Source: Xanthomarina spongicola (GTDB lineage: Bacteria > Bacteroidota > Bacteroidia > Flavobacteriales > Flavobacteriaceae). Taken from it: a DNA stretch of 64,000 nucleotides. Location of the stretch: contig NZ_QGGP01000009.1 in the NCBI RefSeq assembly GCF_003148645.1, forward strand, positions 1 through 64,000, read 5' to 3'. The notes beneath the pieces were generated by a model. The model ran no database searches, was not told the DNA's origin, and saw only the letters and a list, made by a program, of their open reading frames with translations. Positions 1 to 64,000 of this stretch are shown piece after piece. A program made the position numbers and the translations under genes. Position 1 is the stretch's first letter; the number at the start of each line of letters is the position of its first letter.

Positions 1-1029
1 ACAGCTTCTAACCCAGCAGGTATTACTGTTGAATGTATTGGAGATGTGCCTCAACCTGATATTTCGGTTGTGACTGATGCTGCTGATAACTGTTCTACTC
101 CTGTAGTGGCTTTTGTTGGAGATAGTTCTGATGGGCTTTCTTGTCCTGAAACAATCACAAGAACGTATAGAATAACTGACGATTGTGGAAACTTTATAGA
201 TGTCGTTCAAATGATTATTGTAGAAGATACCATTGCTCCAATAGTACTTACTGATTTATCAGATATTAATGTGAATTGCGACAATATACCTGATCCACCA
301 ACATTACAGTTCGATGATTGTTCAACTGTTCAAATTATTGGAGATAATCCTCAAATAACTAACACGTTTGATGGTACTGATAATGATTATGAAATTACTT
401 GGACTTGGGATTTTGAAGATGCCTGTGGTAATCCTGGTCAAGCTACTCAAACTGTATATGTAACAACTATTAATACTATAAATTTAATAAGTGACGATAG
501 ATGTTATGAAGATGGTACGATTGATTTATTTGACTATTTTAATGGAACTGATTATTCTGGAACATGGATTGTAGTTTCTGGAAACACTACTCTAGACAAC
601 GAATTCTTCGACCCTTCTAATGTAGAACTAGGAGATTATATCTTTAGTTATACTGTTGCTGATAATGGCTGCTTAGATACTACTGAAGTAACAATTACAA
701 TTAATGATGACTGTATTGTATTAGATTGTGGTAGACAAGATGTTGTAATATCAAAAGCTGTAACACCAAATGGTGATCAATGGAATGAATATTTTGAAGT
801 TACTGGTATTGAAGCTTGTGGATTTGTAATTGATGTCAAAATCTTTAACAGATGGGGAGCCATGATATATGAATCTAGTAATTATCAAAACAACTGGAAT
901 GGTACAGCATCTAGAGCTTCAGTAGGTAATGCTGACAAAGTACCAAATGGAACATATTATTACATTCTAACTTTAAAAAATAGTGGATTAAAACCATTTA
1001 ATGGTCATATCTACGTAGGAACCAAATAA
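1..1029 (+). CDS. C-terminal part of a gliding-motility/T9SS-secreted adhesin (5' end outside window)
   Basis: The reading frame is open from base 1, so this is the last 342 residues of a longer protein. The visible part has Ig/HYR-like beta repeats (pairs such as DDCGN and DACGN with 'TIAPIV') and ends in a CHU_C-type gliding-motility C-terminal domain over about the last 95 residues. Markers of that domain are TPNGD, FNRWG, NNWNG, GTYYYIL and the closing GHIYVGTK. Proteins with this domain are exported by the type IX secretion system and displayed on the surface as adhesins. It is followed 11 bases later by a PorP/SprF gene and then a PorE-like gene, the usual arrangement in which a PorP/SprF partner supports export of its adjacent adhesin. 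The total length is unknown. Confidence 0.9.
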   Translation, partial: TASNPAGITVECIGDVPQPDISVVTDAADNCSTPVVAFVGDSSDGLSCPETITRTYRITDDCGNFIDVVQMIIVEDTIAPIVLTDLSDINVNCDNIPDPPTLQFDDCSTVQIIGDNPQITNTFDGTDNDYEITWTWDFEDACGNPGQATQTVYVTTINTINLISDDRCYEDGTIDLFDYFNGTDYSGTWIVVSGNTTLDNEFFDPSNVELGDYIFSYTVADNGCLDTTEVTITINDDCIVLDCGRQDVVISKAVTPNGDQWNEYFEVTGIEACGFVIDVKIFNRWGAMIYESSNYQNNWNGTASRASVGNADKVPNGTYYYILTLKNSGLKPFNGHIYVGTK

Positions 1030-1040
1030 AACTATAACCT

Positions 1041-1967
1041 ATGAAACTTATTAAACATTATATAGTTGCGTTAGCATTATTGAGTTGTACGGTTGGAATT
1101 GCGCAACAATTACCACAATTTACTCAATATATGTATAACACCATCGCAATAAATCCTGCTTATGCAGGAAGTCGAGAGACACTAAGTGTTGTTGCATTAC
1201 ATAGAAGTCAATGGGTTGGCTTTGATGGAGGTCCAATCACACAAACACTTTCTGCGAATACGCCATTAAGAAATGAAAAAATTGGTTTAGGGATGTCATT
1301 TATAAATGACAAACTTGGGGAAGAACGTTTTTCTTACTTATATGGAGACTTTTCATATACTATTAATACAGGTGAAAAAACTAAATTAGCATTTGGTTTT
1401 AAAGCTGGATTCACAAGTTATAGCTTAGATAGACAAGCATTAGATCCCGGAGCTCAAGATCCAAATATTTATGGTGTAGAAGATAGATGGAGTCCAAATA
1501 TTGGTGCTGGTTTATATTGGCATTCACAAATGTGGTATCTAGGGCTTTCTGCACCTAGAATATTAAATACAGATTATGCAAAAGACAGTAATAATGCTGA
1601 TGTTGCTGCTTTAGAGCGTGTGAGTTACTATTTTACTGGTGGTTATGTTTTTAATTTAAGTGAGAATACTAAATTAAAGCCTGCTTTTTTAGTAAAAGCT
1701 ACAAATGGAGCCCCATTATCATATGATCTTACTGCAAACTTCTTATTCTTTGAAAAATTCTGGTTAGGAGCTGGTTATAGAATAAATGAAAACACTTCAG
1801 CACTTGGTGGTCTTGCAGACTTTCAAGTTTCTAAACAAATACGAATTGGTTATGCTTATGAATATCCTTTATCTGAATTAAATGATTATACTGGAGGAAC
1901 TCATGAAATTTTAATCATGTTCGAAATATTCAAAACTAAACGAATTAAATCACCTAGATACTTCTAA
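1041..1967 (+). CDS. PorP/SprF family type IX secretion system outer-membrane protein
   Basis: 308 residues with an N-terminal signal peptide (about residues 1-21, ending GIAQQ). The family signature follows at once: QFTQYMYNTIAINPAYAGS, then LHRSQWVGFDGGP and QTLSANTPL. The rest alternates as expected for a small outer-membrane beta-barrel. PorP/SprF proteins anchor PorE or secreted adhesins at the outer membrane in T9SS and gliding. The gene is sandwiched between the adhesin (11-base gap) and the OmpA/PorE-like gene (11-base gap), so the three are almost certainly one operon. Flavobacteria carry many paralogues; this one probably serves the adhesin upstream and need not be the core PorP. 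Confidence 0.93.
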   Translation: MKLIKHYIVALALLSCTVGIAQQLPQFTQYMYNTIAINPAYAGSRETLSVVALHRSQWVGFDGGPITQTLSANTPLRNEKIGLGMSFINDKLGEERFSYLYGDFSYTINTGEKTKLAFGFKAGFTSYSLDRQALDPGAQDPNIYGVEDRWSPNIGAGLYWHSQMWYLGLSAPRILNTDYAKDSNNADVAALERVSYYFTGGYVFNLSENTKLKPAFLVKATNGAPLSYDLTANFLFFEKFWLGAGYRINENTSALGGLADFQVSKQIRIGYAYEYPLSELNDYTGGTHEILIMFEIFKTKRIKSPRYF

Positions 1968-1978
1968 AATATAACAGC

Positions 1979-3889
1979 ATGAAAACAAAAGTAATATTCA
2001 CAATAATTGCATTAAGTAGTACTTTTCTATTTTCACAAGAGAAAGTTGCTGACAAATTTTTTGACAACTTTGCTTATCTTAAAGCTGCAGAATTATATCA
2101 AGAAGCAGTAACTAAAGGTGAAGATAATGTACATGTACTTACTAGATTAGGAGATTGTTATTATAACAATTCAGACTCTGAACAAGCTGCCATTTGGTAT
2201 GCTAAAGCTCTTGAGAAAGATAAAGACGTTAGCCCTGAACATATATATAAATATATTCAAACACAACGAAGTCTTGGTAAATTTGAAGAAGCCGACAAAT
2301 GGCTTGCTAAATTTAAAGAGATGCAAAATAATGATAGTCGAGTAAAGAATGTTAAAGAAAATAACTTACATCTATACGAAAAATTAGCTTCAACTCGAGG
2401 TATTTATGTTGAAGTAAATAATCTTTCTATTAATTCTAATTATTCAGATTTTGGTTCTTTTATACATGAAAACACAATTTATTTTGCATCTTCAAGAGAT
2501 ACTGGAAATGACATCTATAAATGGAATAATGAACCATTCCTAGATTTATACCAAGGAGAAATCACTACAAAAGATGGAAAAAAGGAAATTTCAGATGTAA
2601 AAAAGTTAGAATTTGAAGGTATTCATAGAGACAACTTACATTATGCAGATGCAGCTTTAACTAAAGATGGGAATACCATGTACTTTTCTAGAATGAATGT
2701 TGGAAAAAGAAATAGAGCTAAAACAGACAAAAAAGGAACAGTACAATTAAAAATATATAAAGCAACTTTAATAGATAGTATTTGGTCGAACGTTCAAGAA
2801 TTATCCATTAATAGTGATGATTACTCTACTTACCATCCTGCACTTAGTCCAGATAATAAAACTTTATATTTCACTTCAGATCGTGAAGGAGGTTTTGGAC
2901 AAACAGATTTATATAAAGTAGACCTTAGTAATAGTGGATCACTAGGTGAAGTTGTAAATTTAGGTCCTGAAATTAATACAGAAGGTCGTGAAGGTTATGC
3001 TTTTGTTGCTAAAGACAGTACACTGTACTTTTCTTCTGATGGATTTTTAAACTTAGGTTTATTAGATATTTTTAAATCTGATATTATTAAGGATGAAAAT
3101 GCAAAAGCTGAGAACTTAGGCGCACCTTATAATAGTGGTTACGATGACTTTGCATTTTCTATAGATTCTGAAACAAACGTTGGGTATTTCTCTTCAAACA
3201 GACAAGATGGTAAAGGAAGTGACGATATTTATGGATTCAACATTTTTGAATGTAAACAAATAATAAAAGGAATTACTAGAGATAGTAAGACACTACTTCC
3301 TTTAGCAATGACTAAAGTACAGCTTATAGATGAATCTGGTAAAATCATTGAAGAAATTACTTCAAATGAATTAGGCGAGTATTCTTTTGAAGCAGATTGT
3401 AATAATAAATATACCATTTTAGGTAGTAAACCAGATTATAAAGATGCTTTACGAAAAGTTGAAACTACAGACGAACATGAAAAAGAACATGAGGTAGATT
3501 TATTATTAATACCATTAATTAGTAATAACGAAATAGTAATTAACCCTATTTTCTTCAATTTCGACAAATGGGATATAAGACCAGATGCAGCTTACGAATT
3601 AGAAAATATTGTTTCAGTTATGCGCGAACATCCAAATATGGTTATTAAAATTGAATCTCATACAGATAGTCGTGGAACAGATAGCTATAATATGAAACTT
3701 TCAGATAGAAGAGCTAAATCTACTAGAGATTATTTATACTCTAGAGATATTGCACAAGAAAGAATAGAAAGTGCAATAGGTTATGGTGAAAGCCAATTAG
3801 TTAATGACTGTTCGAATGGAGTAAAATGTTCAGAAGAACAACACCAAGAAAACAGACGATCTAAGTTTATTATCTTATCTGATAAATAA
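1979..3889 (+). CDS. PorE-like OmpA family protein with TPR and PD40 repeats
   Basis: 636 residues. A signal peptide (1-19, ending FLFSQ) is followed by TPR-like helices (about 25-120) and a PD40/WD40-like propeller (about 150-420, with motifs such as LSPDNKTLYFTSD and YFSSNRQDGKGSDDIYGF). Next come a carboxypeptidase-regulatory-like domain (about 425-510) and a C-terminal OmpA peptidoglycan-binding domain (about 520-636). The OmpA domain shows FNFDKWDIRPDA, SHTDSRGT and the peptidoglycan-contacting LSDRRA. This architecture is that of PorE, which links PorP to the cell wall in the T9SS. It is the last gene of the adhesin-PorP operon and is followed by a strong terminator. Many Flavobacteriia have several such trios, so orthology to the core PorE is not certain. 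Confidence 0.9.
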   Translation: MKTKVIFTIIALSSTFLFSQEKVADKFFDNFAYLKAAELYQEAVTKGEDNVHVLTRLGDCYYNNSDSEQAAIWYAKALEKDKDVSPEHIYKYIQTQRSLGKFEEADKWLAKFKEMQNNDSRVKNVKENNLHLYEKLASTRGIYVEVNNLSINSNYSDFGSFIHENTIYFASSRDTGNDIYKWNNEPFLDLYQGEITTKDGKKEISDVKKLEFEGIHRDNLHYADAALTKDGNTMYFSRMNVGKRNRAKTDKKGTVQLKIYKATLIDSIWSNVQELSINSDDYSTYHPALSPDNKTLYFTSDREGGFGQTDLYKVDLSNSGSLGEVVNLGPEINTEGREGYAFVAKDSTLYFSSDGFLNLGLLDIFKSDIIKDENAKAENLGAPYNSGYDDFAFSIDSETNVGYFSSNRQDGKGSDDIYGFNIFECKQIIKGITRDSKTLLPLAMTKVQLIDESGKIIEEITSNELGEYSFEADCNNKYTILGSKPDYKDALRKVETTDEHEKEHEVDLLLIPLISNNEIVINPIFFNFDKWDIRPDAAYELENIVSVMREHPNMVIKIESHTDSRGTDSYNMKLSDRRAKSTRDYLYSRDIAQERIESAIGYGESQLVNDCSNGVKCSEEQHQENRRSKFIILSDK

Positions 3890-4014
3890 TTTAACTTAAC
3901 AATTAATTACTAATAATTAGCTTAATTATTTATAAAAACAGGGTAATAAGGTTTAGTTATTTTTAATATCTATAGCTTACATATTAAACCTTCCTAACAA
4001 TAATCTTGTTACCT

Positions 4015-4041
4015 AAAAGCCACTCATCTAGAGTGGCTTTT
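4015..4041 (+). terminator. Rho-independent terminator of the PorP/PorE operon
   Basis: A perfect 11-bp stem (4015-4025 with 4031-4041) around the loop ATCTA, GC-rich in the middle and ending in a run of T. It lies 125 bases after the PorE-like stop codon. Confidence 0.85.
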
Positions 4042-4200
4042 GAATTATATATTTTAACGTATTACATGATTATATTTAAATCAATAAAATCAATAAGCTT
4101 ATAAAAGCTATATAAAGCGTATTTAAGAACTCTTTTATTATATAAGTAATCCCTTATACAATCTTTAGATAAAAAAAGATTTAAAACGTATCTATAGAAC

Positions 4201-4236
4201 AAAAAAAAGACCACTAACAAGAGTGATCTTTTTTAT
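4201..4236 (-). terminator. Terminator of the CAP-domain gene
   Basis: Stem 4207-4215 with 4222-4230 and loop AACAAG. On the minus strand all nine pairs form with one G-U wobble and are followed by eight T; on the plus strand the same position is a mismatch. It therefore suits the minus-strand gene ending at 4315. Confidence 0.75.
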
Positions 4237-4314
4237 TTGCTATTAATTAGAGTACTAGTAATAATTTTAAATAAATATAGCTTACATATTAATTTTTTAT
4301 TTTACCTCCTACCT

Positions 4315-4809
4315 TTATTTTTTTACAAAAATATTAGTGAAATACCATTTACCTTCGTTATTCTGTTCTGCTGAAATATCAAAATCTGTATAATCTCCTT
4401 CAATATTTGCTCGGTGTCCGTCACTATTCAACCAGGCATTAACAACAGATTCTGCAGATGTGAATCCATATGCGACATTTTCAGACACTTTATTAGCTCC
4501 TACATTGCTTACTAAATAAGTTTTGCGTTGATAAAAATTATCATGAGACACGTTATCATGAGCGATCATATAATCTGTATGTGTATATGCTTGAGATTTT
4601 ATAACATCCATATTATCTAATGGATTTAATCCTAAACTAATTCTGTAATCGTTAATTAATTCAACAATTTCAATTTCAATAATTTTAGTTTCTGGAATAG
4701 TTAAATTAGTATTGATGCTTTCAGAAGTTTCATCCATGCTATCTGTTGAACATGAGAATGATAACAAAGCAAATAATACCATAACTGGTAGTAAAGTAGG
4801 CTTTTTCAT
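4315..4809 (-). CDS. CAP (SCP/PR1) domain lipoprotein
   Basis: 164 residues. The N-terminus is a lipoprotein signal (MKKPTLLPV...SFSC, Cys at residue 20) followed by an acidic Ser/Thr linker. The CAP domain runs from about residue 45 to the end. It shows the first helix EIVELINDYRISLGLNPL, the paired histidines in AYTHTDYM and NVSHDNF, the SENVAYGF motif, the VNAWLNSDGHRANI helix and the terminal KWYFTNIFVKK strand. Bacterial CAP proteins are secreted or cell-surface proteins of mostly unknown activity. The gene stands alone, with its own terminator. Confidence 0.88.
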   Translation of the reverse strand: MKKPTLLPVMVLFALLSFSCSTDSMDETSESINTNLTIPETKIIEIEIVELINDYRISLGLNPLDNMDVIKSQAYTHTDYMIAHDNVSHDNFYQRKTYLVSNVGANKVSENVAYGFTSAESVVNAWLNSDGHRANIEGDYTDFDISAEQNNEGKWYFTNIFVKK

Positions 4810-4878
4810 TGTTAGGTAATTTAGATTTGGTGTTGCTAATTTATAATCCTACTATGAAAAAACTGTTAAGGAAATGTT

Positions 4879-4930
4879 AAAATCGATAAACTACATGTAT
4901 TTTATCGATTTTATATTCATTTTATCGATG
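4879..4930 (-). repeat. Inverted repeat containing ATCGATAA, possible pdxH terminator
   Basis: A perfect 12-bp inverted repeat (4879-4890 with 4901-4912, loop CTACATGTAT) is followed by a third TTTTATCGATGA copy at about 4919-4930. It lies just beyond the pdxH stop on that strand, so it may terminate pdxH. The T run is short, and an operator role cannot be excluded. Confidence 0.45.
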
Positions 4931-4974
4931 AAATGCACAGATGAAATGAATTTTTATGTATTTGGCCGATGATT

Positions 4975-5622
4975 TTATGGAGATAATCGATTTTTTACCC
5001 AATTGAAGTCTGAAGTTATTGAATACCTTATTCTATCGTGCAGTCTATTTGGTCTTCCTTGCCAAAATTCAAATTCTAAAGGCTCTACAATAAAGCCACC
5101 CCAAAATTTAGGTCTTGGAATTTCTTTACCTTCAAATTCTTTTTCTAAAGAAGTTAGTTTTTCTTCAAGTTCTTTTCTACTAGAAACAATTTCACTTTGA
5201 TTAGATACTATAGCTCCTAGTTGACTACCACGTGGTCTAGACTCAAAGTAACCATCACTCAAATTTTCAGATATCTTTTTAGCCTTACCCTTAATAATTA
5301 CTTGCCTCTCTGCTCCATGCCAAAAAAAAGATAAACAAACATTTGGGTTATTTAAAATTGCTTTGCCTTTTTCACTATTATAATTAGTATAAAAAATAAA
5401 GCCTTCGTAGGTGTATTTTTTTAAAAGCACAACTCTATTTTTTGGATATCCATCTAATCCAATTGTAGCTATTGTCATAGCATTTGTTTCATCTTCTGGA
5501 AAAAATTTATCTACTTCAAAAAACCACTTTTGAAACAATTCCATTGGGTTTTCTGGAGTATCTTTTAATAAGAGTTCTTGTTTTTCGTAAGACTTTCTGT
5601 AATTGCTTAAATCTGTATCCAT
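4975..5622 (-). CDS. pdxH: Pyridoxamine 5'-phosphate oxidase
   Basis: 215 residues, the usual length. This FMN enzyme oxidises pyridoxamine/pyridoxine 5'-phosphate to pyridoxal 5'-phosphate in the cytoplasm. Visible family motifs are GFIFYTNYNSEKGKAI (FMN-binding strand and helix), FFWHGAERQVIIKGKAK, YFESRPRGSQLGAIVSNQS, and the C-terminal signature WQGRPNRLHDRIRYSI ending in NRLSP. The gene has no operon partner: downstream on its strand is the CAP gene, and upstream a divergent unknown gene starts 83 bases away. Confidence 0.96.
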   Translation of the reverse strand: MDTDLSNYRKSYEKQELLLKDTPENPMELFQKWFFEVDKFFPEDETNAMTIATIGLDGYPKNRVVLLKKYTYEGFIFYTNYNSEKGKAILNNPNVCLSFFWHGAERQVIIKGKAKKISENLSDGYFESRPRGSQLGAIVSNQSEIVSSRKELEEKLTSLEKEFEGKEIPRPKFWGGFIVEPLEFEFWQGRPNRLHDRIRYSITSDFNWVKNRLSP

Positions 5623-5704
5623 TACATTAAAATATGACTTTTTAAGTGAATTTTTCTTTTCTGAGAATAAAATTTCTTATAAATTTAAAAATTAATATCC
5701 CTAA

Positions 5705-6118
5705 ATGAACTTTGAAAATAGTAAATATCCCAATCTACTTCAATACTCAAAAGTAGAATTTTCTTTTGGTACATACTTCTTTTTTGACAATTTTGTTATT
5801 TCTGAATTAAATGAAGGCATTCATTTTGATTGGTTAAAAATTCAAGAAGTAATTTCTGCAATTAGTGAGTATTATGACGATAATTTTAAAATTGGCTATA
5901 TTTCTAATAGAATAAATTCTTATTCATTAGTACCACAACTCTGGATAGATTTTTACAAAGAATATAATTTTATAGTTGCTGGTGCCATTGTTGCTTACAA
6001 TGATTTTAATTATATGAATGCCACTCTAGAAAAACATTTTTCTAAAAATAGCATTAAACGATGTAACTCTTTAGAAGAAGCTATTGAGTGGATGTCTAAA
6101 TTAAAAGAATTTAATTAA
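5705..6118 (+). CDS. STAS/SpoIIAA-like protein of unknown function
   Basis: 137 residues, no signal peptide or membrane segment. The order of predicted beta strands and helices, with the closing RCNSLEEAIEWMSKLK helix, suggests a SpoIIAA/STAS-like fold; this is a fold-level inference. It is divergent from pdxH and convergent with rnz, whose stop codon it overlaps by four bases. A second STAS-like gene (7102-7434) lies on the far side of rnz. I do not recognise a function. Confidence 0.7.
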   Translation: MNFENSKYPNLLQYSKVEFSFGTYFFFDNFVISELNEGIHFDWLKIQEVISAISEYYDDNFKIGYISNRINSYSLVPQLWIDFYKEYNFIVAGAIVAYNDFNYMNATLEKHFSKNSIKRCNSLEEAIEWMSKLKEFN

Positions 6119-7020
6119 AATTTAAATGTCTTTCCATCTTTAGCTAATTCCACATTTTCAAATACCGTTTTAGCTTCTAATTCAAAATCATTTAAATTAT
6201 CGTATCGTGTAGAATAATGACCAAGGATTAACTTACCTACTTCTGCTTGTTTGGCTATACTTGCTGCCTGTTTAGCTGTACTGTGTTTTGTAGGTTTTGC
6301 TAATTTTTCGTGTTTATCTAAAAATGTCGATTCATGATATAATGCAGAAGCACCTTTAATAATATGGACTAAATCTTCGTTGTAAGCTGTATCACTACAA
6401 AAGGCATAGCTTTTTGGCTTCGTAGGATCTTTCGTGACTGTTTCGTTTTTAATTAATATTCCTTGATTATTTTCAACATCGAAACCTTGTTTTAGCTTGT
6501 TGTAATAAGCAACATCAATATCTTCATTTAAAACAGCATTCATATCTAATTTACGTTCTCCAGGCTTTTCTTTAAAAAGAAATCCATTCGTATAAACCCT
6601 ATGGTCTAAAGGAATGGTATACACTTCTACTTTGTCATCTTCAAAAATTAATTCAGATTCATTGGAAGTTAATTCATGAAAAATAAGTTGATAATTTGTC
6701 CAAGAATTAGCTAATTTCATTTGAAGCGTTACAAGTTCCTTCAAACCTTTTGGCGCATAGATATGTAATTCTGTTTCCCTAGTTAATAGTCTAAAGGTTG
6801 AAATAAGCCCAATCAATCCAAAATAATGATCACCATGTAAGTGTGAAATAAAAATGTGTTTAATTCTATTAAACTTTAATTTATTCCTTCTAAGCTCTAC
6901 TTGAGTACCTTCTCCACAATCAATTAAAAACAAATGATTTTTTATTTCTAAAACCTGAGCAGTAGGATTTGTATTTATACGTGGAGTTGCACTGTGGCAG
7001 CCGAGGATTGTTAACTTCAT
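6115..7020 (-). CDS. rnz: Ribonuclease Z
   Basis: 301 residues, typical for the short bacterial form. This metallo-beta-lactamase-fold endonuclease matures tRNA 3' ends. Zinc ligands are visible as H60-x-H62-x-D64-H65 (in HISHLHGDHYFGL), the Asp of CSDTAYNEDL, and the late histidine in LGHYSTRYDNL. The N-terminus MKLTILGCHSATPR matches the first strand and loop of the family, supporting this start. It follows the STAS-like gene of the pyrimidine operon with an 81-base gap, so it may be read from the same transcript. It meets the plus-strand gene at 5705-6118 tail to tail with overlapping stops. Confidence 0.95.
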   Translation of the reverse strand: MKLTILGCHSATPRINTNPTAQVLEIKNHLFLIDCGEGTQVELRRNKLKFNRIKHIFISHLHGDHYFGLIGLISTFRLLTRETELHIYAPKGLKELVTLQMKLANSWTNYQLIFHELTSNESELIFEDDKVEVYTIPLDHRVYTNGFLFKEKPGERKLDMNAVLNEDIDVAYYNKLKQGFDVENNQGILIKNETVTKDPTKPKSYAFCSDTAYNEDLVHIIKGASALYHESTFLDKHEKLAKPTKHSTAKQAASIAKQAEVGKLILGHYSTRYDNLNDFELEAKTVFENVELAKDGKTFKF

Positions 7021-7039
7021 TGTTGTTTGTTGTTTAGGC

Positions 7040-7090
7040 GTTTGTCGTTTAATCGTTGGTTATTTTCGACTTAACAACTTAACGACAAAC
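7040..7090. repeat. Inverted repeat of GTTTGTCGTT upstream of rnz
   Basis: GTTTGTCGTT (7040-7049) and its complement AACGACAAAC (7081-7090) frame a 31-base loop rich in related GTCGTT/TTAAC words. It fills the gap between the STAS-like gene and rnz and would form a hairpin in the rnz leader. Confidence 0.55.
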
Positions 7091-7101
7091 AGCTTAACAT
7101 T

Positions 7102-7434
7102 TTAAAAACCTAGATCACGCTCAATTTCTTCCATTTCAATAATATCGTAAGCTTCTTGTATTGTTGGCACTACAATAATTTCGTCTGGCATGTCATCTAA
7201 ATTCACCTTATCTGAAACTATAACAAATGAATAATTAGATTTTCTATGTTTATTTGAAAGTTGTAAAAACTCTACAACCTGTTCTATAGTAACGGGTTTT
7301 AAACTAGTAAGTGAAACAATGATGTTATCATTTTTAAAACGATTATATACAACATCCATTTTTTTTACTAATTCTATAACAGAAGTTTTCTCTTGTGTAA
7401 TAATGGTAATATTACCATCTTTATCTATAATCAT
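7102..7434 (-). CDS. Small STAS-like protein in the pyrimidine operon
   Basis: 110 residues, soluble. Two N-terminal strands (MIIDKDGNITIITQE), a helix, IIVSL, a second helix, FVIVSD, and a C-terminal helix (VPTIQEAYDIIEMEEIERDL) follow the strand/helix order of STAS domains. It starts four bases after the pyrB stop, so it is translated from the pyrR-pyrB message and precedes rnz. STAS proteins usually act as regulatory binding modules. No partner kinase is visible, and the role here is unknown. Confidence 0.75.
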   Translation of the reverse strand: MIIDKDGNITIITQEKTSVIELVKKMDVVYNRFKNDNIIVSLTSLKPVTIEQVVEFLQLSNKHRKSNYSFVIVSDKVNLDDMPDEIIVVPTIQEAYDIIEMEEIERDLGF

Positions 7435-7438
7435 AATA

Positions 7439-8368
7439 TTATTGTTTAATTTTTGAAGCTAATAAATATATAACTGCCATTCTAATGGCAACGCCATTTT
7501 GTACTTGATCTAAAATAATTGCCTGTTTAGAATCTGCCACATCACTTGTAATTTCAACACCTCGATTTATAGGTCCAGGATGCATGATAGTTATTTCTTT
7601 ATTTAAAGAATCTAGTAATGCTTTGTTTACACCAAACTGCTGTGTATATTCTCTTGTGGATGGAAAATAACTAATATCCATACGCTCGTTTTGCACTCGA
7701 AGCATATTTGCTACATCGCACCAATTAAGCGCTTTACGTAAGTTTGTTTCAACTTTTACTCCAAGTTTGTCTATGTGCTTTGGCAATAAGGTTTTTGGTC
7801 CACAAACCATAACATTAGCCCCTTGAAGTTTAAGTGCATAAATATTTGAAAGTGCAACACGACTATGCAATATATCTCCAACAATAACCACATTTTTTCC
7901 TTTAACTTCTCCTAGACGCTCTCTTATGGAATAAGAATCTAATAAAGCTTGTGTTGGGTGTTCATGAGCTCCATCTCCAGCATTTATAATACTTGCACCA
8001 ACATGTTGAGATAAAAACACACTTGCACCTGGATTTGGATGACGCATAATAACCATATCTACTTTCATAGAAAGGATATTGTTAACGGTATCAATTAATG
8101 TTTCTCCTTTTTTTACAGAAGATTGTGATGCTGAAAAATTAATAACATCTGCTGATAGTCTTTTTTCTGCTAATTCGAAAGACAGTTTTGTTCTAGTAGA
8201 GTTTTCAAAAAATAAATTAGCAATAGTAATGTCTCTAAGTGAAGGCACTTTTTTAATAGGTCTGTTAATCACTTCTTTAAAATGATCTGCAGTTTCAAAA
8301 ATAAGTTCAATATCTTTTTTGTTAAGATATTTAATTCCTAATAAGTGGTTGACACTTAATTCACTCAT
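7439..8368 (-). CDS. pyrB: Aspartate carbamoyltransferase catalytic subunit
   Basis: 309 residues. It catalyses carbamoyl phosphate plus aspartate to N-carbamoylaspartate, the first committed step of pyrimidine synthesis. Motifs seen: the carbamoyl-phosphate site FFENSTRTKLSFELAEKRL, the SSVKKGETLIDT loop with the incoming Lys, HPTQALLDSYSIRE, and MHPGPINRGVEI. No pyrI regulatory chain is present in the window, as expected in this phylum when PyrR is encoded next door. It starts three bases after pyrR, so the two are cotranscribed. Confidence 0.97.
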   Translation of the reverse strand: MSELSVNHLLGIKYLNKKDIELIFETADHFKEVINRPIKKVPSLRDITIANLFFENSTRTKLSFELAEKRLSADVINFSASQSSVKKGETLIDTVNNILSMKVDMVIMRHPNPGASVFLSQHVGASIINAGDGAHEHPTQALLDSYSIRERLGEVKGKNVVIVGDILHSRVALSNIYALKLQGANVMVCGPKTLLPKHIDKLGVKVETNLRKALNWCDVANMLRVQNERMDISYFPSTREYTQQFGVNKALLDSLNKEITIMHPGPINRGVEITSDVADSKQAIILDQVQNGVAIRMAVIYLLASKIKQ

Positions 8369-8371
8369 AGT

Positions 8372-8911
8372 TTAATTATTTATTAGGTAAACCGAATCTT
8401 CTCCTTCATTCTCTATCCAGTTTACTTTTACCTTTTCGTTGTTAATAGCATCTACTTGTCTACCTCTATAATCTGGCTGAATTGGCAAATGTCTGCTAAA
8501 ACGTCTGTCTATTAAAGTTAGAAGTTCTATTTCTTTAGGTCTTCCAAAAGACTGTATAGCTGTTAAAGCAGAACGAATACTTCTTCCTGTATATAAAACA
8601 TCGTCAATAAAAACAATGTTTTTATCTTCAACTAAAAAATTAATTTCTGTGGTATTAGCTTCAAGTGGTTTTTCTCCTCTTCGAAAATCATCTCTAAAAA
8701 AAGTGATATCTAATAGTCCAAATTGGACATTTTTTATTTTATAATCTTCTTTTAGCATTTTAGCTAAACGTTCTGCTAGGTATTTTCCTCTTGGCTGAAT
8801 ACCTATTAATACAGTGTTCTCGAAGTTTTTATGTTTTTCAATTAATTGACAAGCCAGTCTATGAAGAATGATGTTTACCTCTATTGCATTAAGTAACACT
8901 TTTTGACTCAT
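8372..8911 (-). CDS. pyrR: Bifunctional pyr regulator / uracil phosphoribosyltransferase PyrR
   Basis: 179 residues when started at the ATG at 8911; a TTG three codons upstream is possible but would sit inside the promoter's -7 element. It is a phosphoribosyltransferase with the PRPP loop FIDDVLYTGRSIRSAL, plus VLIGIQPRGKYLAERLA and FRDDFRRGEKPL near the N-terminal half. In Gram-positives PyrR controls pyr attenuation by binding UMP and RNA. In Bacteroidota the regulatory role is less clear, though the gene still heads a pyr operon here (pyrR-pyrB-STAS-rnz). No attenuator leader is possible with the leaderless promoter at 8918-8949. Confidence 0.94.
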   Translation of the reverse strand: MSQKVLLNAIEVNIILHRLACQLIEKHKNFENTVLIGIQPRGKYLAERLAKMLKEDYKIKNVQFGLLDITFFRDDFRRGEKPLEANTTEINFLVEDKNIVFIDDVLYTGRSIRSALTAIQSFGRPKEIELLTLIDRRFSRHLPIQPDYRGRQVDAINNEKVKVNWIENEGEDSVYLINN

Positions 8912-8917
8912 ATTATC

Positions 8918-8949
8918 CAAACTTAATTGGTAAGCAAAGGTAATGCAAA
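8918..8949 (-). promoter_or_regulatory. pyrR promoter with -33 TTTG and -7 TAAGTTTG
   Basis: On the minus strand TTTG (8949-8946) and TAAGTTTG (8925-8918) are separated by 20 bases, a good match to the Bacteroidota TTTG/TAnnTTTG promoter. Transcription would begin at about 8911, the pyrR ATG itself. A second TAnnTTTG (TACCTTTG, 8942-8935) overlaps the spacer. Confidence 0.65.
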
Positions 8950-8984
8950 ATTTTAAAATTGAAAGTTAATTTAATAGTAATAAA

Positions 8985-9012
8985 AAAGCCTTCAAAATTA
9001 ATTGAAGGCTTT
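8985..9012 (-). terminator. rpsA terminator
   Basis: A perfect 11-bp stem (8985-8995 with 9002-9012) containing GCCTTC, with a six-base AT loop and a T run on the minus strand. It lies 23 bases after the rpsA stop and separates it from pyrR. Confidence 0.85.
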
Positions 9013-9034
9013 AGTCTTATAAATGTTCTGGAAA

Positions 9035-10921
9035 TTATTTAGATTTCTTTCCGTCCATTTTATCTTTAAGAGCTTGTAAAGCATCATTAGCATCACCTAA
9101 AGTTGGTTTTGCTTCTGCTGCTTGAGCTTCTTGTTTCTTAACAGCAGCTTTAACGTTTGCAGCTTCTTCTGCTCTAAAAATAGCAGTATGAGAAGCAACT
9201 ACGCGTTTAAACTCTTTATTAAATTCAATAATTTTGAATTCAGCAGATTCTCCTTTTTTAAGTTTCTTACCATCTTCTTTTTCAAGGTGACGAGAAGGAA
9301 CAAAAGCAACGATATCTTCGTTAAATTCAATAGTTGCACCTTTATCTACAACCTCAGCAATTTCTGCTGTATGTACTGTATCTAAAGCGAATTCAGTTTC
9401 GTACTTATCCCAAGGATTTTCAGTAGTTTGTTTATGACCTAAACTTAATTTACGTCCTTCTACATCTAATTCTAGAACTACAACGTCTAACGTATCTCCT
9501 ACGTTACAGAATTCACTTGGATGCTTAATTTTCTTAGTCCAAGATAAATCTGAGATGTAAATTAATCCATCAATACCTTCTTCTAATTCAACAAAAACAC
9601 CAAAGTTTGTAAAGTTACGTACAATACCTGAATGCTTAGATCCTACAGGATATTTAGAAGTAATATCAGTCCATGGATCTGGCGTTAATTGCTTAATACC
9701 AAGAGACATTTTTCTGTCTTCTCTATCTAAAGTTAAGATTTGAGCTTCAATTTCGTCTCCTACAGATACAAAATCTTGAGCTGAACGTAAATGAGTTGAC
9801 CAAGACATTTCTGATACGTGGATTAATCCTTCAACACCATCTGCTACTTCAATAAATGCACCATAATCTGCTATTACAACTACCTTACCTTTAACTTTAT
9901 CTCCAACTTTAACTTCTTCACCTAAAGCATCCCAAGGATGTTTGCTTAGTTGTTTTAAACCTAATTGGATTCTTGATTTGTCTTCATCAAAATCAAGGAT
10001 AACTACGTTTAATTTTTGATCTAATTCAACAATCTCGTTTGGATGATTAATTCTAGACCAAGAAAGGTCTGTAATATGCACTAAACCATCTACACCACCA
10101 AGATCGATAAAGACTCCGTAAGAAGTAATGTTTTTAACTACACCTTCTAATACTTGACCTTTTTCTAATTGACCAATAATTTCTTTCTTTTGTTCTTCAA
10201 TATCTGCTTCAATAAGAGCTTTATGAGAAACTACAACGTTTTTAAATTCATGGTTAATTTTAACCACTTTAAATTCCATTGTTTTATTAACATACTGATC
10301 GTAATCTCTAATAGGCTTAACGTCAATTTGAGAACCTGGTAAGAATGCTTCGATACCAAAAACATCTACAATCATACCACCTTTAGTTCTACATTTAACG
10401 AAACCATTAACGATTTCACCATTGTCATGTGCAGCATTAACACGATCCCAAGCTTTAATTACACGAGCTTTTCTGTGAGATAATACTAATTGTCCAGTTG
10501 CATCTTCACGAACATCAATTAATACTTCTACTTTGTCTCCTACTTTTAAACCTGGATTGTAACGGAATTCATTTAAAGAAATAACACCTTCAGATTTAGC
10601 ATTGATGTCTATAATAGCATCACGATCTGTTAAGTGAATAACTTCTCCTTCAACAACTTCATCATCTAAAGTGTCAACGAAATTTTCAGCTACCAATTTT
10701 TCAAATTCTTGTAATTGAGAATCATCAACCTCATCAATACCTTCTTGGTAATTGTGCCAATTGAAATCTTTTAAGAATTTTTCTGGATTTGCTTGAGCTT
10801 CAGATACTACTGGAGCTTCTGCTACTTGAGTTTCAGTAGCTTCTACTGTTTGTGTTTCAGCAGTTTCTACTGCTTTTGCTTCAGTTGCTTCAACTTCTGC
10901 TTTTTTTGCTTTTTCAGCCAT
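9035..10921 (-). CDS. rpsA: 30S ribosomal protein S1
   Basis: 628 residues. Six S1 RNA-binding repeats lie between about residues 85 and 560. The later ones are very clear (GVVKNITSYGVFIDLGGVDG, GKVVVIADYGAFIEVADGVEG, GIVRNFTNFGVFVELEEGIDG, each followed by HPWDA/DPWTD/NPWDK-type linkers). Before them is a low-complexity Ala/Glu/Thr/Val-rich extension of about 45 residues, and after them a Lys/Ala-rich tail. S1 helps load mRNA on the 30S subunit. In Bacteroidota, where Shine-Dalgarno pairing is little used, it is thought to be especially important. Monocistronic: it has its own promoter (11088-11095), a leader of about 160 bases and its own terminator. Confidence 0.96.
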   Translation of the reverse strand: MAEKAKKAEVEATEAKAVETAETQTVEATETQVAEAPVVSEAQANPEKFLKDFNWHNYQEGIDEVDDSQLQEFEKLVAENFVDTLDDEVVEGEVIHLTDRDAIIDINAKSEGVISLNEFRYNPGLKVGDKVEVLIDVREDATGQLVLSHRKARVIKAWDRVNAAHDNGEIVNGFVKCRTKGGMIVDVFGIEAFLPGSQIDVKPIRDYDQYVNKTMEFKVVKINHEFKNVVVSHKALIEADIEEQKKEIIGQLEKGQVLEGVVKNITSYGVFIDLGGVDGLVHITDLSWSRINHPNEIVELDQKLNVVILDFDEDKSRIQLGLKQLSKHPWDALGEEVKVGDKVKGKVVVIADYGAFIEVADGVEGLIHVSEMSWSTHLRSAQDFVSVGDEIEAQILTLDREDRKMSLGIKQLTPDPWTDITSKYPVGSKHSGIVRNFTNFGVFVELEEGIDGLIYISDLSWTKKIKHPSEFCNVGDTLDVVVLELDVEGRKLSLGHKQTTENPWDKYETEFALDTVHTAEIAEVVDKGATIEFNEDIVAFVPSRHLEKEDGKKLKKGESAEFKIIEFNKEFKRVVASHTAIFRAEEAANVKAAVKKQEAQAAEAKPTLGDANDALQALKDKMDGKKSK

Positions 10922-11087
10922 TTAAAATAATTTAATAATGTATATGTTTTCAATACACGAAAAGCTATTACATTATGTTTTGTATTCTGTGTTATCTTAG
11001 GAAAATTAAGCGATTAACACACAGAAGCGTTAATTATAAATTTGTTTTAGTTCCCTTCTAATTCCTAACTCTTCGCTAAAAGGAGTG

Positions 11088-11095
11088 CAAAATTA
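11088..11095 (-). promoter_or_regulatory. rpsA -7 promoter element TAATTTTG
   Basis: The minus strand reads TAATTTTG, an exact TAnnTTTG match, about 165 bases before the rpsA start. This would give an untranslated leader of about 160 bases, long enough for S1 autoregulation. I see no clear -33 TTTG. Confidence 0.5.
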
Positions 11096-11143
11096 ATGTT
11101 TTTAGTTAAAATAACCTAATGTATTTTTCTTAAAATTAAAGGT

Positions 11144-11839
11144 TTACTTACAATTTTCTAGCTTAGATTCAACCAGTTGAAGTATTTTCTGGAATTGCTG
11201 GTCTAATGTTAATGTAGAATTATCAATTTCTATAGCGTCTTCGGCTTTTATAAGTGGAGAATCTTCTCTATGGGAATCTATATAATCTCTCTCTTGTACG
11301 TTATGTAGTACTTCTTCAAAATTTACTTTATCTCCTCGTGAAATTAATTCATTGAATCGTCTTGTAGCTCTAGTTTCAGGCGAAGCTGTCATAAATAATT
11401 TTAGCTCTGCCTTAGGAAATACAACAGTTCCAATATCTCGCCCATCCATAACAATACCTTTCTTCTCGCCTAATTTTTGTTGTTGCTTTACTAAAAGTTC
11501 TCTAACTTCAGAAATTTCGGCAATCTGGCTTACAAAACTAGAAACTTCTAATGTTCTAATTTGTTTTTCAATGTTTTTGCCATTTAAATAAACTTCAGCA
11601 AAACCTAGACTGTCGTTAAAAATAAAACTTATAGTAATGTTATGTAGGTTAGAAATTAATTTATCAATATAAAAATGCTCTTTACTAATTATATTGTTTT
11701 GCATTGCAAACCAAGTAACAGCACGATACATAGCTCCAGAATCTACATAAATATAGCCTAAGTGTTTAGCCAATTGTTTGGCAACTGTACTTTTTCCTGT
11801 TGAGGAAAATCCGTCTATTGCAATGGTAATTTTATTCAT
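11144..11839 (-). CDS. cmk: (d)CMP kinase
   Basis: 231 residues. It transfers phosphate from ATP to CMP/dCMP. The P-loop GFSSTGKSTVAKQLA is at residues 10-24, followed by YVDSGAMYRAVTWFA (NMP-binding), MDGRDIGTVVFPKAELK, the ATRRFNEL lid region and a C-terminal acidic EDAIEIDNSTLT segment. It lies 31 bases after porQ on the same strand, and the porQ-cmk pairing next to lon is common in Flavobacteriaceae, so the two are probably cotranscribed. The next gene downstream is rpsA, but with its own promoter. Confidence 0.96.
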   Translation of the reverse strand: MNKITIAIDGFSSTGKSTVAKQLAKHLGYIYVDSGAMYRAVTWFAMQNNIISKEHFYIDKLISNLHNITISFIFNDSLGFAEVYLNGKNIEKQIRTLEVSSFVSQIAEISEVRELLVKQQQKLGEKKGIVMDGRDIGTVVFPKAELKLFMTASPETRATRRFNELISRGDKVNFEEVLHNVQERDYIDSHREDSPLIKAEDAIEIDNSTLTLDQQFQKILQLVESKLENCK

Positions 11840-11870
11840 ATTAACTTTCTATGAAATTGGAATTCATAAA

Positions 11871-12890
11871 CTATCTTAAATCAAGTTGTAAGCCAAAAAA
11901 GTTAGCATTAGCAGCACTTGTATATCTAGCATGTGTAAAGCTAAATCTAAGTTTATTTAATTTTAAGCCAAAACCAGCTGAGATACCTGAAAAATTTCTT
12001 TGATCTACTATTTTTAATTCTTGACCTCTTCTAAAGTTATAACCTAGTCTAATACTGAAAGCTCCTGCAGGAAATATTTCTGCTCCTAAAATGGTATGAT
12101 TTAGTACATTTTGAAAAAAACCTACTTCTTCTTGTGTTTGATTACCTTCTAAATCTGTTTCGGCTCTAGCTGGATTAGAAACCGAAATTGGCCATGTTTG
12201 CAAATTCTCGAAAGTTAAATGCCAGCGTAATGGAACATGTTCTAAGGTTTGCGACATACCAAATGCTATTTCAAGAGGTAATGGTTCGTTTAATCCAGCA
12301 TACGTAGTTATCTGTACACCTAAATTTCTTACTACAAGAGTTGCTTGAAATTCTATATCTTCATTTATATATAAAAGACCTGCATCTATAGCTGCTCCAA
12401 AAGAATTATACTGTTCTAGTAATGACGTTATTAATTTAATATTCCCACCTAAATAAAAATCGGAATAACCTAGTTGTTTTGCATAACCAAAAGAAAGCGC
12501 AGCCTCGTTACCAGTAAAAGAGCCAGTTGCATTACCATCTTCATCATAACCATCAAAGCTTCCATAGTTAATATAGCTAACTCCCATATGAAAGGTTTGT
12601 GTTCGCCTATCCCAAGTATATGCATAGGCAGCAGTACCATAACTTATTCCACCCAAGTAACTCATATAATTTAAAGCTAATTGATTGTCCATTTCAATGT
12701 TTATTGTTGCTGGATTAGTTAATGCCTGAGTGACATCGTAATCTACATTAGTAAAAACTTTTCCACCTAATGCAGCTTGTCTTGGAGAAGAAACTAAATT
12801 AAGAAATTGGTAGGTAGTTTCACCACCAATTTGCGCCGAGACAAAAGTGCTGAGAAGCATTATAAAAACTACCGTAAAATTCTTAATCAT
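11871..12890 (-). CDS. porQ: Type IX secretion system protein PorQ
   Basis: 339 residues with a signal peptide (1-19, ending FVSAQ). The start of the mature protein, GGETTYQFLNLVSSPRQAALGG, is the typical PorQ N-terminus. The remainder alternates as an outer-membrane FadL-like barrel and ends in an aromatic-rich last strand finishing LQLDLR. In Porphyromonas, PorQ forms part of the attachment complex (PorU/V/Q/Z) that cleaves C-terminal signals and attaches cargo to lipopolysaccharide. Encoded just before cmk and after lon. Confidence 0.92.
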   Translation of the reverse strand: MIKNFTVVFIMLLSTFVSAQIGGETTYQFLNLVSSPRQAALGGKVFTNVDYDVTQALTNPATINIEMDNQLALNYMSYLGGISYGTAAYAYTWDRRTQTFHMGVSYINYGSFDGYDEDGNATGSFTGNEAALSFGYAKQLGYSDFYLGGNIKLITSLLEQYNSFGAAIDAGLLYINEDIEFQATLVVRNLGVQITTYAGLNEPLPLEIAFGMSQTLEHVPLRWHLTFENLQTWPISVSNPARAETDLEGNQTQEEVGFFQNVLNHTILGAEIFPAGAFSIRLGYNFRRGQELKIVDQRNFSGISAGFGLKLNKLRFSFTHARYTSAANANFFGLQLDLR

Positions 12891-12957
12891 ATAATTGCAA
12901 AGTAACTAAATCTATCTTTAAACGGATGCAAGTATAATTTATTTTTAAGTGATATAA

Positions 12958-12985
12958 AAAACCTCGAATATAAATTCGAGGTTTT
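12958..12985 (-). terminator. lon terminator
   Basis: A perfect 12-bp stem (12958-12969 with 12974-12985) around ATAA, containing CCTCGAAT and followed by T on the minus strand. It separates lon from porQ. Confidence 0.85.
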
Positions 12986-13008
12986 GATACATTTTTAATT
13001 CAACTCAT

Positions 13009-15459
13009 CTAAAGCTCCTTGGCATTAACAACTTTTTGATTGGTAAGAGCTATTTTAATAACATCATTCATATCTGAAACATAATGAAATTTTAATCCTT
13101 TTAAATATTCAGGTTTAATTTCTTCAATATCTCTTCTGTTGTCTTCACAAAGTAAAATCTCTTTGATTCTAGCACGTTTAGCTGCTAATATCTTTTCTTT
13201 AATTCCACCTACTGGAAGTACTTTTCCTCTTAAAGTAATTTCGCCAGTCATTGCTAGACTTTTCTTTACTTTTCTTTGTGTGAATAAAGACACTAAAGAT
13301 GTAAGCATAGTTACACCAGCACTTGGACCATCTTTAGGAGTTGCACCTTCAGGCACATGAATATGCACATTGTATTTTTCAAAAATGTCTGGATCTAGAT
13401 CTAGCTCTTTTGCATTAGATTTTATAAATTCCATAGCAATGGTTGCAGATTCCTTCATAACAGTTCCTAAATTACCTGTTATAGTTAAGTTTCCTTTTCC
13501 TTTAGACAAAATAGATTCAATAAAAAGAATGTCTCCTCCTACTCTTGTCCATGCAAGTCCTGTTACAACTCCAGCTACATTGTTATTTTCGTATTTATCT
13601 CTTTCTAGTTTAGGTCCTCCAAGAACTTCAATAATATTTTCGTTAGTTACTTTAATATTATAGTCTTCTTCCATAGCAATGCTTTTGGCTGCATAACGAA
13701 CCATTTTTGCTAATTGCTTTTCAAGACCACGAACACCAGATTCTCTTGTATAACCCTCAACTATTTTTTCAAGTTGTGGTTTTCCAATTTTTAATTCTTT
13801 TTCTGTCAATCCATGCTCCTTTAATTGCTTTGGTAACAAATGTCTTTTTGCTATTTCCACTTTTTCTTCAATGGTGTAACCTGTAACATTAATAATTTCC
13901 ATTCTATCTAATAAAGCAGGCTGTATGGTCGATAAACTATTACAAGTAGCAACAAACATCACTTTAGATAAATCGTAACCCATTTCTAGGAAGTTATCAT
14001 GAAATTCACTGTTTTGCTCTGGGTCTAGAACTTCTAACATAGCAGAAGATGGATCTCCTTGATGCGAATTAGATAATTTATCTATTTCATCTAAAACAAA
14101 TACAGGATTAGATGTCCCAGCTTTTTTAAGGCTTTGAAGTATTCTTCCTGGCATGGCTCCAATATAGGTTTTTCTATGGCCTCTAATTTCAGCTTCATCA
14201 CGTAAACCACCTAAAGACATACGAACGTATTCTCTTCCTAAGGCTTCAGCAATAGATTTTCCTAAAGAGGTTTTACCTACTCCTGGAGGTCCATAAAGAC
14301 ATAAAATTGGCGATTTCATATCGTTACGCAATTTAATAACTGCTAAATACTCAATAATTCTTCGTTTAACATCATCTAGCCCATAATGGTCTCGATCTAA
14401 AATGCGTTTTGCACGCTTTAAATCGAATTTATCTTTACTAAATTCATTCCAAGGCAAATCCAGAAATAAATCTAAATAATTACGTTGGATAGAATATTCT
14501 GCAACTTGAGGATTCATACGTTGCATTTTTGCAATCTCTTTATTGAAATGAATTGCTACATCTTCGTTCCATTTTTTAGATTTAGCACGAACTTTCATTT
14601 CTTCCAATTCTTCATCATGACTTACTCCACCTAATTCTTCTTGGATAGTCTTCATTTGTTGATGAAGAAAATATTCTCTTTGTTGCTGGTTCATATCACT
14701 TTGAACCTTAGATTGGATATCGTTTTTAAGTTCCAATTTTTGAAACTCAACATTCATATACTTCAATGTAGCTAAAGCACGCTCTTTTAAATCGTTTGTT
14801 TCTAATAAAGCCTGTTTTTCTTTAACAGTTAGGTTCATATTAGATGAGACAAAATTGATTAAAAACGAATTACTTTGAATATTTTTAATAGCAAATGAAG
14901 CTTCACTTGGAATATTTGGACTATCCTTTATTATTTGAAGCGCTAATTCTTTTATAGAATCAATAATAGCTTCAAACTCTTTGTTTTTTTCTGCAGGTCT
15001 AGCCTCAGGAACTTCACGAATTGTAGCATTTATATAAGGTTCTTCAGTTATAACTTCGGCAACTTTAAACCTTTTCTTACCTTGAATAATAACTGTAGTA
15101 TTTCCATCTGGCATTTTAAGAACTCTTAGAATCCTTGCTACAGTTCCCGTTTCATGAATATCTGTTGCAGAAGGGTCTTCTACTTCTTCATCTTTTTGAG
15201 CCACTACTCCAATAACTTTACTGCCTTTATTGGCATCGTCTATCAATCTAATAGATTTGTCTCTTCCTGCTGTAATAGGAATTACAACTCCAGGAAACAA
15301 TACTGTATTTCTTAAAGATAAAATAGGTAAAGTTTCAGGTAATTTCTCATTACTAATTTCTTCTTCATCTTCAGGAGTCATTAAAGGAATTAACTCTGAA
15401 TTTTCATCGAATTCCTGAAATGACAAACTGTCAAGGCTAAATAAATCTCTCTTCTTCAT
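13009..15459 (-). CDS. lon: ATP-dependent endopeptidase Lon
   Basis: 816 residues, normal length. An N-terminal LonN substrate-binding domain ([19 protein letters not shown]) leads into a coiled-coil middle. The AAA+ module has Walker A GPPGVGKT at about residue 390 and Walker [11 protein letters not shown]. The C-terminal protease domain has its catalytic Ser in [11 protein letters not shown] (about residue 711) and Lys in [13 protein letters not shown] (about 754). Lon degrades damaged and regulatory proteins in the cytoplasm. The gene is transcribed alone and ends with its own terminator; the 239 bases before it show no clear promoter match. Confidence 0.97.
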
Positions 15460-15698
15460 ATATATTATTAAGTCATTCTGTCATTAAATTAGATAAAAAC
15501 AGAATGTATTTCTTTTAAAATTAGAATCTTATTACTTCTAGTTATCTTATTTTTAAAGCATTAACAATAAAATTAAGATATATTTTCAACTAAAAGTTCA
15601 ATTAATATGCCATGTTTAAATTGAAACATTAATTTTATTTATTTAAAACTGTAACAAACACAAAAACATAGCATCTTTATAATAACAAATTGTTTTAA

Positions 15699-16262
15699 TT
15701 GACACTAACCCATCAAAATATCGAACAACTTGTATCGCTTTGTAAATCTGGCAACCAACTTGCGCAATTGGAGATTTATAATAGATATTACAAAGCCATG
15801 TACAACGTAGCTTATAGAATTGTAAAAGATAGTTTTGAAGCTGAAGACATTATGCAGGAAGCCTTTCTGTTAGCTTTTACAAAACTTGATAGCATACAAG
15901 ATAGCTTAACATTTGGTGCTTGGTTAAAACGAATTGTAATTAATAAAAGTATTTATCATTATAAAAAGAACAACAAACATCAAAGTGTTTCTTTTGATGA
16001 TGTGAAATATAAAATTGAAAGTGAAGATTCAGGAATTCCTACAGATTATGAGTTTACAAATCTAAAAGCGAGACAGGTTTTAGAGACTTTAAATACATTA
16101 AAAGAGAACTATAGAATTTCACTTACGTTACATTTAATAGACGGTTACGATTACGAGGAAATTTGCAATATTCTTAACATTAGTTATGCCAACTGCAGAA
16201 CCACTATATCGAGAGCAAAAGAAAGTTTAAGACAAAAATTACAACCACAAGTCTCACATTAA
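15699..16262 (+). CDS. ECF (RpoE-type) RNA polymerase sigma factor
   Basis: 187 residues. Sigma region 2 is visible as YNVAYRIVKDSFEAEDIMQEAFLLAF (given in parts: the core is SFEAEDIMQEAFL). Region 4 is in the C-terminal third (GYDYEEICNILNISYANCRT, then ISRAKESLRQKL). The start must be the TTG at 15699: the next in-frame ATG is residue 34 and would delete part of region 2, and homologous proteins begin with a similar TLTHQNIEQLVSLCK stretch. It is followed by a membrane-anchored anti-sigma candidate and two secreted repeat proteins on the same strand, which are probably its regulon or partners. Confidence 0.92.
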   Translation: MTLTHQNIEQLVSLCKSGNQLAQLEIYNRYYKAMYNVAYRIVKDSFEAEDIMQEAFLLAFTKLDSIQDSLTFGAWLKRIVINKSIYHYKKNNKHQSVSFDDVKYKIESEDSGIPTDYEFTNLKARQVLETLNTLKENYRISLTLHLIDGYDYEEICNILNISYANCRTTISRAKESLRQKLQPQVSH

Positions 16263-16272
16263 TATAATTGTT

Positions 16273-16836
16273 ATGAGCACAGATAACTTAAATAAACTAT
16301 TTGAAGATTTAAAAGACAATTTTGATGTTGAAGAACCAAATTCTGACCATACAAAACGTTTTTTAAGCAAATTAAATAACAAAACAAACATTGCTTCTAA
16401 CAATAAGACCAATGTTAGAAATTTATGGAAACCGTTACTTAGTATTGCAGCTTCCATTATATTAATAGTAAGCTTATTTATTACAGTTAATCAAAAAGAA
16501 ACTGTAAGAGATTTGGCAAATGTGTCTCCTGAAATGGCTCAAACTCAAACTTTTTTTACTAGCGCTATTTCTGAAGAATTAAAAAAATTAGAAAGTGAAT
16601 CGAATCCAGAAACTAAAATGATTATTAACGATGCGTTAATTCAAATTAAAAAACTGGAAATTAATTATGATACCCTAAAAGTAGATTTAACCAAAAGTGG
16701 AGATGACAATCGTGTGATTTACGCCATGATTAAAAATTTTCAAAACCGAATAGATATTTTACAAAACACCTTAGAACACATAGAAAACATTAAACAACTT
16801 AATAAATTAAGCAATGAAAACAATAAAACTTTATAG
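16273..16836 (+). CDS. Putative anti-sigma factor (single-pass membrane protein)
   Basis: 187 residues. The first 50 are a hydrophilic cytoplasmic region (STDNLNKLFEDLKDNFDVEEP...HTKRFLSKL). A single transmembrane helix (about 56-74, LSIAASIILIVSLFITV) follows, then a helical extracytoplasmic domain ending LNKLSNENNKTL. This layout and the position 10 bases after an ECF sigma gene support an anti-sigma role; no zinc-binding ZAS motif is present, so it is not a classical zinc anti-sigma factor. It overlaps the next gene by 23 bases, suggesting coupled translation. Confidence 0.7.
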   Translation: MSTDNLNKLFEDLKDNFDVEEPNSDHTKRFLSKLNNKTNIASNNKTNVRNLWKPLLSIAASIILIVSLFITVNQKETVRDLANVSPEMAQTQTFFTSAISEELKKLESESNPETKMIINDALIQIKKLEINYDTLKVDLTKSGDDNRVIYAMIKNFQNRIDILQNTLEHIENIKQLNKLSNENNKTL

Positions 16837-17905
16837 ACTAATCACTCTATTATTACTTATGCCAGTAATTAGTTTGGCATCAACAAATAATATTGAAAAG
16901 GAAAAACACACTAAAGAGAAAACCATTAAAAAATCTTTTAATGTGTCGGCAAATGCCACATTAAAAATAGATAATAGTTATGGTAATCTAGACATTGTTA
17001 CTTGGAATGAAAACAGAATTGACATTCAAGTAATCATTACCATTAAAGGAAACGACGAAGATAAAGTGCAACAAAAATTAGACGATATTACTGTAGATTT
17101 TGATGCAACAAACAGTCTTGTATCTGCTAAAACCATTTTTAATAAAAGTAAAAGTTCTTGGTGGAATTGGGGAGGCAACAACAATGTAAATATGACTATT
17201 AATTATGTTGTTAAAATGCCAGTTACAAATGCTGTTGATTTAAGTAATGATTATGGAAATATAAACTTAGATAAACTAGAAGGTCGAGCAACAATTAGCT
17301 GTGATTATGGAAAGATTACTACTAAAGAACTTATGGCAGACAATAACAGAATAAGCTTCGATTATACGTCTAACTGTTATTTTGAATATATTAAAAGTGG
17401 TGAAATAAATGCAGATTATAGTGGGTTTACCATTGCAAAAGCAAAGAACATTCATGTGAATGCTGATTATACCTCTTCTATTATTGAAGCTGTTGAAGAT
17501 GTAAATTATGTCTGCGATTATGGTTCTATAAAAATTAACAAAGCCAATAATATTATTGGTAATGGAGACTACTTAACCGTTACTATTGGTGATGTTTATA
17601 AAAACGTGACACTTGAAGCAGATTATGGTTCTATAAAAATAGCAAACATGACTGAAAATTCAGGAAATGTCAATATAGAATCAGATTATACGGGAATTAA
17701 AATTGGTCATGCGCCTGGATACCATTTTAACTTCGATATTAATTTAGAATATGCATCTTTAAAAGATAGTGGAGATTTTCAATTTAACAAAAGACGAGAA
17801 GAATCTGGAGAAAATTATTATTCTGGCTATTATGGAGCTTCAAATTCTGGAAATTTAATAAAAATAGAATCGGAATACGGAAGTGTCTCATTTTTTAAAA
17901 ACTAA
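16814..17905 (+). CDS. Secreted DUF4097-like beta-repeat protein
   Basis: 363 residues with a signal peptide (about 1-22, ending ISLAS). The body is built from repeats in which DYGN/DYGS/DYGK or ADYS/ADYT turns recur every 18-25 residues (for example SNDYGNINLDKLEGRATI, CDYGKITTKEL, ADYTSSIIEA, EADYGSIKIANM, and the end ESEYGSVSFFKN). This suggests a right-handed beta-helix or stacked-sheet adhesin as in DUF4097 proteins. It is cotranscribed with the ECF sigma pair and followed 19 bases later by a GIN-domain protein of similar design. Likely periplasmic or surface located; activity unknown. Confidence 0.75.
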   Translation: MKTIKLYRLITLLLLMPVISLASTNNIEKEKHTKEKTIKKSFNVSANATLKIDNSYGNLDIVTWNENRIDIQVIITIKGNDEDKVQQKLDDITVDFDATNSLVSAKTIFNKSKSSWWNWGGNNNVNMTINYVVKMPVTNAVDLSNDYGNINLDKLEGRATISCDYGKITTKELMADNNRISFDYTSNCYFEYIKSGEINADYSGFTIAKAKNIHVNADYTSSIIEAVEDVNYVCDYGSIKINKANNIIGNGDYLTVTIGDVYKNVTLEADYGSIKIANMTENSGNVNIESDYTGIKIGHAPGYHFNFDINLEYASLKDSGDFQFNKRREESGENYYSGYYGASNSGNLIKIESEYGSVSFFKN

Positions 17906-17924
17906 CCAATAAATAGAAATTTTT

Positions 17925-18638
17925 ATGAAAAAAATCATTCTTATAGCAGCAGTACTTCTTTCCTCTTTTAGCTTTGCTCAAAAAGTAAATGGCAATGGAA
18001 AAGTAACTACAATAACTAGAACTACAGGAGACTACGATGGCATTAAATGTGCTGGATCTTTCGATTACATTCTAGTGGCAGGAACAGAAGGGAAAATTAC
18101 TCTTGAAGGAGAAGAAAACTTATTAGAGTATGTAATTACAGAAGTAAAAGGAAACAACTTAATTATTAAAGTTAAAGACAAAGTAAATCTTAGTCCTAGT
18201 ATGAATAAAACCATAAAAATTACTATTCCTTTTAAAGACATTAATAGTGTGTCTTTAGCTGGATCTGGAGACCTATGGAATGAAGATAAAATAAATGCAA
18301 CTAATTTTGATGTTTCTTTAGCTGGTTCTGGAGATGTTAACATTCATGTAGATGCTAATTCTATCTCTAGTAGTTTAACTGGTTCAGGAGACTTAAATTT
18401 AAAAGGCAACACTGAAAAATTAGAGGTTAGTGTTTCAGGCTCAGGAGATTTTGATGGCTCAAAACTAGAATCAAATTATACTGATGTGTCATTAGCTGGT
18501 TCTGGTGATGCAGAGGTTGTAAGTAATAAATCTTTAAAAGCCAGAGTTGCTGGTTCTGGTGATATTGAATACTCTGGAAATCCAGAAAAAGAAGACACGA
18601 AAGTGGCTGGTTCTGGTTCAATAAGCAAAAACAATTAA
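17925..18638 (+). CDS. GIN domain (DUF2807) protein with seven AGSGD-type repeats
   Basis: 237 residues with a signal peptide (1-19, ending FSFAQ). After a GIN/head domain (DYDGIKCAGSFDYILVAG...) the sequence runs through GSGD turns at residues 113, 134, 153, 172, 192 and 210 and a final GSGS at 229, a regular spacing of 18-21 residues typical of a single-stranded beta-helix. GIN-domain (putative auto-transporter adhesin, head) proteins are exported; their role is poorly known. It is the last gene of the ECF sigma operon, closed by the terminator at 18657. Confidence 0.85.
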   Translation: MKKIILIAAVLLSSFSFAQKVNGNGKVTTITRTTGDYDGIKCAGSFDYILVAGTEGKITLEGEENLLEYVITEVKGNNLIIKVKDKVNLSPSMNKTIKITIPFKDINSVSLAGSGDLWNEDKINATNFDVSLAGSGDVNIHVDANSISSSLTGSGDLNLKGNTEKLEVSVSGSGDFDGSKLESNYTDVSLAGSGDAEVVSNKSLKARVAGSGDIEYSGNPEKEDTKVAGSGSISKNN

Positions 18639-18656
18639 ACAATATTTAAATTATTG

Positions 18657-18682
18657 GCCTCTCAAATTGAGAGGCTTTTTTT
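18657..18682 (+). terminator. Terminator of the ECF sigma/GIN operon
   Basis: An 8-bp GC-rich stem (18657-18664 with 18668-18675) with loop AAT and a run of seven T. It ends just before the convergent MFS gene. Confidence 0.85.
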
Positions 18683-18683
18683 G

Positions 18684-19979
18684 TTAACTATTCTTTTTGG
18701 GAACTCTAAATAACAATACAATTCCTATTAAAAAGAAAACAAATAAAAACACAATGGCATTACGCATACTTCCTGTAACTTGATCTATAGTTGCAAAAAT
18801 AACCATCCCAATTACAATGCCTATTTTCTCGGCAACATCATAAAAACTAAAGAAGGACGTTGTATCCTCTGTTTCTGGTAAGAACTTTGAATAAGTAGAT
18901 CTGGCTAAGGCTTGAATCCCTCCCATTACCAATCCAACAAAACCTGCAGTTAAATAAAAATGAAATGGAGTTACCACAAAATATGCTGCAAAACATAATG
19001 ACATCCAAATTATATTTACTGCAATAAGTGTTTTAATATTACCAAATTTTTCTGAAGCTCTAGAAGTTAAAATAGCTCCAAGAATGGCAACTATTTGAAT
19101 TAACAGAATGCTTACAATTAATCCCATAGTTTTTTCGCTATCGTCTGCCCAAGCTATTTCTTCTTCCCCAAAATATACAGCAACTAACATTATGGTTTGT
19201 ACAGCCATACTAAAAACAAAAAAAGCTGCTAAATACCTTTTTAACCTTAGATTCTCTTTAAGTTGATGCCATACTTGACGTAACTCTCTAAATCCATTAA
19301 GAATCACATTTTTAGTAACCTTTTCACCATTTAAAACACCTTTTGGTAAAACATAAAAAGTGTATTGACTAAATAATATCCACCATACACCAACCATAAC
19401 AAAAGACCAACGCATCATTTGCATTTTAGCATCTCCAGTATCTTGGCTCATTACCATGATTAAATTAATAATAAGTAATATAACACTCCCTACATAACCA
19501 AAAGAGAATCCTCTAGCACTTATTCTATCTTGTTGTTCAGGAAAAGCAATGTCTGGTAAATAAGAATTATAAAAAACCAAACTTCCCCAATATCCAATTA
19601 ATCCCATAAAATAAAACAACAAGCTTATGTATATATGGTCCAAACTAAACCAATACAAACCAATACACCCAATACCTCCAACATAACAGAAAAACTTCAT
19701 AAAACTTTTCTTATTGCCTACATAATCAGCTATTCCAGACAATAAAGGCGACATAAAAGAAACTACCAAAAATGTAAAAGCTGTTACAAAAGTTATTAAA
19801 GCAGTACTTTTAAATTCAAAGCCAAAGGCATCAATTTGCTTAATTTCACTTATAAATAAAGCTGAATAAAATATTGGGAATATTGAAGAGGCAATAGTTA
19901 AGGTATAAACTGAGTTTGCCCAATCGTAAAAAGCCCATGCATTCAGTAATTTTTTACTTCCTTTTTCAAGTTTTGCCAT
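18684..19979 (-). CDS. MFS transporter, UMF1/Atg22-like family
   Basis: 431 residues with about 11-12 hydrophobic helices. The opening KLLNAWAFYDWANSVYTLTI and the loop LSGIADYVGNKKSFMKFF are typical of the UMF1 (unknown major facilitator) family related to yeast Atg22. A second MFS-type loop ARSTYSKFLPETEDTTSFFSFYDVAEKIG lies late in the protein. The substrate is unknown; amino-acid export has been suggested only by analogy with Atg22. It lies downstream of the M48 protease gene on the same strand but separated by a strong terminator, so it is probably expressed alone. Confidence 0.88.
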   Translation of the reverse strand: MAKLEKGSKKLLNAWAFYDWANSVYTLTIASSIFPIFYSALFISEIKQIDAFGFEFKSTALITFVTAFTFLVVSFMSPLLSGIADYVGNKKSFMKFFCYVGGIGCIGLYWFSLDHIYISLLFYFMGLIGYWGSLVFYNSYLPDIAFPEQQDRISARGFSFGYVGSVILLIINLIMVMSQDTGDAKMQMMRWSFVMVGVWWILFSQYTFYVLPKGVLNGEKVTKNVILNGFRELRQVWHQLKENLRLKRYLAAFFVFSMAVQTIMLVAVYFGEEEIAWADDSEKTMGLIVSILLIQIVAILGAILTSRASEKFGNIKTLIAVNIIWMSLCFAAYFVVTPFHFYLTAGFVGLVMGGIQALARSTYSKFLPETEDTTSFFSFYDVAEKIGIVIGMVIFATIDQVTGSMRNAIVFLFVFFLIGIVLLFRVPKKNS

Positions 19980-20000
19980 ATAAAATTTAATAAAATAAAA

Positions 20001-20026
20001 AAGCTGTTCATTAAATTGAACAGCTT
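20001..20026 (-). terminator. Terminator of the M48 peptidase gene
   Basis: A perfect 10-bp stem (20001-20010 with 20017-20026), loop TTAAAT, followed on the minus strand by TTTTATTTTA. Confidence 0.8.
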
Positions 20027-20057
20027 CGAAAGTAAGTAAATATTTTAAATTATACTT

Positions 20058-20888
20058 TTAAAAATTAGTAATTGGCCTAAAAGTAGTTACACCAAACTTT
20101 TTAGCTTCTGCAACTGCCATAGGCACTAAAGATGAAATTTCTTGAATTCTTGTATCATTAGATGGATGTGTACTTAGTATTTCTGGTGGCGCACCTCCTC
20201 CACTATTAGCTTTCATTCGTTTCCATAATTCTGCAGCCTCACTTGGGTTATATCCAGCCATGGCCATTAAAATTAAGCCAATTTTATCTGCTTCTGTTTC
20301 ATGACTTCTACTAAAAGGCAACATCACTCCTACTTGAGAGCCAATACCATAATATTGATTAAAGGCTTCTCTATCATTATCGTTTTGAATAGCAACATTT
20401 CCAGCAATAGCAACTCCTTGTTGAATGTAATCTGCACTCATACGTTGTTGTCCATGATTTGCAAGTGCATGCGCTACCTCGTGACCCATAATGGCAGCAA
20501 CTCCTGTTTCACTTTGTGCTATTGGAAGAATTCCTGTATAAAACACAATTTTTCCTCCAGGCATACACCAAGCATTAACAGTTTTATCGTCTATTAAGTT
20601 ATATTCCCATTTATAATCTTTTAAATAACCTTCATAACCATTGGCATTTAACCATCGTTCTGCTGCTATAGAAATTCTTTGACCAACACGTGTTATCATT
20701 TCAGATTGAGGTGTACCTTTTATTACTTTACTTTGAGAAAGCACCTGATTATATTGCTGAAAAGCTGTTGGAAATAATTGCGAATTTGGCACTATTGCCA
20801 TAGTTTGTTTGCCAGTAAAAGGATTTGTAGCACATGACATTGCCAAAAAAAACATTCCAGATACCAAAATTATATTCTTTAATTTCAT
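20058..20888 (-). CDS. M48 family zinc metallopeptidase, lipoprotein (BepA/LoiP-like)
   Basis: 276 residues. It has a lipoprotein signal with Cys at residue 19 (FFLAMSCATNPFTGKQ). The zinc motif is H136-E137-x-x-H140 in IMGHEVAHALANHGQQR, and the third ligand lies in SRSHETEADKIGL near residue 197-201. The family signature NAWCMPGGKIVFYTGI precedes the zinc site and STHPSNDTRIQEI follows it. These periplasmic peptidases act in outer-membrane protein quality control in other bacteria. Monocistronic; it is divergent from msrB across a 150-base gap. Confidence 0.92.
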   Translation of the reverse strand: MKLKNIILVSGMFFLAMSCATNPFTGKQTMAIVPNSQLFPTAFQQYNQVLSQSKVIKGTPQSEMITRVGQRISIAAERWLNANGYEGYLKDYKWEYNLIDDKTVNAWCMPGGKIVFYTGILPIAQSETGVAAIMGHEVAHALANHGQQRMSADYIQQGVAIAGNVAIQNDNDREAFNQYYGIGSQVGVMLPFSRSHETEADKIGLILMAMAGYNPSEAAELWKRMKANSGGGAPPEILSTHPSNDTRIQEISSLVPMAVAEAKKFGVTTFRPITNF

Positions 20889-21040
20889 TTTTAAATATTT
20901 TAATAGATAAAATTACAAAAACCATTCCTTATTTTAATAGATAGCAAAATATAGTTTTATAAATTTTTGTTCATTATTTGTAATGTTACTAATAGTCCTA
21001 CGACAATATTCTACAGTTATTTTTACATACATTTTATCTT

Positions 21041-21517
21041 ATGAGAATATTAATAAGCTTCATATTATTAGTTAGTATACAAAGTTGTTTAGGTCAAGAA
21101 GAAAAAGAAAACGCCTCTGACAACTCACTTAAAACAACTAAAACAAATGCCGAATGGAAACAGGAATTAAGTGCTGAAGCATATTATGTTTTAAGAGAAT
21201 CTGGAACAGAACGTGCTTTTTCTAGTCCACTAAATAATAATGAAGAATCAGGAATATATGTATGTGCTGCTTGCAAAACACCTTTATTTAAAAGCGAACA
21301 TAAATTTGATTCTGGAACAGGTTGGCCAAGTTTCGACCAGGAAATCTCAGGAAATGTTACCATTTCTAAAGACGGAAACGGCTTTTATGGATATGAAGAG
21401 CATTGCGCAACTTGTGGTGGACATTTAGGTCATGTTTTTGACGATGGTCCAAAAAATACTACTGGAAAAAGACACTGCATCAATGGTGTTGCCTTAAATT
21501 TTATTCCTAAGGAATAG
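21041..21517 (+). CDS. msrB: Peptide-methionine (R)-S-oxide reductase, exported
   Basis: 158 residues: an N-terminal signal with a lipobox-like ending (SIQSC, Cys 16) and a complete MsrB domain. The structural zinc ligands are C75/C78 (VCAAC) and C122/C125 (CATCGGHLGHVF). The active-site Cys is C146 in KRHCINGVALNF. It reduces methionine-R-sulfoxide in proteins; the signal suggests envelope location, where it would repair oxidised exported proteins. No resolving partner is encoded nearby. Monocistronic, divergent from the M48 protease. Confidence 0.94.
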   Translation: MRILISFILLVSIQSCLGQEEKENASDNSLKTTKTNAEWKQELSAEAYYVLRESGTERAFSSPLNNNEESGIYVCAACKTPLFKSEHKFDSGTGWPSFDQEISGNVTISKDGNGFYGYEEHCATCGGHLGHVFDDGPKNTTGKRHCINGVALNFIPKE

Positions 21518-21726
21518 ATTTATCTAGCATAGTTTATTGGACAAAAAAAGCTACAATCTAATAATATCTTTAATTTAAATTATTTGGAGTTTAGATTTTT
21601 TGCCAACCTAACTAATAGGCAAGGAATTTCGAAATTTCAACCATACCACACATACTAAAAGTCCATTTACTATTCTCTTTCATCTATTTTATCAAGCATC
21701 ATTTGTTATATGAAATATACTTTTTG

Positions 21727-21734
21727 TAACTTCG
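21727..21734 (+). promoter_or_regulatory. lpdA promoter -7 element (TAACTTCG) with -33 TTTG
   Basis: TTTG at 21702-21705 and TAACTTCG at 21727-21734 are 21 bases apart, one base off the TAnnTTTG consensus. Transcription would start about 25 bases before the lpdA ATG. Confidence 0.5.
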
Positions 21735-21764
21735 TAGCTTCTTAAAACGACTAAAAAATAAACG

Positions 21765-23141
21765 ATGAGTAAATACGATATTATTGTTCTTGGAAGTGGT
21801 CCTGGAGGCTACGTAACAGCTATTAGAGCGTCTCAATTAGGTTTTAAAACAGCTATAGTTGAAAAGGAAAACCTTGGTGGTGTTTGTCTAAATTGGGGTT
21901 GTATTCCAACCAAAGCACTTTTAAAATCTGCTCAAGTGTTTGAATATTTAAAACATGCAAATGATTATGGCTTATCTGTAAAAGAATTTGATAAAGATTT
22001 TAATGCAGTCGTAAAGAGAAGTCGTAATGTTGCAGAAGGTATGAGTAAAGGCGTTCAGTTTTTAATGAAAAAAAACAAAATTGATGTTATTGAAGGATTT
22101 GGGAAACTAAAAACTGGAAAGAAAGTCGATGTGGACGGAAAAGAATATAGTGCAGATCATATAATCATTGCCACAGGAGCTCGTTCGAGAGAGCTTCCAA
22201 GTTTACCTCAAGATGGCAAAAAGGTAATTGGTTACAGAGAAGCAATGACTTTAACTGAACAACCAAAAAAGATGATTGTTGTTGGTTCTGGTGCTATTGG
22301 AGTTGAGTTTGCATATTTTTATAACTCTATGGGAACTGAAGTAACTATTGTTGAATTTTTACCAAACGTAGTTCCTGTAGAAGATATTGATGTTTCTAAA
22401 CAACTAGAAAAAAGCTTTAAGAAAAGTGGCATTAAAATTATGACTTCAGCTGAAGTTACTAAAGTAGATACTTCAGGAAAAGGAGTTAAAGCTACTGTGA
22501 AGACAGCTAAAGGTGAAGAAATTCTTGAAGCTGATATTATTTTATCTGCTGTTGGAATTAAAACTAATATCGAAAACATAGGATTAGAAGATGTTGGTAT
22601 TGCTGTAGATAGAGATAAAATTTTAGTAAACAATTATTACCAAACAAACATTCCTGGTTATTATGCCATTGGAGATGTTACACCTGGTCAAGCATTAGCT
22701 CACGTAGCTTCTGCAGAAGGGATACTTTGTGTTGAAAAAATTGCTGGACAACTTGTAGAACCTTTAGACTATGGAAATATTCCTGGTTGTACTTATGCAT
22801 CACCAGAAATTGCTAGCGTTGGATTAACCGAAAAACAAGCTAAAGAAAAAGGTTATGATATTAAAGTTGGTAAATTCCCTTTCTCAGCTTCAGGTAAAGC
22901 AAGTGCTTCTGGTGCAAAAGATGGTTTTGTAAAAGTGATTTTTGATGCTAAATATGGAGAATGGTTAGGTTGCCATATGATTGGAGCTGGAGTAACAGAT
23001 ATGATTGCTGAAGCTGTTTTAGGAAGAAAGCTAGAAACTACTGGACATGAAGTACTAAAAGCAGTACATCCACACCCAACCATGAGTGAAGCTGTTATGG
23101 AAGCAGTTGCAGATGCGTATGGAGAGGTGATACATCTATAA
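21765..23141 (+). CDS. lpdA: Dihydrolipoyl dehydrogenase
   Basis: 458 residues. This FAD enzyme reoxidises dihydrolipoamide in 2-oxoacid dehydrogenase and glycine cleavage complexes. It shows FAD-binding GSGPGGYVTAIRASQLG (11-27), the redox disulfide C41/C46 in GGVCLNWGCIPTKALL, NAD-binding VVGSGAIGVEFAYFYNSMG, the second FAD motif YAIGDVT, and the catalytic His-Glu in HPHPTMSEAVMEA near the C-terminus. It stands alone with a promoter and a terminator, with no E1/E2 genes nearby, as is common for a shared E3. Confidence 0.97.
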   Translation: MSKYDIIVLGSGPGGYVTAIRASQLGFKTAIVEKENLGGVCLNWGCIPTKALLKSAQVFEYLKHANDYGLSVKEFDKDFNAVVKRSRNVAEGMSKGVQFLMKKNKIDVIEGFGKLKTGKKVDVDGKEYSADHIIIATGARSRELPSLPQDGKKVIGYREAMTLTEQPKKMIVVGSGAIGVEFAYFYNSMGTEVTIVEFLPNVVPVEDIDVSKQLEKSFKKSGIKIMTSAEVTKVDTSGKGVKATVKTAKGEEILEADIILSAVGIKTNIENIGLEDVGIAVDRDKILVNNYYQTNIPGYYAIGDVTPGQALAHVASAEGILCVEKIAGQLVEPLDYGNIPGCTYASPEIASVGLTEKQAKEKGYDIKVGKFPFSASGKASASGAKDGFVKVIFDAKYGEWLGCHMIGAGVTDMIAEAVLGRKLETTGHEVLKAVHPHPTMSEAVMEAVADAYGEVIHL

Positions 23142-23162
23142 GTAGAAAGATAAGAATATATA

Positions 23163-23195
23163 AAAAAAGGCTTCGATTATTTCGAAGCCTTTTTT
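23163..23195. terminator. Shared terminator of lpdA and aroQ
   Basis: Stem GGCTTCGA (23169-23176) with TCGAAGCC (23182-23189), extended by an A run before and a T run after, so it can work for both convergent genes. Confidence 0.85.
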
Positions 23196-23257
23196 ATTGT
23201 GTCTTGTTCTAAAGTAATTAAAGCAAAGATATTTTTCTAAAAAACCAAAGTGCATTA

Positions 23258-23674
23258 TTATAAAAAACTCTGTATAGCTAATTCATAACTTTGCAAGCCA
23301 AATCCAACAATAACTCCTTTTGCGTTTGGAGCAACATAAGATTGATGTCTAAACTCTTCACGCTTAAACGTATTTGAAATATGTACTTCTATTACGGGAG
23401 TTTCTATAGCTGCAACTGCATCTCCAATTCCAACTGATGTATGTGTATATGCAGCAGCATTTAATATAACGCCATGATAGCTAAACCCAACATCTTGTAT
23501 TTTAGTTATAATTTCACCTTCTATGTTAGATTGGAAATGCTCTAAGAGCACTTGAGGATATTTTTCTTTAATGGTTTCAAAAAATTCATTGAAAGTTAGA
23601 TTACCATAAATTTGTGGCTCACGTTTCCCTAATAAATTTAAGTTTGGTCCATTAATGATAATGAGTTTTTTCAT
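23258..23674 (-). CDS. aroQ: 3-dehydroquinate dehydratase, type II
   Basis: 138 residues, typical of the dodecameric type II enzyme of the shikimate pathway. Motifs: INGPNLNLLGKREPQIYG (flexible catalytic loop with the Arg and Tyr), FQSNIEGEIITKI, ILNAAAYTHTSVGIGDA, and the catalytic His region VIEVHISNTFKREEFRHQS. In many Flavobacteriaceae aroQ lies head to head with xerD; here three barrel genes on the aroQ strand separate them. Confidence 0.96.
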   Translation of the reverse strand: MKKLIIINGPNLNLLGKREPQIYGNLTFNEFFETIKEKYPQVLLEHFQSNIEGEIITKIQDVGFSYHGVILNAAAYTHTSVGIGDAVAAIETPVIEVHISNTFKREEFRHQSYVAPNAKGVIVGFGLQSYELAIQSFL

Positions 23675-23690
23675 AAAGTAAAGGTATAAA

Positions 23691-23719
23691 AAAAACCGAA
23701 GTGTAGCACTTCGGTTTTT
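23691..23719. terminator. Terminator between aroQ and the first barrel gene
   Basis: A perfect 13-bp stem (23691-23703 with 23707-23719), loop TAG, with A and T flanks. It follows the stop of the barrel gene at 23739 on the minus strand, just before aroQ begins. Confidence 0.85.
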
Positions 23720-23738
23720 ATATCTGATAATATAAATC

Positions 23739-24272
23739 TTAATTGATATTTACAGTAAATCCAAGATTAAAAGATCCATAATAGAAATAATCATCACTAA
23801 TACCAATATAATTAGCATTTAATTGAAGAGTTTCGTTTATATTAAATCCAACCATAGGTCTCCAATAAAATCCTCCTGTATAATAATCATTATTATATAA
23901 ATCTTTTGCACTCGACACTGAAATAGCATAACCAATATCTGCACCAAACACTAATTTTTCATTAGCACTAAATCTTGCTGCTCCAGCAACTGGAACATAT
24001 TGATAGTCTGGTGTCTCAAAGTTCCCTATTATTGGACCTACATAATAGCTATCACCTATAGCCTGACCATAACCTGTTGCTATACCTAAATCGAAAGCTG
24101 AATTAACTTCAAATAAATAATTAATATCACCATTAAAAGCAAAAGAAAAATCATAACCTTCATAGTTTTCATAAGGGAAACCTATACTTCCTCCAATATT
24201 TAAACCAGATTGCGCAAATGATAATACACTAAACATAAGTGCTGTTACTGTTGTAATAATTAGTTTTTTCAT
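23739..24272 (-). CDS. Outer-membrane beta-barrel protein
   Basis: 177 residues with a signal peptide (1-20, ending LSFAQ). The mature part alternates polar and aromatic residues in about eight strands, contains many Tyr-rich turns (for example YENYEGYDF, SAKDLYNNDYYTGGFYWRP) and ends in an aromatic last strand (NLGFTVNIN). It resembles small porin-family barrels of Bacteroidota with unknown ligand. It has its own terminator and is the third of three neighbouring barrel genes, showing weak similarity in design to the one at 24337-24927 (FYWRPMVGFNI versus FYARPKFGFDL). Confidence 0.8.
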   Translation of the reverse strand: MKKLIITTVTALMFSVLSFAQSGLNIGGSIGFPYENYEGYDFSFAFNGDINYLFEVNSAFDLGIATGYGQAIGDSYYVGPIIGNFETPDYQYVPVAGAARFSANEKLVFGADIGYAISVSSAKDLYNNDYYTGGFYWRPMVGFNINETLQLNANYIGISDDYFYYGSFNLGFTVNIN

Positions 24273-24290
24273 TTTAAAAAATTTTAAATT

Positions 24291-24320
24291 AAAAAGGCAA
24301 TGTATGAGTATTGCCCTTTT
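24291..24320 (-). terminator. Terminator after the second barrel gene
   Basis: Stem GGCAAT (24295-24300 plus T) with ATTGCC (24310-24315) flanked by A and T runs, with one extra C on the right arm. Confidence 0.7.
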
Positions 24321-24336
24321 TTATTTTATTATAAAT

Positions 24337-24927
24337 TTAGAATCCGTATTCAACACCAAAGTTGAATGAATTGAAACCACTTGAAGTTACAATTGTGTTA
24401 TTCCCATTACCATTATTTACGTGCTTGTAGTCTGTACCACCAGAAATACTTTGATAAGAAGCTATTAAAGCAATTGGCCCTAAATCAAAACCAAATTTTG
24501 GTCTTGCATAAAAACCAGTTTTAGCATCTCCAGAAACATTAATACCAACACCTAAATCTAATCCTCCAAAAAACTTATCATCTGCAAAATAGTATCTTGC
24601 TGTTGCTGCTACTGGAATAAAAGAAGCATCTTTATAATTAGTAATTAAAACATTCCCATTATTAGTATAAGAATAACTTCCATCTCCAATATAATGAGTA
24701 TAACCAATCAATCCGCCAAGTTCTAAATTATCAATTAACTCAAACAAATAAGCTACATCAAAACCAAAATTGAAAGAAGACACATCACTAGAAGTACTTA
24801 ATGGTAAACCAATATTAGCACCAGCATAAAAACTACCTGACTTAGCTTTTTCAATAACCTCATCTTGAGCATTTATTGAATTAAATCCGAAAACTGCAAT
24901 TGCAGTCAATAATATTATTTTTTTCAT
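24337..24927 (-). CDS. Outer-membrane beta-barrel protein
   Basis: 196 residues with a signal peptide (1-20, ending NSINAQ). A barrel-type alternation follows, with GSFYAGANIGLPL at the start of the mature region, PVAATARYYFADDKFFGGLDLG in the middle and an aromatic end (FNFGVEYGF). It is probably a paralogue of the 177-residue protein next to it: both have a 'PVA.AARF/ATARYYF..K.FGGADIG'-like central strand. No ligand or function can be named. Confidence 0.82.
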   Translation of the reverse strand: MKKIILLTAIAVFGFNSINAQDEVIEKAKSGSFYAGANIGLPLSTSSDVSSFNFGFDVAYLFELIDNLELGGLIGYTHYIGDGSYSYTNNGNVLITNYKDASFIPVAATARYYFADDKFFGGLDLGVGINVSGDAKTGFYARPKFGFDLGPIALIASYQSISGGTDYKHVNNGNGNNTIVTSSGFNSFNFGVEYGF

Positions 24928-25019
24928 TGTAATTAATTTTGTTTGAAATTTCGTGCAAAGATAAACAATCCTAAATTCTAACTTAACAAAAGCTTATTCA
25001 TTTTTTATTATAAAAAAAA

Positions 25020-25038
25020 CCGAAGTTATTAACTTCGG
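25020..25038 (-). terminator. Terminator after the first barrel gene
   Basis: Stem CCGAAGTT (25020-25027) with AACTTCGG (25031-25038), followed by a run of eight T on the minus strand. Its core is similar to that of the terminator at 23691. Confidence 0.8.
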
Positions 25039-25067
25039 CTTTTCTAGCTATTAAAATCAATTACTAA

Positions 25068-25748
25068 TTAAAACATGTATCCTACTGAAAGTTGGAATAC
25101 ACGATTTTTTCTTGAAAATGAATAATTATCATAATAACTTTCATCATCATAATAACCTGTATCATCCACTTCGCTTAATCCAAAGCAATAACGTGCTTGG
25201 AAGAAAACACCCATATCTAATTTATAACCAACACCAATGTTCATAGAAAAATCTACTCCTTTAACTGAATCTTTAACATCTCTATCACCAGAAACATTAT
25301 CTTCTGGAAAATCTGAATCAGTATATTCATAATCTTCGTTAGCAGATAATAAGAATCCAACTTGAGGACCAGCTTCAACGCTTAAATTTTCAATTGGGAA
25401 AAATTTTGCCATAACTGGAAGATTTAAATAACTTAAATTAACATTAGATTCTTCTCTTTCTGACCCATAACTATATTCAGTTTTAAAACCTTGTGATGAA
25501 TACAATATTTCTGGTTGGATTGCAAATTTTTCTGAAATCATTATTTCTGCAAGACCACCAACATGGAAACCAACTCTTGATTTAACATTATCGGTAGCAT
25601 CACCTTCATAATAATCGTAATAATTACCAAAATCACCACCTATTGTGGCTACGTTCATACCAGCTTTAGCACCAAAACTAACATTTTGAGCATTCATGCT
25701 AGTAAATCCGAAAACTGCAATTGCAGCTGTTAATAATACTTTTTTCAT
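25068..25748 (-). CDS. PorT-family outer-membrane beta-barrel protein
   Basis: 226 residues with a signal peptide (1-20, ending TSMNAQ) nearly identical in wording to the neighbouring barrel. The mature start VSFGAKAGMNVATIGGDFG and the motifs SRVGFHVGGLAEIMISEKFAIQPE (in two parts), LPVMAKFFP and LSVEAGPQVGFLLSA are characteristic of the porin-family/outer membrane beta-barrel (OMP_b-brl_2, PorT-like) proteins of Bacteroidota. It ends in an aromatic strand (LSVGYMF). It has acidic Tyr/Asp-rich loops. Function unknown; single-gene unit. Confidence 0.85.
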   Translation of the reverse strand: MKKVLLTAAIAVFGFTSMNAQNVSFGAKAGMNVATIGGDFGNYYDYYEGDATDNVKSRVGFHVGGLAEIMISEKFAIQPEILYSSQGFKTEYSYGSEREESNVNLSYLNLPVMAKFFPIENLSVEAGPQVGFLLSANEDYEYTDSDFPEDNVSGDRDVKDSVKGVDFSMNIGVGYKLDMGVFFQARYCFGLSEVDDTGYYDDESYYDNYSFSRKNRVFQLSVGYMF

Positions 25749-25957
25749 AATTCTTTAAGTTTTTAAATTGATAGAACAAACTAAATACTTTTTTTTCTAA
25801 TTATGAACTATAATTCAATACTTATCAACAATTTAATTAACAACAAACTGTAATTGCTTGATTTTAAGCATTTTCATTTGATTAGTTATTAACAATTTAT
25901 AATGAATCTAAACTTTTATACACTTATAAAACCCTAGTTTTCACTCGTTTTTTACTA

Positions 25958-25965
25958 TATTTTTG
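25958..25965 (+). promoter_or_regulatory. xerD -7 promoter element TATTTTTG
   Basis: An exact TAnnTTTG match five bases before the xerD ATG, predicting a start of transcription at or next to the start codon. The -33 region (TTTT at 25937-25940) is poor. Confidence 0.45.
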
Positions 25966-25970
25966 TTGCA

Positions 25971-26867
25971 ATGAAATGGTCTCACGCCTTAAAAGATTAT
26001 AAACTATTTTTAAAAATAGAAAGAGGGTTATCTAAAAACTCTATAACTAGTTATGGATTAGATGTTGAGAGACTTATTACTTTCTTAGAAATAAACAACA
26101 TACAAGAGTCTCCATTATCAATATCTAAAGAAACAATTCAAGAATTTATTTACGACATAGCAAAAGTTGTTAATGCAAGAACACAATCTAGAATGATTTC
26201 TGGTTTACGTAGCTTTTTTAATTACCTCATTTTTGAAGATTACAGAACAGATAATCCTTTAGAATTAATTGAATCTCCTAAAATTGGAAGAAAACTTCCA
26301 GACACACTTTCTCTGGACGACATTAACCGATTAATTGATGCCATTGATTTAAGTAAACCTGAAGGCGAACGCAATCGAGCCATATTGGAAACCCTTTATA
26401 GTTGTGGGTTACGTGTAAGTGAGTTAACCAACTTGAAAATTTCAGATTTATTTTTTGATGAAGGTTTTATAAAAGTAACTGGCAAAGGAGACAAACAACG
26501 TTTTGTTCCAATTGTCAGCTCTGCCCAAAAATATATTAACTGTTATAAAAACGAAGTCCGTAATCATCTATCTATACAAAAAGGGCATGAAGACACTTTA
26601 TTTTTAAATAGAAGAGGAAAACAACTTACCAGAGCCATGATTTTTACAATCATTAAACAACTGGCTGTAAAGATTGATTTAAACAAGACCATTTCACCTC
26701 ATACCTTTAGGCATTCGTTTGCAACACATTTATTGGAAAATGGAGCCGATTTAAGAACCATACAGCTCATGTTAGGACACGAGAGTATAACAACTACAGA
26801 AATATATATGCATGTAGATAAAAGCCATTTAAAGAATGTGCTTAAAACATTTCATCCTAGAAAATAA
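25971..26867 (+). CDS. xerD: Site-specific tyrosine recombinase XerD
   Basis: 298 residues, the exact size of chromosomal XerC/XerD. An N-terminal SAM-like DNA-binding domain (1-100) is followed by the catalytic domain with all residues present: R148 (YSCGLRVSEL), K172 (GKGDKQRF), H244 and R247 (HTFRHSFATHL), H270 (LGHESITTT) and nucleophile Y279 (EIYMHV). It resolves chromosome dimers at dif with a partner Xer protein. Length, lack of any attachment site and the housekeeping context (aroQ, rny) argue against a mobile-element integrase. Confidence 0.94.
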   Translation: MKWSHALKDYKLFLKIERGLSKNSITSYGLDVERLITFLEINNIQESPLSISKETIQEFIYDIAKVVNARTQSRMISGLRSFFNYLIFEDYRTDNPLELIESPKIGRKLPDTLSLDDINRLIDAIDLSKPEGERNRAILETLYSCGLRVSELTNLKISDLFFDEGFIKVTGKGDKQRFVPIVSSAQKYINCYKNEVRNHLSIQKGHEDTLFLNRRGKQLTRAMIFTIIKQLAVKIDLNKTISPHTFRHSFATHLLENGADLRTIQLMLGHESITTTEIYMHVDKSHLKNVLKTFHPRK

Positions 26868-26869
26868 AA

Positions 26870-26891
26870 AAGCCCACTAATTAGTGGGCTT
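26870..26891. terminator. Shared terminator of xerD and rny
   Basis: A 20-base palindrome (26871-26890) made of AGCCCACTAA and its complement, with A before and T after. Lies between the convergent stops. Confidence 0.8.
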
Positions 26892-26913
26892 ATTCTTATC
26901 TATGTTTTAATGC

Positions 26914-28488
26914 CTATTTTGCTATGTTAACTGCTCTAGTTTCTCTAATTACAGTTACTTTAACTTGTCCAGGATACGTCATGTCTGTTTGAATCTTTTG
27001 AGAAATATTAAACGATAAATCTGCAGCATTTTGATCTGATACTTTTTCGCTTTCAACAATGACTCTTAATTCTCTTCCTGCTTGAATGGCATATGCTTTT
27101 TTAACTCCTCCAAAACCAAAAGCTATATCTTCTAAATCTTTTAAACGTTGTATATAACTATCTAATACTTGGCGTCTAGCTCCAGGACGTGCACCAGAAA
27201 TGGCATCACATACTTGAACAATAGGAGATAAAAGAGACGTCATTTCTATTTCATCATGATGCGCTCCAATTGCATTACATACTTCATCTTTTTCACCATA
27301 TTTTTCAGCCCATTGCATCCCTAAAATAGCGTGTGGAGTTTCCATATCTGCTTCTGCATCTGGCACTTTACCAATATCATGTAATAATCCAGCACGTTTT
27401 GCTAATTTTGGGTTTAAGCCTAATTCGGCAGCCATGACACCACAAAGTTTAGCAACTTCTCTTGAGTGCTGTAATAAATTTTGACCGTAAGACGAACGAT
27501 ATTTCATTCTACCAACCACCTTAATAAGTTCTGGATGAAGATTATGAATACCTAAATCGATAATGGTACGTTTACCAACTTCAATTATTTCCTGCTCAAT
27601 TTGTTTGGTAGTCTTTTTAACAACTTCTTCAATTCTAGCAGGATGTATTCTACCATCTGTTACTAATTTATGTAAAGAAAGTCTAGCTATTTCACGTCTA
27701 ACAGAATCGAAACAAGATAATATAATAGCTTCTGGCGTATCATCAACTATAATTTCTACTCCAGTTGCAGCTTCAATTGCTCGAATATTTCTTCCTTCTC
27801 TACCAATAATACGTCCTTTAACATCGTCAGATTCAATATTAAAAACAGATACGCAATTATCTACAGCTTCTTCTGTTCCTATACGTTGAATGGTATTTAT
27901 AATTACTTTTCTAGCTTCTTGTTGTGCAGTAAGTTTTGCTTCTTCTAAAGTGTTTTGAACATAAGCCATAGCATCATTTTTAGCTTCACCTTTTAAAGAT
28001 TCTACTAATTGCGATTTAGCTTCTTCGGCAGACAAACTAGAAATTACTTCTAGCTGTTCTATTTGGCTTTTATGAAGCCTGTCTATTTCTACTTGTTTTT
28101 TAGAGAGAATATCGGCTCGATGGTTATAGTCTTTTATTTTATCTTCTAAACTTTGATTAAGTTTTGCGTTTTTAGATAATTCACTTGAAACCTGAGACTC
28201 TTTATCTCTAGTACGTTTTTCGGCTTCAGCCATTTTCTTATCTCTAGACATGATAACTTTTTCATGTTCAGATTTTAATTCAATAAACTTTTCTTTTGCT
28301 TGAAGTATTTTATCTTTTTTAATGCTTTCTCCTTCACTGTTTGCTTCTTTAAGGATAGCTGCAGCAGATTTTTTAGCACTTTTTATAAGTTTGGAAGCAT
28401 TGTTTCTTTCTAATGCTTTTGCTATGATGAATCCTATAATGATTCCTAGCAATACGCCTCCAATAGTTAATATAATTGAGTTGTCCAT
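26914..28488 (-). CDS. rny: Ribonuclease Y
   Basis: 524 residues. The N-terminal membrane anchor (about 1-22, [19 protein letters not shown]) is followed by a long coiled coil (about 30-190), a KH RNA-binding domain around residue 220-270 ([19 protein letters not shown]) and an HD phosphodiesterase domain (about 335-430, with [11 protein letters not shown] near 369). RNase Y starts mRNA decay at the membrane. It is downstream of zapA on the same strand, with the 6S RNA candidate in the 233-base gap. Confidence 0.97.
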
Positions 28489-28508
28489 TTTAGTTGATTT
28501 ATATATAT

Positions 28509-28695
28509 AAAAAAAGCCTACACTAGTTGTTGTTTTGATCTAAACTCCTTAAAACAAGTTTAGGGCTAACAAACTGATCAAGTATCTGCTCGAGATACTG
28601 AAATTAATCAGCACTAGCAGCTCGCTTTTACAGTCTAAACTCACCCTTTTTAAAGAAGTAATGTTGAGTTTTCCAAAAAATTAACTAATGTAGGC
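28509..28695 (-). ncRNA. ssrS: Probable 6S RNA
   Basis: Non-coding stretch between zapA and rny whose ends pair: on the minus strand the 5' GCCTACATTAGTT (28695-28683) matches the 3' AACTAGTGTAGGC (28528-28516) over 13 bp with one G-U. The 3' end runs into seven T. The total is about 180 nt, as for 6S RNA. Inside are a hairpin TCTAAACT/AGTTTAG (about 28540-28563) and an apical hairpin AGTATCT/AGATACT (about 28583-28601) within a longer CTGAT/AATCAG stem, with unpaired flanks in the middle. 6S RNA binds the housekeeping RNA polymerase holoenzyme as a mimic of open promoter DNA. The position after zapA is the same as in proteobacteria. Identification is by structure, size and synteny, not by a covariance search. 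Confidence 0.78.
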
Positions 28696-28721
28696 AGTAA
28701 CCTTATTTATTTTAAAGAACG

Positions 28722-29015
28722 TTAAGAGTTTAAATGTACTTGTAACAAGTTGTTTAAAGCCGTTAGCTTTTCTTCAACATGTTCACTTACATTTTCTTTA
28801 TCTATAGTTTTTTGTTCTACTTGAGATGCAAATTGTAAAGCACACATGGCTAATACATCTTGTTTATCTCTCACAGAATAACTTTGCTCAAATTGATTAA
28901 TCATGGTTTCAATGTTCTTAGCTGCTTTTCGTAACCCTTCTTCCTGACTAGGCTGAATAGTTAAAGGGTAAACTCTATTGGCTATTGAAAGCTTTATTTT
29001 AAGCTTATCTGACAT
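28722..29015 (-). CDS. zapA: Cell division protein ZapA
   Basis: 97 residues. ZapA crosslinks FtsZ filaments. It shows LKIKLSIANRVYPLTIQPSQEEGLRKAAKNI (N-terminal strand-loop-helix; read in parts), followed by a second helix with VRDKQDVLAMCALQFASQ and a C-terminal coiled coil. It lies 15 bases after the coiled-coil gene at 29031-29321 and before the 6S RNA candidate, all on the minus strand. Confidence 0.93.
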   Translation of the reverse strand: MSDKLKIKLSIANRVYPLTIQPSQEEGLRKAAKNIETMINQFEQSYSVRDKQDVLAMCALQFASQVEQKTIDKENVSEHVEEKLTALNNLLQVHLNS

Positions 29016-29030
29016 TGATTCTATGTTACA

Positions 29031-29321
29031 TTATTCGGATAATTGAGCAATACAATGATCAATTTCTCTAACTAATGTGTTTATTTTAAGCTTTGTTTCT
29101 CTTTTGTTTTCGTCACTACCAAGCATTGTATTTGCAATCTTGAGTGCTTCGTATTTTTCTTCCCAAGTAACAATAGTTTCTTGTTGGGCTAGAAATTCTT
29201 GTCGAGATTTGTTTAGCTCTTGTTTTAATTTTGAATTAGTCTGGTTGACTTCTTCCATCTTAAGTAAAACACGATTAATTTTATCTTCTAGAGCATTAAC
29301 AATTTCTTCAATCTTACTCAT
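29031..29321 (-). CDS. Small coiled-coil protein paired with ZapA
   Basis: 96 residues, almost wholly helical with heptad pattern (EEIVNALEDKINRVLLKMEEVNQTN...LKQELNKSRQEFLAQQE...WEEKYEALKIANTML). It has no signal or membrane segment. It is the first gene of the unit leading to zapA. Its length, coiled coil and position suggest a ZapA-associated division factor analogous to ZapB, but this is inference from context. Confidence 0.75.
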   Translation of the reverse strand: MSKIEEIVNALEDKINRVLLKMEEVNQTNSKLKQELNKSRQEFLAQQETIVTWEEKYEALKIANTMLGSDENKRETKLKINTLVREIDHCIAQLSE

Positions 29322-29495
29322 CTACAATATTCAATACTTATTAGACAAAGTTAAGATACCTAACTTTAAATTACAATTGTTTTTACATAAAATTTACAAA
29401 TGGCTGTAATACCTTGATATTATTAACAAATATGTATGCAATATATCTTTTGTAGATTTCGTTCAAATTAATATTTTAGCAATAATTACTATTGT

Positions 29496-31184
29496 ATGAA
29501 AATTAGCTTACCTCTTTTTTTGCTTTTTAGTGTTTTTATTAATGCACAAGATTATTATCCAAAAGATTATTTTGGAAATCCCTTAGATGTTACTTTAGTT
29601 TTATCTGGTTCTTTTGCAGAATTACGGTCAAATCATTTTCATTCTGGTTTAGATATTAAAACACAACAACGTGAAGGTTTAAAAGTTTATGCATCGGCAA
29701 GTGGCTATGTTAGTAGGATTAAAATTTCTCATTATGGTTATGGTAAAGCGTTATATATAACGCATCCTAACGGTTACACAACTGTTTATGCACATTTACA
29801 GAAATTTTCGCCAGAAATAGAAGCTTATATTAAAAAAGCTCAGTATGAAAAAGAGTCTTTTGAAATCGAGTTGTTTCCTAATACAGAAGATTTAATTCTT
29901 GAGAAAGGCGAACAAATAGCTTATAGTGGAAATACAGGTGGATCAGGTGGTCCACATCTACATTTTGAGATAAGAGATAATGACGAAAGACCAATAAATC
30001 CATTACTCTTTGGAATGGATGTTAAAGATACTACCATTCCTGTTATTAAGGATATTTATGCATATCCAATAGGTGAAAATTCGCATATAAATAAATCTAA
30101 CGAAAAACAAAAACTACGTTTAATTCCCTTGCCTAATGGAGATTACACTGTTGAAAATATTGAAGCCTATGGAAAAATAGGGTTTGCTATTGAATCCACA
30201 GATAGACAGGATCTAGCTTATAATAACAATGGTGTTTATAAAATAGAGACCTTTTTTAATGGAAATAAAAAAATTGAAATAGATTTTAAACGTTTTTCTT
30301 TCGATGAGACCAGACACCTTAATCAATATATTGATTATGAGCACTATAAATCTAAAAAGAAAAGACTTCAAAAATTATTTATAGATAAAAACAATCCACT
30401 AAGCTTATATCAACTACCTGATAGCGACGGCTATATTACTGTTGAGGACAGCACATCATCAGTTTATAAAATTGCTGTAAAAGATTTTAAAAATAACACA
30501 TCTTGGCTAACTATAAATATTGAAGGTAAAAAAGAACAAGACATTAAAAAGAAAAACACATTTGTTTCGCCTTATTATATTTATGCAGATAAAACAAACG
30601 AATTACTTCATAATAACATCTCGGTAGAATTTTATCCAGATACTTTTTATGAAGATTTTTATATAGATTTCTCTGTAAGTAACGATACGCTAACACTTCA
30701 TAAAGATATTATACCAGTTAAAAAGCATTTTAAAATAACCTATGATATTAGCAATTTTAATGCACCAGATGCAGATAAACTTTATATTGCAAGACTTGTT
30801 GGTTATAAAAAGTATCCTTGGTATTCTAGCACGACCAAAGAAAAAAATCTTATTTATACTATTACTGACGATTTAGGCACTTATGCATTAGTATCAGATA
30901 CCATAAAGCCAATAATAAAACCTATAAATTTTTCAGATGGTCAATGGTTAAGCAAATATCGCTATCTAAAGATAAAAATTGAAGATGAAGAATCTGGAAT
31001 TTCAAATTATAGAGCAACAGTAAATGGCAAATGGATTTTAATGGAGTACGATTATAAAACAAAAACCTTAACTCACGATTTTAACGATGCAACTATTACG
31101 GAAACAAAAAATAATTTAAAGCTAATTGTTACTGATAATGTTGGAAATAATTCTACATTTGAAACTACATTTTACAGAAAATAA
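29496..31184 (+). CDS. M23 family (LytM-type) peptidoglycan metallopeptidase
   Basis: 562 residues with a signal peptide (1-18, ending FINAQ). The LytM domain is near the N-terminus (about 35-170), with zinc-site residues H49-x3-D53 (NHFHSGLDIKT) and H154-x-H156 (GGPHLHFEIRD). A long C-terminal part of beta-rich character (about 175-562) shows no motif I can name, apart from an Ig-like 'SGISNYRATVNGKW' segment near the end. All metal ligands are present, so it is likely an active endopeptidase. The TonB receptor starts 13 bases downstream. Confidence 0.9.
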   Translation: MKISLPLFLLFSVFINAQDYYPKDYFGNPLDVTLVLSGSFAELRSNHFHSGLDIKTQQREGLKVYASASGYVSRIKISHYGYGKALYITHPNGYTTVYAHLQKFSPEIEAYIKKAQYEKESFEIELFPNTEDLILEKGEQIAYSGNTGGSGGPHLHFEIRDNDERPINPLLFGMDVKDTTIPVIKDIYAYPIGENSHINKSNEKQKLRLIPLPNGDYTVENIEAYGKIGFAIESTDRQDLAYNNNGVYKIETFFNGNKKIEIDFKRFSFDETRHLNQYIDYEHYKSKKKRLQKLFIDKNNPLSLYQLPDSDGYITVEDSTSSVYKIAVKDFKNNTSWLTINIEGKKEQDIKKKNTFVSPYYIYADKTNELLHNNISVEFYPDTFYEDFYIDFSVSNDTLTLHKDIIPVKKHFKITYDISNFNAPDADKLYIARLVGYKKYPWYSSTTKEKNLIYTITDDLGTYALVSDTIKPIIKPINFSDGQWLSKYRYLKIKIEDEESGISNYRATVNGKWILMEYDYKTKTLTHDFNDATITETKNNLKLIVTDNVGNNSTFETTFYRK

Positions 31185-31197
31185 AAAAACAACTCTT

Positions 31198-33657
31198 TTG
31201 AATAATAAATATTATCTAATTAGTTTTTTCCTTTTTTTGATATCCTTTTCAGGATTTTCTCAATCTGGTACACTTAAAGGTGTTATTCTAGATGATGGTA
31301 AAAACCCTATTCCAAATGTTAACATTAAAGCTGGAGACAGAGGAACTGTAACCAATGATAACGGTTTTTTTATATTAAAAATTCCTGCAGATCAAGATGT
31401 TACTGTTGAATTTTCTCATCTTTCGTATAAAAGCATTGTAGCTACATTTAATTTAAAAAATGGAGAAGACATAGAATTTCATCCAGTCATGAAAGAATCT
31501 GTAGAACAAATTTCAACTGTTGTTATTTCTAGTAAAAAAAGAAAAGATGTTGAAGGTATTGTAACGCTTCAACCAGAAACCATTAGACTTATTCCAGGCG
31601 CAAATCCAGGTGTTGAAAATTTATTAAAAACTCTTCCTGGTGTTAGTAGTAATAATGAATTAAGCACACAATACTCTGTTAGAGGAGGTAATTACGACGA
31701 AAACTTAGTATATGTTAATGGAGTAGAAATTTATAGACCGTTTTTAGTGCGCTCAGGTCAACAAGAAGGATTAAGCTTTATAAATCCTGCTATGGTTCAA
31801 AATGTTGATTTTTCTGCTGGTGGTTTTCAAGCTAAATATGGAGACAAATTAGCCTCTGTTTTAGATATTACGTATAGAAAACCATATGATTTTGGTATTA
31901 GTTTAGACTTAAGCTTACTTGGTGGAAGCCTAACTGCCGAAGCTATAAGCAAAAACACAAAGCTTTCTGGAATTGTAGGTCTTCGTTATAGAAATAATAG
32001 CTTATTTGTAAATGCGCAAGAAACAGAAACGAATTATGATCCTAAGTTTCTTGACGTTCAAACTCAAATCAATTATAACTTTTCGCATAAATTTAGTGTT
32101 AGCTTTTTAGGAAATGCCTCATTAAATAAATACAATTACGAGCCAAAAACTAGACAAACAAATTTTGGTACATTAGAAAATCCGTTAGCTTTATTAGTAT
32201 TTTATGAAGGGCAAGAAAAAGATCAATACCAAACGCTTTTTGGTGCATTAAAAGGAACATATTTACTAAACGACGATGTAACACTTAATTTAACGGCTTC
32301 AAGCTACCATACTACAGAATCTGAATATTTTGATATTCTTGCACAATACAGACTAGGCGAAGTAAATACAAATATTGGATATGAAGAATTAGGTGAAGTA
32401 GAATTCAGCGAAGGTATTGGTGGACAATTAGACCATGGTAGAAACGATTTAGATGCTCTTATTACAAGTATTGAGCATAATGGAAAATACACTCTTGATA
32501 ACCATGATTTTGAATGGTCTCTAAAATATACAAATGAAGACATAAGAGATAGATTAGTAGAATGGGAAGTGATAGATTCAGCTGGATTTTCAATAAATCC
32601 ACCAGGTTTAGATTATTTTAACGATCAACCATATTCGCCTTACGAAGGTCCTCTTGTAGCTTTTCAAAATGTAAGAGCTAAAAACGAAACAACAATTCAA
32701 AGATTACAAGCTTATTTACAATGGAGTAAACGCACAAAAATTGGCGATAACGACGTATGGTTTAATGCAGGAGCTCGTGTACAAAACTGGACTGTAAGTG
32801 GTGTTGGAATTGAAAAAACAACTCAAACTATTGTAAGTCCGAGAGCCCAATTTGCAATAAAACCAAATTGGAAAAAAGACATGCTTTTTAGAATTGGTGG
32901 TGGTATCTATTCTCAAGCGCCATTTTACAGAGAATTAAGAGATTCTTCAGGAACAGTAAGACCAGATGTAAAAGCACAAAAATCTTTTCAGGTTGTTGTT
33001 GGTCACGAATATAGTTTCAAAATGTGGGACAGGCCATTTAAACTTACAACAGAAGCTTTTTATAAATATCTAACAGATGTAAACCCTTATACAGTAGAAA
33101 ATGTTCGAATTCGTTATCGAGCAACAAATAATGCTACTGCTTATGCCTATGGTTTAGACATGAGATTAAATGGCGAATTTGTACCTGGAACAGAATCTTG
33201 GTTTAGTTTTGGGTATTTAAAAACTCAAGAAAATATTGACGATAGAGGTTATATTGCAAGACCAACAGACCAAAGGTTACAGTTTGCAGCTTTATTCCAA
33301 GATTATGTACCTAACTTGCCAAAATTAAAAATGTATTTAAATCTAGTCTATAATACAGGACTTCCTGGTGGCTCACCTAGTTATGCAGACCCTTACGATT
33401 ATCAAAATAGATTACCAGATTACAAACGTGCAGATGTTGGAATACAATACGTAATTGTAGATCAAAATGAAACACACACTGGTTGGAGAAAACCTTTTAA
33501 ATATTTATCTCTTGGCATTGAAATATTTAACGTTTTCGATGCTCAAAATTCAATTACAAATACTTGGGTAAGAGATGTATATAGTAAAAGACAGTACGCC
33601 ATTCCTAATTACTTGACACCTCGTGTTTTTAATGTTACAACTTCTATGAAGTTTTAA
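31198..33657 (+). CDS. TonB-dependent receptor with carboxypeptidase-like regulatory domain
   Basis: 819 residues from a TTG start at 31198. The frame extends further upstream into the peptidase gene, but only the TTG start places a normal signal peptide (NNKYYLISFFLFLISFSGFSQ, split at its end) at the N-terminus. Next is a CarboxypepD_reg-like domain (GTLKGVILDDGKNPIPNVNI), then a plug domain (LKTLPGVSSNNELSTQYSVRGGNYDENLVYVNG in parts) and a 22-strand barrel ending in VFNVTTSMKF. Active uptake of an unknown ligand across the outer membrane. No SusD partner gene follows, so it is not a classic SusC/D pair. Confidence 0.9.
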   Translation: MNNKYYLISFFLFLISFSGFSQSGTLKGVILDDGKNPIPNVNIKAGDRGTVTNDNGFFILKIPADQDVTVEFSHLSYKSIVATFNLKNGEDIEFHPVMKESVEQISTVVISSKKRKDVEGIVTLQPETIRLIPGANPGVENLLKTLPGVSSNNELSTQYSVRGGNYDENLVYVNGVEIYRPFLVRSGQQEGLSFINPAMVQNVDFSAGGFQAKYGDKLASVLDITYRKPYDFGISLDLSLLGGSLTAEAISKNTKLSGIVGLRYRNNSLFVNAQETETNYDPKFLDVQTQINYNFSHKFSVSFLGNASLNKYNYEPKTRQTNFGTLENPLALLVFYEGQEKDQYQTLFGALKGTYLLNDDVTLNLTASSYHTTESEYFDILAQYRLGEVNTNIGYEELGEVEFSEGIGGQLDHGRNDLDALITSIEHNGKYTLDNHDFEWSLKYTNEDIRDRLVEWEVIDSAGFSINPPGLDYFNDQPYSPYEGPLVAFQNVRAKNETTIQRLQAYLQWSKRTKIGDNDVWFNAGARVQNWTVSGVGIEKTTQTIVSPRAQFAIKPNWKKDMLFRIGGGIYSQAPFYRELRDSSGTVRPDVKAQKSFQVVVGHEYSFKMWDRPFKLTTEAFYKYLTDVNPYTVENVRIRYRATNNATAYAYGLDMRLNGEFVPGTESWFSFGYLKTQENIDDRGYIARPTDQRLQFAALFQDYVPNLPKLKMYLNLVYNTGLPGGSPSYADPYDYQNRLPDYKRADVGIQYVIVDQNETHTGWRKPFKYLSLGIEIFNVFDAQNSITNTWVRDVYSKRQYAIPNYLTPRVFNVTTSMKF

Positions 33658-33711
33658 TAATTTAACATATATTTTTTTATTTATTTCAAACTGAAATCTA
33701 CATTTGTTCTC

Positions 33712-34074
33712 ATGAAGAATTGGTTTAAAAATCTAGTTTCTATTAGTCTTATACTTATTTACAGTTTAAGCCTTAATATTCCTTTACAAGATTTTTTAAT
33801 AAATCAAGAACATAAATCTGATATTTCTATTAAAGTTTCAGATTCTAAAACTCCAGTTTTTTATTTAGTAACAGATTTAGAACCTCTTGGAGATGTTGTA
33901 AATGATTTTTTAGAAAACAATCAAACAACTGAGTCAAAAACTCATTTTCAATATTTTAAAAATGTTGAACTTTATACTCTAACCAAAGACAATCAATATC
34001 TTAACAGAAGTAAAAACATCCAACCTGGATTAGATATTGAAACACTACTCTACCCTTTTCATACTTTTTCATAA
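33712..34074 (+). CDS. Hypothetical small exported or membrane-anchored protein
   Basis: 120 residues. The first 25 (MKNWFKNLVSISLILIYSLSL) form a signal peptide or membrane anchor; the rest is a mixed, charged domain (ISIKVSDSKTPVFYLVTDLEPLG...). It is 54 bases after the TonB receptor and 114 bases before the next small gene. I recognise no family. Codon use and base composition match the neighbours. Confidence 0.6.
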   Translation: MKNWFKNLVSISLILIYSLSLNIPLQDFLINQEHKSDISIKVSDSKTPVFYLVTDLEPLGDVVNDFLENNQTTESKTHFQYFKNVELYTLTKDNQYLNRSKNIQPGLDIETLLYPFHTFS

Positions 34075-34188
34075 GAATTTATTTTTTTATTCACACTACT
34101 AATAAGCAGGAAGCTTAATAGTACTATTTAATTTATTGTTGACAGACTGTCAACTCAATCATTTTATAACAAATAAAAAAATAACCTT

Positions 34189-34686
34189 ATGGAATCTCAT
34201 AGCACAATTATTGGTATCATTATTTCACTTATCGTTTTAATACCACTAATCTTAATACAAACATCTCAAAAAAGTAAAAAGAAAAAATCGATAAAAAGTT
34301 TTATAGATGAAGCTCAAAAAAACAATTTAAAAATTAATGAACCAGATTTTTGGGGAACTTATTATGCCATTGCCTTAGATGAAACTACAAACAAACTTAT
34401 TTATACTAAAATAATAGATGAAGAGCACAACATTACCATTATCGATTTAAGTCAAGTAGATACTTGCGATATTGTTAAAACCACAAGAACCTTTAAAAAC
34501 AAAACAACATCTAAAATTGAAACAGATAAAATAGACTTGGTTGTTACTTTTAAAACCAAGATAAAAAATGTTTTAGAATTTTATAATGTAGATGTCAATT
34601 TTGAAATGAGTAATGAAATAGCTTTATTGGAAAAATGGGACGCTAAAATTAAAAATAGACTCGTTAGAAAAGCACAAGCAGCATAA
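34189..34686 (+). CDS. Hypothetical single-pass membrane protein
   Basis: 165 residues. A transmembrane helix (about residues 6-25, IIGIIISLIVLIPLILIQT) is followed by a basic stretch (KSKKKKS) that should hold the C-terminal domain in the cytoplasm. That domain has a beta-rich PH-like pattern (YYAIALDETTNKLIYTKII, then VDTCDIVKTTRTFKN). Function unknown. It ends before the terminator shared with the cysteine desulfurase gene. Confidence 0.7.
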   Translation: MESHSTIIGIIISLIVLIPLILIQTSQKSKKKKSIKSFIDEAQKNNLKINEPDFWGTYYAIALDETTNKLIYTKIIDEEHNITIIDLSQVDTCDIVKTTRTFKNKTTSKIETDKIDLVVTFKTKIKNVLEFYNVDVNFEMSNEIALLEKWDAKIKNRLVRKAQAA

Positions 34687-34712
34687 GTGTTAAATTTTAA
34701 TTGCAACAAAAA

Positions 34713-34740
34713 AACCTTCAGGACTTAGTTCTTGAAGGTT
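34713..34740. terminator. Shared terminator of the 165-residue protein gene and cysteine desulfurase gene
   Basis: Stem AACCTTCA (34713-34720) with TGAAGGTT (34733-34740), extended inside by an imperfect GGAC/GTTC pair, with A and T flanks on both sides. Confidence 0.8.
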
Positions 34741-34762
34741 TTTTATTTCTATTTATTAAGCT

Positions 34763-35911
34763 TTATTTTTCTACAAACTCTTTCAAGACACCAATTACAT
34801 AATCAATTTCTTCTTTTGTATTGTATTTACAGAACGAGAAACGAATCGAAGGTTTTTGTCTATCTTCTTCATTTAAAATTTGCTCTAACACATGAGATCC
34901 TTTACCACTTCCACTTTGGCATGCACTTCCTTTAGAGCAAGCAATTCCTTTTAAATCTAATTGAAATTGAAGTGTTAAAGCCTTTTCTACAGACATTGGT
35001 AAACATACATTTAACAAAGTATATGTGCTTTTAGAATTATCTGAACAATTACCATTAAACTTTACTTTTGGGATGGCTTTTGCTATTTCAGTTTTAAAAT
35101 AATCTTTTAAGCCTTCTACATAAGTTTTTTCCTCTTCTAAATTAGCATATGCCATTACAAATGCTGTTTCTAATCCTTTTATATTATGTACTGGCTCAGT
35201 TCCTGCTCTAAAGCCACGTTCTTGAGTACCTCCAAAAATAAGTGGTTTTAAATTATTGCTTTTTCTAATATAAGCAAAACCAATCCCTTTAGGTCCATGG
35301 AATTTATGTGCTGCAGCAGTCATAAAATCAATAGGTGTTTCTTGAACATCCCATTTATAATGACCAATAGATTGAACTGTATCACTATGAAAAAGCGCAT
35401 TATTTGCTTTACAAAGTGAAGATACTTTATCTAAATCTAACAAATTACCCACTTCGTTATTAACATGCATTAAACTAACTAACTTTCGTTCTGTATTTGC
35501 TGATAATAAGCGTTCTAAATCTTGATAATCAGGTGTTCCACATTCTTGAAGTTTTACATATTCTACAGTAACATCATATTCATTTCTTAATTCTTCAACT
35601 GTATGCAAAACAGCATGATGCTCTATTGGTGATGTTATAATAGTAGTTACATTGGCATCTCTAGCTGCACAACGCAATATCATATTATCGGCTTCAGTTC
35701 CTCCAGAAGTAAAAATAATTTCTTGTGGTGAAGCATTAAGCTCTTTAGCAATGGCTTTTCTTGTAGTTTCTATAATAGATTTTGATGCTCTTCCAAAAGC
35801 ATGAGTAGAAGATGGATTTCCGTAAGAATGTTCTAAAACATCTTGCATATCTTGTATAACTTCTTTTCTAACTTGGGTTGTAGCAGCACTATCTAAATAA
35901 ACAGTTTTCAT
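34763..35911 (-). CDS. Cysteine desulfurase family protein (IscS/NifS-like)
   Basis: 382 residues, a PLP enzyme that takes sulfur from cysteine for Fe-S clusters or thiolation. It has the N-terminal YLDSAATTQVRKEVI motif, PLP-binding HHAVLHT and the Schiff-base Lys in MTAAAHKFHGPKGIGFAY. The active-site cysteine region is CSKGSACQSGSGKGSHVL. The long loop with Cys marks the NifS/IscS class. No iscU, suf or tRNA-thiolation gene is next to it, so the acceptor is unknown. Confidence 0.92.
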   Translation of the reverse strand: MKTVYLDSAATTQVRKEVIQDMQDVLEHSYGNPSSTHAFGRASKSIIETTRKAIAKELNASPQEIIFTSGGTEADNMILRCAARDANVTTIITSPIEHHAVLHTVEELRNEYDVTVEYVKLQECGTPDYQDLERLLSANTERKLVSLMHVNNEVGNLLDLDKVSSLCKANNALFHSDTVQSIGHYKWDVQETPIDFMTAAAHKFHGPKGIGFAYIRKSNNLKPLIFGGTQERGFRAGTEPVHNIKGLETAFVMAYANLEEEKTYVEGLKDYFKTEIAKAIPKVKFNGNCSDNSKSTYTLLNVCLPMSVEKALTLQFQLDLKGIACSKGSACQSGSGKGSHVLEQILNEEDRQKPSIRFSFCKYNTKEEIDYVIGVLKEFVEK

Positions 35912-36039
35912 AAAAGTATTTTAGCATGATTCTAAATCACGATTTAATGAGCAAAAATAGGGCAATTAAAATTATTTGCAAGAAGCCACGTTGTATATTT
36001 AACAAATCTTTTATTTTTGTTTCAAATTTTAATAGAACT

Positions 36040-36981
36040 ATGCGAAATTTAATAGCTTTTTTATCAATTATATTATTAATGACTTCATGCGATGATGGAG
36101 ATATTATTTTTGTGCAATTAGATTTTGATGACACTTTTGAAACCTGTGGTGAATTGGTATTTTATAATGTGAAAGAGAATCCTGTAGAATCACTCTCATT
36201 ACAAATAAGTTCACCAACAACAACGCTAGAAGACGTGTTAGAATTAGAATATATAGATACTGATAATTTATTAGTAACACTTGTAAATCCGGAAATTACT
36301 GGCACAATAGATGGTGTTAACAATTTTTTAAATTATAGAAGTTATAGTACAAATTCTGGTAACTTGTTTTGTAACGATGTACCTCCATCAAATTTACAGA
36401 TAACAGAAGATCAATCTAGTAGTTCTGGAATTTATACTATTTCAACTACTTATTTTGAAGATGATAATGATGGCATTCCTGCAGAAATGGAAGATTTAAA
36501 TAATAATGGCGATTTATATGATGATGATACAGATGGAGATGGTTTACCAAATTTTTTAGATCAAGATGACGATGGAGATAACGTTCTAACCAGTACAGAA
36601 CTTATTGATTATGATAATGATGATGATGACGATAATCCATTGACCGATCCACAAGATACTGATGAAGATGGTATTCCAAATTATTTGGATACTGATGATG
36701 ATGGGGATTTGGTTTTAACAATAAATGAAGAAAATATTACTCAAGACGAAAATCCTTCAAACGATTATACCAACCCAAATCTTGCAGATTATTTAAATCC
36801 AGATGTTGCTACAACTGTTCTGGCAACAGATTACAGACCACATAGTATAAATCAAACTTATGAGGTGTCTATTCTAATTGAGAATATAACATTCCCAACG
36901 CTTAATCAAAATGAATTAGATTTTGGAATACTTGAAGACACAAGAACTACTGGGACAAGAATTGTTACTCCAGAATTTTAA
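36040..36981 (+). CDS. Lipoprotein with thrombospondin-3-like Asp-rich calcium-binding repeats
   Basis: 313 residues when started at 36040; the longer frame from 35926 would put 38 residues before a clear lipoprotein signal (MRNLIAFLSIILLMTSC, Cys at residue 17). The middle (about 140-240) is a run of Asp-rich repeats such as DDNDGIPAEMEDLNNNGD, DTDGDGLPNFLDQDDDGD and DTDEDGIPNYLDTDDDGD, which are calcium-binding turns. The N- and C-terminal parts are unrecognised beta-rich regions. In related flavobacteria similar repeats join onto FKBP-type isomerase domains; no FKBP domain is visible here. Convergent with the Smr gene, overlapping by four bases. Confidence 0.82.
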   Translation: MRNLIAFLSIILLMTSCDDGDIIFVQLDFDDTFETCGELVFYNVKENPVESLSLQISSPTTTLEDVLELEYIDTDNLLVTLVNPEITGTIDGVNNFLNYRSYSTNSGNLFCNDVPPSNLQITEDQSSSSGIYTISTTYFEDDNDGIPAEMEDLNNNGDLYDDDTDGDGLPNFLDQDDDGDNVLTSTELIDYDNDDDDDNPLTDPQDTDEDGIPNYLDTDDDGDLVLTINEENITQDENPSNDYTNPNLADYLNPDVATTVLATDYRPHSINQTYEVSILIENITFPTLNQNELDFGILEDTRTTGTRIVTPEF

Positions 36982-37544
36982 TCGGCTTCTGTATTCTGAA
37001 ATATATAAACTTCGGTTGCACCAGAACCATATTTTTGATAATTAGCATCATAGAATTTCACTTTATTATATCTACCAAAAAGATACTCTAATTCTATTTT
37101 AAGCACACCTTGTCCTACGCCATGAATAAAAACTACTTTTTGAATTCGTTTTCTAATGGCAAATTCCAATTGTTTTCTAGCAGTATCAAGCTGAAGAGTT
37201 AGCATCTCATGATTAGTCATTCTTGTTTTATCTGTTAACTGATGAATGTGCAAATCAACTTCCATAGTTGGTTCGTAACGTTCTTTCGCTTTTTTTCTAA
37301 CAGAAGTCTTCTTATTTGGAGTTTCTTTTTCTTTTATCACATCATCTAAAGATGTGTCTAAAAAAGAATGTTTTTTTAATTCCGATTCATTTTTAATAAC
37401 TACTAATTCATTTGAACTAAATGTCATTTCAAATCCATCAGCTGTTTCTAAAGTAATATTATTTCCATCGATTTTTATAATTCTTCCAGATAAATCTTCA
37501 TCTAAAACAGACACCTTATTTCCAATTTCAAAATTCATTTTCAT
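36978..37544 (-). CDS. Smr/MutS2-type domain protein
   Basis: 188 residues. The N-terminal third has a small beta domain (GNKVSVLDEDLSGRIIKIDGNNITLETADG, read in parts) like that preceding Smr in MutS2. The C-terminal Smr domain shows VDLHIHQLTD and FIHGVGQGVLKIELE, with the closing strand SGATEVYIF. Smr domains are nucleases acting on DNA structures or stalled ribosomes' mRNA. There is no MutS ATPase part, so it is a stand-alone form common in Bacteroidota. Its ATG overlaps the stop of the preceding small membrane gene (ATGA), indicating coupling. Confidence 0.88.
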   Translation of the reverse strand: MKMNFEIGNKVSVLDEDLSGRIIKIDGNNITLETADGFEMTFSSNELVVIKNESELKKHSFLDTSLDDVIKEKETPNKKTSVRKKAKERYEPTMEVDLHIHQLTDKTRMTNHEMLTLQLDTARKQLEFAIRKRIQKVVFIHGVGQGVLKIELEYLFGRYNKVKFYDANYQKYGSGATEVYIFQNTEAD

Positions 37545-37738
37545 TCATTATTTATATCTTCTTCAACTGAGTCTTTTTTACTTGGAATCGTACTAGAAAT
37601 TCTAAACAATCCAAACATTAAAATAATTATGCCGAATATTAAAATAACGACATCTTGTTCCTCTCCAGCTTGTGCGTAAATAGCTACAATACAACCAATT
37701 ACTATTAATAAATAATTTATATACTTAGATATCTTCAT
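37541..37738 (-). CDS. Small two-helix membrane protein
   Basis: 65 residues with two hydrophobic helices (YINYLLIVIGCIVAIYAQA and DVVILIFGIIILMFGLFRI) and a short acidic/basic tail (KKDSVEEDINNE). The stop overlaps the start of the Smr gene, so it is the first gene of a two-gene unit. No family recognised. Confidence 0.75.
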   Translation of the reverse strand: MKISKYINYLLIVIGCIVAIYAQAGEEQDVVILIFGIIILMFGLFRISSTIPSKKDSVEEDINNE

Positions 37739-37847
37739 GAATATGTCGGTAATTTTAAACGGTTAAACGAATATAAAGTTTAGCAGTTCTTTTTTTGTAT
37801 TTTTTTTCATAAATTTTATAAAAATAACTTTAAAAAGGTTTAAAAAT

Positions 37848-38588
37848 ATGAAAAAGATATACTCAATTTTTAAGCTCCAAATTTTTGCCCTACTAATACT
37901 TACCTCAACAGCTTTAAGTGCACAAGTTGGTATAGGTACTACAAGTCCAAATGCTGATGCTTTATTAGATATTGATGCTTCAACAAATGTTGGTGGATTG
38001 CTATTACCAAGAGTATCATTAACACAAACAACAAATTTTGCTCCTTTGACTGCTCATGTTCAAGGAATGTCTGTTTATAATACTGCAACTGCTAATGATG
38101 TTACTCCTGGTCAATATTATAATGATGGTACCAAGTGGGTAAGAGTAGAAGAGTCTACACTCATTGATAGTATTAGTCTTAATAGTGATCTTATTCTTAA
38201 TTCTGTGAATTTCTCAAATATTTCTGGAATGCTATTAACCTTTACAGCAAAAAAGACTTCGGTATTAGTTACTTTAACAGCTTCTGGCATTGGTTATACT
38301 AATTCTTTAGGGACTATCGAACTAAGAGTTAGAAACACAACAGACAATTATATTTTAGGTGGAACAAATACTAAAATCCAGAGTTTGTATGACACTTTTT
38401 TATCTTCATATAGTGTAACTACATGGAGCTGTAGTTTTTCTAAACTTATGACTGGCTTAACAGTTGGTAATACTTATTCATTAAGAGTGCAAAGCTCTGC
38501 AAATGCTATTTATGGAACACGTGGCGCTGCAATTTATCCAATTTCGGCTCCTGATACCAATCATTTAACATTATCTGTAACTCAATAA
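37848..38588 (+). CDS. Secreted protein with a VGIGTTSP-type N-terminal region
   Basis: 246 residues with a signal peptide (1-25, ending ALSAQ). The mature start VGIGTTSPNADALLDIDAS, followed by GGLLLPRVSLTQT and PGQYYNDGTKWVRVE, is the common opening of many exported Bacteroidota proteins that carry a tail-fibre-like repeat. The C-terminal half is beta-rich (LRVRNTTDNYILGGTNTKIQ). No T9SS sorting domain is visible at its end. It begins a run of three secreted-protein genes (37848-40907). Confidence 0.75.
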   Translation: MKKIYSIFKLQIFALLILTSTALSAQVGIGTTSPNADALLDIDASTNVGGLLLPRVSLTQTTNFAPLTAHVQGMSVYNTATANDVTPGQYYNDGTKWVRVEESTLIDSISLNSDLILNSVNFSNISGMLLTFTAKKTSVLVTLTASGIGYTNSLGTIELRVRNTTDNYILGGTNTKIQSLYDTFLSSYSVTTWSCSFSKLMTGLTVGNTYSLRVQSSANAIYGTRGAAIYPISAPDTNHLTLSVTQ

Positions 38589-38593
38589 TTAAT

Positions 38594-38953
38594 ATGGAAA
38601 TTCAAAAAAAATATAATTTAACATTGTTTTTTCTACTAATTTTTAGCTTAGGTTTTTCTCAAAATGCAAAAACCCTAGTTAAAGATAATAATAATGTTCA
38701 TAATCTAAAAAGTTCTGAAAAAAGACCAATAAATGCGACTGATAATGTAGCAATAGATTCAAATAAAAACTCAAAACCAACTCCAACACTTAGTCCATAT
38801 TCTGTTACACCAATAGATTCAGACAATATTAAGATGAAAGATTCTAAGACAAATACAAACAAAAAAGTGGAATTAAAATCACAAGCTGTTTATACTTCTG
38901 AAGATCTTGATACAAATGATGTCAATAAAAAGAAACTAAATGAAACCAATTAA
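38594..38953 (+). CDS. Hypothetical small secreted protein, Lys/Asn/Ser-rich
   Basis: 119 residues with a clear signal peptide (about 1-23, LFFLLIFSLGFSQ). The rest is low-complexity and polar (NATDNVAIDSNKNSKPTPTL, KDSKTNTNKKVELKS), likely unfolded. It starts six bases after the previous gene and ends just before the T9SS cargo gene, so all three are likely cotranscribed. No family recognised. Confidence 0.65.
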   Translation: MEIQKKYNLTLFFLLIFSLGFSQNAKTLVKDNNNVHNLKSSEKRPINATDNVAIDSNKNSKPTPTLSPYSVTPIDSDNIKMKDSKTNTNKKVELKSQAVYTSEDLDTNDVNKKKLNETN

Positions 38954-38990
38954 ATACTTTTGTAACATTAACAATTACATAACTATTGCT

Positions 38991-40907
38991 ATGAAGCACT
39001 TATACTCATTTATATTAATTGTAACTTGTAGCCTAACATTTGCACAGTCAGATTTATTTGTAAGTGATGATAGCTATGTTTTTGTTGATGGCAATGGTTT
39101 TACTTCTGGTCCAACAGTTGCGCCACTTTTTGTTACTAACGATGTAAACTTACAAGGGGATATTAATACGAATGGAAATTCTGGACACCTCTATTTACGT
39201 AACGAAGCTCAATTATTACAAAGTAATGGTACCATTACAAGTACAAATACAGGAGATGGTAAACTAAGTATCTTCCAAACAGGAACTTCTAATACCTATA
39301 TGTATAACTACTGGTGTTCACCAGTTGGTATAAATAGTGGTGGCTCTGGGAATACCGTATTTACACCTAACGTTAATTTTTATGATCATATTGGACATGC
39401 TATTCCTGCATTAAACCCAATAACAAGTAGCCTTGCTACTTATACAACTGGCTATGATGGAACGGCAACCGTTGCATTAACAACACCTCAGGTAATCTCA
39501 AATTATTGGCTATTTACTTTTACTGGAACACCTGCACATCCTTATCCAAATGATTTCCAAGATTGGCAAGGTTTAGGAGCTGGACCAGGAACTATAAATA
39601 CTGGTGGGTTAATTAATGGCACGTTAGCTTCTGGCTATGGTTTTACTATGAAAGGAAATCCAAGTGGAGCTCAAAAATATGATTTTAGAGGAAGACCAAA
39701 TAATGGAACTATTACAACAATCTTAAATGCCGAAAGAGAAACATTAGTAGGCAACCCGTATCCTTCTGCTTTAGATGCTAGAGCTTATATTCATGATACA
39801 AATAATGCTGCAATTATTGATTCTGCAACTCTTTCTTTCTGGGAGCAAGATCCGTCACAATCTACATCTCATGTGTTAGTTAATTATGTTGGAGGTTATG
39901 CAACGTATACAATTAATGCTGCAGGAACTGTTGAAACTTTTACACCATCTACTTTTGACACATACAATATTGATGGAACTATTAATACTACTGGTGGTGG
40001 AAGCACAAGTGGGAAAAATGTGTATCGTTATATTCCAGTTGGTCAAGGTTTTTTAGTTAAAGGTAATAGTACAGGAGGAACACTTAGAACCACAAACTCC
40101 ATGCGTGTTTTTCAAAAAACAGCAGCATCATTAAGTGAATTTTTTAGAATTTCAGACACTTCTGAAAATACAGAAGAGAATGTTGCTAGTTATACCGAAG
40201 ATGGTCTTTTTATAATGCCTGAGGATTATAAACGTTTTAGATTAAATGTTGATTTCAAAGACACCTATACAAGACAATTATTACAAACCTTTCATCCAAC
40301 TGCAACTCATGGTGAAGATTACGGATTAGAGACCAGAAGTCCGGCAGCTTTAAACTCTGATGTATTTTGGCCACAAGGTGATAAAGCTTTTAATGCACAA
40401 GCATTTGCATTTGACATAGAATTACTTATTCCTTTGGTTCTTAATATTAATCAGGATCAACTAATCCGTTTTAGAATTTTCGATATTCAGAATTTTGACG
40501 AAAGTCAACCTATCTTTATACATGACATAGAAAATGATATCTATGTTGACTTAAGAGAAAGCAATTATGAAATAAATTTACCTCAAGGAATTTATACAGA
40601 CCGATTTGAAATTACATTTAAATCTGAAAGACTAAATATTGAAGAAGTTATAACTGCTAATGATTTATATATCTATCAAAACAATCAATTAGATCAATTA
40701 ACTATTTCTAACCCAAAACTTTTAGAAATAAAACAAGTAAGACTATACGATGTTACTGGAAAACAAATCTTTGATGAAAGGGACTTAAAAACGGAAGCAA
40801 ATTTCAGTTTTTCAACAAAAAGCTTAAGTCAAGGGGTTTATATTGCTAATGTTACTTTTGCCGATAATCAAGTAGTAAGTAAAAAGATTATTGTTTCAAA
40901 TAAATAA
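38991..40907 (+). CDS. T9SS type A sorting-domain secreted protein
   Basis: 638 residues from the ATG at 38991, which gives a normal signal peptide (MKHLYSFILIVTCSLTFAQ). A frame starting at 38940 would add 17 residues in front of the signal. The body is Gly/Thr/Asn-rich and beta in character, with a 'NYWCSPVG' and 'VGNPYPSALDA' pattern common in large surface proteins of Flavobacteriia. The last 75 residues are a T9SS C-terminal sorting domain (QVRLYDVTGKQIFDERDL, LSQGVYIANVTFADNQVVSKK, given in parts). It should be secreted and anchored on the surface. The function is unknown. Confidence 0.85.
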   Translation: MKHLYSFILIVTCSLTFAQSDLFVSDDSYVFVDGNGFTSGPTVAPLFVTNDVNLQGDINTNGNSGHLYLRNEAQLLQSNGTITSTNTGDGKLSIFQTGTSNTYMYNYWCSPVGINSGGSGNTVFTPNVNFYDHIGHAIPALNPITSSLATYTTGYDGTATVALTTPQVISNYWLFTFTGTPAHPYPNDFQDWQGLGAGPGTINTGGLINGTLASGYGFTMKGNPSGAQKYDFRGRPNNGTITTILNAERETLVGNPYPSALDARAYIHDTNNAAIIDSATLSFWEQDPSQSTSHVLVNYVGGYATYTINAAGTVETFTPSTFDTYNIDGTINTTGGGSTSGKNVYRYIPVGQGFLVKGNSTGGTLRTTNSMRVFQKTAASLSEFFRISDTSENTEENVASYTEDGLFIMPEDYKRFRLNVDFKDTYTRQLLQTFHPTATHGEDYGLETRSPAALNSDVFWPQGDKAFNAQAFAFDIELLIPLVLNINQDQLIRFRIFDIQNFDESQPIFIHDIENDIYVDLRESNYEINLPQGIYTDRFEITFKSERLNIEEVITANDLYIYQNNQLDQLTISNPKLLEIKQVRLYDVTGKQIFDERDLKTEANFSFSTKSLSQGVYIANVTFADNQVVSKKIIVSNK

Positions 40908-40955
40908 ACCTTTAGATTTTTATATCTTTAAAACTTAGAATTTAAAGATATAAAT

Positions 40956-41240
40956 ATGTCTTCAATTGAAGGTTTTATGATACCATGCCTAAACAAACAA
41001 CTTCTCGGATTTGAATGTTTAGGCTGTGGTTTACAAAGAGCTTTTCTATTTATATTGCATGGCGAATTTATTGCTGCATTTAAAATGTATCCAGCTATTT
41101 ATACTTTAATTCCTTTGTTCCTGTTAATTGGAATCAATATTTTCTTTAAATTTAAAAATTCAAACAAAATTATTAATGTCCTTGCTATAATTACTGTTGT
41201 CATTATTATAGTAAGTTATATATTTAAACTTATCAACTAA
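40956..41240 (+). CDS. DUF2752 family membrane protein
   Basis: 94 residues with two hydrophobic helices. The family signature is FECLGCGLQRA near residue 25, followed by a helix (FLFILHGEFIAAFKMYP) and a C-terminal transmembrane helix (INVLAIITVVIIIVSYIF). DUF2752 proteins often lie beside TM2 or CCC-motif membrane genes in this phylum. Function unknown. The CCC-motif gene starts nine bases later, so the two form one unit. Confidence 0.88.
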   Translation: MSSIEGFMIPCLNKQLLGFECLGCGLQRAFLFILHGEFIAAFKMYPAIYTLIPLFLLIGINIFFKFKNSNKIINVLAIITVVIIIVSYIFKLIN

Positions 41241-41249
41241 CACTTATTT

Positions 41250-41576
41250 ATGGAAAAACAAAATCTCAAACCAGCCTTAGTTTATGTTTTAGCAATTTTA
41301 GGATTATTATGTTGTTGTTTTGGAGGCCTCGGATTTATTCTTGCAGGTATTGCCTTTTTTATTGCACACAGTAAACTAAAAGAAGTTGAAGCAAACCCAG
41401 ACAATTACGATCATGATAGTGTAAAGGCAATGAACACTGCAAAAATAGTTGCCATGTCTATCTTGATTATAAATTTATTGTATTTTGGAATGACAATTTA
41501 TAGAATTTCAACTGTAGGTTGGGATGAAATTATGCAACAGTCTGAACAAATGATGGAAGAATGGGGAAATCAATAA
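41250..41576 (+). CDS. CCC-motif membrane protein
   Basis: 108 residues with three hydrophobic helices. The motif LLCCCFGGLGFILAGIAFFIA gives the family its name; the following loop HSKLKEVEANPDNYD and the second helix IVAMSILIINLLYFGMTIY are also typical. Usually next to DUF2752. Function unknown. It ends in the terminator shared with rocD. Confidence 0.85.
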   Translation: MEKQNLKPALVYVLAILGLLCCCFGGLGFILAGIAFFIAHSKLKEVEANPDNYDHDSVKAMNTAKIVAMSILIINLLYFGMTIYRISTVGWDEIMQQSEQMMEEWGNQ

Positions 41577-41591
41577 CCCTTATTTAATAAT

Positions 41592-41621
41592 AAAAAAAGC
41601 GACCAAATAGTCGCTTTTTTT
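41592..41621. terminator. Shared terminator of the CCC-motif gene and rocD
   Basis: Stem AGCGAC (to 41603) with GTCGCT (41610-41615), loop CAAATA, with seven A before and seven T after. Confidence 0.85.
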
Positions 41622-41644
41622 ATTACATATACCAAATGGAATTT

Positions 41645-42889
41645 TTAATCTTCAAATTGCTTAAGTGTTTTAACAATAATAGAAACACAATCTAATAATT
41701 GTTCTTCATTCATTATTAAAGGTGGAGCAAAACGAATAATGTTTCCATGTGTTGGTTTTGCTAATAAGCCATTATCTCTTAATGCTAAACAAATATTCCA
41801 AGCTTTGTCGCTTTCTTCTTCATCATTTATAACGATAGCATTAAGCAATCCTTTTCCTCTTACCAATTTTACCAAATCAGTAGTTTCAATATATTTATTT
41901 AGTTCACTTCTAAAAAGTTGCCCTAAAGTTTCTGCATTTTCTGCTAGATTCTCATCCCTTACAACTTCTAATGCTGCTATTGCAACAGCAGCTGCTACTG
42001 GATTTCCACCAAAAGTACTTCCATGGTTTCCTGGTTTGATAACATTCATAATATTATCATTTGCTAAAACAGCACTAACTGGATAAGCTCCACCACTTAA
42101 TGCTTTACCTAGAATTAAAACATCTGGCTTCACATTCTCATGATCTACAGCTAATAATTTTCCAGTTCTAGCTATTCCTGTTTGAACTTCGTCTGCAATA
42201 AATAGCACATTGTATTTTTTGCATAAAGCTTTTGCTTTTGTTAAATACCCTTCTCCAGGAACATACACACCTGCTTCGCCTTGAATAGGCTCTACCAAAA
42301 ATCCTGCTATATTTGGATTACTCTTTAACTCGGTTTCTAAAGCATCTAAATTATCGTAATCTATTTTAATAAATCCTTTAGTATAAGGTCCAAAATTCTT
42401 TCGAGCTACTGGGTCATTTGAAAAAGAAATAATAGTTGTAGTTCTTCCGTGGAAGTTATTTTTACAAACAACAATTTCTGCTTCATTTTCATCAATTCCT
42501 TTAACCTCATAAGCCCATTTTCTACATAGTTTTAAAGCTGTCTCAACAGCTTCAGCTCCTGTATTCATTGGTAACAATTTATCAAATCCAAAAAATTCAC
42601 AAGCAAATTTCTCGTATTTTCCAAGCACGTCATTATAAAACGCTCTTGATGTTAAAGTTAATGTTTGAGCTTGATTTACCATTGCTCCAACAATTTTTGG
42701 ATGACAATGTCCTTGGTTTACTGCTGAGTATGCCGAAAGAAAGTCGTAATATTTTTTCCCTTCTACGTCCCAAACATACACACCTTCTCCTCTATTTAAT
42801 ACTACTGGTAGTGGATGGTAATTGTGTGCACCATACTTGTTTTCTAAATCTATCGCTTTTTGCGATGATAATTGGTCTAAAACAGCCAT
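41645..42889 (-). CDS. rocD: Ornithine--oxo-acid aminotransferase
   Basis: 414 residues from the ATG at 42889 ([20 protein letters not shown]). An upstream start at 42934 would lie inside a hairpin and is less likely. Class III PLP aminotransferase. Motifs: [67 protein letters not shown], and the PLP Lys in [17 protein letters not shown]. It converts ornithine and 2-oxoglutarate to glutamate semialdehyde and glutamate. Monocistronic, with an unusual leader of about 60 bases or more upstream. Confidence 0.95.
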
Positions 42890-42911
42890 TTTAAAAAATA
42901 ATTTAAGGTTT

Positions 42912-42934
42912 ATGCCCTTATTTGAATAAGGCAT
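42912..42934 (-). promoter_or_regulatory. Hairpin in the leader of rocD
   Basis: ATGCCCTTATT (42912-42922) and AATAAGGCAT (42925-42934) form a 10-bp stem with one bulged base and a two-base loop, ending 23 bases before the rocD start. A TTTGCA element just beyond (about 42956-42961 on the minus strand) may be the -7 region. Its role in control is a guess. Confidence 0.4.
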
Positions 42935-43104
42935 CGTTTAACATCATTTCTAGATGCAAACATTAATAATTAAATCTCGCTAAGCGAGTAAAATAACCAT
43001 TCCTACTGTACCTTTTTCCTTTCGAAGTTTCGAAAATTCAGCGTGGGAGAGAAATCATCCCTTAGGGCTTGCAAATTACAAATTTTATGTGTTTCAATAA
43101 AATG

Positions 43105-43491
43105 TTATTCAGACAATTTTCCAGATAAAGAAGACACTTGCAACTCTAATCTTTTCAATTCCCTTAAAAGAGCATTTTTATCCATTTGCATCCAAGCAAA
43201 AACCTTAAGCATACTTACTCCAAATAAAAATACTAAAGCGCCAATTCCCCATTTAATGTATTCTTTTTGGACATCTGTTTCAAAAAATTGTACAATACAA
43301 TAAATAAATAAAGCAAAAAATACCAATGTCATAAAATTCATTAAAAACATAATCCATTTATTTTTTCCTTTAAACAAACCTAGGACCATTTGAAAAACAT
43401 TTTGTTCTTCTAACTCGTCATAGAATTTTGCCTCTTCTTCTGTTAGTGTTTCTTTTATTAATTTGTCGATATCTTCTGTTTGATTTTTCAT
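43105..43491 (-). CDS. Two-helix membrane protein paired with an ECF sigma factor
   Basis: 128 residues. An acidic N-terminal helix (TEDIDKLIKETLTEEEAKFYDELEE) precedes two transmembrane helices (about 46-66, MFLMNFMTLVFFALFIYCIV; and about 76-96, IKWGIGALVFLFGVSMLKVF). A C-terminal amphipathic helix (LLRELKRLELQVSSLSGKL) ends the protein. It lies five bases after the sigma gene. It may be an anti-sigma or signalling partner; the layout resembles DUF6768, but I am not certain of the family. Confidence 0.7.
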   Translation of the reverse strand: MKNQTEDIDKLIKETLTEEEAKFYDELEEQNVFQMVLGLFKGKNKWIMFLMNFMTLVFFALFIYCIVQFFETDVQKEYIKWGIGALVFLFGVSMLKVFAWMQMDKNALLRELKRLELQVSSLSGKLSE

Positions 43492-43496
43492 AATAA

Positions 43497-44033
43497 TTAA
43501 ATTTTTATTTCTTGTTTTAATTTTTCTCTTGCATGAAACAATCTAGATTTTGTTGTCCCAACAGAAATATTTAAAGTTTTACTAATTTCTTTTAAACTAT
43601 ACGCTTCCATATAAAATAGCCTTATAACAATTTGATGCTGTTCAGAAAGGTTTAGAATAGCTTTTAATAGTTGCTTTTTTAAATGTGTTCTTTCATCATG
43701 CATGTCTTCAAAAGTAGACTGCTCGTATTGTAGCTCAATATGTTTTCTAAATTCATTATTATTCTTACTTAAAGCATCAAAAGATTTATTGCAAACAATC
43801 CGTATGGCCCAACTTCCAAAACTATGTGGATCTCTTAAGGTGTTTATTTTATTAATAATTGTTTGCCAGCTATCTTGAGCTATATCTTTAGATAAATCTG
43901 AATCTTTAACTATCCAAAAAGCTTTTTCACAAAACACCAAATGCCATCGTTTAACCAAAGTCACCAACGCTTTGCTATCTCCTGATTGATAAGCTTCCAC
44001 CAGATTATAATCTATATGTTTGTCTGATTTCAA
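43497..44033 (-). CDS. ECF-type RNA polymerase sigma factor
   Basis: 178 residues. Region 2 is visible as FWIVKDSDLSKDIAQDSWQTIINKI with a downstream GSWAIRIVCNKSFDAL. Region 4 is ILNLSEQHQIVIRLFYMEAYSLKEISKTLN (read in parts) with VGTTKSRLFHAREKLKQEI. The start MKSDKHIDYNLVEAYQSGD gives the usual N-terminus. It is divergent from rlmD and followed by a small two-helix membrane protein. It is a different sub-family from the sigma factor at 15699. Confidence 0.93.
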   Translation of the reverse strand: MKSDKHIDYNLVEAYQSGDSKALVTLVKRWHLVFCEKAFWIVKDSDLSKDIAQDSWQTIINKINTLRDPHSFGSWAIRIVCNKSFDALSKNNNEFRKHIELQYEQSTFEDMHDERTHLKKQLLKAILNLSEQHQIVIRLFYMEAYSLKEISKTLNISVGTTKSRLFHAREKLKQEIKI

Positions 44034-44139
44034 CTATTCGTTTTTATAACTCTCATACTTTAAAGACGTCAATAAATTAAAAAGGTTCATTTTTATTAAA
44101 GATAATTCAATTTACCTGTAATTTATTTAATGCTATTAT

Positions 44140-44147
44140 TATTTTTG
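44140..44147 (+). promoter_or_regulatory. rlmD -7 promoter element TATTTTTG
   Basis: An exact TAnnTTTG match four bases before the rlmD ATG, so the message may begin at the start codon. A -33 TTTG is not clear. Confidence 0.45.
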
Positions 44148-44151
44148 CAGC

Positions 44152-45561
44152 ATGTCAAGACGAAACAAAAAACAAATATTTACAAACGTAGAAGTTATAG
44201 ATGCTGGAGCTAAAGGAAAAACTATAGCAAAAGCAGCAGATGGTAAAGTTATTTTTCTACCAAACGCTGTTCCAGGTGATGTGGTTGATGTGCAAACATT
44301 TAAAAAACGAAAATCTTATTACGAAGGAAAAGCGATTGCATTCCATAAACTATCTGATAAACGTACTACTCCTGCTTGCGAACATTTTGGCACTTGTGGT
44401 GGCTGTAAATGGCAAGATATGGGTTACGAACACCAATTGTTTTTTAAGCAAAAAGAAGTGGTAAATAATTTAACGCGACTTGGACATTTAGAATTGCCAG
44501 AAGTTACTCCTATTTTAGGTTCTGAAAATGAATATTTCTACAGAAATAAAATGGAATTCTCTTTTAGTGATAGTCGTTGGTTAACACTTGAAGAAGTTCA
44601 ATCAGATAAAGATTTAGGAGACAGAAATGCTCTAGGATTTCATATTCCTGGCATGTGGGACAAAATATTAGATATTAAAAAATGTCATTTGCAAGCAGAT
44701 CCTTCAAATGCCATTAGAAATGCAGTCAAAGAATTTGCTGTTAAAAACAACTTAGAGTTTTTTAATACTAGAAATCAAACAGGGTTTTTAAGAACTTTAA
44801 TGCTTCGTACTTCTTCTACTGGAGACATTATGGTTATGATTCAGTTTTTTAAAGAAGACAAACAAAAAAGAGAATTGTTATTAGATTATTTAGCCGAAAC
44901 ATTCCCAGAAATAACTTCTTTACAATACGTAATTAACGAAAAAGCAAACGATACAATCTACGATCAGGAAGTGATTTGTTATAAAGGTCAAGACCATATT
45001 TTTGAAGAAATGGAAGGCTTGAGGTTTAAAATAAATGCCAAATCTTTTTACCAAACAAATTCCGATCAAGCTTATCAACTTTATAAAATAACTAGAGATT
45101 ATGCTGGATTAACTGGAAATGAATTGGTTTACGACTTATATACAGGAACAGGAACCATAGCGCAATTTGTAGCTAAACAAGCAAAAAAAGTGATAGGTGT
45201 TGAAGCTGTTCCAGATGCTATTTTAGCAGCAAAAGAAAATGCACAATTAAATGGCATTGATAACGTTGAATTCTACGTTGGTGATATGAAAAACGTTTTC
45301 AATAAAGCATTTATTGAAGCTCATGGACATCCAGATGTTATTATTACAGATCCACCAAGAGATGGTATGCACAAAGATGTGGTACAGCAAATATTAAATA
45401 TCGCTCCAAAAAAAGTAGTTTATGTAAGCTGTAATAGCGCTACACAAGCAAGAGATCTAGCTTTAATGAATGATATGTATAAGATAACGAAAGTGAGACC
45501 AGTAGATATGTTCCCACAAACACATCATGTAGAAAATGTTGTACTTTTGGAAAGACGATAA
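44152..45561 (+). CDS. rlmD: 23S rRNA (uracil(1939)-C(5))-methyltransferase
   Basis: 469 residues. An N-terminal TRAM domain is followed by four cysteines for a [4Fe-4S] cluster: C76, C82, C85 (CEHFGTCGGCKWQ, C-x5-C-x2-C) and C178 (DIKKCHLQ). The SAM domain has VYDLYTGTGTIAQFVA and the catalytic Cys lies in VYVSCNSATQARDL. It methylates C5 of a uracil in 23S rRNA; the precise target of this subfamily is inferred from the family. It is the first gene of a unit with DUF6452 (21-base gap) and DUF6048. Confidence 0.92.
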   Translation: MSRRNKKQIFTNVEVIDAGAKGKTIAKAADGKVIFLPNAVPGDVVDVQTFKKRKSYYEGKAIAFHKLSDKRTTPACEHFGTCGGCKWQDMGYEHQLFFKQKEVVNNLTRLGHLELPEVTPILGSENEYFYRNKMEFSFSDSRWLTLEEVQSDKDLGDRNALGFHIPGMWDKILDIKKCHLQADPSNAIRNAVKEFAVKNNLEFFNTRNQTGFLRTLMLRTSSTGDIMVMIQFFKEDKQKRELLLDYLAETFPEITSLQYVINEKANDTIYDQEVICYKGQDHIFEEMEGLRFKINAKSFYQTNSDQAYQLYKITRDYAGLTGNELVYDLYTGTGTIAQFVAKQAKKVIGVEAVPDAILAAKENAQLNGIDNVEFYVGDMKNVFNKAFIEAHGHPDVIITDPPRDGMHKDVVQQILNIAPKKVVYVSCNSATQARDLALMNDMYKITKVRPVDMFPQTHHVENVVLLERR

Positions 45562-45582
45562 ACGTCATTTAATTATTTATGA

Positions 45583-46113
45583 ATGAAAAAATATAGCTTT
45601 TTAATAATTACTTTGCTAGTACTTTTTGCATCTCTTTTAAGTTGTGAAAAAGACGATATCTGTTCTGAAACTACAGAGACGACTCCTAGTATGCATGTTG
45701 CTTTTTACGATATCAATTTTCCAAGTACAGACACGCCAAAAAATGTCACTAAATTAAAGGTTACTGGAATTGGAGATCCTGATCCAGGCGTTTTACCTGG
45801 ATATGATGCAATAACAAAAAAGGAAGCTTATTTACCATTAAAAACTACAGAAAGTACAACTCAATATATATTACATAAAAATTATAGACTGGATGAAAAT
45901 GGCAATGTTCTTGGAAATCCGGATACAATTACTGTAAGCTATGTAAGAAAAGAAATTTATGTATCTCGTGCTTGTGGATATAAAACCATTTATGAGAATG
46001 TGGTAATTACTGTAGAAGATGATGGAAATAAATGGATCCAATTACTTCAAGCCGAAAACGACAATCAAACTGTAGAAAATGAATCTGACATACATTATAA
46101 GATATATCACTAA
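45583..46113 (+). CDS. DUF6452 family lipoprotein
   Basis: 176 residues. It has a lipoprotein signal (KKYSFLIITLLVLFASLLSC, Cys 21) followed at once by CEKDDI. This matches the C-x-K-(D/E)2 lipoprotein surface-export pattern described for Capnocytophaga, so it may face the outside. The mature part is beta-rich (HVAFYDINFPSTDTPKNV). DUF6452 together with DUF6048 after rlmD is a recurring trio in Flavobacteriaceae. Function unknown. It overlaps the next gene by 35 bases. Confidence 0.85.
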   Translation: MKKYSFLIITLLVLFASLLSCEKDDICSETTETTPSMHVAFYDINFPSTDTPKNVTKLKVTGIGDPDPGVLPGYDAITKKEAYLPLKTTESTTQYILHKNYRLDENGNVLGNPDTITVSYVRKEIYVSRACGYKTIYENVVITVEDDGNKWIQLLQAENDNQTVENESDIHYKIYH

Positions 46114-46810
46114 TCCGTTTTTTATTTTGCTCTTTTTTTGTGGAACAATCCAAGCACAAAACGATAGCATAATAAGTACTAAAACTGATTCTATAAAACA
46201 TAAAGAAAATTATGGCCTTCGTTTAGGTGGCGATTTAAGTAAAATTATTAGAAGTTTTATTGATGATGAGTATAAAGGCTTTGAAATAAATGCCGACTTT
46301 AGGCTTACTAGAAAATGGTATTTAGCTGGAGAATTTGGAGTTGAAGATAAAACCACTATAAACGATTATCTTAATACTACAACTAAAGGTAGTTACTTTA
46401 AAGCTGGAGTAGATTATAATGCATATGAAAACTGGTATGGCATGGAAAACATGCTTTATGGTGGTTTTCGTGTGGCAGCAAGTAGCTTTAGTCAAACTTT
46501 AAATAGTTATGGAGTTTATTCGCAAAACCAATATTGGACACCTCAATTCACCTCTAACGAAGGTCAAGAGTTTAGTGGCTTAACTGCTATTTGGGGAGAG
46601 TTTATTATTGGAATAAAAGCCGAAGTATTAAACAACCTCTATGTTGGATTGAATGCACAATTTAAATACATGATGTCTCAAGACCAACCAGATAATTTTG
46701 AAAATATTTATGTTCCTGGTTTTCATAAAACGTACGATAGTGGTGGCTTTGGTTTTGGTTATGGTTACACTATTTCTTACTTGATTCCTTTTTATAAAAA
46801 GGATAAATAA
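46079..46810 (+). CDS. DUF6048 family outer-membrane protein
   Basis: 243 residues. A signal peptide (about 1-27, ending GTIQAQ) precedes a beta-barrel-like region with aromatic alternation (YGLRLGGDLSKIIRSF, GFEINADFRLTRKWYLAGEFG) and an end of the form FGYGYTISYLIPFYKK. DUF6048 proteins are porin-like. The start inside the upstream gene (ATG at 46079) gives a proper signal peptide, so the 35-base overlap is accepted. Third gene of the rlmD unit. Confidence 0.85.
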   Translation: MNLTYIIRYITNPFFILLFFCGTIQAQNDSIISTKTDSIKHKENYGLRLGGDLSKIIRSFIDDEYKGFEINADFRLTRKWYLAGEFGVEDKTTINDYLNTTTKGSYFKAGVDYNAYENWYGMENMLYGGFRVAASSFSQTLNSYGVYSQNQYWTPQFTSNEGQEFSGLTAIWGEFIIGIKAEVLNNLYVGLNAQFKYMMSQDQPDNFENIYVPGFHKTYDSGGFGFGYGYTISYLIPFYKKDK

Positions 46811-46897
46811 ATAATTTCTTCTTATTTCATTCACTCCTATTTTATTAAAAAAAATGTTAAAATTCAATATATATTTTATTTAGTTAGGATTCCTTAC

Positions 46898-46905
46898 TAT
46901 ATTTG
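46898..46905 (+). promoter_or_regulatory. -7 promoter element TATATTTG
   Basis: A perfect TAnnTTTG box 36 bases before the CPVC protein gene. The -33 region reads TTTT at about 46874-46877. It should drive the small Cys-rich group starting at 46941. Confidence 0.55.
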
Positions 46906-46940
46906 TTTTGCAATAATGCATTAATTTAATTTTTAAGATC

Positions 46941-47174
46941 ATGAGTAAATCAATTTTTTATCACGCAGGATGTCCAGTTTGTATAAGTGCTGAACACGAT
47001 ATTGTAGAACTAGTTGGAAAAAGCAATGTAGAAGTAGTTAATATAGGAGAAACCAGAAACAGGATTGAGGAAGCCGAAAAAGCAGGCGTAAAATCGGTAC
47101 CAGCAATGGTAACACCTAATGGAAAAGTACTTCATATTAATTATGGTGCTTCTATGGCAGATGTAAAAGGATAA
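46941..47174 (+). CDS. Mini-thioredoxin-like protein with CPVC motif
   Basis: 77 residues. The N-terminal FYHAGCPVCISAEHDIV has a C11-x-x-C14 redox pair at the end of a first strand. A cis-proline-like SVPAM follows near residue 53, then a final strand KVLHINYGAS. This is the thioredoxin/glutaredoxin fold in a very short version. No signal peptide, so cytoplasmic. It is the first of four genes on this strand (with 47191, 47904 and 48235), three of which contain paired cysteines. Confidence 0.75.
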   Translation: MSKSIFYHAGCPVCISAEHDIVELVGKSNVEVVNIGETRNRIEEAEKAGVKSVPAMVTPNGKVLHINYGASMADVKG

Positions 47175-47190
47175 TATAAAAACTATTAAA

Positions 47191-47907
47191 ATGAAAAAAA
47201 TAAAAATCCTATTACTAATCTTCTTTATTACATTTAACAGCATAGCTCAAGAGCCTGTCTACAATGGAGAAAATTTCGAAATTGAAACTGTACAAGTGTC
47301 GCATAAAGAAGAACTTTCATTAACCGTTTGGACAATAAAAGTTAAAGGAAATGCAGGAGAAACAACACCTGTTAAAGCTGGTCAATTAGATGGAGCTCCA
47401 GTTTTAGGCTATGTATTCCCAACAAATTTAGATCCAACAGATGTTGGGTTTAACAAAACAGAAGGGATTGTAGCTTTAGCTTTAACGTCTCATCCAGATT
47501 TTGATGACACACCTCTTTGGGATGAGAATTCTGATAAAAACTATCTAAATGATGGTATAATTTGGCATCCTCATTGGGTCGTTTTAGTTACAAATAATAA
47601 TGTTGGTGGAGGCTTAGCTGTTAAACAATTTAAAAAAGGCGACACATCTGTTACCTTACCTCCTACCAATCCAGGAATGCCAATGTACATGGATTCACCA
47701 GGATTTCAAGTAACAACAAAAGCTAATTCAATAACAGTTGTTATACCAGACTATCGTATAAACAACAAAAAAGATTTTAATTTTGATGGAGTTACTGCTT
47801 TTTTAAAAGTTAATACAAGTAACCCAGATTTACCAATGCTTGGTGTTTACAATGTATATAGCGTAGCTAGTGGCGACTTATCTTTACCTTATAAAGTAGA
47901 AAGATGA
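47191..47907 (+). CDS. Secreted protein of unknown function
   Basis: 238 residues with a signal peptide (1-20, ending FNSIAQ). The mature part is beta-rich with conserved-looking motifs GQLDGAPVLGYVFPTNLDP, ALTSHPDFDDTPLWDEN and DGIIWHPHWVVLV. The His and Asp residues in the last two could bind metal. It lies 16 bases after the CPVC protein and its stop overlaps the start of the DUF2024 gene (ATGA). No family recognised with confidence. Confidence 0.7.
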   Translation: MKKIKILLLIFFITFNSIAQEPVYNGENFEIETVQVSHKEELSLTVWTIKVKGNAGETTPVKAGQLDGAPVLGYVFPTNLDPTDVGFNKTEGIVALALTSHPDFDDTPLWDENSDKNYLNDGIIWHPHWVVLVTNNNVGGGLAVKQFKKGDTSVTLPPTNPGMPMYMDSPGFQVTTKANSITVVIPDYRINNKKDFNFDGVTAFLKVNTSNPDLPMLGVYNVYSVASGDLSLPYKVER

Positions 47908-48167
47908 AAGTAGCAGTTTGGGATACCTATGTCCATAGAGAAGATGGTTTAATCATGCACTTTGATATTTTAGTGCCTAATAATATTGTTGATGAAAAAA
48001 CCATTTTTGAATATGGTAGAACCTATTTAAAAGCAAAACCTTTTAAAACAGGCAATTTGACTTCTAACGAATGTCAGTTTTGCCATATAGAACAAGCCAC
48101 TGAAGCAATTATCATTAACATTGAAAAGGCTGGATTTCATATTATTGAAATGGAACATTGCAACTAA
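47904..48167 (+). CDS. DUF2024 family protein
   Basis: 87 residues. The opening MKVAVWDTYVHREDGLIMHF and the sequence ILVPNNI are characteristic of DUF2024. It carries C57-x-x-C60-H61 (NECQFCHIEQA) and a Cys just before the C-terminus (C86). Soluble and small; known only as a family of unknown function. Its start overlaps the stop of the secreted-protein gene. A perfect 11-bp inverted repeat follows its stop. Confidence 0.85.
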   Translation: MKVAVWDTYVHREDGLIMHFDILVPNNIVDEKTIFEYGRTYLKAKPFKTGNLTSNECQFCHIEQATEAIIINIEKAGFHIIEMEHCN

Positions 48168-48188
48168 TTTAATTAGGATGACTAACTT

Positions 48189-48216
48189 TGCCTATCAAGT
48201 AGCTTCTTGATAGGCA
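48189..48216. promoter_or_regulatory. Perfect inverted repeat before the MarR gene (operator or terminator)
   Basis: TGCCTATCAAG (48189-48199) and CTTGATAGGCA (48206-48216) with spacer TAGCTT. It ends 18 bases before the MarR start and is followed by ATTTTAT, a weak T run. It could terminate the upstream genes, be the operator of the MarR protein, or both. Confidence 0.6.
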
Positions 48217-48234
48217 ATTTTATAAATAATACTT

Positions 48235-48846
48235 ATGGCAGATTCTATATTTAATCCAGATTTTCAAAACCAAAATACATCAAGCAAAATTATTGTTGCT
48301 CTAGAGCGTATTTCTGAATCTTTTAAAGTGCTTCTTTGGGACAAAGCAAAGGAATTTGGCTTAAGTCCTATTCAAATACAAATATTAATCTTTGTGGCAT
48401 ACCATAAACTAGAACTTTGTAATGTAAGTCATTTATCTAAGGAATTTAACATTACAAAACCTACAATAAGTGATGCTGTACGTGCACTTTTAAATAAGGG
48501 TTATATTGAAAAAGATTTTTCATCTTCAGATAGTAGAAGCTATTCCATTTTACTAACACCAGCTGGAAAAGATATTATTAAGAAAACTGAAGATTTTGCC
48601 AATCCTATAAAATCGAAATTAGATTCCATAGAAGAAAATAGACTTAACGATTTGTTTCATACTTTAAGCCAAGTAATCTATAAATTAAACCAGACTGGAA
48701 TTCTTACAGTACAAAGAACTTGTTTTGGCTGCAAATTCTACAAAGAAAGTCATGGCACCCACTATTGTAACTTATTGGAAAAAGAATTACAGAATTCAGA
48801 TATTAGAATAGATTGTCCAGAGTTTGATGCTAGGAAAATTTCATAA
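48235..48846 (+). CDS. MarR family regulator with C-terminal four-cysteine cluster
   Basis: 203 residues, about 50 longer than usual MarR proteins. The winged helix-turn-helix is seen as LSPIQIQILIFVAYHKL, then NVSHLSKEFNITKPTISDAVRALLNKGYI (in parts) and the wing DFSSSDSRSYSILLT. The C-terminal extension has Cys 163, 166, 178 and 194 (C-x2-C-x11-C-x15-C; TCFGCKFYKESHGTHYCNLL), suggesting a zinc or Fe-S site. It is downstream of a group with other Cys pairs, so it probably senses thiol, metal or oxidant state. Own regulon unknown. Confidence 0.85.
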   Translation: MADSIFNPDFQNQNTSSKIIVALERISESFKVLLWDKAKEFGLSPIQIQILIFVAYHKLELCNVSHLSKEFNITKPTISDAVRALLNKGYIEKDFSSSDSRSYSILLTPAGKDIIKKTEDFANPIKSKLDSIEENRLNDLFHTLSQVIYKLNQTGILTVQRTCFGCKFYKESHGTHYCNLLEKELQNSDIRIDCPEFDARKIS

Positions 48847-48943
48847 AAACTAAATATCTAAAAAGAAACAGTAACTAATCTCTGAAAACTGAGACTAAAT
48901 ACTAATCATTGTAAACTCCCTACTGATTACTAATTACTGAATC

Positions 48944-50101
48944 CTAGTTATTATACTTTGCTTTCTTGCTACCTTCATACATAACATACTTAACTAATCT
49001 TGCTTCCAGCTTGGCATTCACTAAATGTATTTTTCTTGAAGGACGCAAACCAACATGTTTAAGCGCATCTAAATTAGAAGTAATAAACCATGCATCTGTT
49101 CCAGGATATCCTTGTTTAAGTGTATCGCCAATATTTTTATAGAATTCCTCCATATCAATATCTAAACGCTCTCCATAAGGAGGATTAAAAACCATATGAA
49201 GTTTGTCTTCTCCTGCTTTTTGAGTCTTAAAGAAATCTTCATGTTTTATGGATACAAATTCTTCTAAATGGGCATTTTTAATATTATCAATTGCTTTTGC
49301 TACAGCTGAAGGTGATTTATCGTAACCCATTATTTTATAATGAAAATCTCTTGTTTTACTTAAAAGCGATTCTTCAATTTTTTCAAACAATTCCACATCC
49401 CAATCTGCCCAACGCTCGAAAGCAAACTCTTTTCGCATTAAGTTAGGAGGAATATTACACGCAATCATAGCTGCTTCTGCCAAGATAGTTCCACTTCCAC
49501 ACATAGGATCCATAAAATCACTCTGTCCATCCCAACCAGAAAGCATAACTAATCCAGCTGCAAGTACTTCGTTTATTGGAGCAATATTCGTGGCTGTTTT
49601 ATATCCACGTTTATGTAAAGAATCTCCTGAGGAATCTAATGAAATATGACAAATCTCTCTATCTATATGTACATTGATTTTTAAGTCTGGAAACTTTAAA
49701 TCCACATTTGGTCTTTGTCCTGTGGTATCTCTAAACTTATCTACAACAGCATCTTTAGTTTTTTGCGCAATATAAAGGGAATGAGAAAACACTTGAGAAT
49801 TAATAGTAGCATCTACAGCCAAAGTGCCTGTTGGTTTTAAATAGTTTTCCCAAGACATCTTATAGATTTTATCGTATAAATCTTTTTCGTCTCTAACCTT
49901 AAACGTTTCAATAGGTTTTAAAATTTTAATAGCAGTACGCAATGCCAAATTTGCCTTGTACATAAAGCCTTTATCTCCTGTAAAACTAACATTTCGTACG
50001 CCAATTTTTACATCTTGAGCACCAAGTTGGGTAAGTTCTTTTGCTAGTAGTTCTTCAAAGCCAAATAAGGTTTTGGCAACCATTTTAAAATTATTCTCCA
50101 T
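48944..50101 (-). CDS. THUMP-domain class I SAM RNA methyltransferase (RlmL/TrmN-like)
   Basis: 385 residues from the ATG at 50101 (MENNFKMVAKTLFGFEELLAKELTQLG). The longer frame adds 15 unlikely residues. An N-terminal ferredoxin-like/THUMP domain is followed by a SAM domain with DPMCGSGTILAEAAMIACN and the NPPYGERL motif of N2-guanine or N6-adenine methyltransferases. The RlmL N-terminal half of the E. coli fused RlmKL has the same plan, so methylation of a guanine in 23S rRNA or tRNA is likely. Monocistronic. Confidence 0.87.
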   Translation of the reverse strand: MENNFKMVAKTLFGFEELLAKELTQLGAQDVKIGVRNVSFTGDKGFMYKANLALRTAIKILKPIETFKVRDEKDLYDKIYKMSWENYLKPTGTLAVDATINSQVFSHSLYIAQKTKDAVVDKFRDTTGQRPNVDLKFPDLKINVHIDREICHISLDSSGDSLHKRGYKTATNIAPINEVLAAGLVMLSGWDGQSDFMDPMCGSGTILAEAAMIACNIPPNLMRKEFAFERWADWDVELFEKIEESLLSKTRDFHYKIMGYDKSPSAVAKAIDNIKNAHLEEFVSIKHEDFFKTQKAGEDKLHMVFNPPYGERLDIDMEEFYKNIGDTLKQGYPGTDAWFITSNLDALKHVGLRPSRKIHLVNAKLEARLVKYVMYEGSKKAKYNN

Positions 50102-50187
50102 TGCAGACATTAAATAGATTGCAAAAATACAGTATTTTTGTGGCAACTTAAATTAATTGGGTTAAGGATTGAGCAATTGTTGGAGCT

Positions 50188-50235
50188 CTTTTTATTGTTT
50201 ACTTGAGCGAGATAAAAAGGTCAACAATAAAAAAG
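50188..50235. repeat. Inverted repeat in intergenic gap (CTTTTTATTGTT arms)
   Basis: CTTTTTATTGTT (50188-50199) and AACAATAAAAAAG (50223-50235) pair over 12 bp with one extra A. The intervening bases and those after (AAGCAACTTGCGAAAGCCTGAC) are slightly less AT-rich than the surroundings. It lies between divergent genes and may be a dispersed repeat or a small RNA. Confidence 0.5.
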
Positions 50236-50326
50236 CAACTTGCGAAAGCCTGACTCTACGAAGTAAAAACGCAGTAGAGGAACCTCCAGAAATAAAATAA
50301 TATTTCTACTTTGGTAGGAAATAGAT

Positions 50327-51058
50327 ATGAATAAAAACACTACAAAATGGTATGCTTCATGGTTTGACACGCCATATTACCACATTTTATATAAAGACAG
50401 AGATCATGATGAAGCGCAGTTGTTTATGGATAATCTTACCAATTATTTAAATCTGCCTGAAGATGGAAAAATACTCGATTTGGCTTGTGGAAAAGGAAGG
50501 CATTCTGTGTATTTAAATTCTTTAGGTTACCATGTTACTGGAGTTGATTTGTCTGAAAACAGTATTGCATACGCCAAACAATTTGAAAATGAGACTTTGC
50601 ATTTTGAGGTTCATGATATGTGTAAACCTTACAATAAAAAATTTGATGCTGTTTTTAACCTTTTTACTAGTTTTGGTTACTTTGAAGATGAAGCAGATAA
50701 TTTAAGAACCATACAAGCCATACAAGCAGATTTAAACGAATTTGGTTTTGGAGTTATCGATTTTATGAATAGTGATTATGTGATAAATAATTTAGTACCT
50801 GAAGACTCGAAAACGGTTGAAGGAATTGAATTTCACCAAAAACGTTATGTAAAAGAAGGTTACTTAATTAAAGATATTTCTTTTGAAGATAAAGGAGAAA
50901 CCTATACGTTTCAAGAAAAAGTAAGAGTGCTAAATTTAAAAGATTTCGAAGTGCTTTTCGAACAAGCTGGCGTCCATTTGTTAGATGTTTTTGGCGATTA
51001 TAAATTGCGTAAGTTTGATAAAAACACCTCTGAACGACTTGTAATGATTTTTAAATAG
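50327..51058 (+). CDS. Class I SAM-dependent methyltransferase
   Basis: 243 residues. The SAM site is ILDLACGKGRHSVYLNSLGYHVTGVDLSENSI (residues about 43-74, given in parts), and the C-terminal half has YTFQEKVRVLNLKDFEVLFEQAG (in parts). It starts with KWYASWFDTPYYHILYKDRDHDEA, which is a characteristic N-terminus of a small family in Bacteroidota. The substrate is unknown. It lies 51 bases before the ZIP transporter and may be cotranscribed with it and the DUF4268 gene. Confidence 0.87.
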   Translation: MNKNTTKWYASWFDTPYYHILYKDRDHDEAQLFMDNLTNYLNLPEDGKILDLACGKGRHSVYLNSLGYHVTGVDLSENSIAYAKQFENETLHFEVHDMCKPYNKKFDAVFNLFTSFGYFEDEADNLRTIQAIQADLNEFGFGVIDFMNSDYVINNLVPEDSKTVEGIEFHQKRYVKEGYLIKDISFEDKGETYTFQEKVRVLNLKDFEVLFEQAGVHLLDVFGDYKLRKFDKNTSERLVMIFK

Positions 51059-51109
51059 ACCGATAATCGGCATTAAATTACACTCAGATTTCTGAGTTTT
51101 AAATAACAT

Positions 51110-51784
51110 ATGATTAAATACTTATTACCTGTATTTGCTGTTCTTCTTGGCGCTTTAATTGTTTTAGTTTTAAAGCAAAAACGAAGTTTATTCACTAGAC
51201 TCCTACTCTCTTTTAGTGGTGCTTTTTTATTGGCTTTAACTCTTTTCGATTTATTACCAGAAGTGTACCATCATCTAGATGCCAAACAAACAGGATTGTT
51301 TATAATGTTTGGTATATTGTTGCAAATAATATTAGAGTTTTTCTCTAAAGGTGCCGAACATGGACATATCCACATTCATAAAAATAGTAGCCAGTTTCCA
51401 TGGTTGTTATTTATTAGTTTGTGTATTCATAGCTTTTTAGAAGGGTTTCCTATTCATCAACATAACGATATGGTTTATGGTGTACTAATTCATAAAATAC
51501 CTATTGCCACTTTAATTACTAGCTTTTTAGTACAATCTAATTATAGTAAATTACAGATTGCAGGTTTCTTAATTTTCTTTGCAGCTATGACTCCTCTTGG
51601 AACTTTTATTTCTAATAACACCTCTTTAGCAGAAAATTATATTAATGTGATAAATGCCATAGTTATTGGTATCTTTTTCCATATTTCAACTATTATTTTG
51701 TTTGAAAGTAGCGAAGGACATAAATTTAATATGTCGAAATTATTAGCCATTTTATTTGGTGTAGCCATTGCTTATTTAATTTAA
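51110..51784 (+). CDS. ZIP family divalent metal transporter
   Basis: 224 residues with about seven hydrophobic helices. Metal-site residues occur in FDLLPEVYHHLD, the His-rich loop GHIHIHKN, HSFLEGFPIHQHND (helix 4) and YGVLIHKIPIATLI (helix 5). ZIP proteins import Zn2+, Fe2+ or Mn2+; the specific metal cannot be read from the sequence. It lies five bases before the DUF4268 gene. Confidence 0.88.
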   Translation: MIKYLLPVFAVLLGALIVLVLKQKRSLFTRLLLSFSGAFLLALTLFDLLPEVYHHLDAKQTGLFIMFGILLQIILEFFSKGAEHGHIHIHKNSSQFPWLLFISLCIHSFLEGFPIHQHNDMVYGVLIHKIPIATLITSFLVQSNYSKLQIAGFLIFFAAMTPLGTFISNNTSLAENYINVINAIVIGIFFHISTIILFESSEGHKFNMSKLLAILFGVAIAYLI

Positions 51785-51789
51785 TTAAC

Positions 51790-52218
51790 ATGTTTAGTAA
51801 AGAAGAGTCTAGACTATTAAAACAAGAATTTTGGACCAGTTTCGGGAAATCGTTTCCAAGAAAGTGGATTCTATACGATACGAAAATTAAAGGCTTAAGC
51901 TTGAAATTTCATTTCGACACAAAACTAGCTTTAGTCGCATTAGACCTTGAAGACGATCTTGAAGATCGTATTAATCATTGGGGCAAATTACTGGCTTTAA
52001 AATCGATTATCATTGATGATTTTCTTCCTGAAATTATTTTTGAAGAAGAATACTTTTTAGAAAATGGCAAAGAAATTTCTAGAATCTATGTGCTATTAGA
52101 TGCATCTGCATCCATTCATAATAAAAAATCCTGGAGAATAGTTATGGAATTCTTTAATGAAACCATGAGTAAATTTGAAGCCTTCTTTGAGGAATACCAA
52201 GATATTATTAAGGGCTAA
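51790..52218 (+). CDS. DUF4268 family protein
   Basis: 142 residues, soluble. The pattern LLKQEFWTSFGKSFPRKWILYDTKIKGLSLKFHFD and the later VMEFFNETMSKFEAFFEEYQDI helix are those of DUF4268. In longer proteins this domain sits at the end of nuclease-like proteins; here it stands alone. No signal peptide. Function unknown. It is the third gene after the methyltransferase and ZIP. Confidence 0.82.
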   Translation: MFSKEESRLLKQEFWTSFGKSFPRKWILYDTKIKGLSLKFHFDTKLALVALDLEDDLEDRINHWGKLLALKSIIIDDFLPEIIFEEEYFLENGKEISRIYVLLDASASIHNKKSWRIVMEFFNETMSKFEAFFEEYQDIIKG

Positions 52219-52261
52219 CTAACCTTGACATTGTGAGAAAAATAGGCTAACTTCGTTATAG

Positions 52262-52277
52262 TCTGCCGATAGGCAGA
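52262..52277. repeat. Short hairpin TCTGCC-GATA-GGCAGA
   Basis: A perfect 6-bp inverted repeat with a four-base loop. The same CTGCC-N4-GGCAG plan reappears inside the repeat at 55747-55844. It lies in the 131-base gap before the isolated T9SS gene. Confidence 0.5.
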
Positions 52278-52349
52278 TACAACAGATATATACAATTAAA
52301 AAGTTTATAATATAACGTTGTTGCCAGTCTTTGCTTAAAAATTAATATT

Positions 52350-53126
52350 ATGAAGTATAGAATAATCATTTTTTTCTTATGGATAACAAGCTATTGCTAC
52401 GGACAAGATTATACTCCATTATTAGAATTGAATAAAACTTGGAATATGTTTCTCTACAATGATACTGGTGATAGCTATTCATTTGATATTGAACCTATTA
52501 ACTTTGTTGAGATTGAAGGGCAAACATATTATCAGATAGTTGCTTCTCACAATGGATGTACAACATACTTAAGAGAAGATCCTATAGAAAGAAAGGTATA
52601 TGGAATCTCGGAAGGAAATGAATATTTACATTATGACTTTAGCAAAAATGTTGGTGACAGTATTTGGGTTTTAGATCAATTAAGGGAAATTACATCAATA
52701 GAGTACGGTGACTTCTATGGTATGGAAAATTTACGATTCTTCGTATTAGATAATGTCTACAAGCTAATCGAAGGTATAGGTTTCGAAACTTATGGAATTA
52801 TAGATGCTTTTGAATATGGCTGTTTGCACGTACCAATATTTGAACTCGTTCTCTTGTCAAACATGAACCAACCTTTGTCGATTGAGGATAATAATTTACT
52901 TGTCTTTAACGTATATCCCAATCCAGTCAATTCTTCATTATTTGTATCATCAAACGCAGACAAATTAGTCTTAAAAATATTTAACTTATTAGGTCAAGTT
53001 TTATTCACTCAAAACATTGATGTTGGAACCAGTATGATCGATTTGTCTTTCCTTGACAATGGTGCCTACCTAATGACCTGGGAATCGACAAAGGGGAATG
53101 GTTTTAAACGAATTATAAAAAATTGA
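52350..53126 (+). CDS. Small T9SS type A sorting-domain protein (cassette-like gene)
   Basis: 258 residues with a signal peptide (1-19, ending SYCYGQ). A beta-rich N-terminal domain (YTPLLELNKTWNMFLYNDTGDSYSFD in parts; SHNGCTTYLREDP) is followed by a standard sorting domain of about 75 residues (VYPNPVNSSLFVSSN, LKIFNLLGQVLFTQNI, LDNGAYLMTWES, ending RIIKN). It should be exported and surface attached. Flanks are unusual: GTTGTTGCCAG before and GCGCCCAACACCG after, similar to cassette recombination sites. It is monocistronic and its wording differs from its neighbours' families. Confidence 0.85.
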   Translation: MKYRIIIFFLWITSYCYGQDYTPLLELNKTWNMFLYNDTGDSYSFDIEPINFVEIEGQTYYQIVASHNGCTTYLREDPIERKVYGISEGNEYLHYDFSKNVGDSIWVLDQLREITSIEYGDFYGMENLRFFVLDNVYKLIEGIGFETYGIIDAFEYGCLHVPIFELVLLSNMNQPLSIEDNNLLVFNVYPNPVNSSLFVSSNADKLVLKIFNLLGQVLFTQNIDVGTSMIDLSFLDNGAYLMTWESTKGNGFKRIIKN

Positions 53127-53191
53127 TTAAGAAATCGGCGCCCAACACCGTAAAAATAATTGCTTGGTTCTAGCCTACTTACAAAAACACG
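53127..53191 (+). repeat. attC-like cassette boundary after the T9SS gene
   Basis: The 65 bases after the stop read ...GGCGCCCAACACCG...AATTGCTTGG. GCCCAAC fits the RYYYAAC core of integron attC sites. The upstream flank (about 52314-52328, AACGTTGTTGCCAG) is a rough complement. A complete attC fold cannot be shown by eye. Confidence 0.35.
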
Positions 53192-53836
53192 CTAAATCAC
53201 ATAAAAAAACACCAATAAAAAATGGCAAATGGCTCCACCTAACACAAATACATGCCAGATAACATGATTGTAAGGTATTTTATTGACAGCATAAAATACA
53301 ATACCTAAAGTGTAAAACAAACCTCCAGCAAATAGCATGAGAGTCCCATTACTCCCTATATAATCTGCAAGATTAGAAAAATCAATGACTATTAGCCATC
53401 CCATAATTAGATATAACATGACAGAAAATACTTCGAATCTTCCAGTAAAAAATAATTTCAATATCAATCCTAATAATGCAATTCCCCAAACTACCCAAAA
53501 TATAGGCCAACCTTTACTTTGCTCTAAAGCAATTAAAGCTACAGGAGTATAAGTTCCAGCTATTAATAAGTAAATACTAATATGGTCTATAATTCTAAAA
53601 TAGTGTTTTTGTTTTTCTGCTTGAACTGCATGATATAAAGTGGAGGAACTAAACAGAATGATAATAGATAGTCCATAAACAACCACGCTAAACAAACTCC
53701 AATCTGTTTTATCTGTATTAAAAACAATAAGTAATATTAAAGCTGCAATTCCCAATAAAGCTCCAATACCATGAGTTAAGGCATTTAATCTTTCCTCACC
53801 AACACTTTGCGTGTATATGTTTTTTATTTCAGCCAT
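53192..53836 (-). CDS. TrhA/hemolysin III family membrane protein
   Basis: 214 residues with seven hydrophobic helices. It has the PAQR/HlyIII motifs ERLNALTHGIGALLG (helix 1), SSTLYHAVQAEK and DHISIYLLIAGTYTPVAL, and the closing HVIWHVFVLGGAICHFLL with two conserved His. Members in E. coli (TrhA) and Bacillus influence membrane fluidity; haemolysis is not proven for most. It overlaps the upstream DUF4294 gene by 13 bases, so the two are cotranscribed. Confidence 0.9.
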   Translation of the reverse strand: MAEIKNIYTQSVGEERLNALTHGIGALLGIAALILLIVFNTDKTDWSLFSVVVYGLSIIILFSSSTLYHAVQAEKQKHYFRIIDHISIYLLIAGTYTPVALIALEQSKGWPIFWVVWGIALLGLILKLFFTGRFEVFSVMLYLIMGWLIVIDFSNLADYIGSNGTLMLFAGGLFYTLGIVFYAVNKIPYNHVIWHVFVLGGAICHFLLVFFYVI

Positions 53837-54486
53837 TTTTCAGTCAATTCTAAGAAATCAAATTTTATAGCAGCATCTTGTCTCTCAAGCAAACCACTTT
53901 GGAAGTTTCTTTGCAGAATATCTTCAATTAAATAATCTTCCTTATTGTTTTCAGGATCAAAGGTTTCTTTTAAAGAAATATTAAACAGATTTGCTGTACT
54001 ATTAAACCAAAAAGCTCTCCAACCACTTCGTAATCTTTTAATTAAATCGAAAGTTGTTTCTCCTGTTTGTCTATAAATAAGTTTGACTAAAATCTGACCT
54101 TCAGTTCTGGTTAATTGCTTTAATTCCTCAGCAAATTCATCTTCAATATAACGTTGAATTAATTTAGCATATTTTTTTTGATCGCTTTTCTTCTTTATAT
54201 GGTCTATTCTTTCGTTTAAAGATTCCAATCTATCAGCTGCTAATTTCGCATAAGGATACACTTTAATTGTTTTTCTTCTTAAAATTAAATAGCGCTTTCT
54301 ATCTTCTTTACTATCAAATTTAAGTTTATGTAAGAGTAATACTTCATCTAAATTAATAGCAGTGTGTGGTATGGAATCTCCTTCAATAATAATGTACTCA
54401 ACATCAGAATCATCCGTATCAAGAGAATCAATTTGACTTTGAGCAAAAAGAGGTAAAATTAAAAGTAAGTAAACTATTTTTTTCAT
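53824..54486 (-). CDS. DUF4294 family exported protein
   Basis: 220 residues from the ATG at 54486; an alternative at 54510 would add eight residues before the signal peptide. Signal peptide 1-18 (KKIVYLLLILPLFAQS). The conserved DUF4294 region includes KRYLILRRKTIKVYPYAKLAADRL, KYAKLIQRYIEDEFAEELKQLTRTEGQILVKLIYRQTGETTFD (in parts) and FWFNSTANLFNISLKETFDP. Likely periplasmic; function unknown. It overlaps the TrhA gene by 13 bases. Confidence 0.87.
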   Translation of the reverse strand: MKKIVYLLLILPLFAQSQIDSLDTDDSDVEYIIIEGDSIPHTAINLDEVLLLHKLKFDSKEDRKRYLILRRKTIKVYPYAKLAADRLESLNERIDHIKKKSDQKKYAKLIQRYIEDEFAEELKQLTRTEGQILVKLIYRQTGETTFDLIKRLRSGWRAFWFNSTANLFNISLKETFDPENNKEDYLIEDILQRNFQSGLLERQDAAIKFDFLELTEKWLK

Positions 54487-54599
54487 TTCTGAAATTATAT
54501 CTAAAATCATTCCAAATACATTGGTAAAATTAATAATTTACCTAAGCATTAACCTTAAAATAGTATTAATATTATTATTTTAGTGCAAAATATTTAAAC

Positions 54600-55688
54600 A
54601 TGGCAAAAAAGAGCATCTTAAACAAAAAATCAATCGATTTTTTAGAATCATATTTAAACAATGCAGCACCAACGGGTTACGAATGGGAAGGTCAGAAAAT
54701 TTGGATGAACTACCTCAAACCTTATGTAGATGAGTTTATTACAGACACCTATGGCTCTGCTGTTGGTGTTATTAATCCAAAAGCAAAATACAAAGTAGTT
54801 ATTGAAGGTCATGCTGATGAAATTTCATGGTATGTAAACTATATTTCAGACAATGGTTTGATTTATGTAATTAGAAATGGTGGAAGCGATCATCAAATTG
54901 CACCTAGTAAAATTGTAAATATTCATACTAAAAAAGGCATTGTAAAAGGTGTTTTTGGTTGGCCAGCAATTCATACTAGAGATAAAGCCAAAGAAGAAAC
55001 TCCAAAACCTGACAACATTACCATTGATATTGGAGCCAAAGATAAAGCTGAAGTTGAAAAAATGGGTGTTCATGTAGGTTGTGTAATAACCTATCCAGAC
55101 GAATTCCACATTTTAAATAAAGATAAATTTGTTTGTCGTGCTTTAGACAACAGAATGGGAGGTTTTATGATTGCTGAAGTAGCACGTTTACTCCATGAAA
55201 ACAAAAAAACCTTACCTTTCGGATTATACATTACCAATTCTGTTCAGGAAGAAATTGGGTTGCGTGGTGCTGAAATGATTACTCAAACTATCAAACCAAA
55301 CGTGGCTATTGTAACAGATGTAACGCACGACACGACTACTCCAATGATCGACAAGAAAAAAGAAGGTCATTTAGAACTTGGTTTGGGGCCTGTTGTTGCC
55401 TATGCTCCTGCTGTTCAACAAAAACTTAGAGATTTAATTACGGAAACTGCTGAAGAAAAGAAAATTCCTTTTCAACGTTCTGCGCTTTCTAGAGCAACTG
55501 GAACAGACACAGATGCTTTTGCTTATAGCAATGGTGGTGTTGCTTCTGCGTTAATTTCTTTACCGCTTCGTTATATGCATACTACTGTAGAAATGGTTCA
55601 TAGAGATGACGTAGAAAACGTGATTAAACTTATTTATGAAACCCTTCTTAAGATTGAAGAAGGTGAAACTTTTTCATATTTTAAATAA
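54600..55688 (+). CDS. M42 family metallopeptidase (glutamyl aminopeptidase/endoglucanase-like)
   Basis: 362 residues. The co-catalytic metal ligands are in EGHADEISW (His), CRALDNRMGGF (Asp), NSVQEEIGLRGAE (catalytic Glu and ligand Glu), VTDVTHDTT (Asp) and RYMHTTVEMVH (His). These proteins form large tetrahedral aminopeptidases in the cytoplasm and degrade peptides. Monocistronic; a TATTTTAG element about 20 bases before the ATG may be its promoter. Confidence 0.93.
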   Translation: MAKKSILNKKSIDFLESYLNNAAPTGYEWEGQKIWMNYLKPYVDEFITDTYGSAVGVINPKAKYKVVIEGHADEISWYVNYISDNGLIYVIRNGGSDHQIAPSKIVNIHTKKGIVKGVFGWPAIHTRDKAKEETPKPDNITIDIGAKDKAEVEKMGVHVGCVITYPDEFHILNKDKFVCRALDNRMGGFMIAEVARLLHENKKTLPFGLYITNSVQEEIGLRGAEMITQTIKPNVAIVTDVTHDTTTPMIDKKKEGHLELGLGPVVAYAPAVQQKLRDLITETAEEKKIPFQRSALSRATGTDTDAFAYSNGGVASALISLPLRYMHTTVEMVHRDDVENVIKLIYETLLKIEEGETFSYFK

Positions 55689-55746
55689 GCAGCTAAGCTG
55701 CATTTGTTAATAAAAATCATGAAGGTTGTCTAAAAAGTATATTTTT

Positions 55747-55844
55747 CGTCAAACTGAACTCCTGCCTGTCGGCAGACAGGTGTTTCAGTTTCTTATAATC
55801 ATAGAAACAATTAGGATGAGATTCTGAAATAATTCAGAATGACG
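55747..55844. repeat. REP-like repeat with nested hairpins
   Basis: About 98 bases framed by CGTCA (55747-55751) and TGACG (55840-55844). A first hairpin pairs AAACTGAA (55751-55758) with TTCAGTTT (55784-55791) and holds the inner palindrome CCTGTC-GGCA-GACAGG (55765-55780). A second hairpin is ATTCTGAA-ATAA-TTCAGAAT (55821-55840). This organisation resembles the dispersed GTCATTCTGAA-type repeats of Flavobacteriaceae genomes. Confidence 0.7.
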
Positions 55845-55877
55845 ATAGTTTTAGCTTTTCAGATAACCTCATTTATT

Positions 55878-56429
55878 ATGACCGATGAATTCATAGACAT
55901 TATAACTAAAAATCAAAAACCTACTGGCAATACTGCCTTAAAGTCTGTAATTCATTCTAAAGGATATTATCATAACACAGCTCATATTTGGTTTTACACA
56001 ACAGAAGGTGGCATTTTATTAGCACAACGTGCAGCTTCAAAAACAATTCGCCCATTACTTTGGGATGTGTCTGTTGCTGGTCATGTAGATGCTGGCGAGA
56101 CTATAGAACAAGCTGCTATTAGAGAAACTCAAGAGGAAATAGGTTTAACTATTTTTGAAACAGATTTACATAAAATTGGTGTTTTTCCGTGTTTTCAAAC
56201 CTATGAAAATGGGCTTATTGATAATGAATTTCATCATACATTTATAGTTGAATTAAAAGTCTCATTAAAACACTTAAAGCCACAACTAGGTGAAGTTGAA
56301 GCATTAAAATTAATTACTGTTTCAGATTTTGAAAAATTATTACAGTTCACTGAAAATAACAATCATTTTGTAGCTTCAAATAAAACATATTATCAAATTG
56401 TTTTAGAAAATATCTTACAACAATTATAA
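55878..56429 (+). CDS. NUDIX hydrolase
   Basis: 183 residues from the ATG at 55878 (MTDEFIDIITKNQKPTGN). The frame starts upstream inside the repeat, where the ATG at 55839 is unlikely. The NUDIX box is GHVDAGETIEQAAIRETQEEIGL (in parts), matching G-x5-E-x7-REUxEExGU. The N-terminal pattern before it is similar to isopentenyl-diphosphate isomerase-like NUDIX proteins. It hydrolyses a nucleotide or diphosphate of unknown identity. It precedes the PrsW gene by 18 bases. Confidence 0.9.
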   Translation: MTDEFIDIITKNQKPTGNTALKSVIHSKGYYHNTAHIWFYTTEGGILLAQRAASKTIRPLLWDVSVAGHVDAGETIEQAAIRETQEEIGLTIFETDLHKIGVFPCFQTYENGLIDNEFHHTFIVELKVSLKHLKPQLGEVEALKLITVSDFEKLLQFTENNNHFVASNKTYYQIVLENILQQL

Positions 56430-56447
56430 ATTTCCTATTTTCAATTT

Positions 56448-57122
56448 ATGAATTTATTACTCCTTGCAATAGCACCTGTTTTTGTAATTATTCTTTACAT
56501 ATATTTAAAAGACGAATACGAAAAAGAACCTAGAAGATTATTATTATATAATTTCTTATTAGGCGCGATAGTTAGTGTTTTAATAACTACAATCTTATAT
56601 TTAGGTGCAGATATTCTTTTTCCTTTAAAAGACGAATTTAGCATTACACAACAATTTTTTAAAGCTTTTCTAGTAGTTGCTCTTATAGAAGAATTTAGTA
56701 AATACATTATTGTACGCTACTTTGCACAAACTAATAAAGAATTCAACGAACCTTTCGATGGTATTATGTATGCTGTTATGGTCTCCATGGGTTTTGCAGC
56801 AACCGAAAATATATTATATGTAATAGAAGGTGGTTATCAAGTAGCTTTAATGAGAGCCTTTACTGCAGTACCAGCTCATGCAACATTTGGTGTCTTAATG
56901 GGATATTTTATGGGAAAAGCAAAGTTCTCTAATAACAAAATAGTTTATAATTTATTAGGTCTTTTTCTAGCAGTTCTATTTCATGGTGCTTACGATTTCT
57001 TTCTTTTTATAGACTTTATTCCTGGTATTTGGATTGGTGCCTTTATATCATTAATTATAGGATTAATTCTAGCAAGAAAAGCGATTATTTATCACCAACA
57101 AATTTCTAAGTTTAAAGCATAA
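56448..57122 (+). CDS. PrsW family intramembrane metalloprotease
   Basis: 224 residues with about seven hydrophobic helices. The conserved residues of the PrsW (CPBP-like) family are in LIEEFSKYIIVRYF (paired Glu), FDGIMYAVMVSMGFAATENILYV, PAHATFGVLMGYF and LFHGAYDFF. PrsW cleaves an anti-sigma factor in Bacillus; here the target is unknown, although two ECF modules are in the window. It follows the NUDIX gene by 18 bases and so may be cotranscribed. Confidence 0.88.
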   Translation: MNLLLLAIAPVFVIILYIYLKDEYEKEPRRLLLYNFLLGAIVSVLITTILYLGADILFPLKDEFSITQQFFKAFLVVALIEEFSKYIIVRYFAQTNKEFNEPFDGIMYAVMVSMGFAATENILYVIEGGYQVALMRAFTAVPAHATFGVLMGYFMGKAKFSNNKIVYNLLGLFLAVLFHGAYDFFLFIDFIPGIWIGAFISLIIGLILARKAIIYHQQISKFKA

Positions 57123-57167
57123 CCATTTCTGTTTTTAATAATTATATTTACATCTCAATAAAAAATT

Positions 57168-57653
57168 ATGTCCAAAATATTTAAAGTTAAAGTCAATAAT
57201 TCTTTCGATTTTGACGTTGATTCTGAAAAAATAAAGGAGTTTGATGCTATTTCTCATGAAAATCAAAAATTCCATATTCTTGAAAAAAGCAAATCCTATA
57301 ATGCGCAGATTATTAATCAAGATTTCAATAATAAAACATACACTATAAGTATTAATAACAACACGTATATAGTTGCTATTAACGATGATTTAGATGTATT
57401 AATTAAAGACATGGGATTTGAAGTTGGTGCTACTAAAAAAGTAAATGATGTTAAAGCTCCTATGCCTGGATTGATTCTGGATATTAATGTAAGTATTGGT
57501 CAAGAAGTAAAAGAAGATGATGCACTTCTAATTTTAGAAGCTATGAAAATGGAAAATGTAATAACCTCTCCTAGAGATGGAATTATTAAATCTATTTCGG
57601 TTAGCAAAGGTGCTGCAGTAGATAAAAATCAACTTTTAATAGAATTTGAATAA
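57168..57653 (+). CDS. Biotin carboxyl carrier subunit of acyl-CoA carboxylase
   Basis: 161 residues. The C-terminal biotinyl domain (about 90-161) has the biotin-attachment motif EAMKMEN, with Lys 127 as the modified residue, and VKAPMPGLILDINVSIGQEV. An N-terminal domain of about 85 residues has no clear motif. It begins a three-gene unit with the biotin carboxylase (57655, 1-base gap) and the carboxyltransferase (59101). Confidence 0.92.
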   Translation: MSKIFKVKVNNSFDFDVDSEKIKEFDAISHENQKFHILEKSKSYNAQIINQDFNNKTYTISINNNTYIVAINDDLDVLIKDMGFEVGATKKVNDVKAPMPGLILDINVSIGQEVKEDDALLILEAMKMENVITSPRDGIIKSISVSKGAAVDKNQLLIEFE

Positions 57654-57654
57654 C

Positions 57655-59094
57655 ATGAAGAAGATACTAGTAGCAAACAGAGGAGAAATTGCCATTCGTG
57701 TGATGCGAACTGCAAAAAAAATGGGCATAAAAACGGTTGCAGTATATTCTACAGCAGATAGACATGCGCCACATGTAAAATATGCAGATGAAGCTGTTTT
57801 AATTGGTGAAGCACCTTCTAATCAATCCTATTTATTAGGAGACAAAATTATTGAAGTCGCAAAAAGTTTAAATGTAGATGCAATACATCCTGGTTATGGT
57901 TTTTTAAGTGAAAATGCCCATTTTGCTGAATTATGCGAAAAAAACAACATCATTTTTATTGGTCCAAAATCTAAAGCCATAAAAATTATGGGTTCAAAAT
58001 TAGCAGCTAAAGAAGCTGTTAAAGCCTATAACATTCCCATGGTTCCTGGAACAGATGAAGCAATTATAGATATTGCTGAAGCAAAAATAATAGCAAAAAA
58101 CATTGGTTTTCCTATTCTTATAAAAGCATCAGCTGGAGGTGGTGGAAAAGGGATGCGTGTTGTTGAAAAAGAATCTGAATTCGAATCGCAAATAAATCGT
58201 GCCATTAGCGAAGCAACTTCGGCTTTTGGAGATGGTTCTGTGTTTATTGAAAAATATGTGACATCACCTAGACATATCGAAATCCAAGTGATGGCAGATG
58301 CTCATGGTAACGTTATTCATTTATTTGAACGCGAATGTAGTATTCAACGTCGTCATCAAAAAGTAGTAGAAGAAGCTCCTTCATCTGTATTAACCCCAGA
58401 ATTACGCAAAAAAATGGGTGAAGCTGCTATTAAAGTAGCAAAATCCTGCGATTATCTTGGAGCTGGAACAGTAGAGTTTTTATTAGATGAAAATCTAAAT
58501 TTCTATTTCTTAGAAATGAATACACGTTTGCAAGTAGAACACCCTGTAACCGAATTAATCACAGGAACAGATTTAGTTGAATTACAAATTCGAATAGCTC
58601 GTGGAGAAATCCTTCCAATAAAACAAGAAGATTTAAAAATAAAAGGTCATGCATTAGAATTAAGAGTATATGCAGAAGATCCTTTAAACGATTTTCTACC
58701 AAGTGTTGGGAATTTAGAAGTATATAAATTGCCTGTTGGTAAAAACATTCGTGTAGATAATGGTTTTGAAGAAGGCATGGACATTCCTATCTATTATGAT
58801 CCCATGCTATCTAAACTAATTACATATGGAGATACAAGAGACGAAGCCATTCAGCTTATGATAAAAGCCATAGAAAATTATCATATAAAAGGCATCCAAA
58901 CCACTTTGCCTTTTGGAACTTTTGTTTGCGAACACGAAGCTTTTAAATCTGGGCATTTTGACACTCATTTTGTTAAGAATTATTATTCTCCTGAAGCTCT
59001 AAAAGCAAAACATGAAAATGAAGCAAAAATAGCAGCTTATCTTGCAGTTAAGCAGTATATAGAAGATCAAAAATTATTACGCTTGCCTAATTAA
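57655..59094 (+). CDS. accC: Biotin carboxylase subunit
   Basis: 479 residues from the ATG at 57655. A TTG nine bases upstream is also open but overlaps the previous gene. ATP-grasp enzyme that carboxylates biotin with bicarbonate. Motifs: KILVANRGEIAIRVMRTAKK, IHPGYGFLSEN, the glycine-rich lid ASAGGGGKGMRVV, ECSIQRRHQKVVEEAPSS and FLEMNTRLQVEHPVTE. The symbol follows general use for this family; with a PCC-type carboxyltransferase the true substrate may be propionyl- or another acyl-CoA. Confidence 0.94.
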   Translation: MKKILVANRGEIAIRVMRTAKKMGIKTVAVYSTADRHAPHVKYADEAVLIGEAPSNQSYLLGDKIIEVAKSLNVDAIHPGYGFLSENAHFAELCEKNNIIFIGPKSKAIKIMGSKLAAKEAVKAYNIPMVPGTDEAIIDIAEAKIIAKNIGFPILIKASAGGGGKGMRVVEKESEFESQINRAISEATSAFGDGSVFIEKYVTSPRHIEIQVMADAHGNVIHLFERECSIQRRHQKVVEEAPSSVLTPELRKKMGEAAIKVAKSCDYLGAGTVEFLLDENLNFYFLEMNTRLQVEHPVTELITGTDLVELQIRIARGEILPIKQEDLKIKGHALELRVYAEDPLNDFLPSVGNLEVYKLPVGKNIRVDNGFEEGMDIPIYYDPMLSKLITYGDTRDEAIQLMIKAIENYHIKGIQTTLPFGTFVCEHEAFKSGHFDTHFVKNYYSPEALKAKHENEAKIAAYLAVKQYIEDQKLLRLPN

Positions 59095-59100
59095 AAATAT

Positions 59101-60642
59101 ATGGAATCCAAAATAAAAAACCTCAACGAAAAACTAAATCAAGCCTATTTAGGTGGTGGACAAACACGTATAAATAAACAACACGAAAAGAAAAAGCTGA
59201 CAGCAAGAGAACGTGTTATGTATTTATTAGACGAAGGCTCATTTGAAGAAATTGGTGCTTTAGTAACACACAGAACTAAAGATTTTGGCATGGAAAAACA
59301 ACAATTTTATGGAGATGGTGTTGTTACTGGCTATGGGACTGTTAATGGTAGATTGGTTTATATTTTTGCGCAAGATTTTACCGTATTTGGTGGTTCTTTA
59401 TCCGAAACGCATGCTGAAAAAATATGCAAAGTCATGGATTTAGCTGTAAAGGTTGGAGCTCCAATAATTGGTTTAAACGATTCTGGTGGAGCACGTATTC
59501 AAGAAGGCGTTCGATCGCTTGGAGGTTATGCAGATATTTTTTACCGAAACGTTCAAGCATCTGGAGTCATTCCTCAAATTTCAGCAATTATGGGTCCTTG
59601 TGCTGGTGGAGCAGTGTATTCGCCTGCTATGACAGATTTCACAATTATGGTTGAAGATACTAGTTATATGTTTGTTACTGGTCCAAATGTTGTAAAAACA
59701 GTAACTAACGAAGAAGTTTCAAGTGAAGAATTAGGAGGTGCCAGTACACATTCTACCAAATCTGGTGTGGCTCATAAAACATCGTCAAATGATGTTGAAT
59801 GTTTAGAAGATGTAAAAAAACTATTAAGCTATTTACCACAAAATAATACAGAATCTCCTAGGCTACTTTCGTATGAATTCCAAGATGAAATTAGAGAAAG
59901 TCTTTCAGATATCGTTCCAGATAATCCTAACAAACCTTACGACATGCATCATGTTATAAGTGGTATTATTGATGAAGACTCTTTTTATGAAATTCATAAA
60001 GACCATGCAGAAAATATCATCGTTGGTTTTGCTAGACTTGGAGGACGAAGTATTGGGATTATTGCCAATCAACCCATGTTTTTAGCTGGTGTTTTAGATG
60101 TGAACAGTTCGAAAAAAGCAGCTCGTTTTGTTCGTTTTTGCGATGCCTTTAATATTCCCCTTTTAGTACTAGAAGATGTCCCAGGATTCTTACCTGGAAC
60201 AGATCAGGAATGGAATGGTATTATTGTTCATGGTGCCAAATTACTTTATGCATTTAGTGAAGCTACTGTGCCTAGAGTAACTGTTATTACTAGAAAAGCT
60301 TATGGTGGTGCTTACGATGTTATGAACTCTAAACACATTGGAGCAGATATGAATTTTGCATGGCCAAGTGCCGAAATTGCTGTAATGGGAGCTAAAGGTG
60401 CTGCTGAAATAATTTTCAAAAAAGAAATTAATGCTGCTGAAAATAAAGAAGAAAAATGGAAAGAAAAAGAGGCAAAATATGCCGAGTTATTTGCCAATCC
60501 ATATAGTGCAGCAGAACGTGGCTTTATTGACGAAGTCATCCTTCCAGAAGATACCAGACGTAAATTAATTAAAGCATTTTCTATGCTTGAAAACAAAGAG
60601 GTTGTTAAACCAAAACGCAAGCATGGAAACATTCCTTTATAA
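59101..60642 (+). CDS. Acyl-CoA carboxylase beta (carboxyltransferase) subunit
   Basis: 513 residues, two crotonase-fold halves. Motifs: [32 protein letters not shown], the first oxyanion pair [10 protein letters not shown] and [13 protein letters not shown], and in the second half [13 protein letters not shown] and [15 protein letters not shown]. These are typical for PccB-type propionyl-CoA (or methylmalonyl-CoA decarboxylase-like) carboxyltransferases. Together with BCCP and BC it forms a complete carboxylase, most likely converting propionyl-CoA to methylmalonyl-CoA. The last gene of the unit. Confidence 0.94.
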
Positions 60643-60732
60643 ATATTGATTGTGTTAAATTAATAATGCTCTGATTGTCAATTTAGTATATTAATTAGTA
60701 TTTTTATAATAATTAACTAAAACACTAGAATT

Positions 60733-61296
60733 ATGAAAAAAATAATTATTACAAGCATCTGTTTGTTATTAGGCTTATCGTCTTATTCTCAAACACCAGA
60801 AGAAATGAAAGCCTGGCAGGATAATATGACTCCTGGAGAGCATCACGAATGGCTAGCATCCATGAATGGAGAATGGGATGCTACAGTTACTATGTGGATG
60901 GATCCTTCTCAACCTCCAAACATATCAAAAGCTACAACAGTAAATGAAATGATAATGGGTGGTTTATACCAAAGGTCTTCTCATACAGGAAATATGATGG
61001 GAATGCCTTTTACTGGAGAAGCAATTACAGGTTATGATAAGGCTCAAAACAAGTTTTTAGCCATCTGGATAGACAATTTTGGAAGTAGTATTATGTTTTT
61101 AGAAGGACAATACAATCCAGAAACCAATGTTTTAACATTAGAAGGTAATATGATAGATCCTGCTACTGGAAATAACTTGCAAATTCGAGAAGTTTTTACA
61201 AAAACTTCTGAAGACAGCCACAATTTTGTTATGTACATGATACTAGATGGTAAAGAAATAAAAAACATGGAAATTAATTACAATAGAAAAAAGTAG
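60733..61296 (+). CDS. DUF1579 family exported protein
   Basis: 187 residues with a signal peptide (1-19, ending SSYSQ). DUF1579 features are visible: GEHHEWLASMNGEWDATVTMWMDP, then QRSSHTGNMMGMPFTGEAITGYDKAQNKFLAIWIDNFGSSIM (in parts) and LEGNMIDPATGNN. A beta-barrel-like fold for a small ligand is likely. Probably periplasmic. It stands alone, ending at a terminator shared with marC. Function unknown. Confidence 0.87.
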   Translation: MKKIIITSICLLLGLSSYSQTPEEMKAWQDNMTPGEHHEWLASMNGEWDATVTMWMDPSQPPNISKATTVNEMIMGGLYQRSSHTGNMMGMPFTGEAITGYDKAQNKFLAIWIDNFGSSIMFLEGQYNPETNVLTLEGNMIDPATGNNLQIREVFTKTSEDSHNFVMYMILDGKEIKNMEINYNRKK

Positions 61297-61317
61297 TTAG
61301 CAAAATATATTCATAAA

Positions 61318-61352
61318 AAAACCTTCTTTAATCTAAAACTAAAGAAGGTTTT
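61318..61352. terminator. Shared terminator of DUF1579 gene and marC-like gene
   Basis: A perfect 13-bp stem (61318-61330 with 61340-61352), loop of nine bases, with A and T runs on the two sides. Confidence 0.8.
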
Positions 61353-61374
61353 TTATGTTTTAATAAACATTATT

Positions 61375-62004
61375 CTACATTAAACCTTTCACAACAGATA
61401 CTACAGTAGATAATATATACTCCACACCAATTGCAATAACGATAAATCCTATAATTCTGGATAAAGCATTAATTCCTGAAGCTCCAAGAAATTTGACAAT
61501 AAAATGAGCGCTTTTTAAAATTATATAAATTGATATTGAAGCTGTTAAAATGGCTCCTAGAATAATTAAAATATCTTGAGTTAATGTATATTCCTGATTA
61601 TAAGCTATCAGTAAAGAAATAGTTCCAGGACCTGCCAACATAGGTATGGCTAAAGGTGTTAGTGAAATAGGATCTCTATTATCAATAATTTCCTGTACAC
61701 GATCTCGTTTAATTCCTTTATGCTCTCTAAACTTACCTGTTAATAATGCAAAACCAGATGTAGCTATAATAAGACCACCAGCAATCTTTAGGGCGTTTAA
61801 ACTAATTCCGAAAAAGGAAAGAATAAATTTTCCTGCAAAAAAAGAGAGTATTAGTATAGCAAAGACATCTATAGCAGTCCAAAAAGCAGTAATTGCTCTT
61901 TCTTTTTTTGAATAATCGTTAGTTAACCCAACAAATATTGGAACTGTCCCTAAAGGGTTCATAATAGAAAATAGGGCTCCAAAACTTATTAAAAATAACT
62001 CCAT
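61375..62004 (-). CDS. MarC family integral membrane protein
   Basis: 209 residues with six hydrophobic helices. The family signature is SIMNPLGTVPIFVGLTNDYSKKER near the N-terminus, and DPISLTPLAIPMLAGPGTISLLI in the centre (in parts). MarC proteins are of unknown transport role; the early link to antibiotic resistance was not confirmed. Alone on this strand between two terminators. Confidence 0.9.
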   Translation of the reverse strand: MELFLISFGALFSIMNPLGTVPIFVGLTNDYSKKERAITAFWTAIDVFAILILSFFAGKFILSFFGISLNALKIAGGLIIATSGFALLTGKFREHKGIKRDRVQEIIDNRDPISLTPLAIPMLAGPGTISLLIAYNQEYTLTQDILIILGAILTASISIYIILKSAHFIVKFLGASGINALSRIIGFIVIAIGVEYILSTVVSVVKGLM

Positions 62005-62083
62005 GTTTTTAAATAAATGTATTATTTGTTTCAGTTGGCAAAGTTAAGCAACATTTAATATAAAATCATTAAAATGTAAAAAA

Positions 62084-62119
62084 GTAAGCCACAAGAATAA
62101 TTAAACTCTCATGGCTTAC
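62084..62119 (-). terminator. Terminator after the 125-residue protein gene
   Basis: GTAAGCCA (62084-62091) pairs with TGGCTTAC (62112-62119) around a 20-base loop; on the minus strand the stem is followed by TTTTTTACA. Confidence 0.6.
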
Positions 62120-62143
62120 ACAACCAACTAACAAAACTTTTAT

Positions 62144-62521
62144 CTATGATAATATTTTAAAAAATACCTGATCTTTTACTGATCTATAATTTTCTAGATG
62201 TTTTATATATTTCTTGCAAATAGTATCATGCAAATCGATATAATACAAATCGCAATCTAGGTCATTACATTCGTGAAAACTATCTAATGTATTTCTATAA
62301 CTATAAAGCTCATTTAATAACGAAGAGTTAATCTCAGATTTTTCCAAAAGTAAGTCTCTTAAATCTCTATCCTTTATTATATTAGATGCTATTTTAGCTA
62401 ACCAATCACATTCATTAGTAATATAATTTAGATGTGAAATCCAAATGTTTATTTCTTGAGTTCTTTTTTTATGCAAAACCTGCTCATCTGTTTCATGCGC
62501 ATAATGTGTTAGTGCTTCCAT
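62144..62521 (-). CDS. Hypothetical helical cytoplasmic protein
   Basis: 125 residues, nearly all helix (EINIWISHLNYITNECDWLAKIASNIIKD, LLEKSEINSSLLNELYSYRN in parts). It has an ECNDLDCDLYYIDLHD segment with Cys and Asp residues, but no recognisable motif. Its ATG overlaps the stop of the Rnk/GreA-like gene (TAATG), indicating translational coupling, so it may work with it. No family recognised. Confidence 0.7.
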   Translation of the reverse strand: MEALTHYAHETDEQVLHKKRTQEINIWISHLNYITNECDWLAKIASNIIKDRDLRDLLLEKSEINSSLLNELYSYRNTLDSFHECNDLDCDLYYIDLHDTICKKYIKHLENYRSVKDQVFFKILS

Positions 62522-62934
62522 TATAATTGATATTGTTTATTAAAATTATTTTGTTTTACTTCTACTACTTTTAACGATTTTACGCCTCCAGGAAATTCCC
62601 ACTGAATAACATCGTCTTTAGCATAACCTATTACAGCAGATCCCATTGGTGTAAGTACAGATATTTTTTTATCTGAATAATTACTTTCAGTTGGAGAAAC
62701 CAATTGAAACGTATTTGACCATCCATCATTAGATTCTATTGTAACAATTGAGTTAAACCTAATAATATCGTTTGGAATCTCTTCTTCATCTGAAACAATT
62801 GCTGTTTCCAATTCTTTTTGTAACCTCAAAACTGATTTGTTTCGTGCTTCTTCCTTATAGTTTCCAGATAAGTTAATAAGTCTCTTAAGAGTTACAAATT
62901 CTTTCTTTTCTAATATTATGCTACCATATTTCAT
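62521..62934 (-). CDS. Rnk/GreA-like transcription factor
   Basis: 137 residues, the length of Rnk rather than GreA (about 158). The C-terminal FKBP-like domain of GreA/GreB is present (SPTESNYSDKKISVLTPMGSAVIGYAKDD, in parts, ending VKSLKVVEVKQN). The N-terminal part has only a short helix pair (KEEARNKSVLRLQKELETA) in place of the long acidic coiled coil that enters RNA polymerase. It should bind RNA polymerase, but probably lacks transcript-cleavage activity. It lies 21 bases after the glutamate dehydrogenase gene. Confidence 0.85.
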   Translation of the reverse strand: MKYGSIILEKKEFVTLKRLINLSGNYKEEARNKSVLRLQKELETAIVSDEEEIPNDIIRFNSIVTIESNDGWSNTFQLVSPTESNYSDKKISVLTPMGSAVIGYAKDDVIQWEFPGGVKSLKVVEVKQNNFNKQYQL

Positions 62935-62955
62935 AGTTATAAAATTTAAAATTAA

Positions 62956-64000
62956 TTAAGGGAAAATACCTCGTTGTATATAAGCTTTTTCTATTCGTTC
63001 TATAGCAATAAAATATGCTGCAGACCTCATGTCTAAACCTTTGCTTTCTGATGCTTGTAAAACCTTTTTAAAGACTTCTTTTAATTTCTTTTCTAATTTT
63101 ACTAGTATCTCTTCTAATTCCCAAAGTTCTCCATTTCTGTTTTGAAGCCATTCAAAATAACTTCCTATAACTCCTCCAGAATTACACAGAATATCAGGAA
63201 TAACCTCAATACCACGTTCTAATAGTATTTTTTCTGCTTCAACTGTTGTTGGACCATTAGCTCCTTCTGCTACTAAAAATGCTTTTATTTTTGGTGCATT
63301 TTCTTCTGTAATTTGATTTCCTAATGCTGCAGGAATACATATATCACAATCAACTCCAAAGAAATCTTCTTTTAAAATTGCATTAGAATTTGGGTAATTA
63401 ACTATACTACCATTATTGGCTTTAGTATATTCAAATAATTGCTCCACAGAAATACCCTTCTTGTTACTAATACTACCAAAGGCATCTTGTACACCAACCA
63501 TTTTAGCTCCATCTAACTCTAAAAAATGAGCTGCCCAATAGCCAACATTTCCAAAACCTTGAACAATAAAAGTTTTGTTCTTCAATTCAATTTTTTTGTT
63601 TTTTGCCCAAAATTTAATTGACAAATAAACACCATAACCAGTTGCTCTATCTCGTCCTTCTAAACCTCCAGATCCAATTGGCTTTCCAGTTACAACATGC
63701 TGATTTTTTGAACGCTCAGATGGTGCTTTTGTAGACATGTAAGTATCTGCAATCCATGCCATAGTTTGTGCGTTTGTGTTAACATCTGGTGCTGGAATAT
63801 CGTGTTCTGGTCCTATGTTCTCTCCAAGTGCATAAGTAAAACGTCTTGTAATACGCTCTAATTCTGAAGCAGAATATTTACTTGGATCCATTTGGATACC
63901 ACCTTTTGCGCCTCCATAAGGAAGTCCAGCTAAAGAAGTTTTCCAAGTCATCCACATAGCTAAAGCCTTAACAGAGTCTATATCGATTGTTGGATGATAA
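62956..64000 (-). CDS. Glu/Leu/Phe/Val dehydrogenase (glutamate dehydrogenase), 5' end outside window
   Basis: The frame continues beyond base 64000; 347 residues are visible. The upstream part (YHPTIDIDSVKALAMWMTWK) continues the domain. Motifs: LAGLPYGGAKGGIQMDPS (catalytic Lys), GPEHDIPAPDVNTNAQTMAWIADTY, and the NAD-binding VQGFGNVGYWAAHFL. It interconverts glutamate and 2-oxoglutarate with ammonia. The C-terminus SAAYFIAIERIEKAYIQRGIFP is complete. The two genes after it (Rnk/GreA-like and unknown) may be on the same transcript. Confidence 0.95.
   Translation of the reverse strand, partial: YHPTIDIDSVKALAMWMTWKTSLAGLPYGGAKGGIQMDPSKYSASELERITRRFTYALGENIGPEHDIPAPDVNTNAQTMAWIADTYMSTKAPSERSKNQHVVTGKPIGSGGLEGRDRATGYGVYLSIKFWAKNKKIELKNKTFIVQGFGNVGYWAAHFLELDGAKMVGVQDAFGSISNKKGISVEQLFEYTKANNGSIVNYPNSNAILKEDFFGVDCDICIPAALGNQITEENAPKIKAFLVAEGANGPTTVEAEKILLERGIEVIPDILCNSGGVIGSYFEWLQNRNGELWELEEILVKLEKKLKEVFKKVLQASESKGLDMRSAAYFIAIERIEKAYIQRGIFP

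Follow-up and report, generated by a model that had tools for sequence, protein, structure and literature searches.

A 6S RNA gene of the 6S-Flavo family between zapA and rny in Xanthomarina spongicola, and the spread of the zapA-6S-rny gene order

In a 64,000-nt stretch of Xanthomarina spongicola DNA (contig NZ_QGGP01000009.1, positions 1 to 64,000; hereafter the window), the gap that separates zapA from rny holds the gene for a 6S RNA belonging to the 6S-Flavo family, located on the minus strand at 28509-28695. Taken by itself, the RNA is typical of an already known family and adds just one more 6S gene; the gene order in which it resides matters more, and the value of the analysis lies in the breadth of this order and in an operon model that is directly testable. 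In the reading favored here, to which a probability of about 85% is given, the gap holds the 6S-Flavo RNA as third unit of a zapB-zapA-6S-rny transcript, its synthesis being aided by a boxA-like site and rny being reached by read-through.

When the whole window was scanned with all Rfam families, RF01685 (6S-Flavo) gave the sole over-threshold match, at 28542-28669 on the minus strand (Infernal, 95.4 bits vs. a gathering cut-off of 85), and this is the one RF01685 match in the source genome. A sequence-only reading had proposed a 6S RNA at this place, and the minus-strand scan bears the proposal out. The RF01693 model (Bacteroidales-1) runs end-to-end along the gap RNA (28509-28692) with a sub-threshold score of 22.1 bits, its cut-off being 60, and no RF00013 match was found in 28300-28900 up to E 10. 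Adding the closing stem and the T run to the RF01685 core yields an RNA of ~187 nt, and 28509-28695 is, from sequence and structure, the likely full RNA, in line with the length near 180 nt supposed earlier. The gap had also been rightly described as devoid of ORFs: none of 50 or more aa lies inside, and a plus-strand ORF (28322-28510) only touches the edge. The RF01685 search covered 60 genomes, the source genome among them; 45 match at E 0.001 or better, 33 of them above cut-off, and the 45 include all 37 genomes of the same family; family and order denote here Flavobacteriaceae and Flavobacteriales, both putative assignments. The 6S-Flavo family was named in 2010 (Weinberg et al. 2010, PMC2864571), 6S RNA has been detected in Flavobacterium psychrophilum (PMC9723704), and 6S RNA plus pRNAs have been reported for Bacteroides thetaiotaomicron (PMC7366714).

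The minus-strand ends of the RNA, GCCTACATTAGTT (28683-28695) and AACTAGTGTAGGC (28516-28528), pair over 13 bp to form the closing stem P1, which is followed by a run of seven T (28509-28515), found also in the family alignment. Both features had been noticed in the sequence-only reading, as had inner hairpins with an unpaired center, and the fold indeed combines inner stems with a long central part that is mostly unpaired. P1 and the T run may be read as an intrinsic terminator. The minus-strand segment 28507-28697 folds at -56.3 kcal/mol (shuffled mean -37.5, z -4.8), and none of 200 shuffles is as low. Further minus-strand stems are P2, made up by AAACTC (28666-28671) and GAGTTT (28542-28547), a stem beyond the bubble, in which GGG (28644-28646) pairs with 28563-28565, and the upper stem P3, in which AGACTG (28631-28636) pairs with 28571-28576.

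Base-pair covariation among relatives, looked for in the full-length RNAs of 38 family members aligned by MAFFT (loci L038-L045, from the order and not the family, were excluded), is present. The closing stem is 97% paired across the 38 members, and 10 of its 13 pairs show double changes; these also occur at 4 of 5 pairs counted in the stem beyond the bubble, and at 5 of 6 pairs of P3. As the 3' arm of P2 was misplaced by MAFFT in part of the alignment, this stem was counted by anchors in 36 of the 38 sequences (L034 and L035 dropped; L029, perhaps L037, partly misparsed yet kept). Its six pairs are kept in 36/36 parsed sequences; nearly invariant, with one double change, P2 adds little to covariation support. 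Over the 28 adopted pairs, 97.5% of the cells pair, vs. 85.5% after shuffling and 25-46% with partners slid by 1-3 columns, a control that matters because kin sequences can beat shuffles without structure. Double changes are found in 22 of the 28 pairs (mean of 12 after shuffling), and all 500 shuffles fall short of the observed value on each of five measures. RNAalifold, run on the 38-member alignment, returned 32 pairs, 22 with double changes; its four-pair local hairpin was not adopted among the 28. The structure of the gap RNA exceeds chance over the full length. The closing stem is absent from the Rfam model, and the RNA ends are therefore an addition of the present analysis.

Studied 6S RNAs bind the housekeeping RNA polymerase like an open promoter, and are released by pRNA synthesis from the bubble. 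By analogy, the window RNA would bind the housekeeping polymerase by imitating an open promoter, and would be released when the bubble serves polymerase as template for a short pRNA. The 3' strand of the central bubble, TAAACTTG (28555-28562, minus), is one letter off the sigma-A -7 box TAnnTTTG. The form TAnnCnTG is found in 34 of 38 family members, the four others carry C at the fifth position too, and the exact TAnnTTTG is found in none of the 38. Promoter mimicry by this strand is not claimed, because its letters could pair with the downstream GAGTTTA and may serve a release hairpin.

Upstream of the RNA lies zapA (28722-29015, minus; PF05164, 73.1 bits), encoding a cell division protein, and downstream rny (26914-28488, minus), encoding RNase Y (PF12072, 111.7 bits; HD and KH), whose start codon is 20 nt past the T run. 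A small ORF upstream of zapA (29031-29321, minus) is called zapB-like by position only, no Pfam family scoring above its cut-off. By BLAST, the zapB-like ORF, zapA and rny flank 6S in all of the first 30 loci; in 18 loci from 16 genomes (L031-L048), rny was found by BLAST in 18 and zapA in 17. An iterated ZapA profile detected ZapA in 111 of the 112 loci L001-L112. On the same strand of the window, at 23739-25748, three adjacent ORFs of 177, 196 and 226 aa have signal-peptide-like starts and, by eye, the look of outer-membrane beta-barrels.

The published housekeeping -7 box of the group is TAnnTTTG (PMC7366714, PMC9723704). An exact copy, TAACTTTG, resides in the window at 29346-29353 (minus), as presumed operon promoter, and exact copies occur 604-702 nt before 6S in 46/46 Flavobacteriales loci, mostly ~25 nt before the zapB-like start. 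Other exact copies in the 750 nt before 6S amount to 8, scattered in 7 of the 46 loci with no common place, and the stretch that begins ~50 nt inside 6S and ends at the rny start has none in any of the 46. A start box directly before 6S was sought in its exact form only, and no conserved TAnnTTTG is found there; L025 and L031 carry TACATTTG 42-44 nt before 6S, and a non-consensus promoter may lie there. A sigma-70 scan for a start box before 6S gave 4 sites vs. 5.1 in shuffles, which is unsurprising in this phylum. The rny start follows the 6S T run at a median distance of 20 nt (range 11-97; 40 or less in 42/46 loci; the figure for L038 is off, its T run having not been caught). The simplest reading of this layout is that zapB-zapA-6S-rny is probably one transcript. 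It would be initiated at one sigma-A promoter before zapB, with 6S as third unit; the mature 6S would be cut or terminated out of it, and rny would be reached by read-through of the closing-stem terminator.

With its final stem and T run just 20 nt from the rny start codon, the element could also be a structured attenuator in the leader of the rny mRNA, rather than a separate RNA. This is highly improbable, given the match to a 6S family model, the 6S plan of the bubble, and the existence of 6S genes away from rny. One is found in genome G168; besides, among the zapA matches listed, 6S follows zapA in family f25 (2 genomes, no RNase Y match) and in family f34 (4 genomes, weak RNase Y matches only).

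The zapA-6S interval of the window hosts a boxA-like GTTCTTT (28714-28720, minus), one base past the zapA stop codon. Similar letters make up boxA in E. coli and Bacillus. Just past zapA, the motif GTTC[TAC]T[TAG] occurs in 39 of 46 Flavobacteriales loci, no more than 124 nt upstream of 6S (mean of 1.9 after letter shuffling; kin sequences are not independent), and is absent in 7. In other loci of the phylum it was found within 260 nt before 6S in 12 of 31 (shuffled mean 3.1), three or four of these being far from 6S and possibly due to chance, and is absent in 19. The 150 nt preceding 6S contain no boxA-like block in seven loci of other lineages or in E. coli. GTTC[TA]TT blocks, GTTCATTAACAT, GTTCATTGATAT and GTTCTTTGATGA among them, occur in the rRNA leaders of three genomes (G021, G028 and G236; two from the family, one distant), and in G021 the block before 6S, GTTCATTAAAAT, is close to the rRNA-leader block of the same genome. 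The 16S of the source genome was not found by a search that missed 16S in 5 of 8 genomes, and this is no sign of absence. The boxA-like block is a putative, likely antitermination site in flavobacteria. It would be part of the transcribed RNA, because the proposed operon places it there, and would let a Nus antitermination complex carry polymerase through the untranslated stretch between zapA and rny.

The same block could alternatively belong to a promoter of the 6S gene itself. According to this explanation, 6S has its own start just upstream, the GTTCTTTAAAATA block is an element of that promoter (perhaps for another sigma) and not boxA, and zapA and rny are mere neighbors. The position of the nearest block is fairly steady in the 39 Flavobacteriales loci, 23-43 nt before the end of the scanned stretch, as a promoter element might be. 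Moreover, the displaced 6S of G168 (L241, 1210-1374) carries a -7 box of its own; this 6S has neither zapA nor rny as neighbor, and in the family concerned the zapA-rny gap leaves no room for 6S. That one genome also counts for the shared transcript, because a 6S outside the usual place has TATATTTG just before its closing stem and lacks a boxA-like motif over the 1.2 kb upstream. Against the shared transcript, no -7 box was found upstream of the displaced 6S of G095, a weak match. Yet no exact sigma-A -7 box is conserved before 6S, as one is before zapB in 46/46 loci, in nine loci of other families the block and the 6S core are 57-133 nt apart, and similar blocks are present in rRNA leaders. 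We regard a separate 6S promoter as rather unlikely, and retain the shared transcript with its boxA-like site.

The gene order was monitored in 198 genomes of the phylum, in which ZapA was matched in 196 and the RNase Y family in 191 (159 above cut-off). Among the matches listed, 108 genomes have both zapA and rny, 107 of them on one contig; in each of these 107 judgeable genomes zapA precedes rny, both genes share a strand, and the matched parts are 80-1012 bp apart. RF00013 matched at E 0.001 or better in 24 of the 198 genomes (one above cut-off), and rny lies just downstream in all 24. RF01685 was found in 22 (10 above cut-off), and RF01693 in 3 (none above cut-off), all three between zapA and rny and all in RF01685-positive genomes. 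Forty further zapA-side regions yielded weak RF00013 matches in 7, none above cut-off. The genomes found by the three Rfam 6S models scarcely overlap; gene order brings the three to one genomic place, and so supports one RNA by descent.

A shared core was noticed by eye in most zapA-side regions, and a further model, R1, was built from 29 loci and searched genome-wide, free to match anywhere. R1 matches 116 of the 198 genomes, a count which is not independent proof of 6S identity because the training loci are zapA-side gaps of the same genomes (28 of the 29 come from the 198, and were picked for lying in such gaps). The 116 include all 24 RF00013 genomes and none of the 22 RF01685 genomes. R1 contains just 9 base pairs; the window 6S and all 19 family genomes escape it, and for this reason R1 and RF01685 were used side by side. 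A 6S match was found in 138 of the 198 genomes, and in 133 it lies beside zapA and/or rny, that is, no more than 600 bp after zapA or 900 bp before rny, on the same strand. Three genomes are not judgeable, and in two (G168 and, by a weak match, G095) 6S is elsewhere. Both neighbors are present in 86 of the 133; in 47 there is one, the other being not among the matches listed or, once, on another contig. The link of zapA to 6S had been supposed to be older or more conserved than usually shown; these figures, and the loci of other lineages described below, agree with an older and wider link.

In families f20, f21 and f22 the zapA and rny matches are 80-171 bp apart, too close to accommodate 6S. 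The gap RNAs of family f17 (L073, L074) are 6S-like by eye only, being missed by R1 and Rfam, and no 6S was found by model in the gaps of L075-L083 and L090. In L079 (G122, family f19), a GTTCTTATATAAAG block persists after zapA where no 6S was found by model, perhaps as trace of a lost 6S. In L107, L108 and L109 (families f36 and f34), the ORF downstream of zapA, after 6S in L109, resembles by eye a YmdB-type phosphoesterase. In Bacillus ymdB follows rny, and where RNase Y matches are only weak, a longer zapA-6S-rny-ymdB row may have existed before a loss of rny. Where models fail, the zapA-rny order offers a practical guide to 6S genes. In the literature searched we found neither a 6S gene between zapA and rny nor a boxA before 6S; the main 2014 survey of 6S RNAs (Wehner et al.) fell outside this scope, and the gene order may have been described earlier.

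A scan of GTDB genomes for RNase Y motifs gave at least 119 loci, 36 from Bacteroidota or Kapaibacterium and 83 from other lineages, among the matches listed. ZapA, monitored by a profile of its own at E up to 0.01, was found upstream of rny (1.2 kb or less, same strand) in 9 of the 83 among the matches listed; six of these nine proteins were put to Pfam, and all six match PF05164. In seven of the nine loci, belonging to five other lineages among the matches listed, a same-strand RF00013 match above cut-off separates zapA from rny: Desulfobacterales L123 (67.7 bits), Desulfobulbaceae L158 (66.6), Smithella L161 (91.7), Nitrospinaceae L185 (89.7), Rokubacteria L138 (85.5), Thermoanaerobaculia L131 (72.3) and Eisenbacteria L174 (52.4). 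No such match was found in L183 and L190. In L131 and L138 the start of the longest rny ORF overlaps 6S, and has probably been called too early. None of nine Bacteroidota-group loci in the same Rfam scan reached a cut-off; R1 matches between zapA and rny in L192 (E 1.3e-6) and L175 (E 4.9e-5), Bacteroidota loci outside the R1 training set.

In L185, zapA, 6S, a gene for 5-formyltetrahydrofolate cyclo-ligase (PF01812, 116.7 bits; ygfA) and rny follow in a row. In E. coli, ssrS follows zapA on the same strand, and fau, also encoding 5-formyltetrahydrofolate cyclo-ligase, is downstream. L185 unites both arrangements, because the gene between 6S and rny is of the same kind as E. coli fau. Tentatively, and at slightly less than even odds, we suggest that an ancient zapA-6S-(ygfA)-rny operon predates the split of Bacteroidota, Acidobacteriota, Desulfobacterota and relatives, and that E. 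coli zapA-ssrS-fau and flavobacterial zapB-zapA-6S-rny are its remnants. A polymerase-binding RNA would be taken from a cell-division mRNA, in flavobacteria with the help of boxA, and RNase Y level would be set by read-through of the 6S terminator.

Repeated emergence of the zapA-6S-rny adjacency by chance, rather than by descent, would fit the displaced 6S of two phylum genomes and the lack of an upstream zapA in 74 of the 83 non-Bacteroidota motif loci among the matches listed, a number to be read knowing that some loci are cut by contig or locus ends and that not all are proved RNase Y. Of the 9 other-lineage loci in which zapA precedes rny, 7 have a 6S between the two genes in the shared orientation, and in a single locus the cyclo-ligase gene completes the row; these facts make such a coincidence improbable. 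If the ancient operon is true, cell division, global transcription and RNA decay were tied to one promoter. If the shared transcript and the role of boxA are true, they would explain why 6S is next to zapA in such distant bacteria, and predict a direct link of 6S production to RNase Y level.

Compared to RF01685, the window RNA is alike in the model match above cut-off, in the conserved core letters and in phylum; the Rfam model covers 108 positions and the inner stems only, and closing stem, P2 and T run have been added here. Likeness to RF01693, the Bacteroidales-1 RNA for which the Rfam description suggests a 6S-Bacteroidales RNA, is weak, extends end-to-end, and stays below cut-off (22.1 vs. 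60 bits). The classical 6S plan consists of closing stem, central bubble and upper stem. The window RNA has the same plan as RF00013/SsrS, and E. coli ssrS is also located after zapA; in contrast, the window RNA has no RF00013 match, and the downstream gene is fau in E. coli, rny in the window. In beta- and gammaproteobacteria, zapA has been described beside 6S, in zapB-zapA-ssrS-(FAU1)-EVE arrays (PMC7641849); zapA is directly before 6S in these arrays as in the window, in which the downstream gene is rny.
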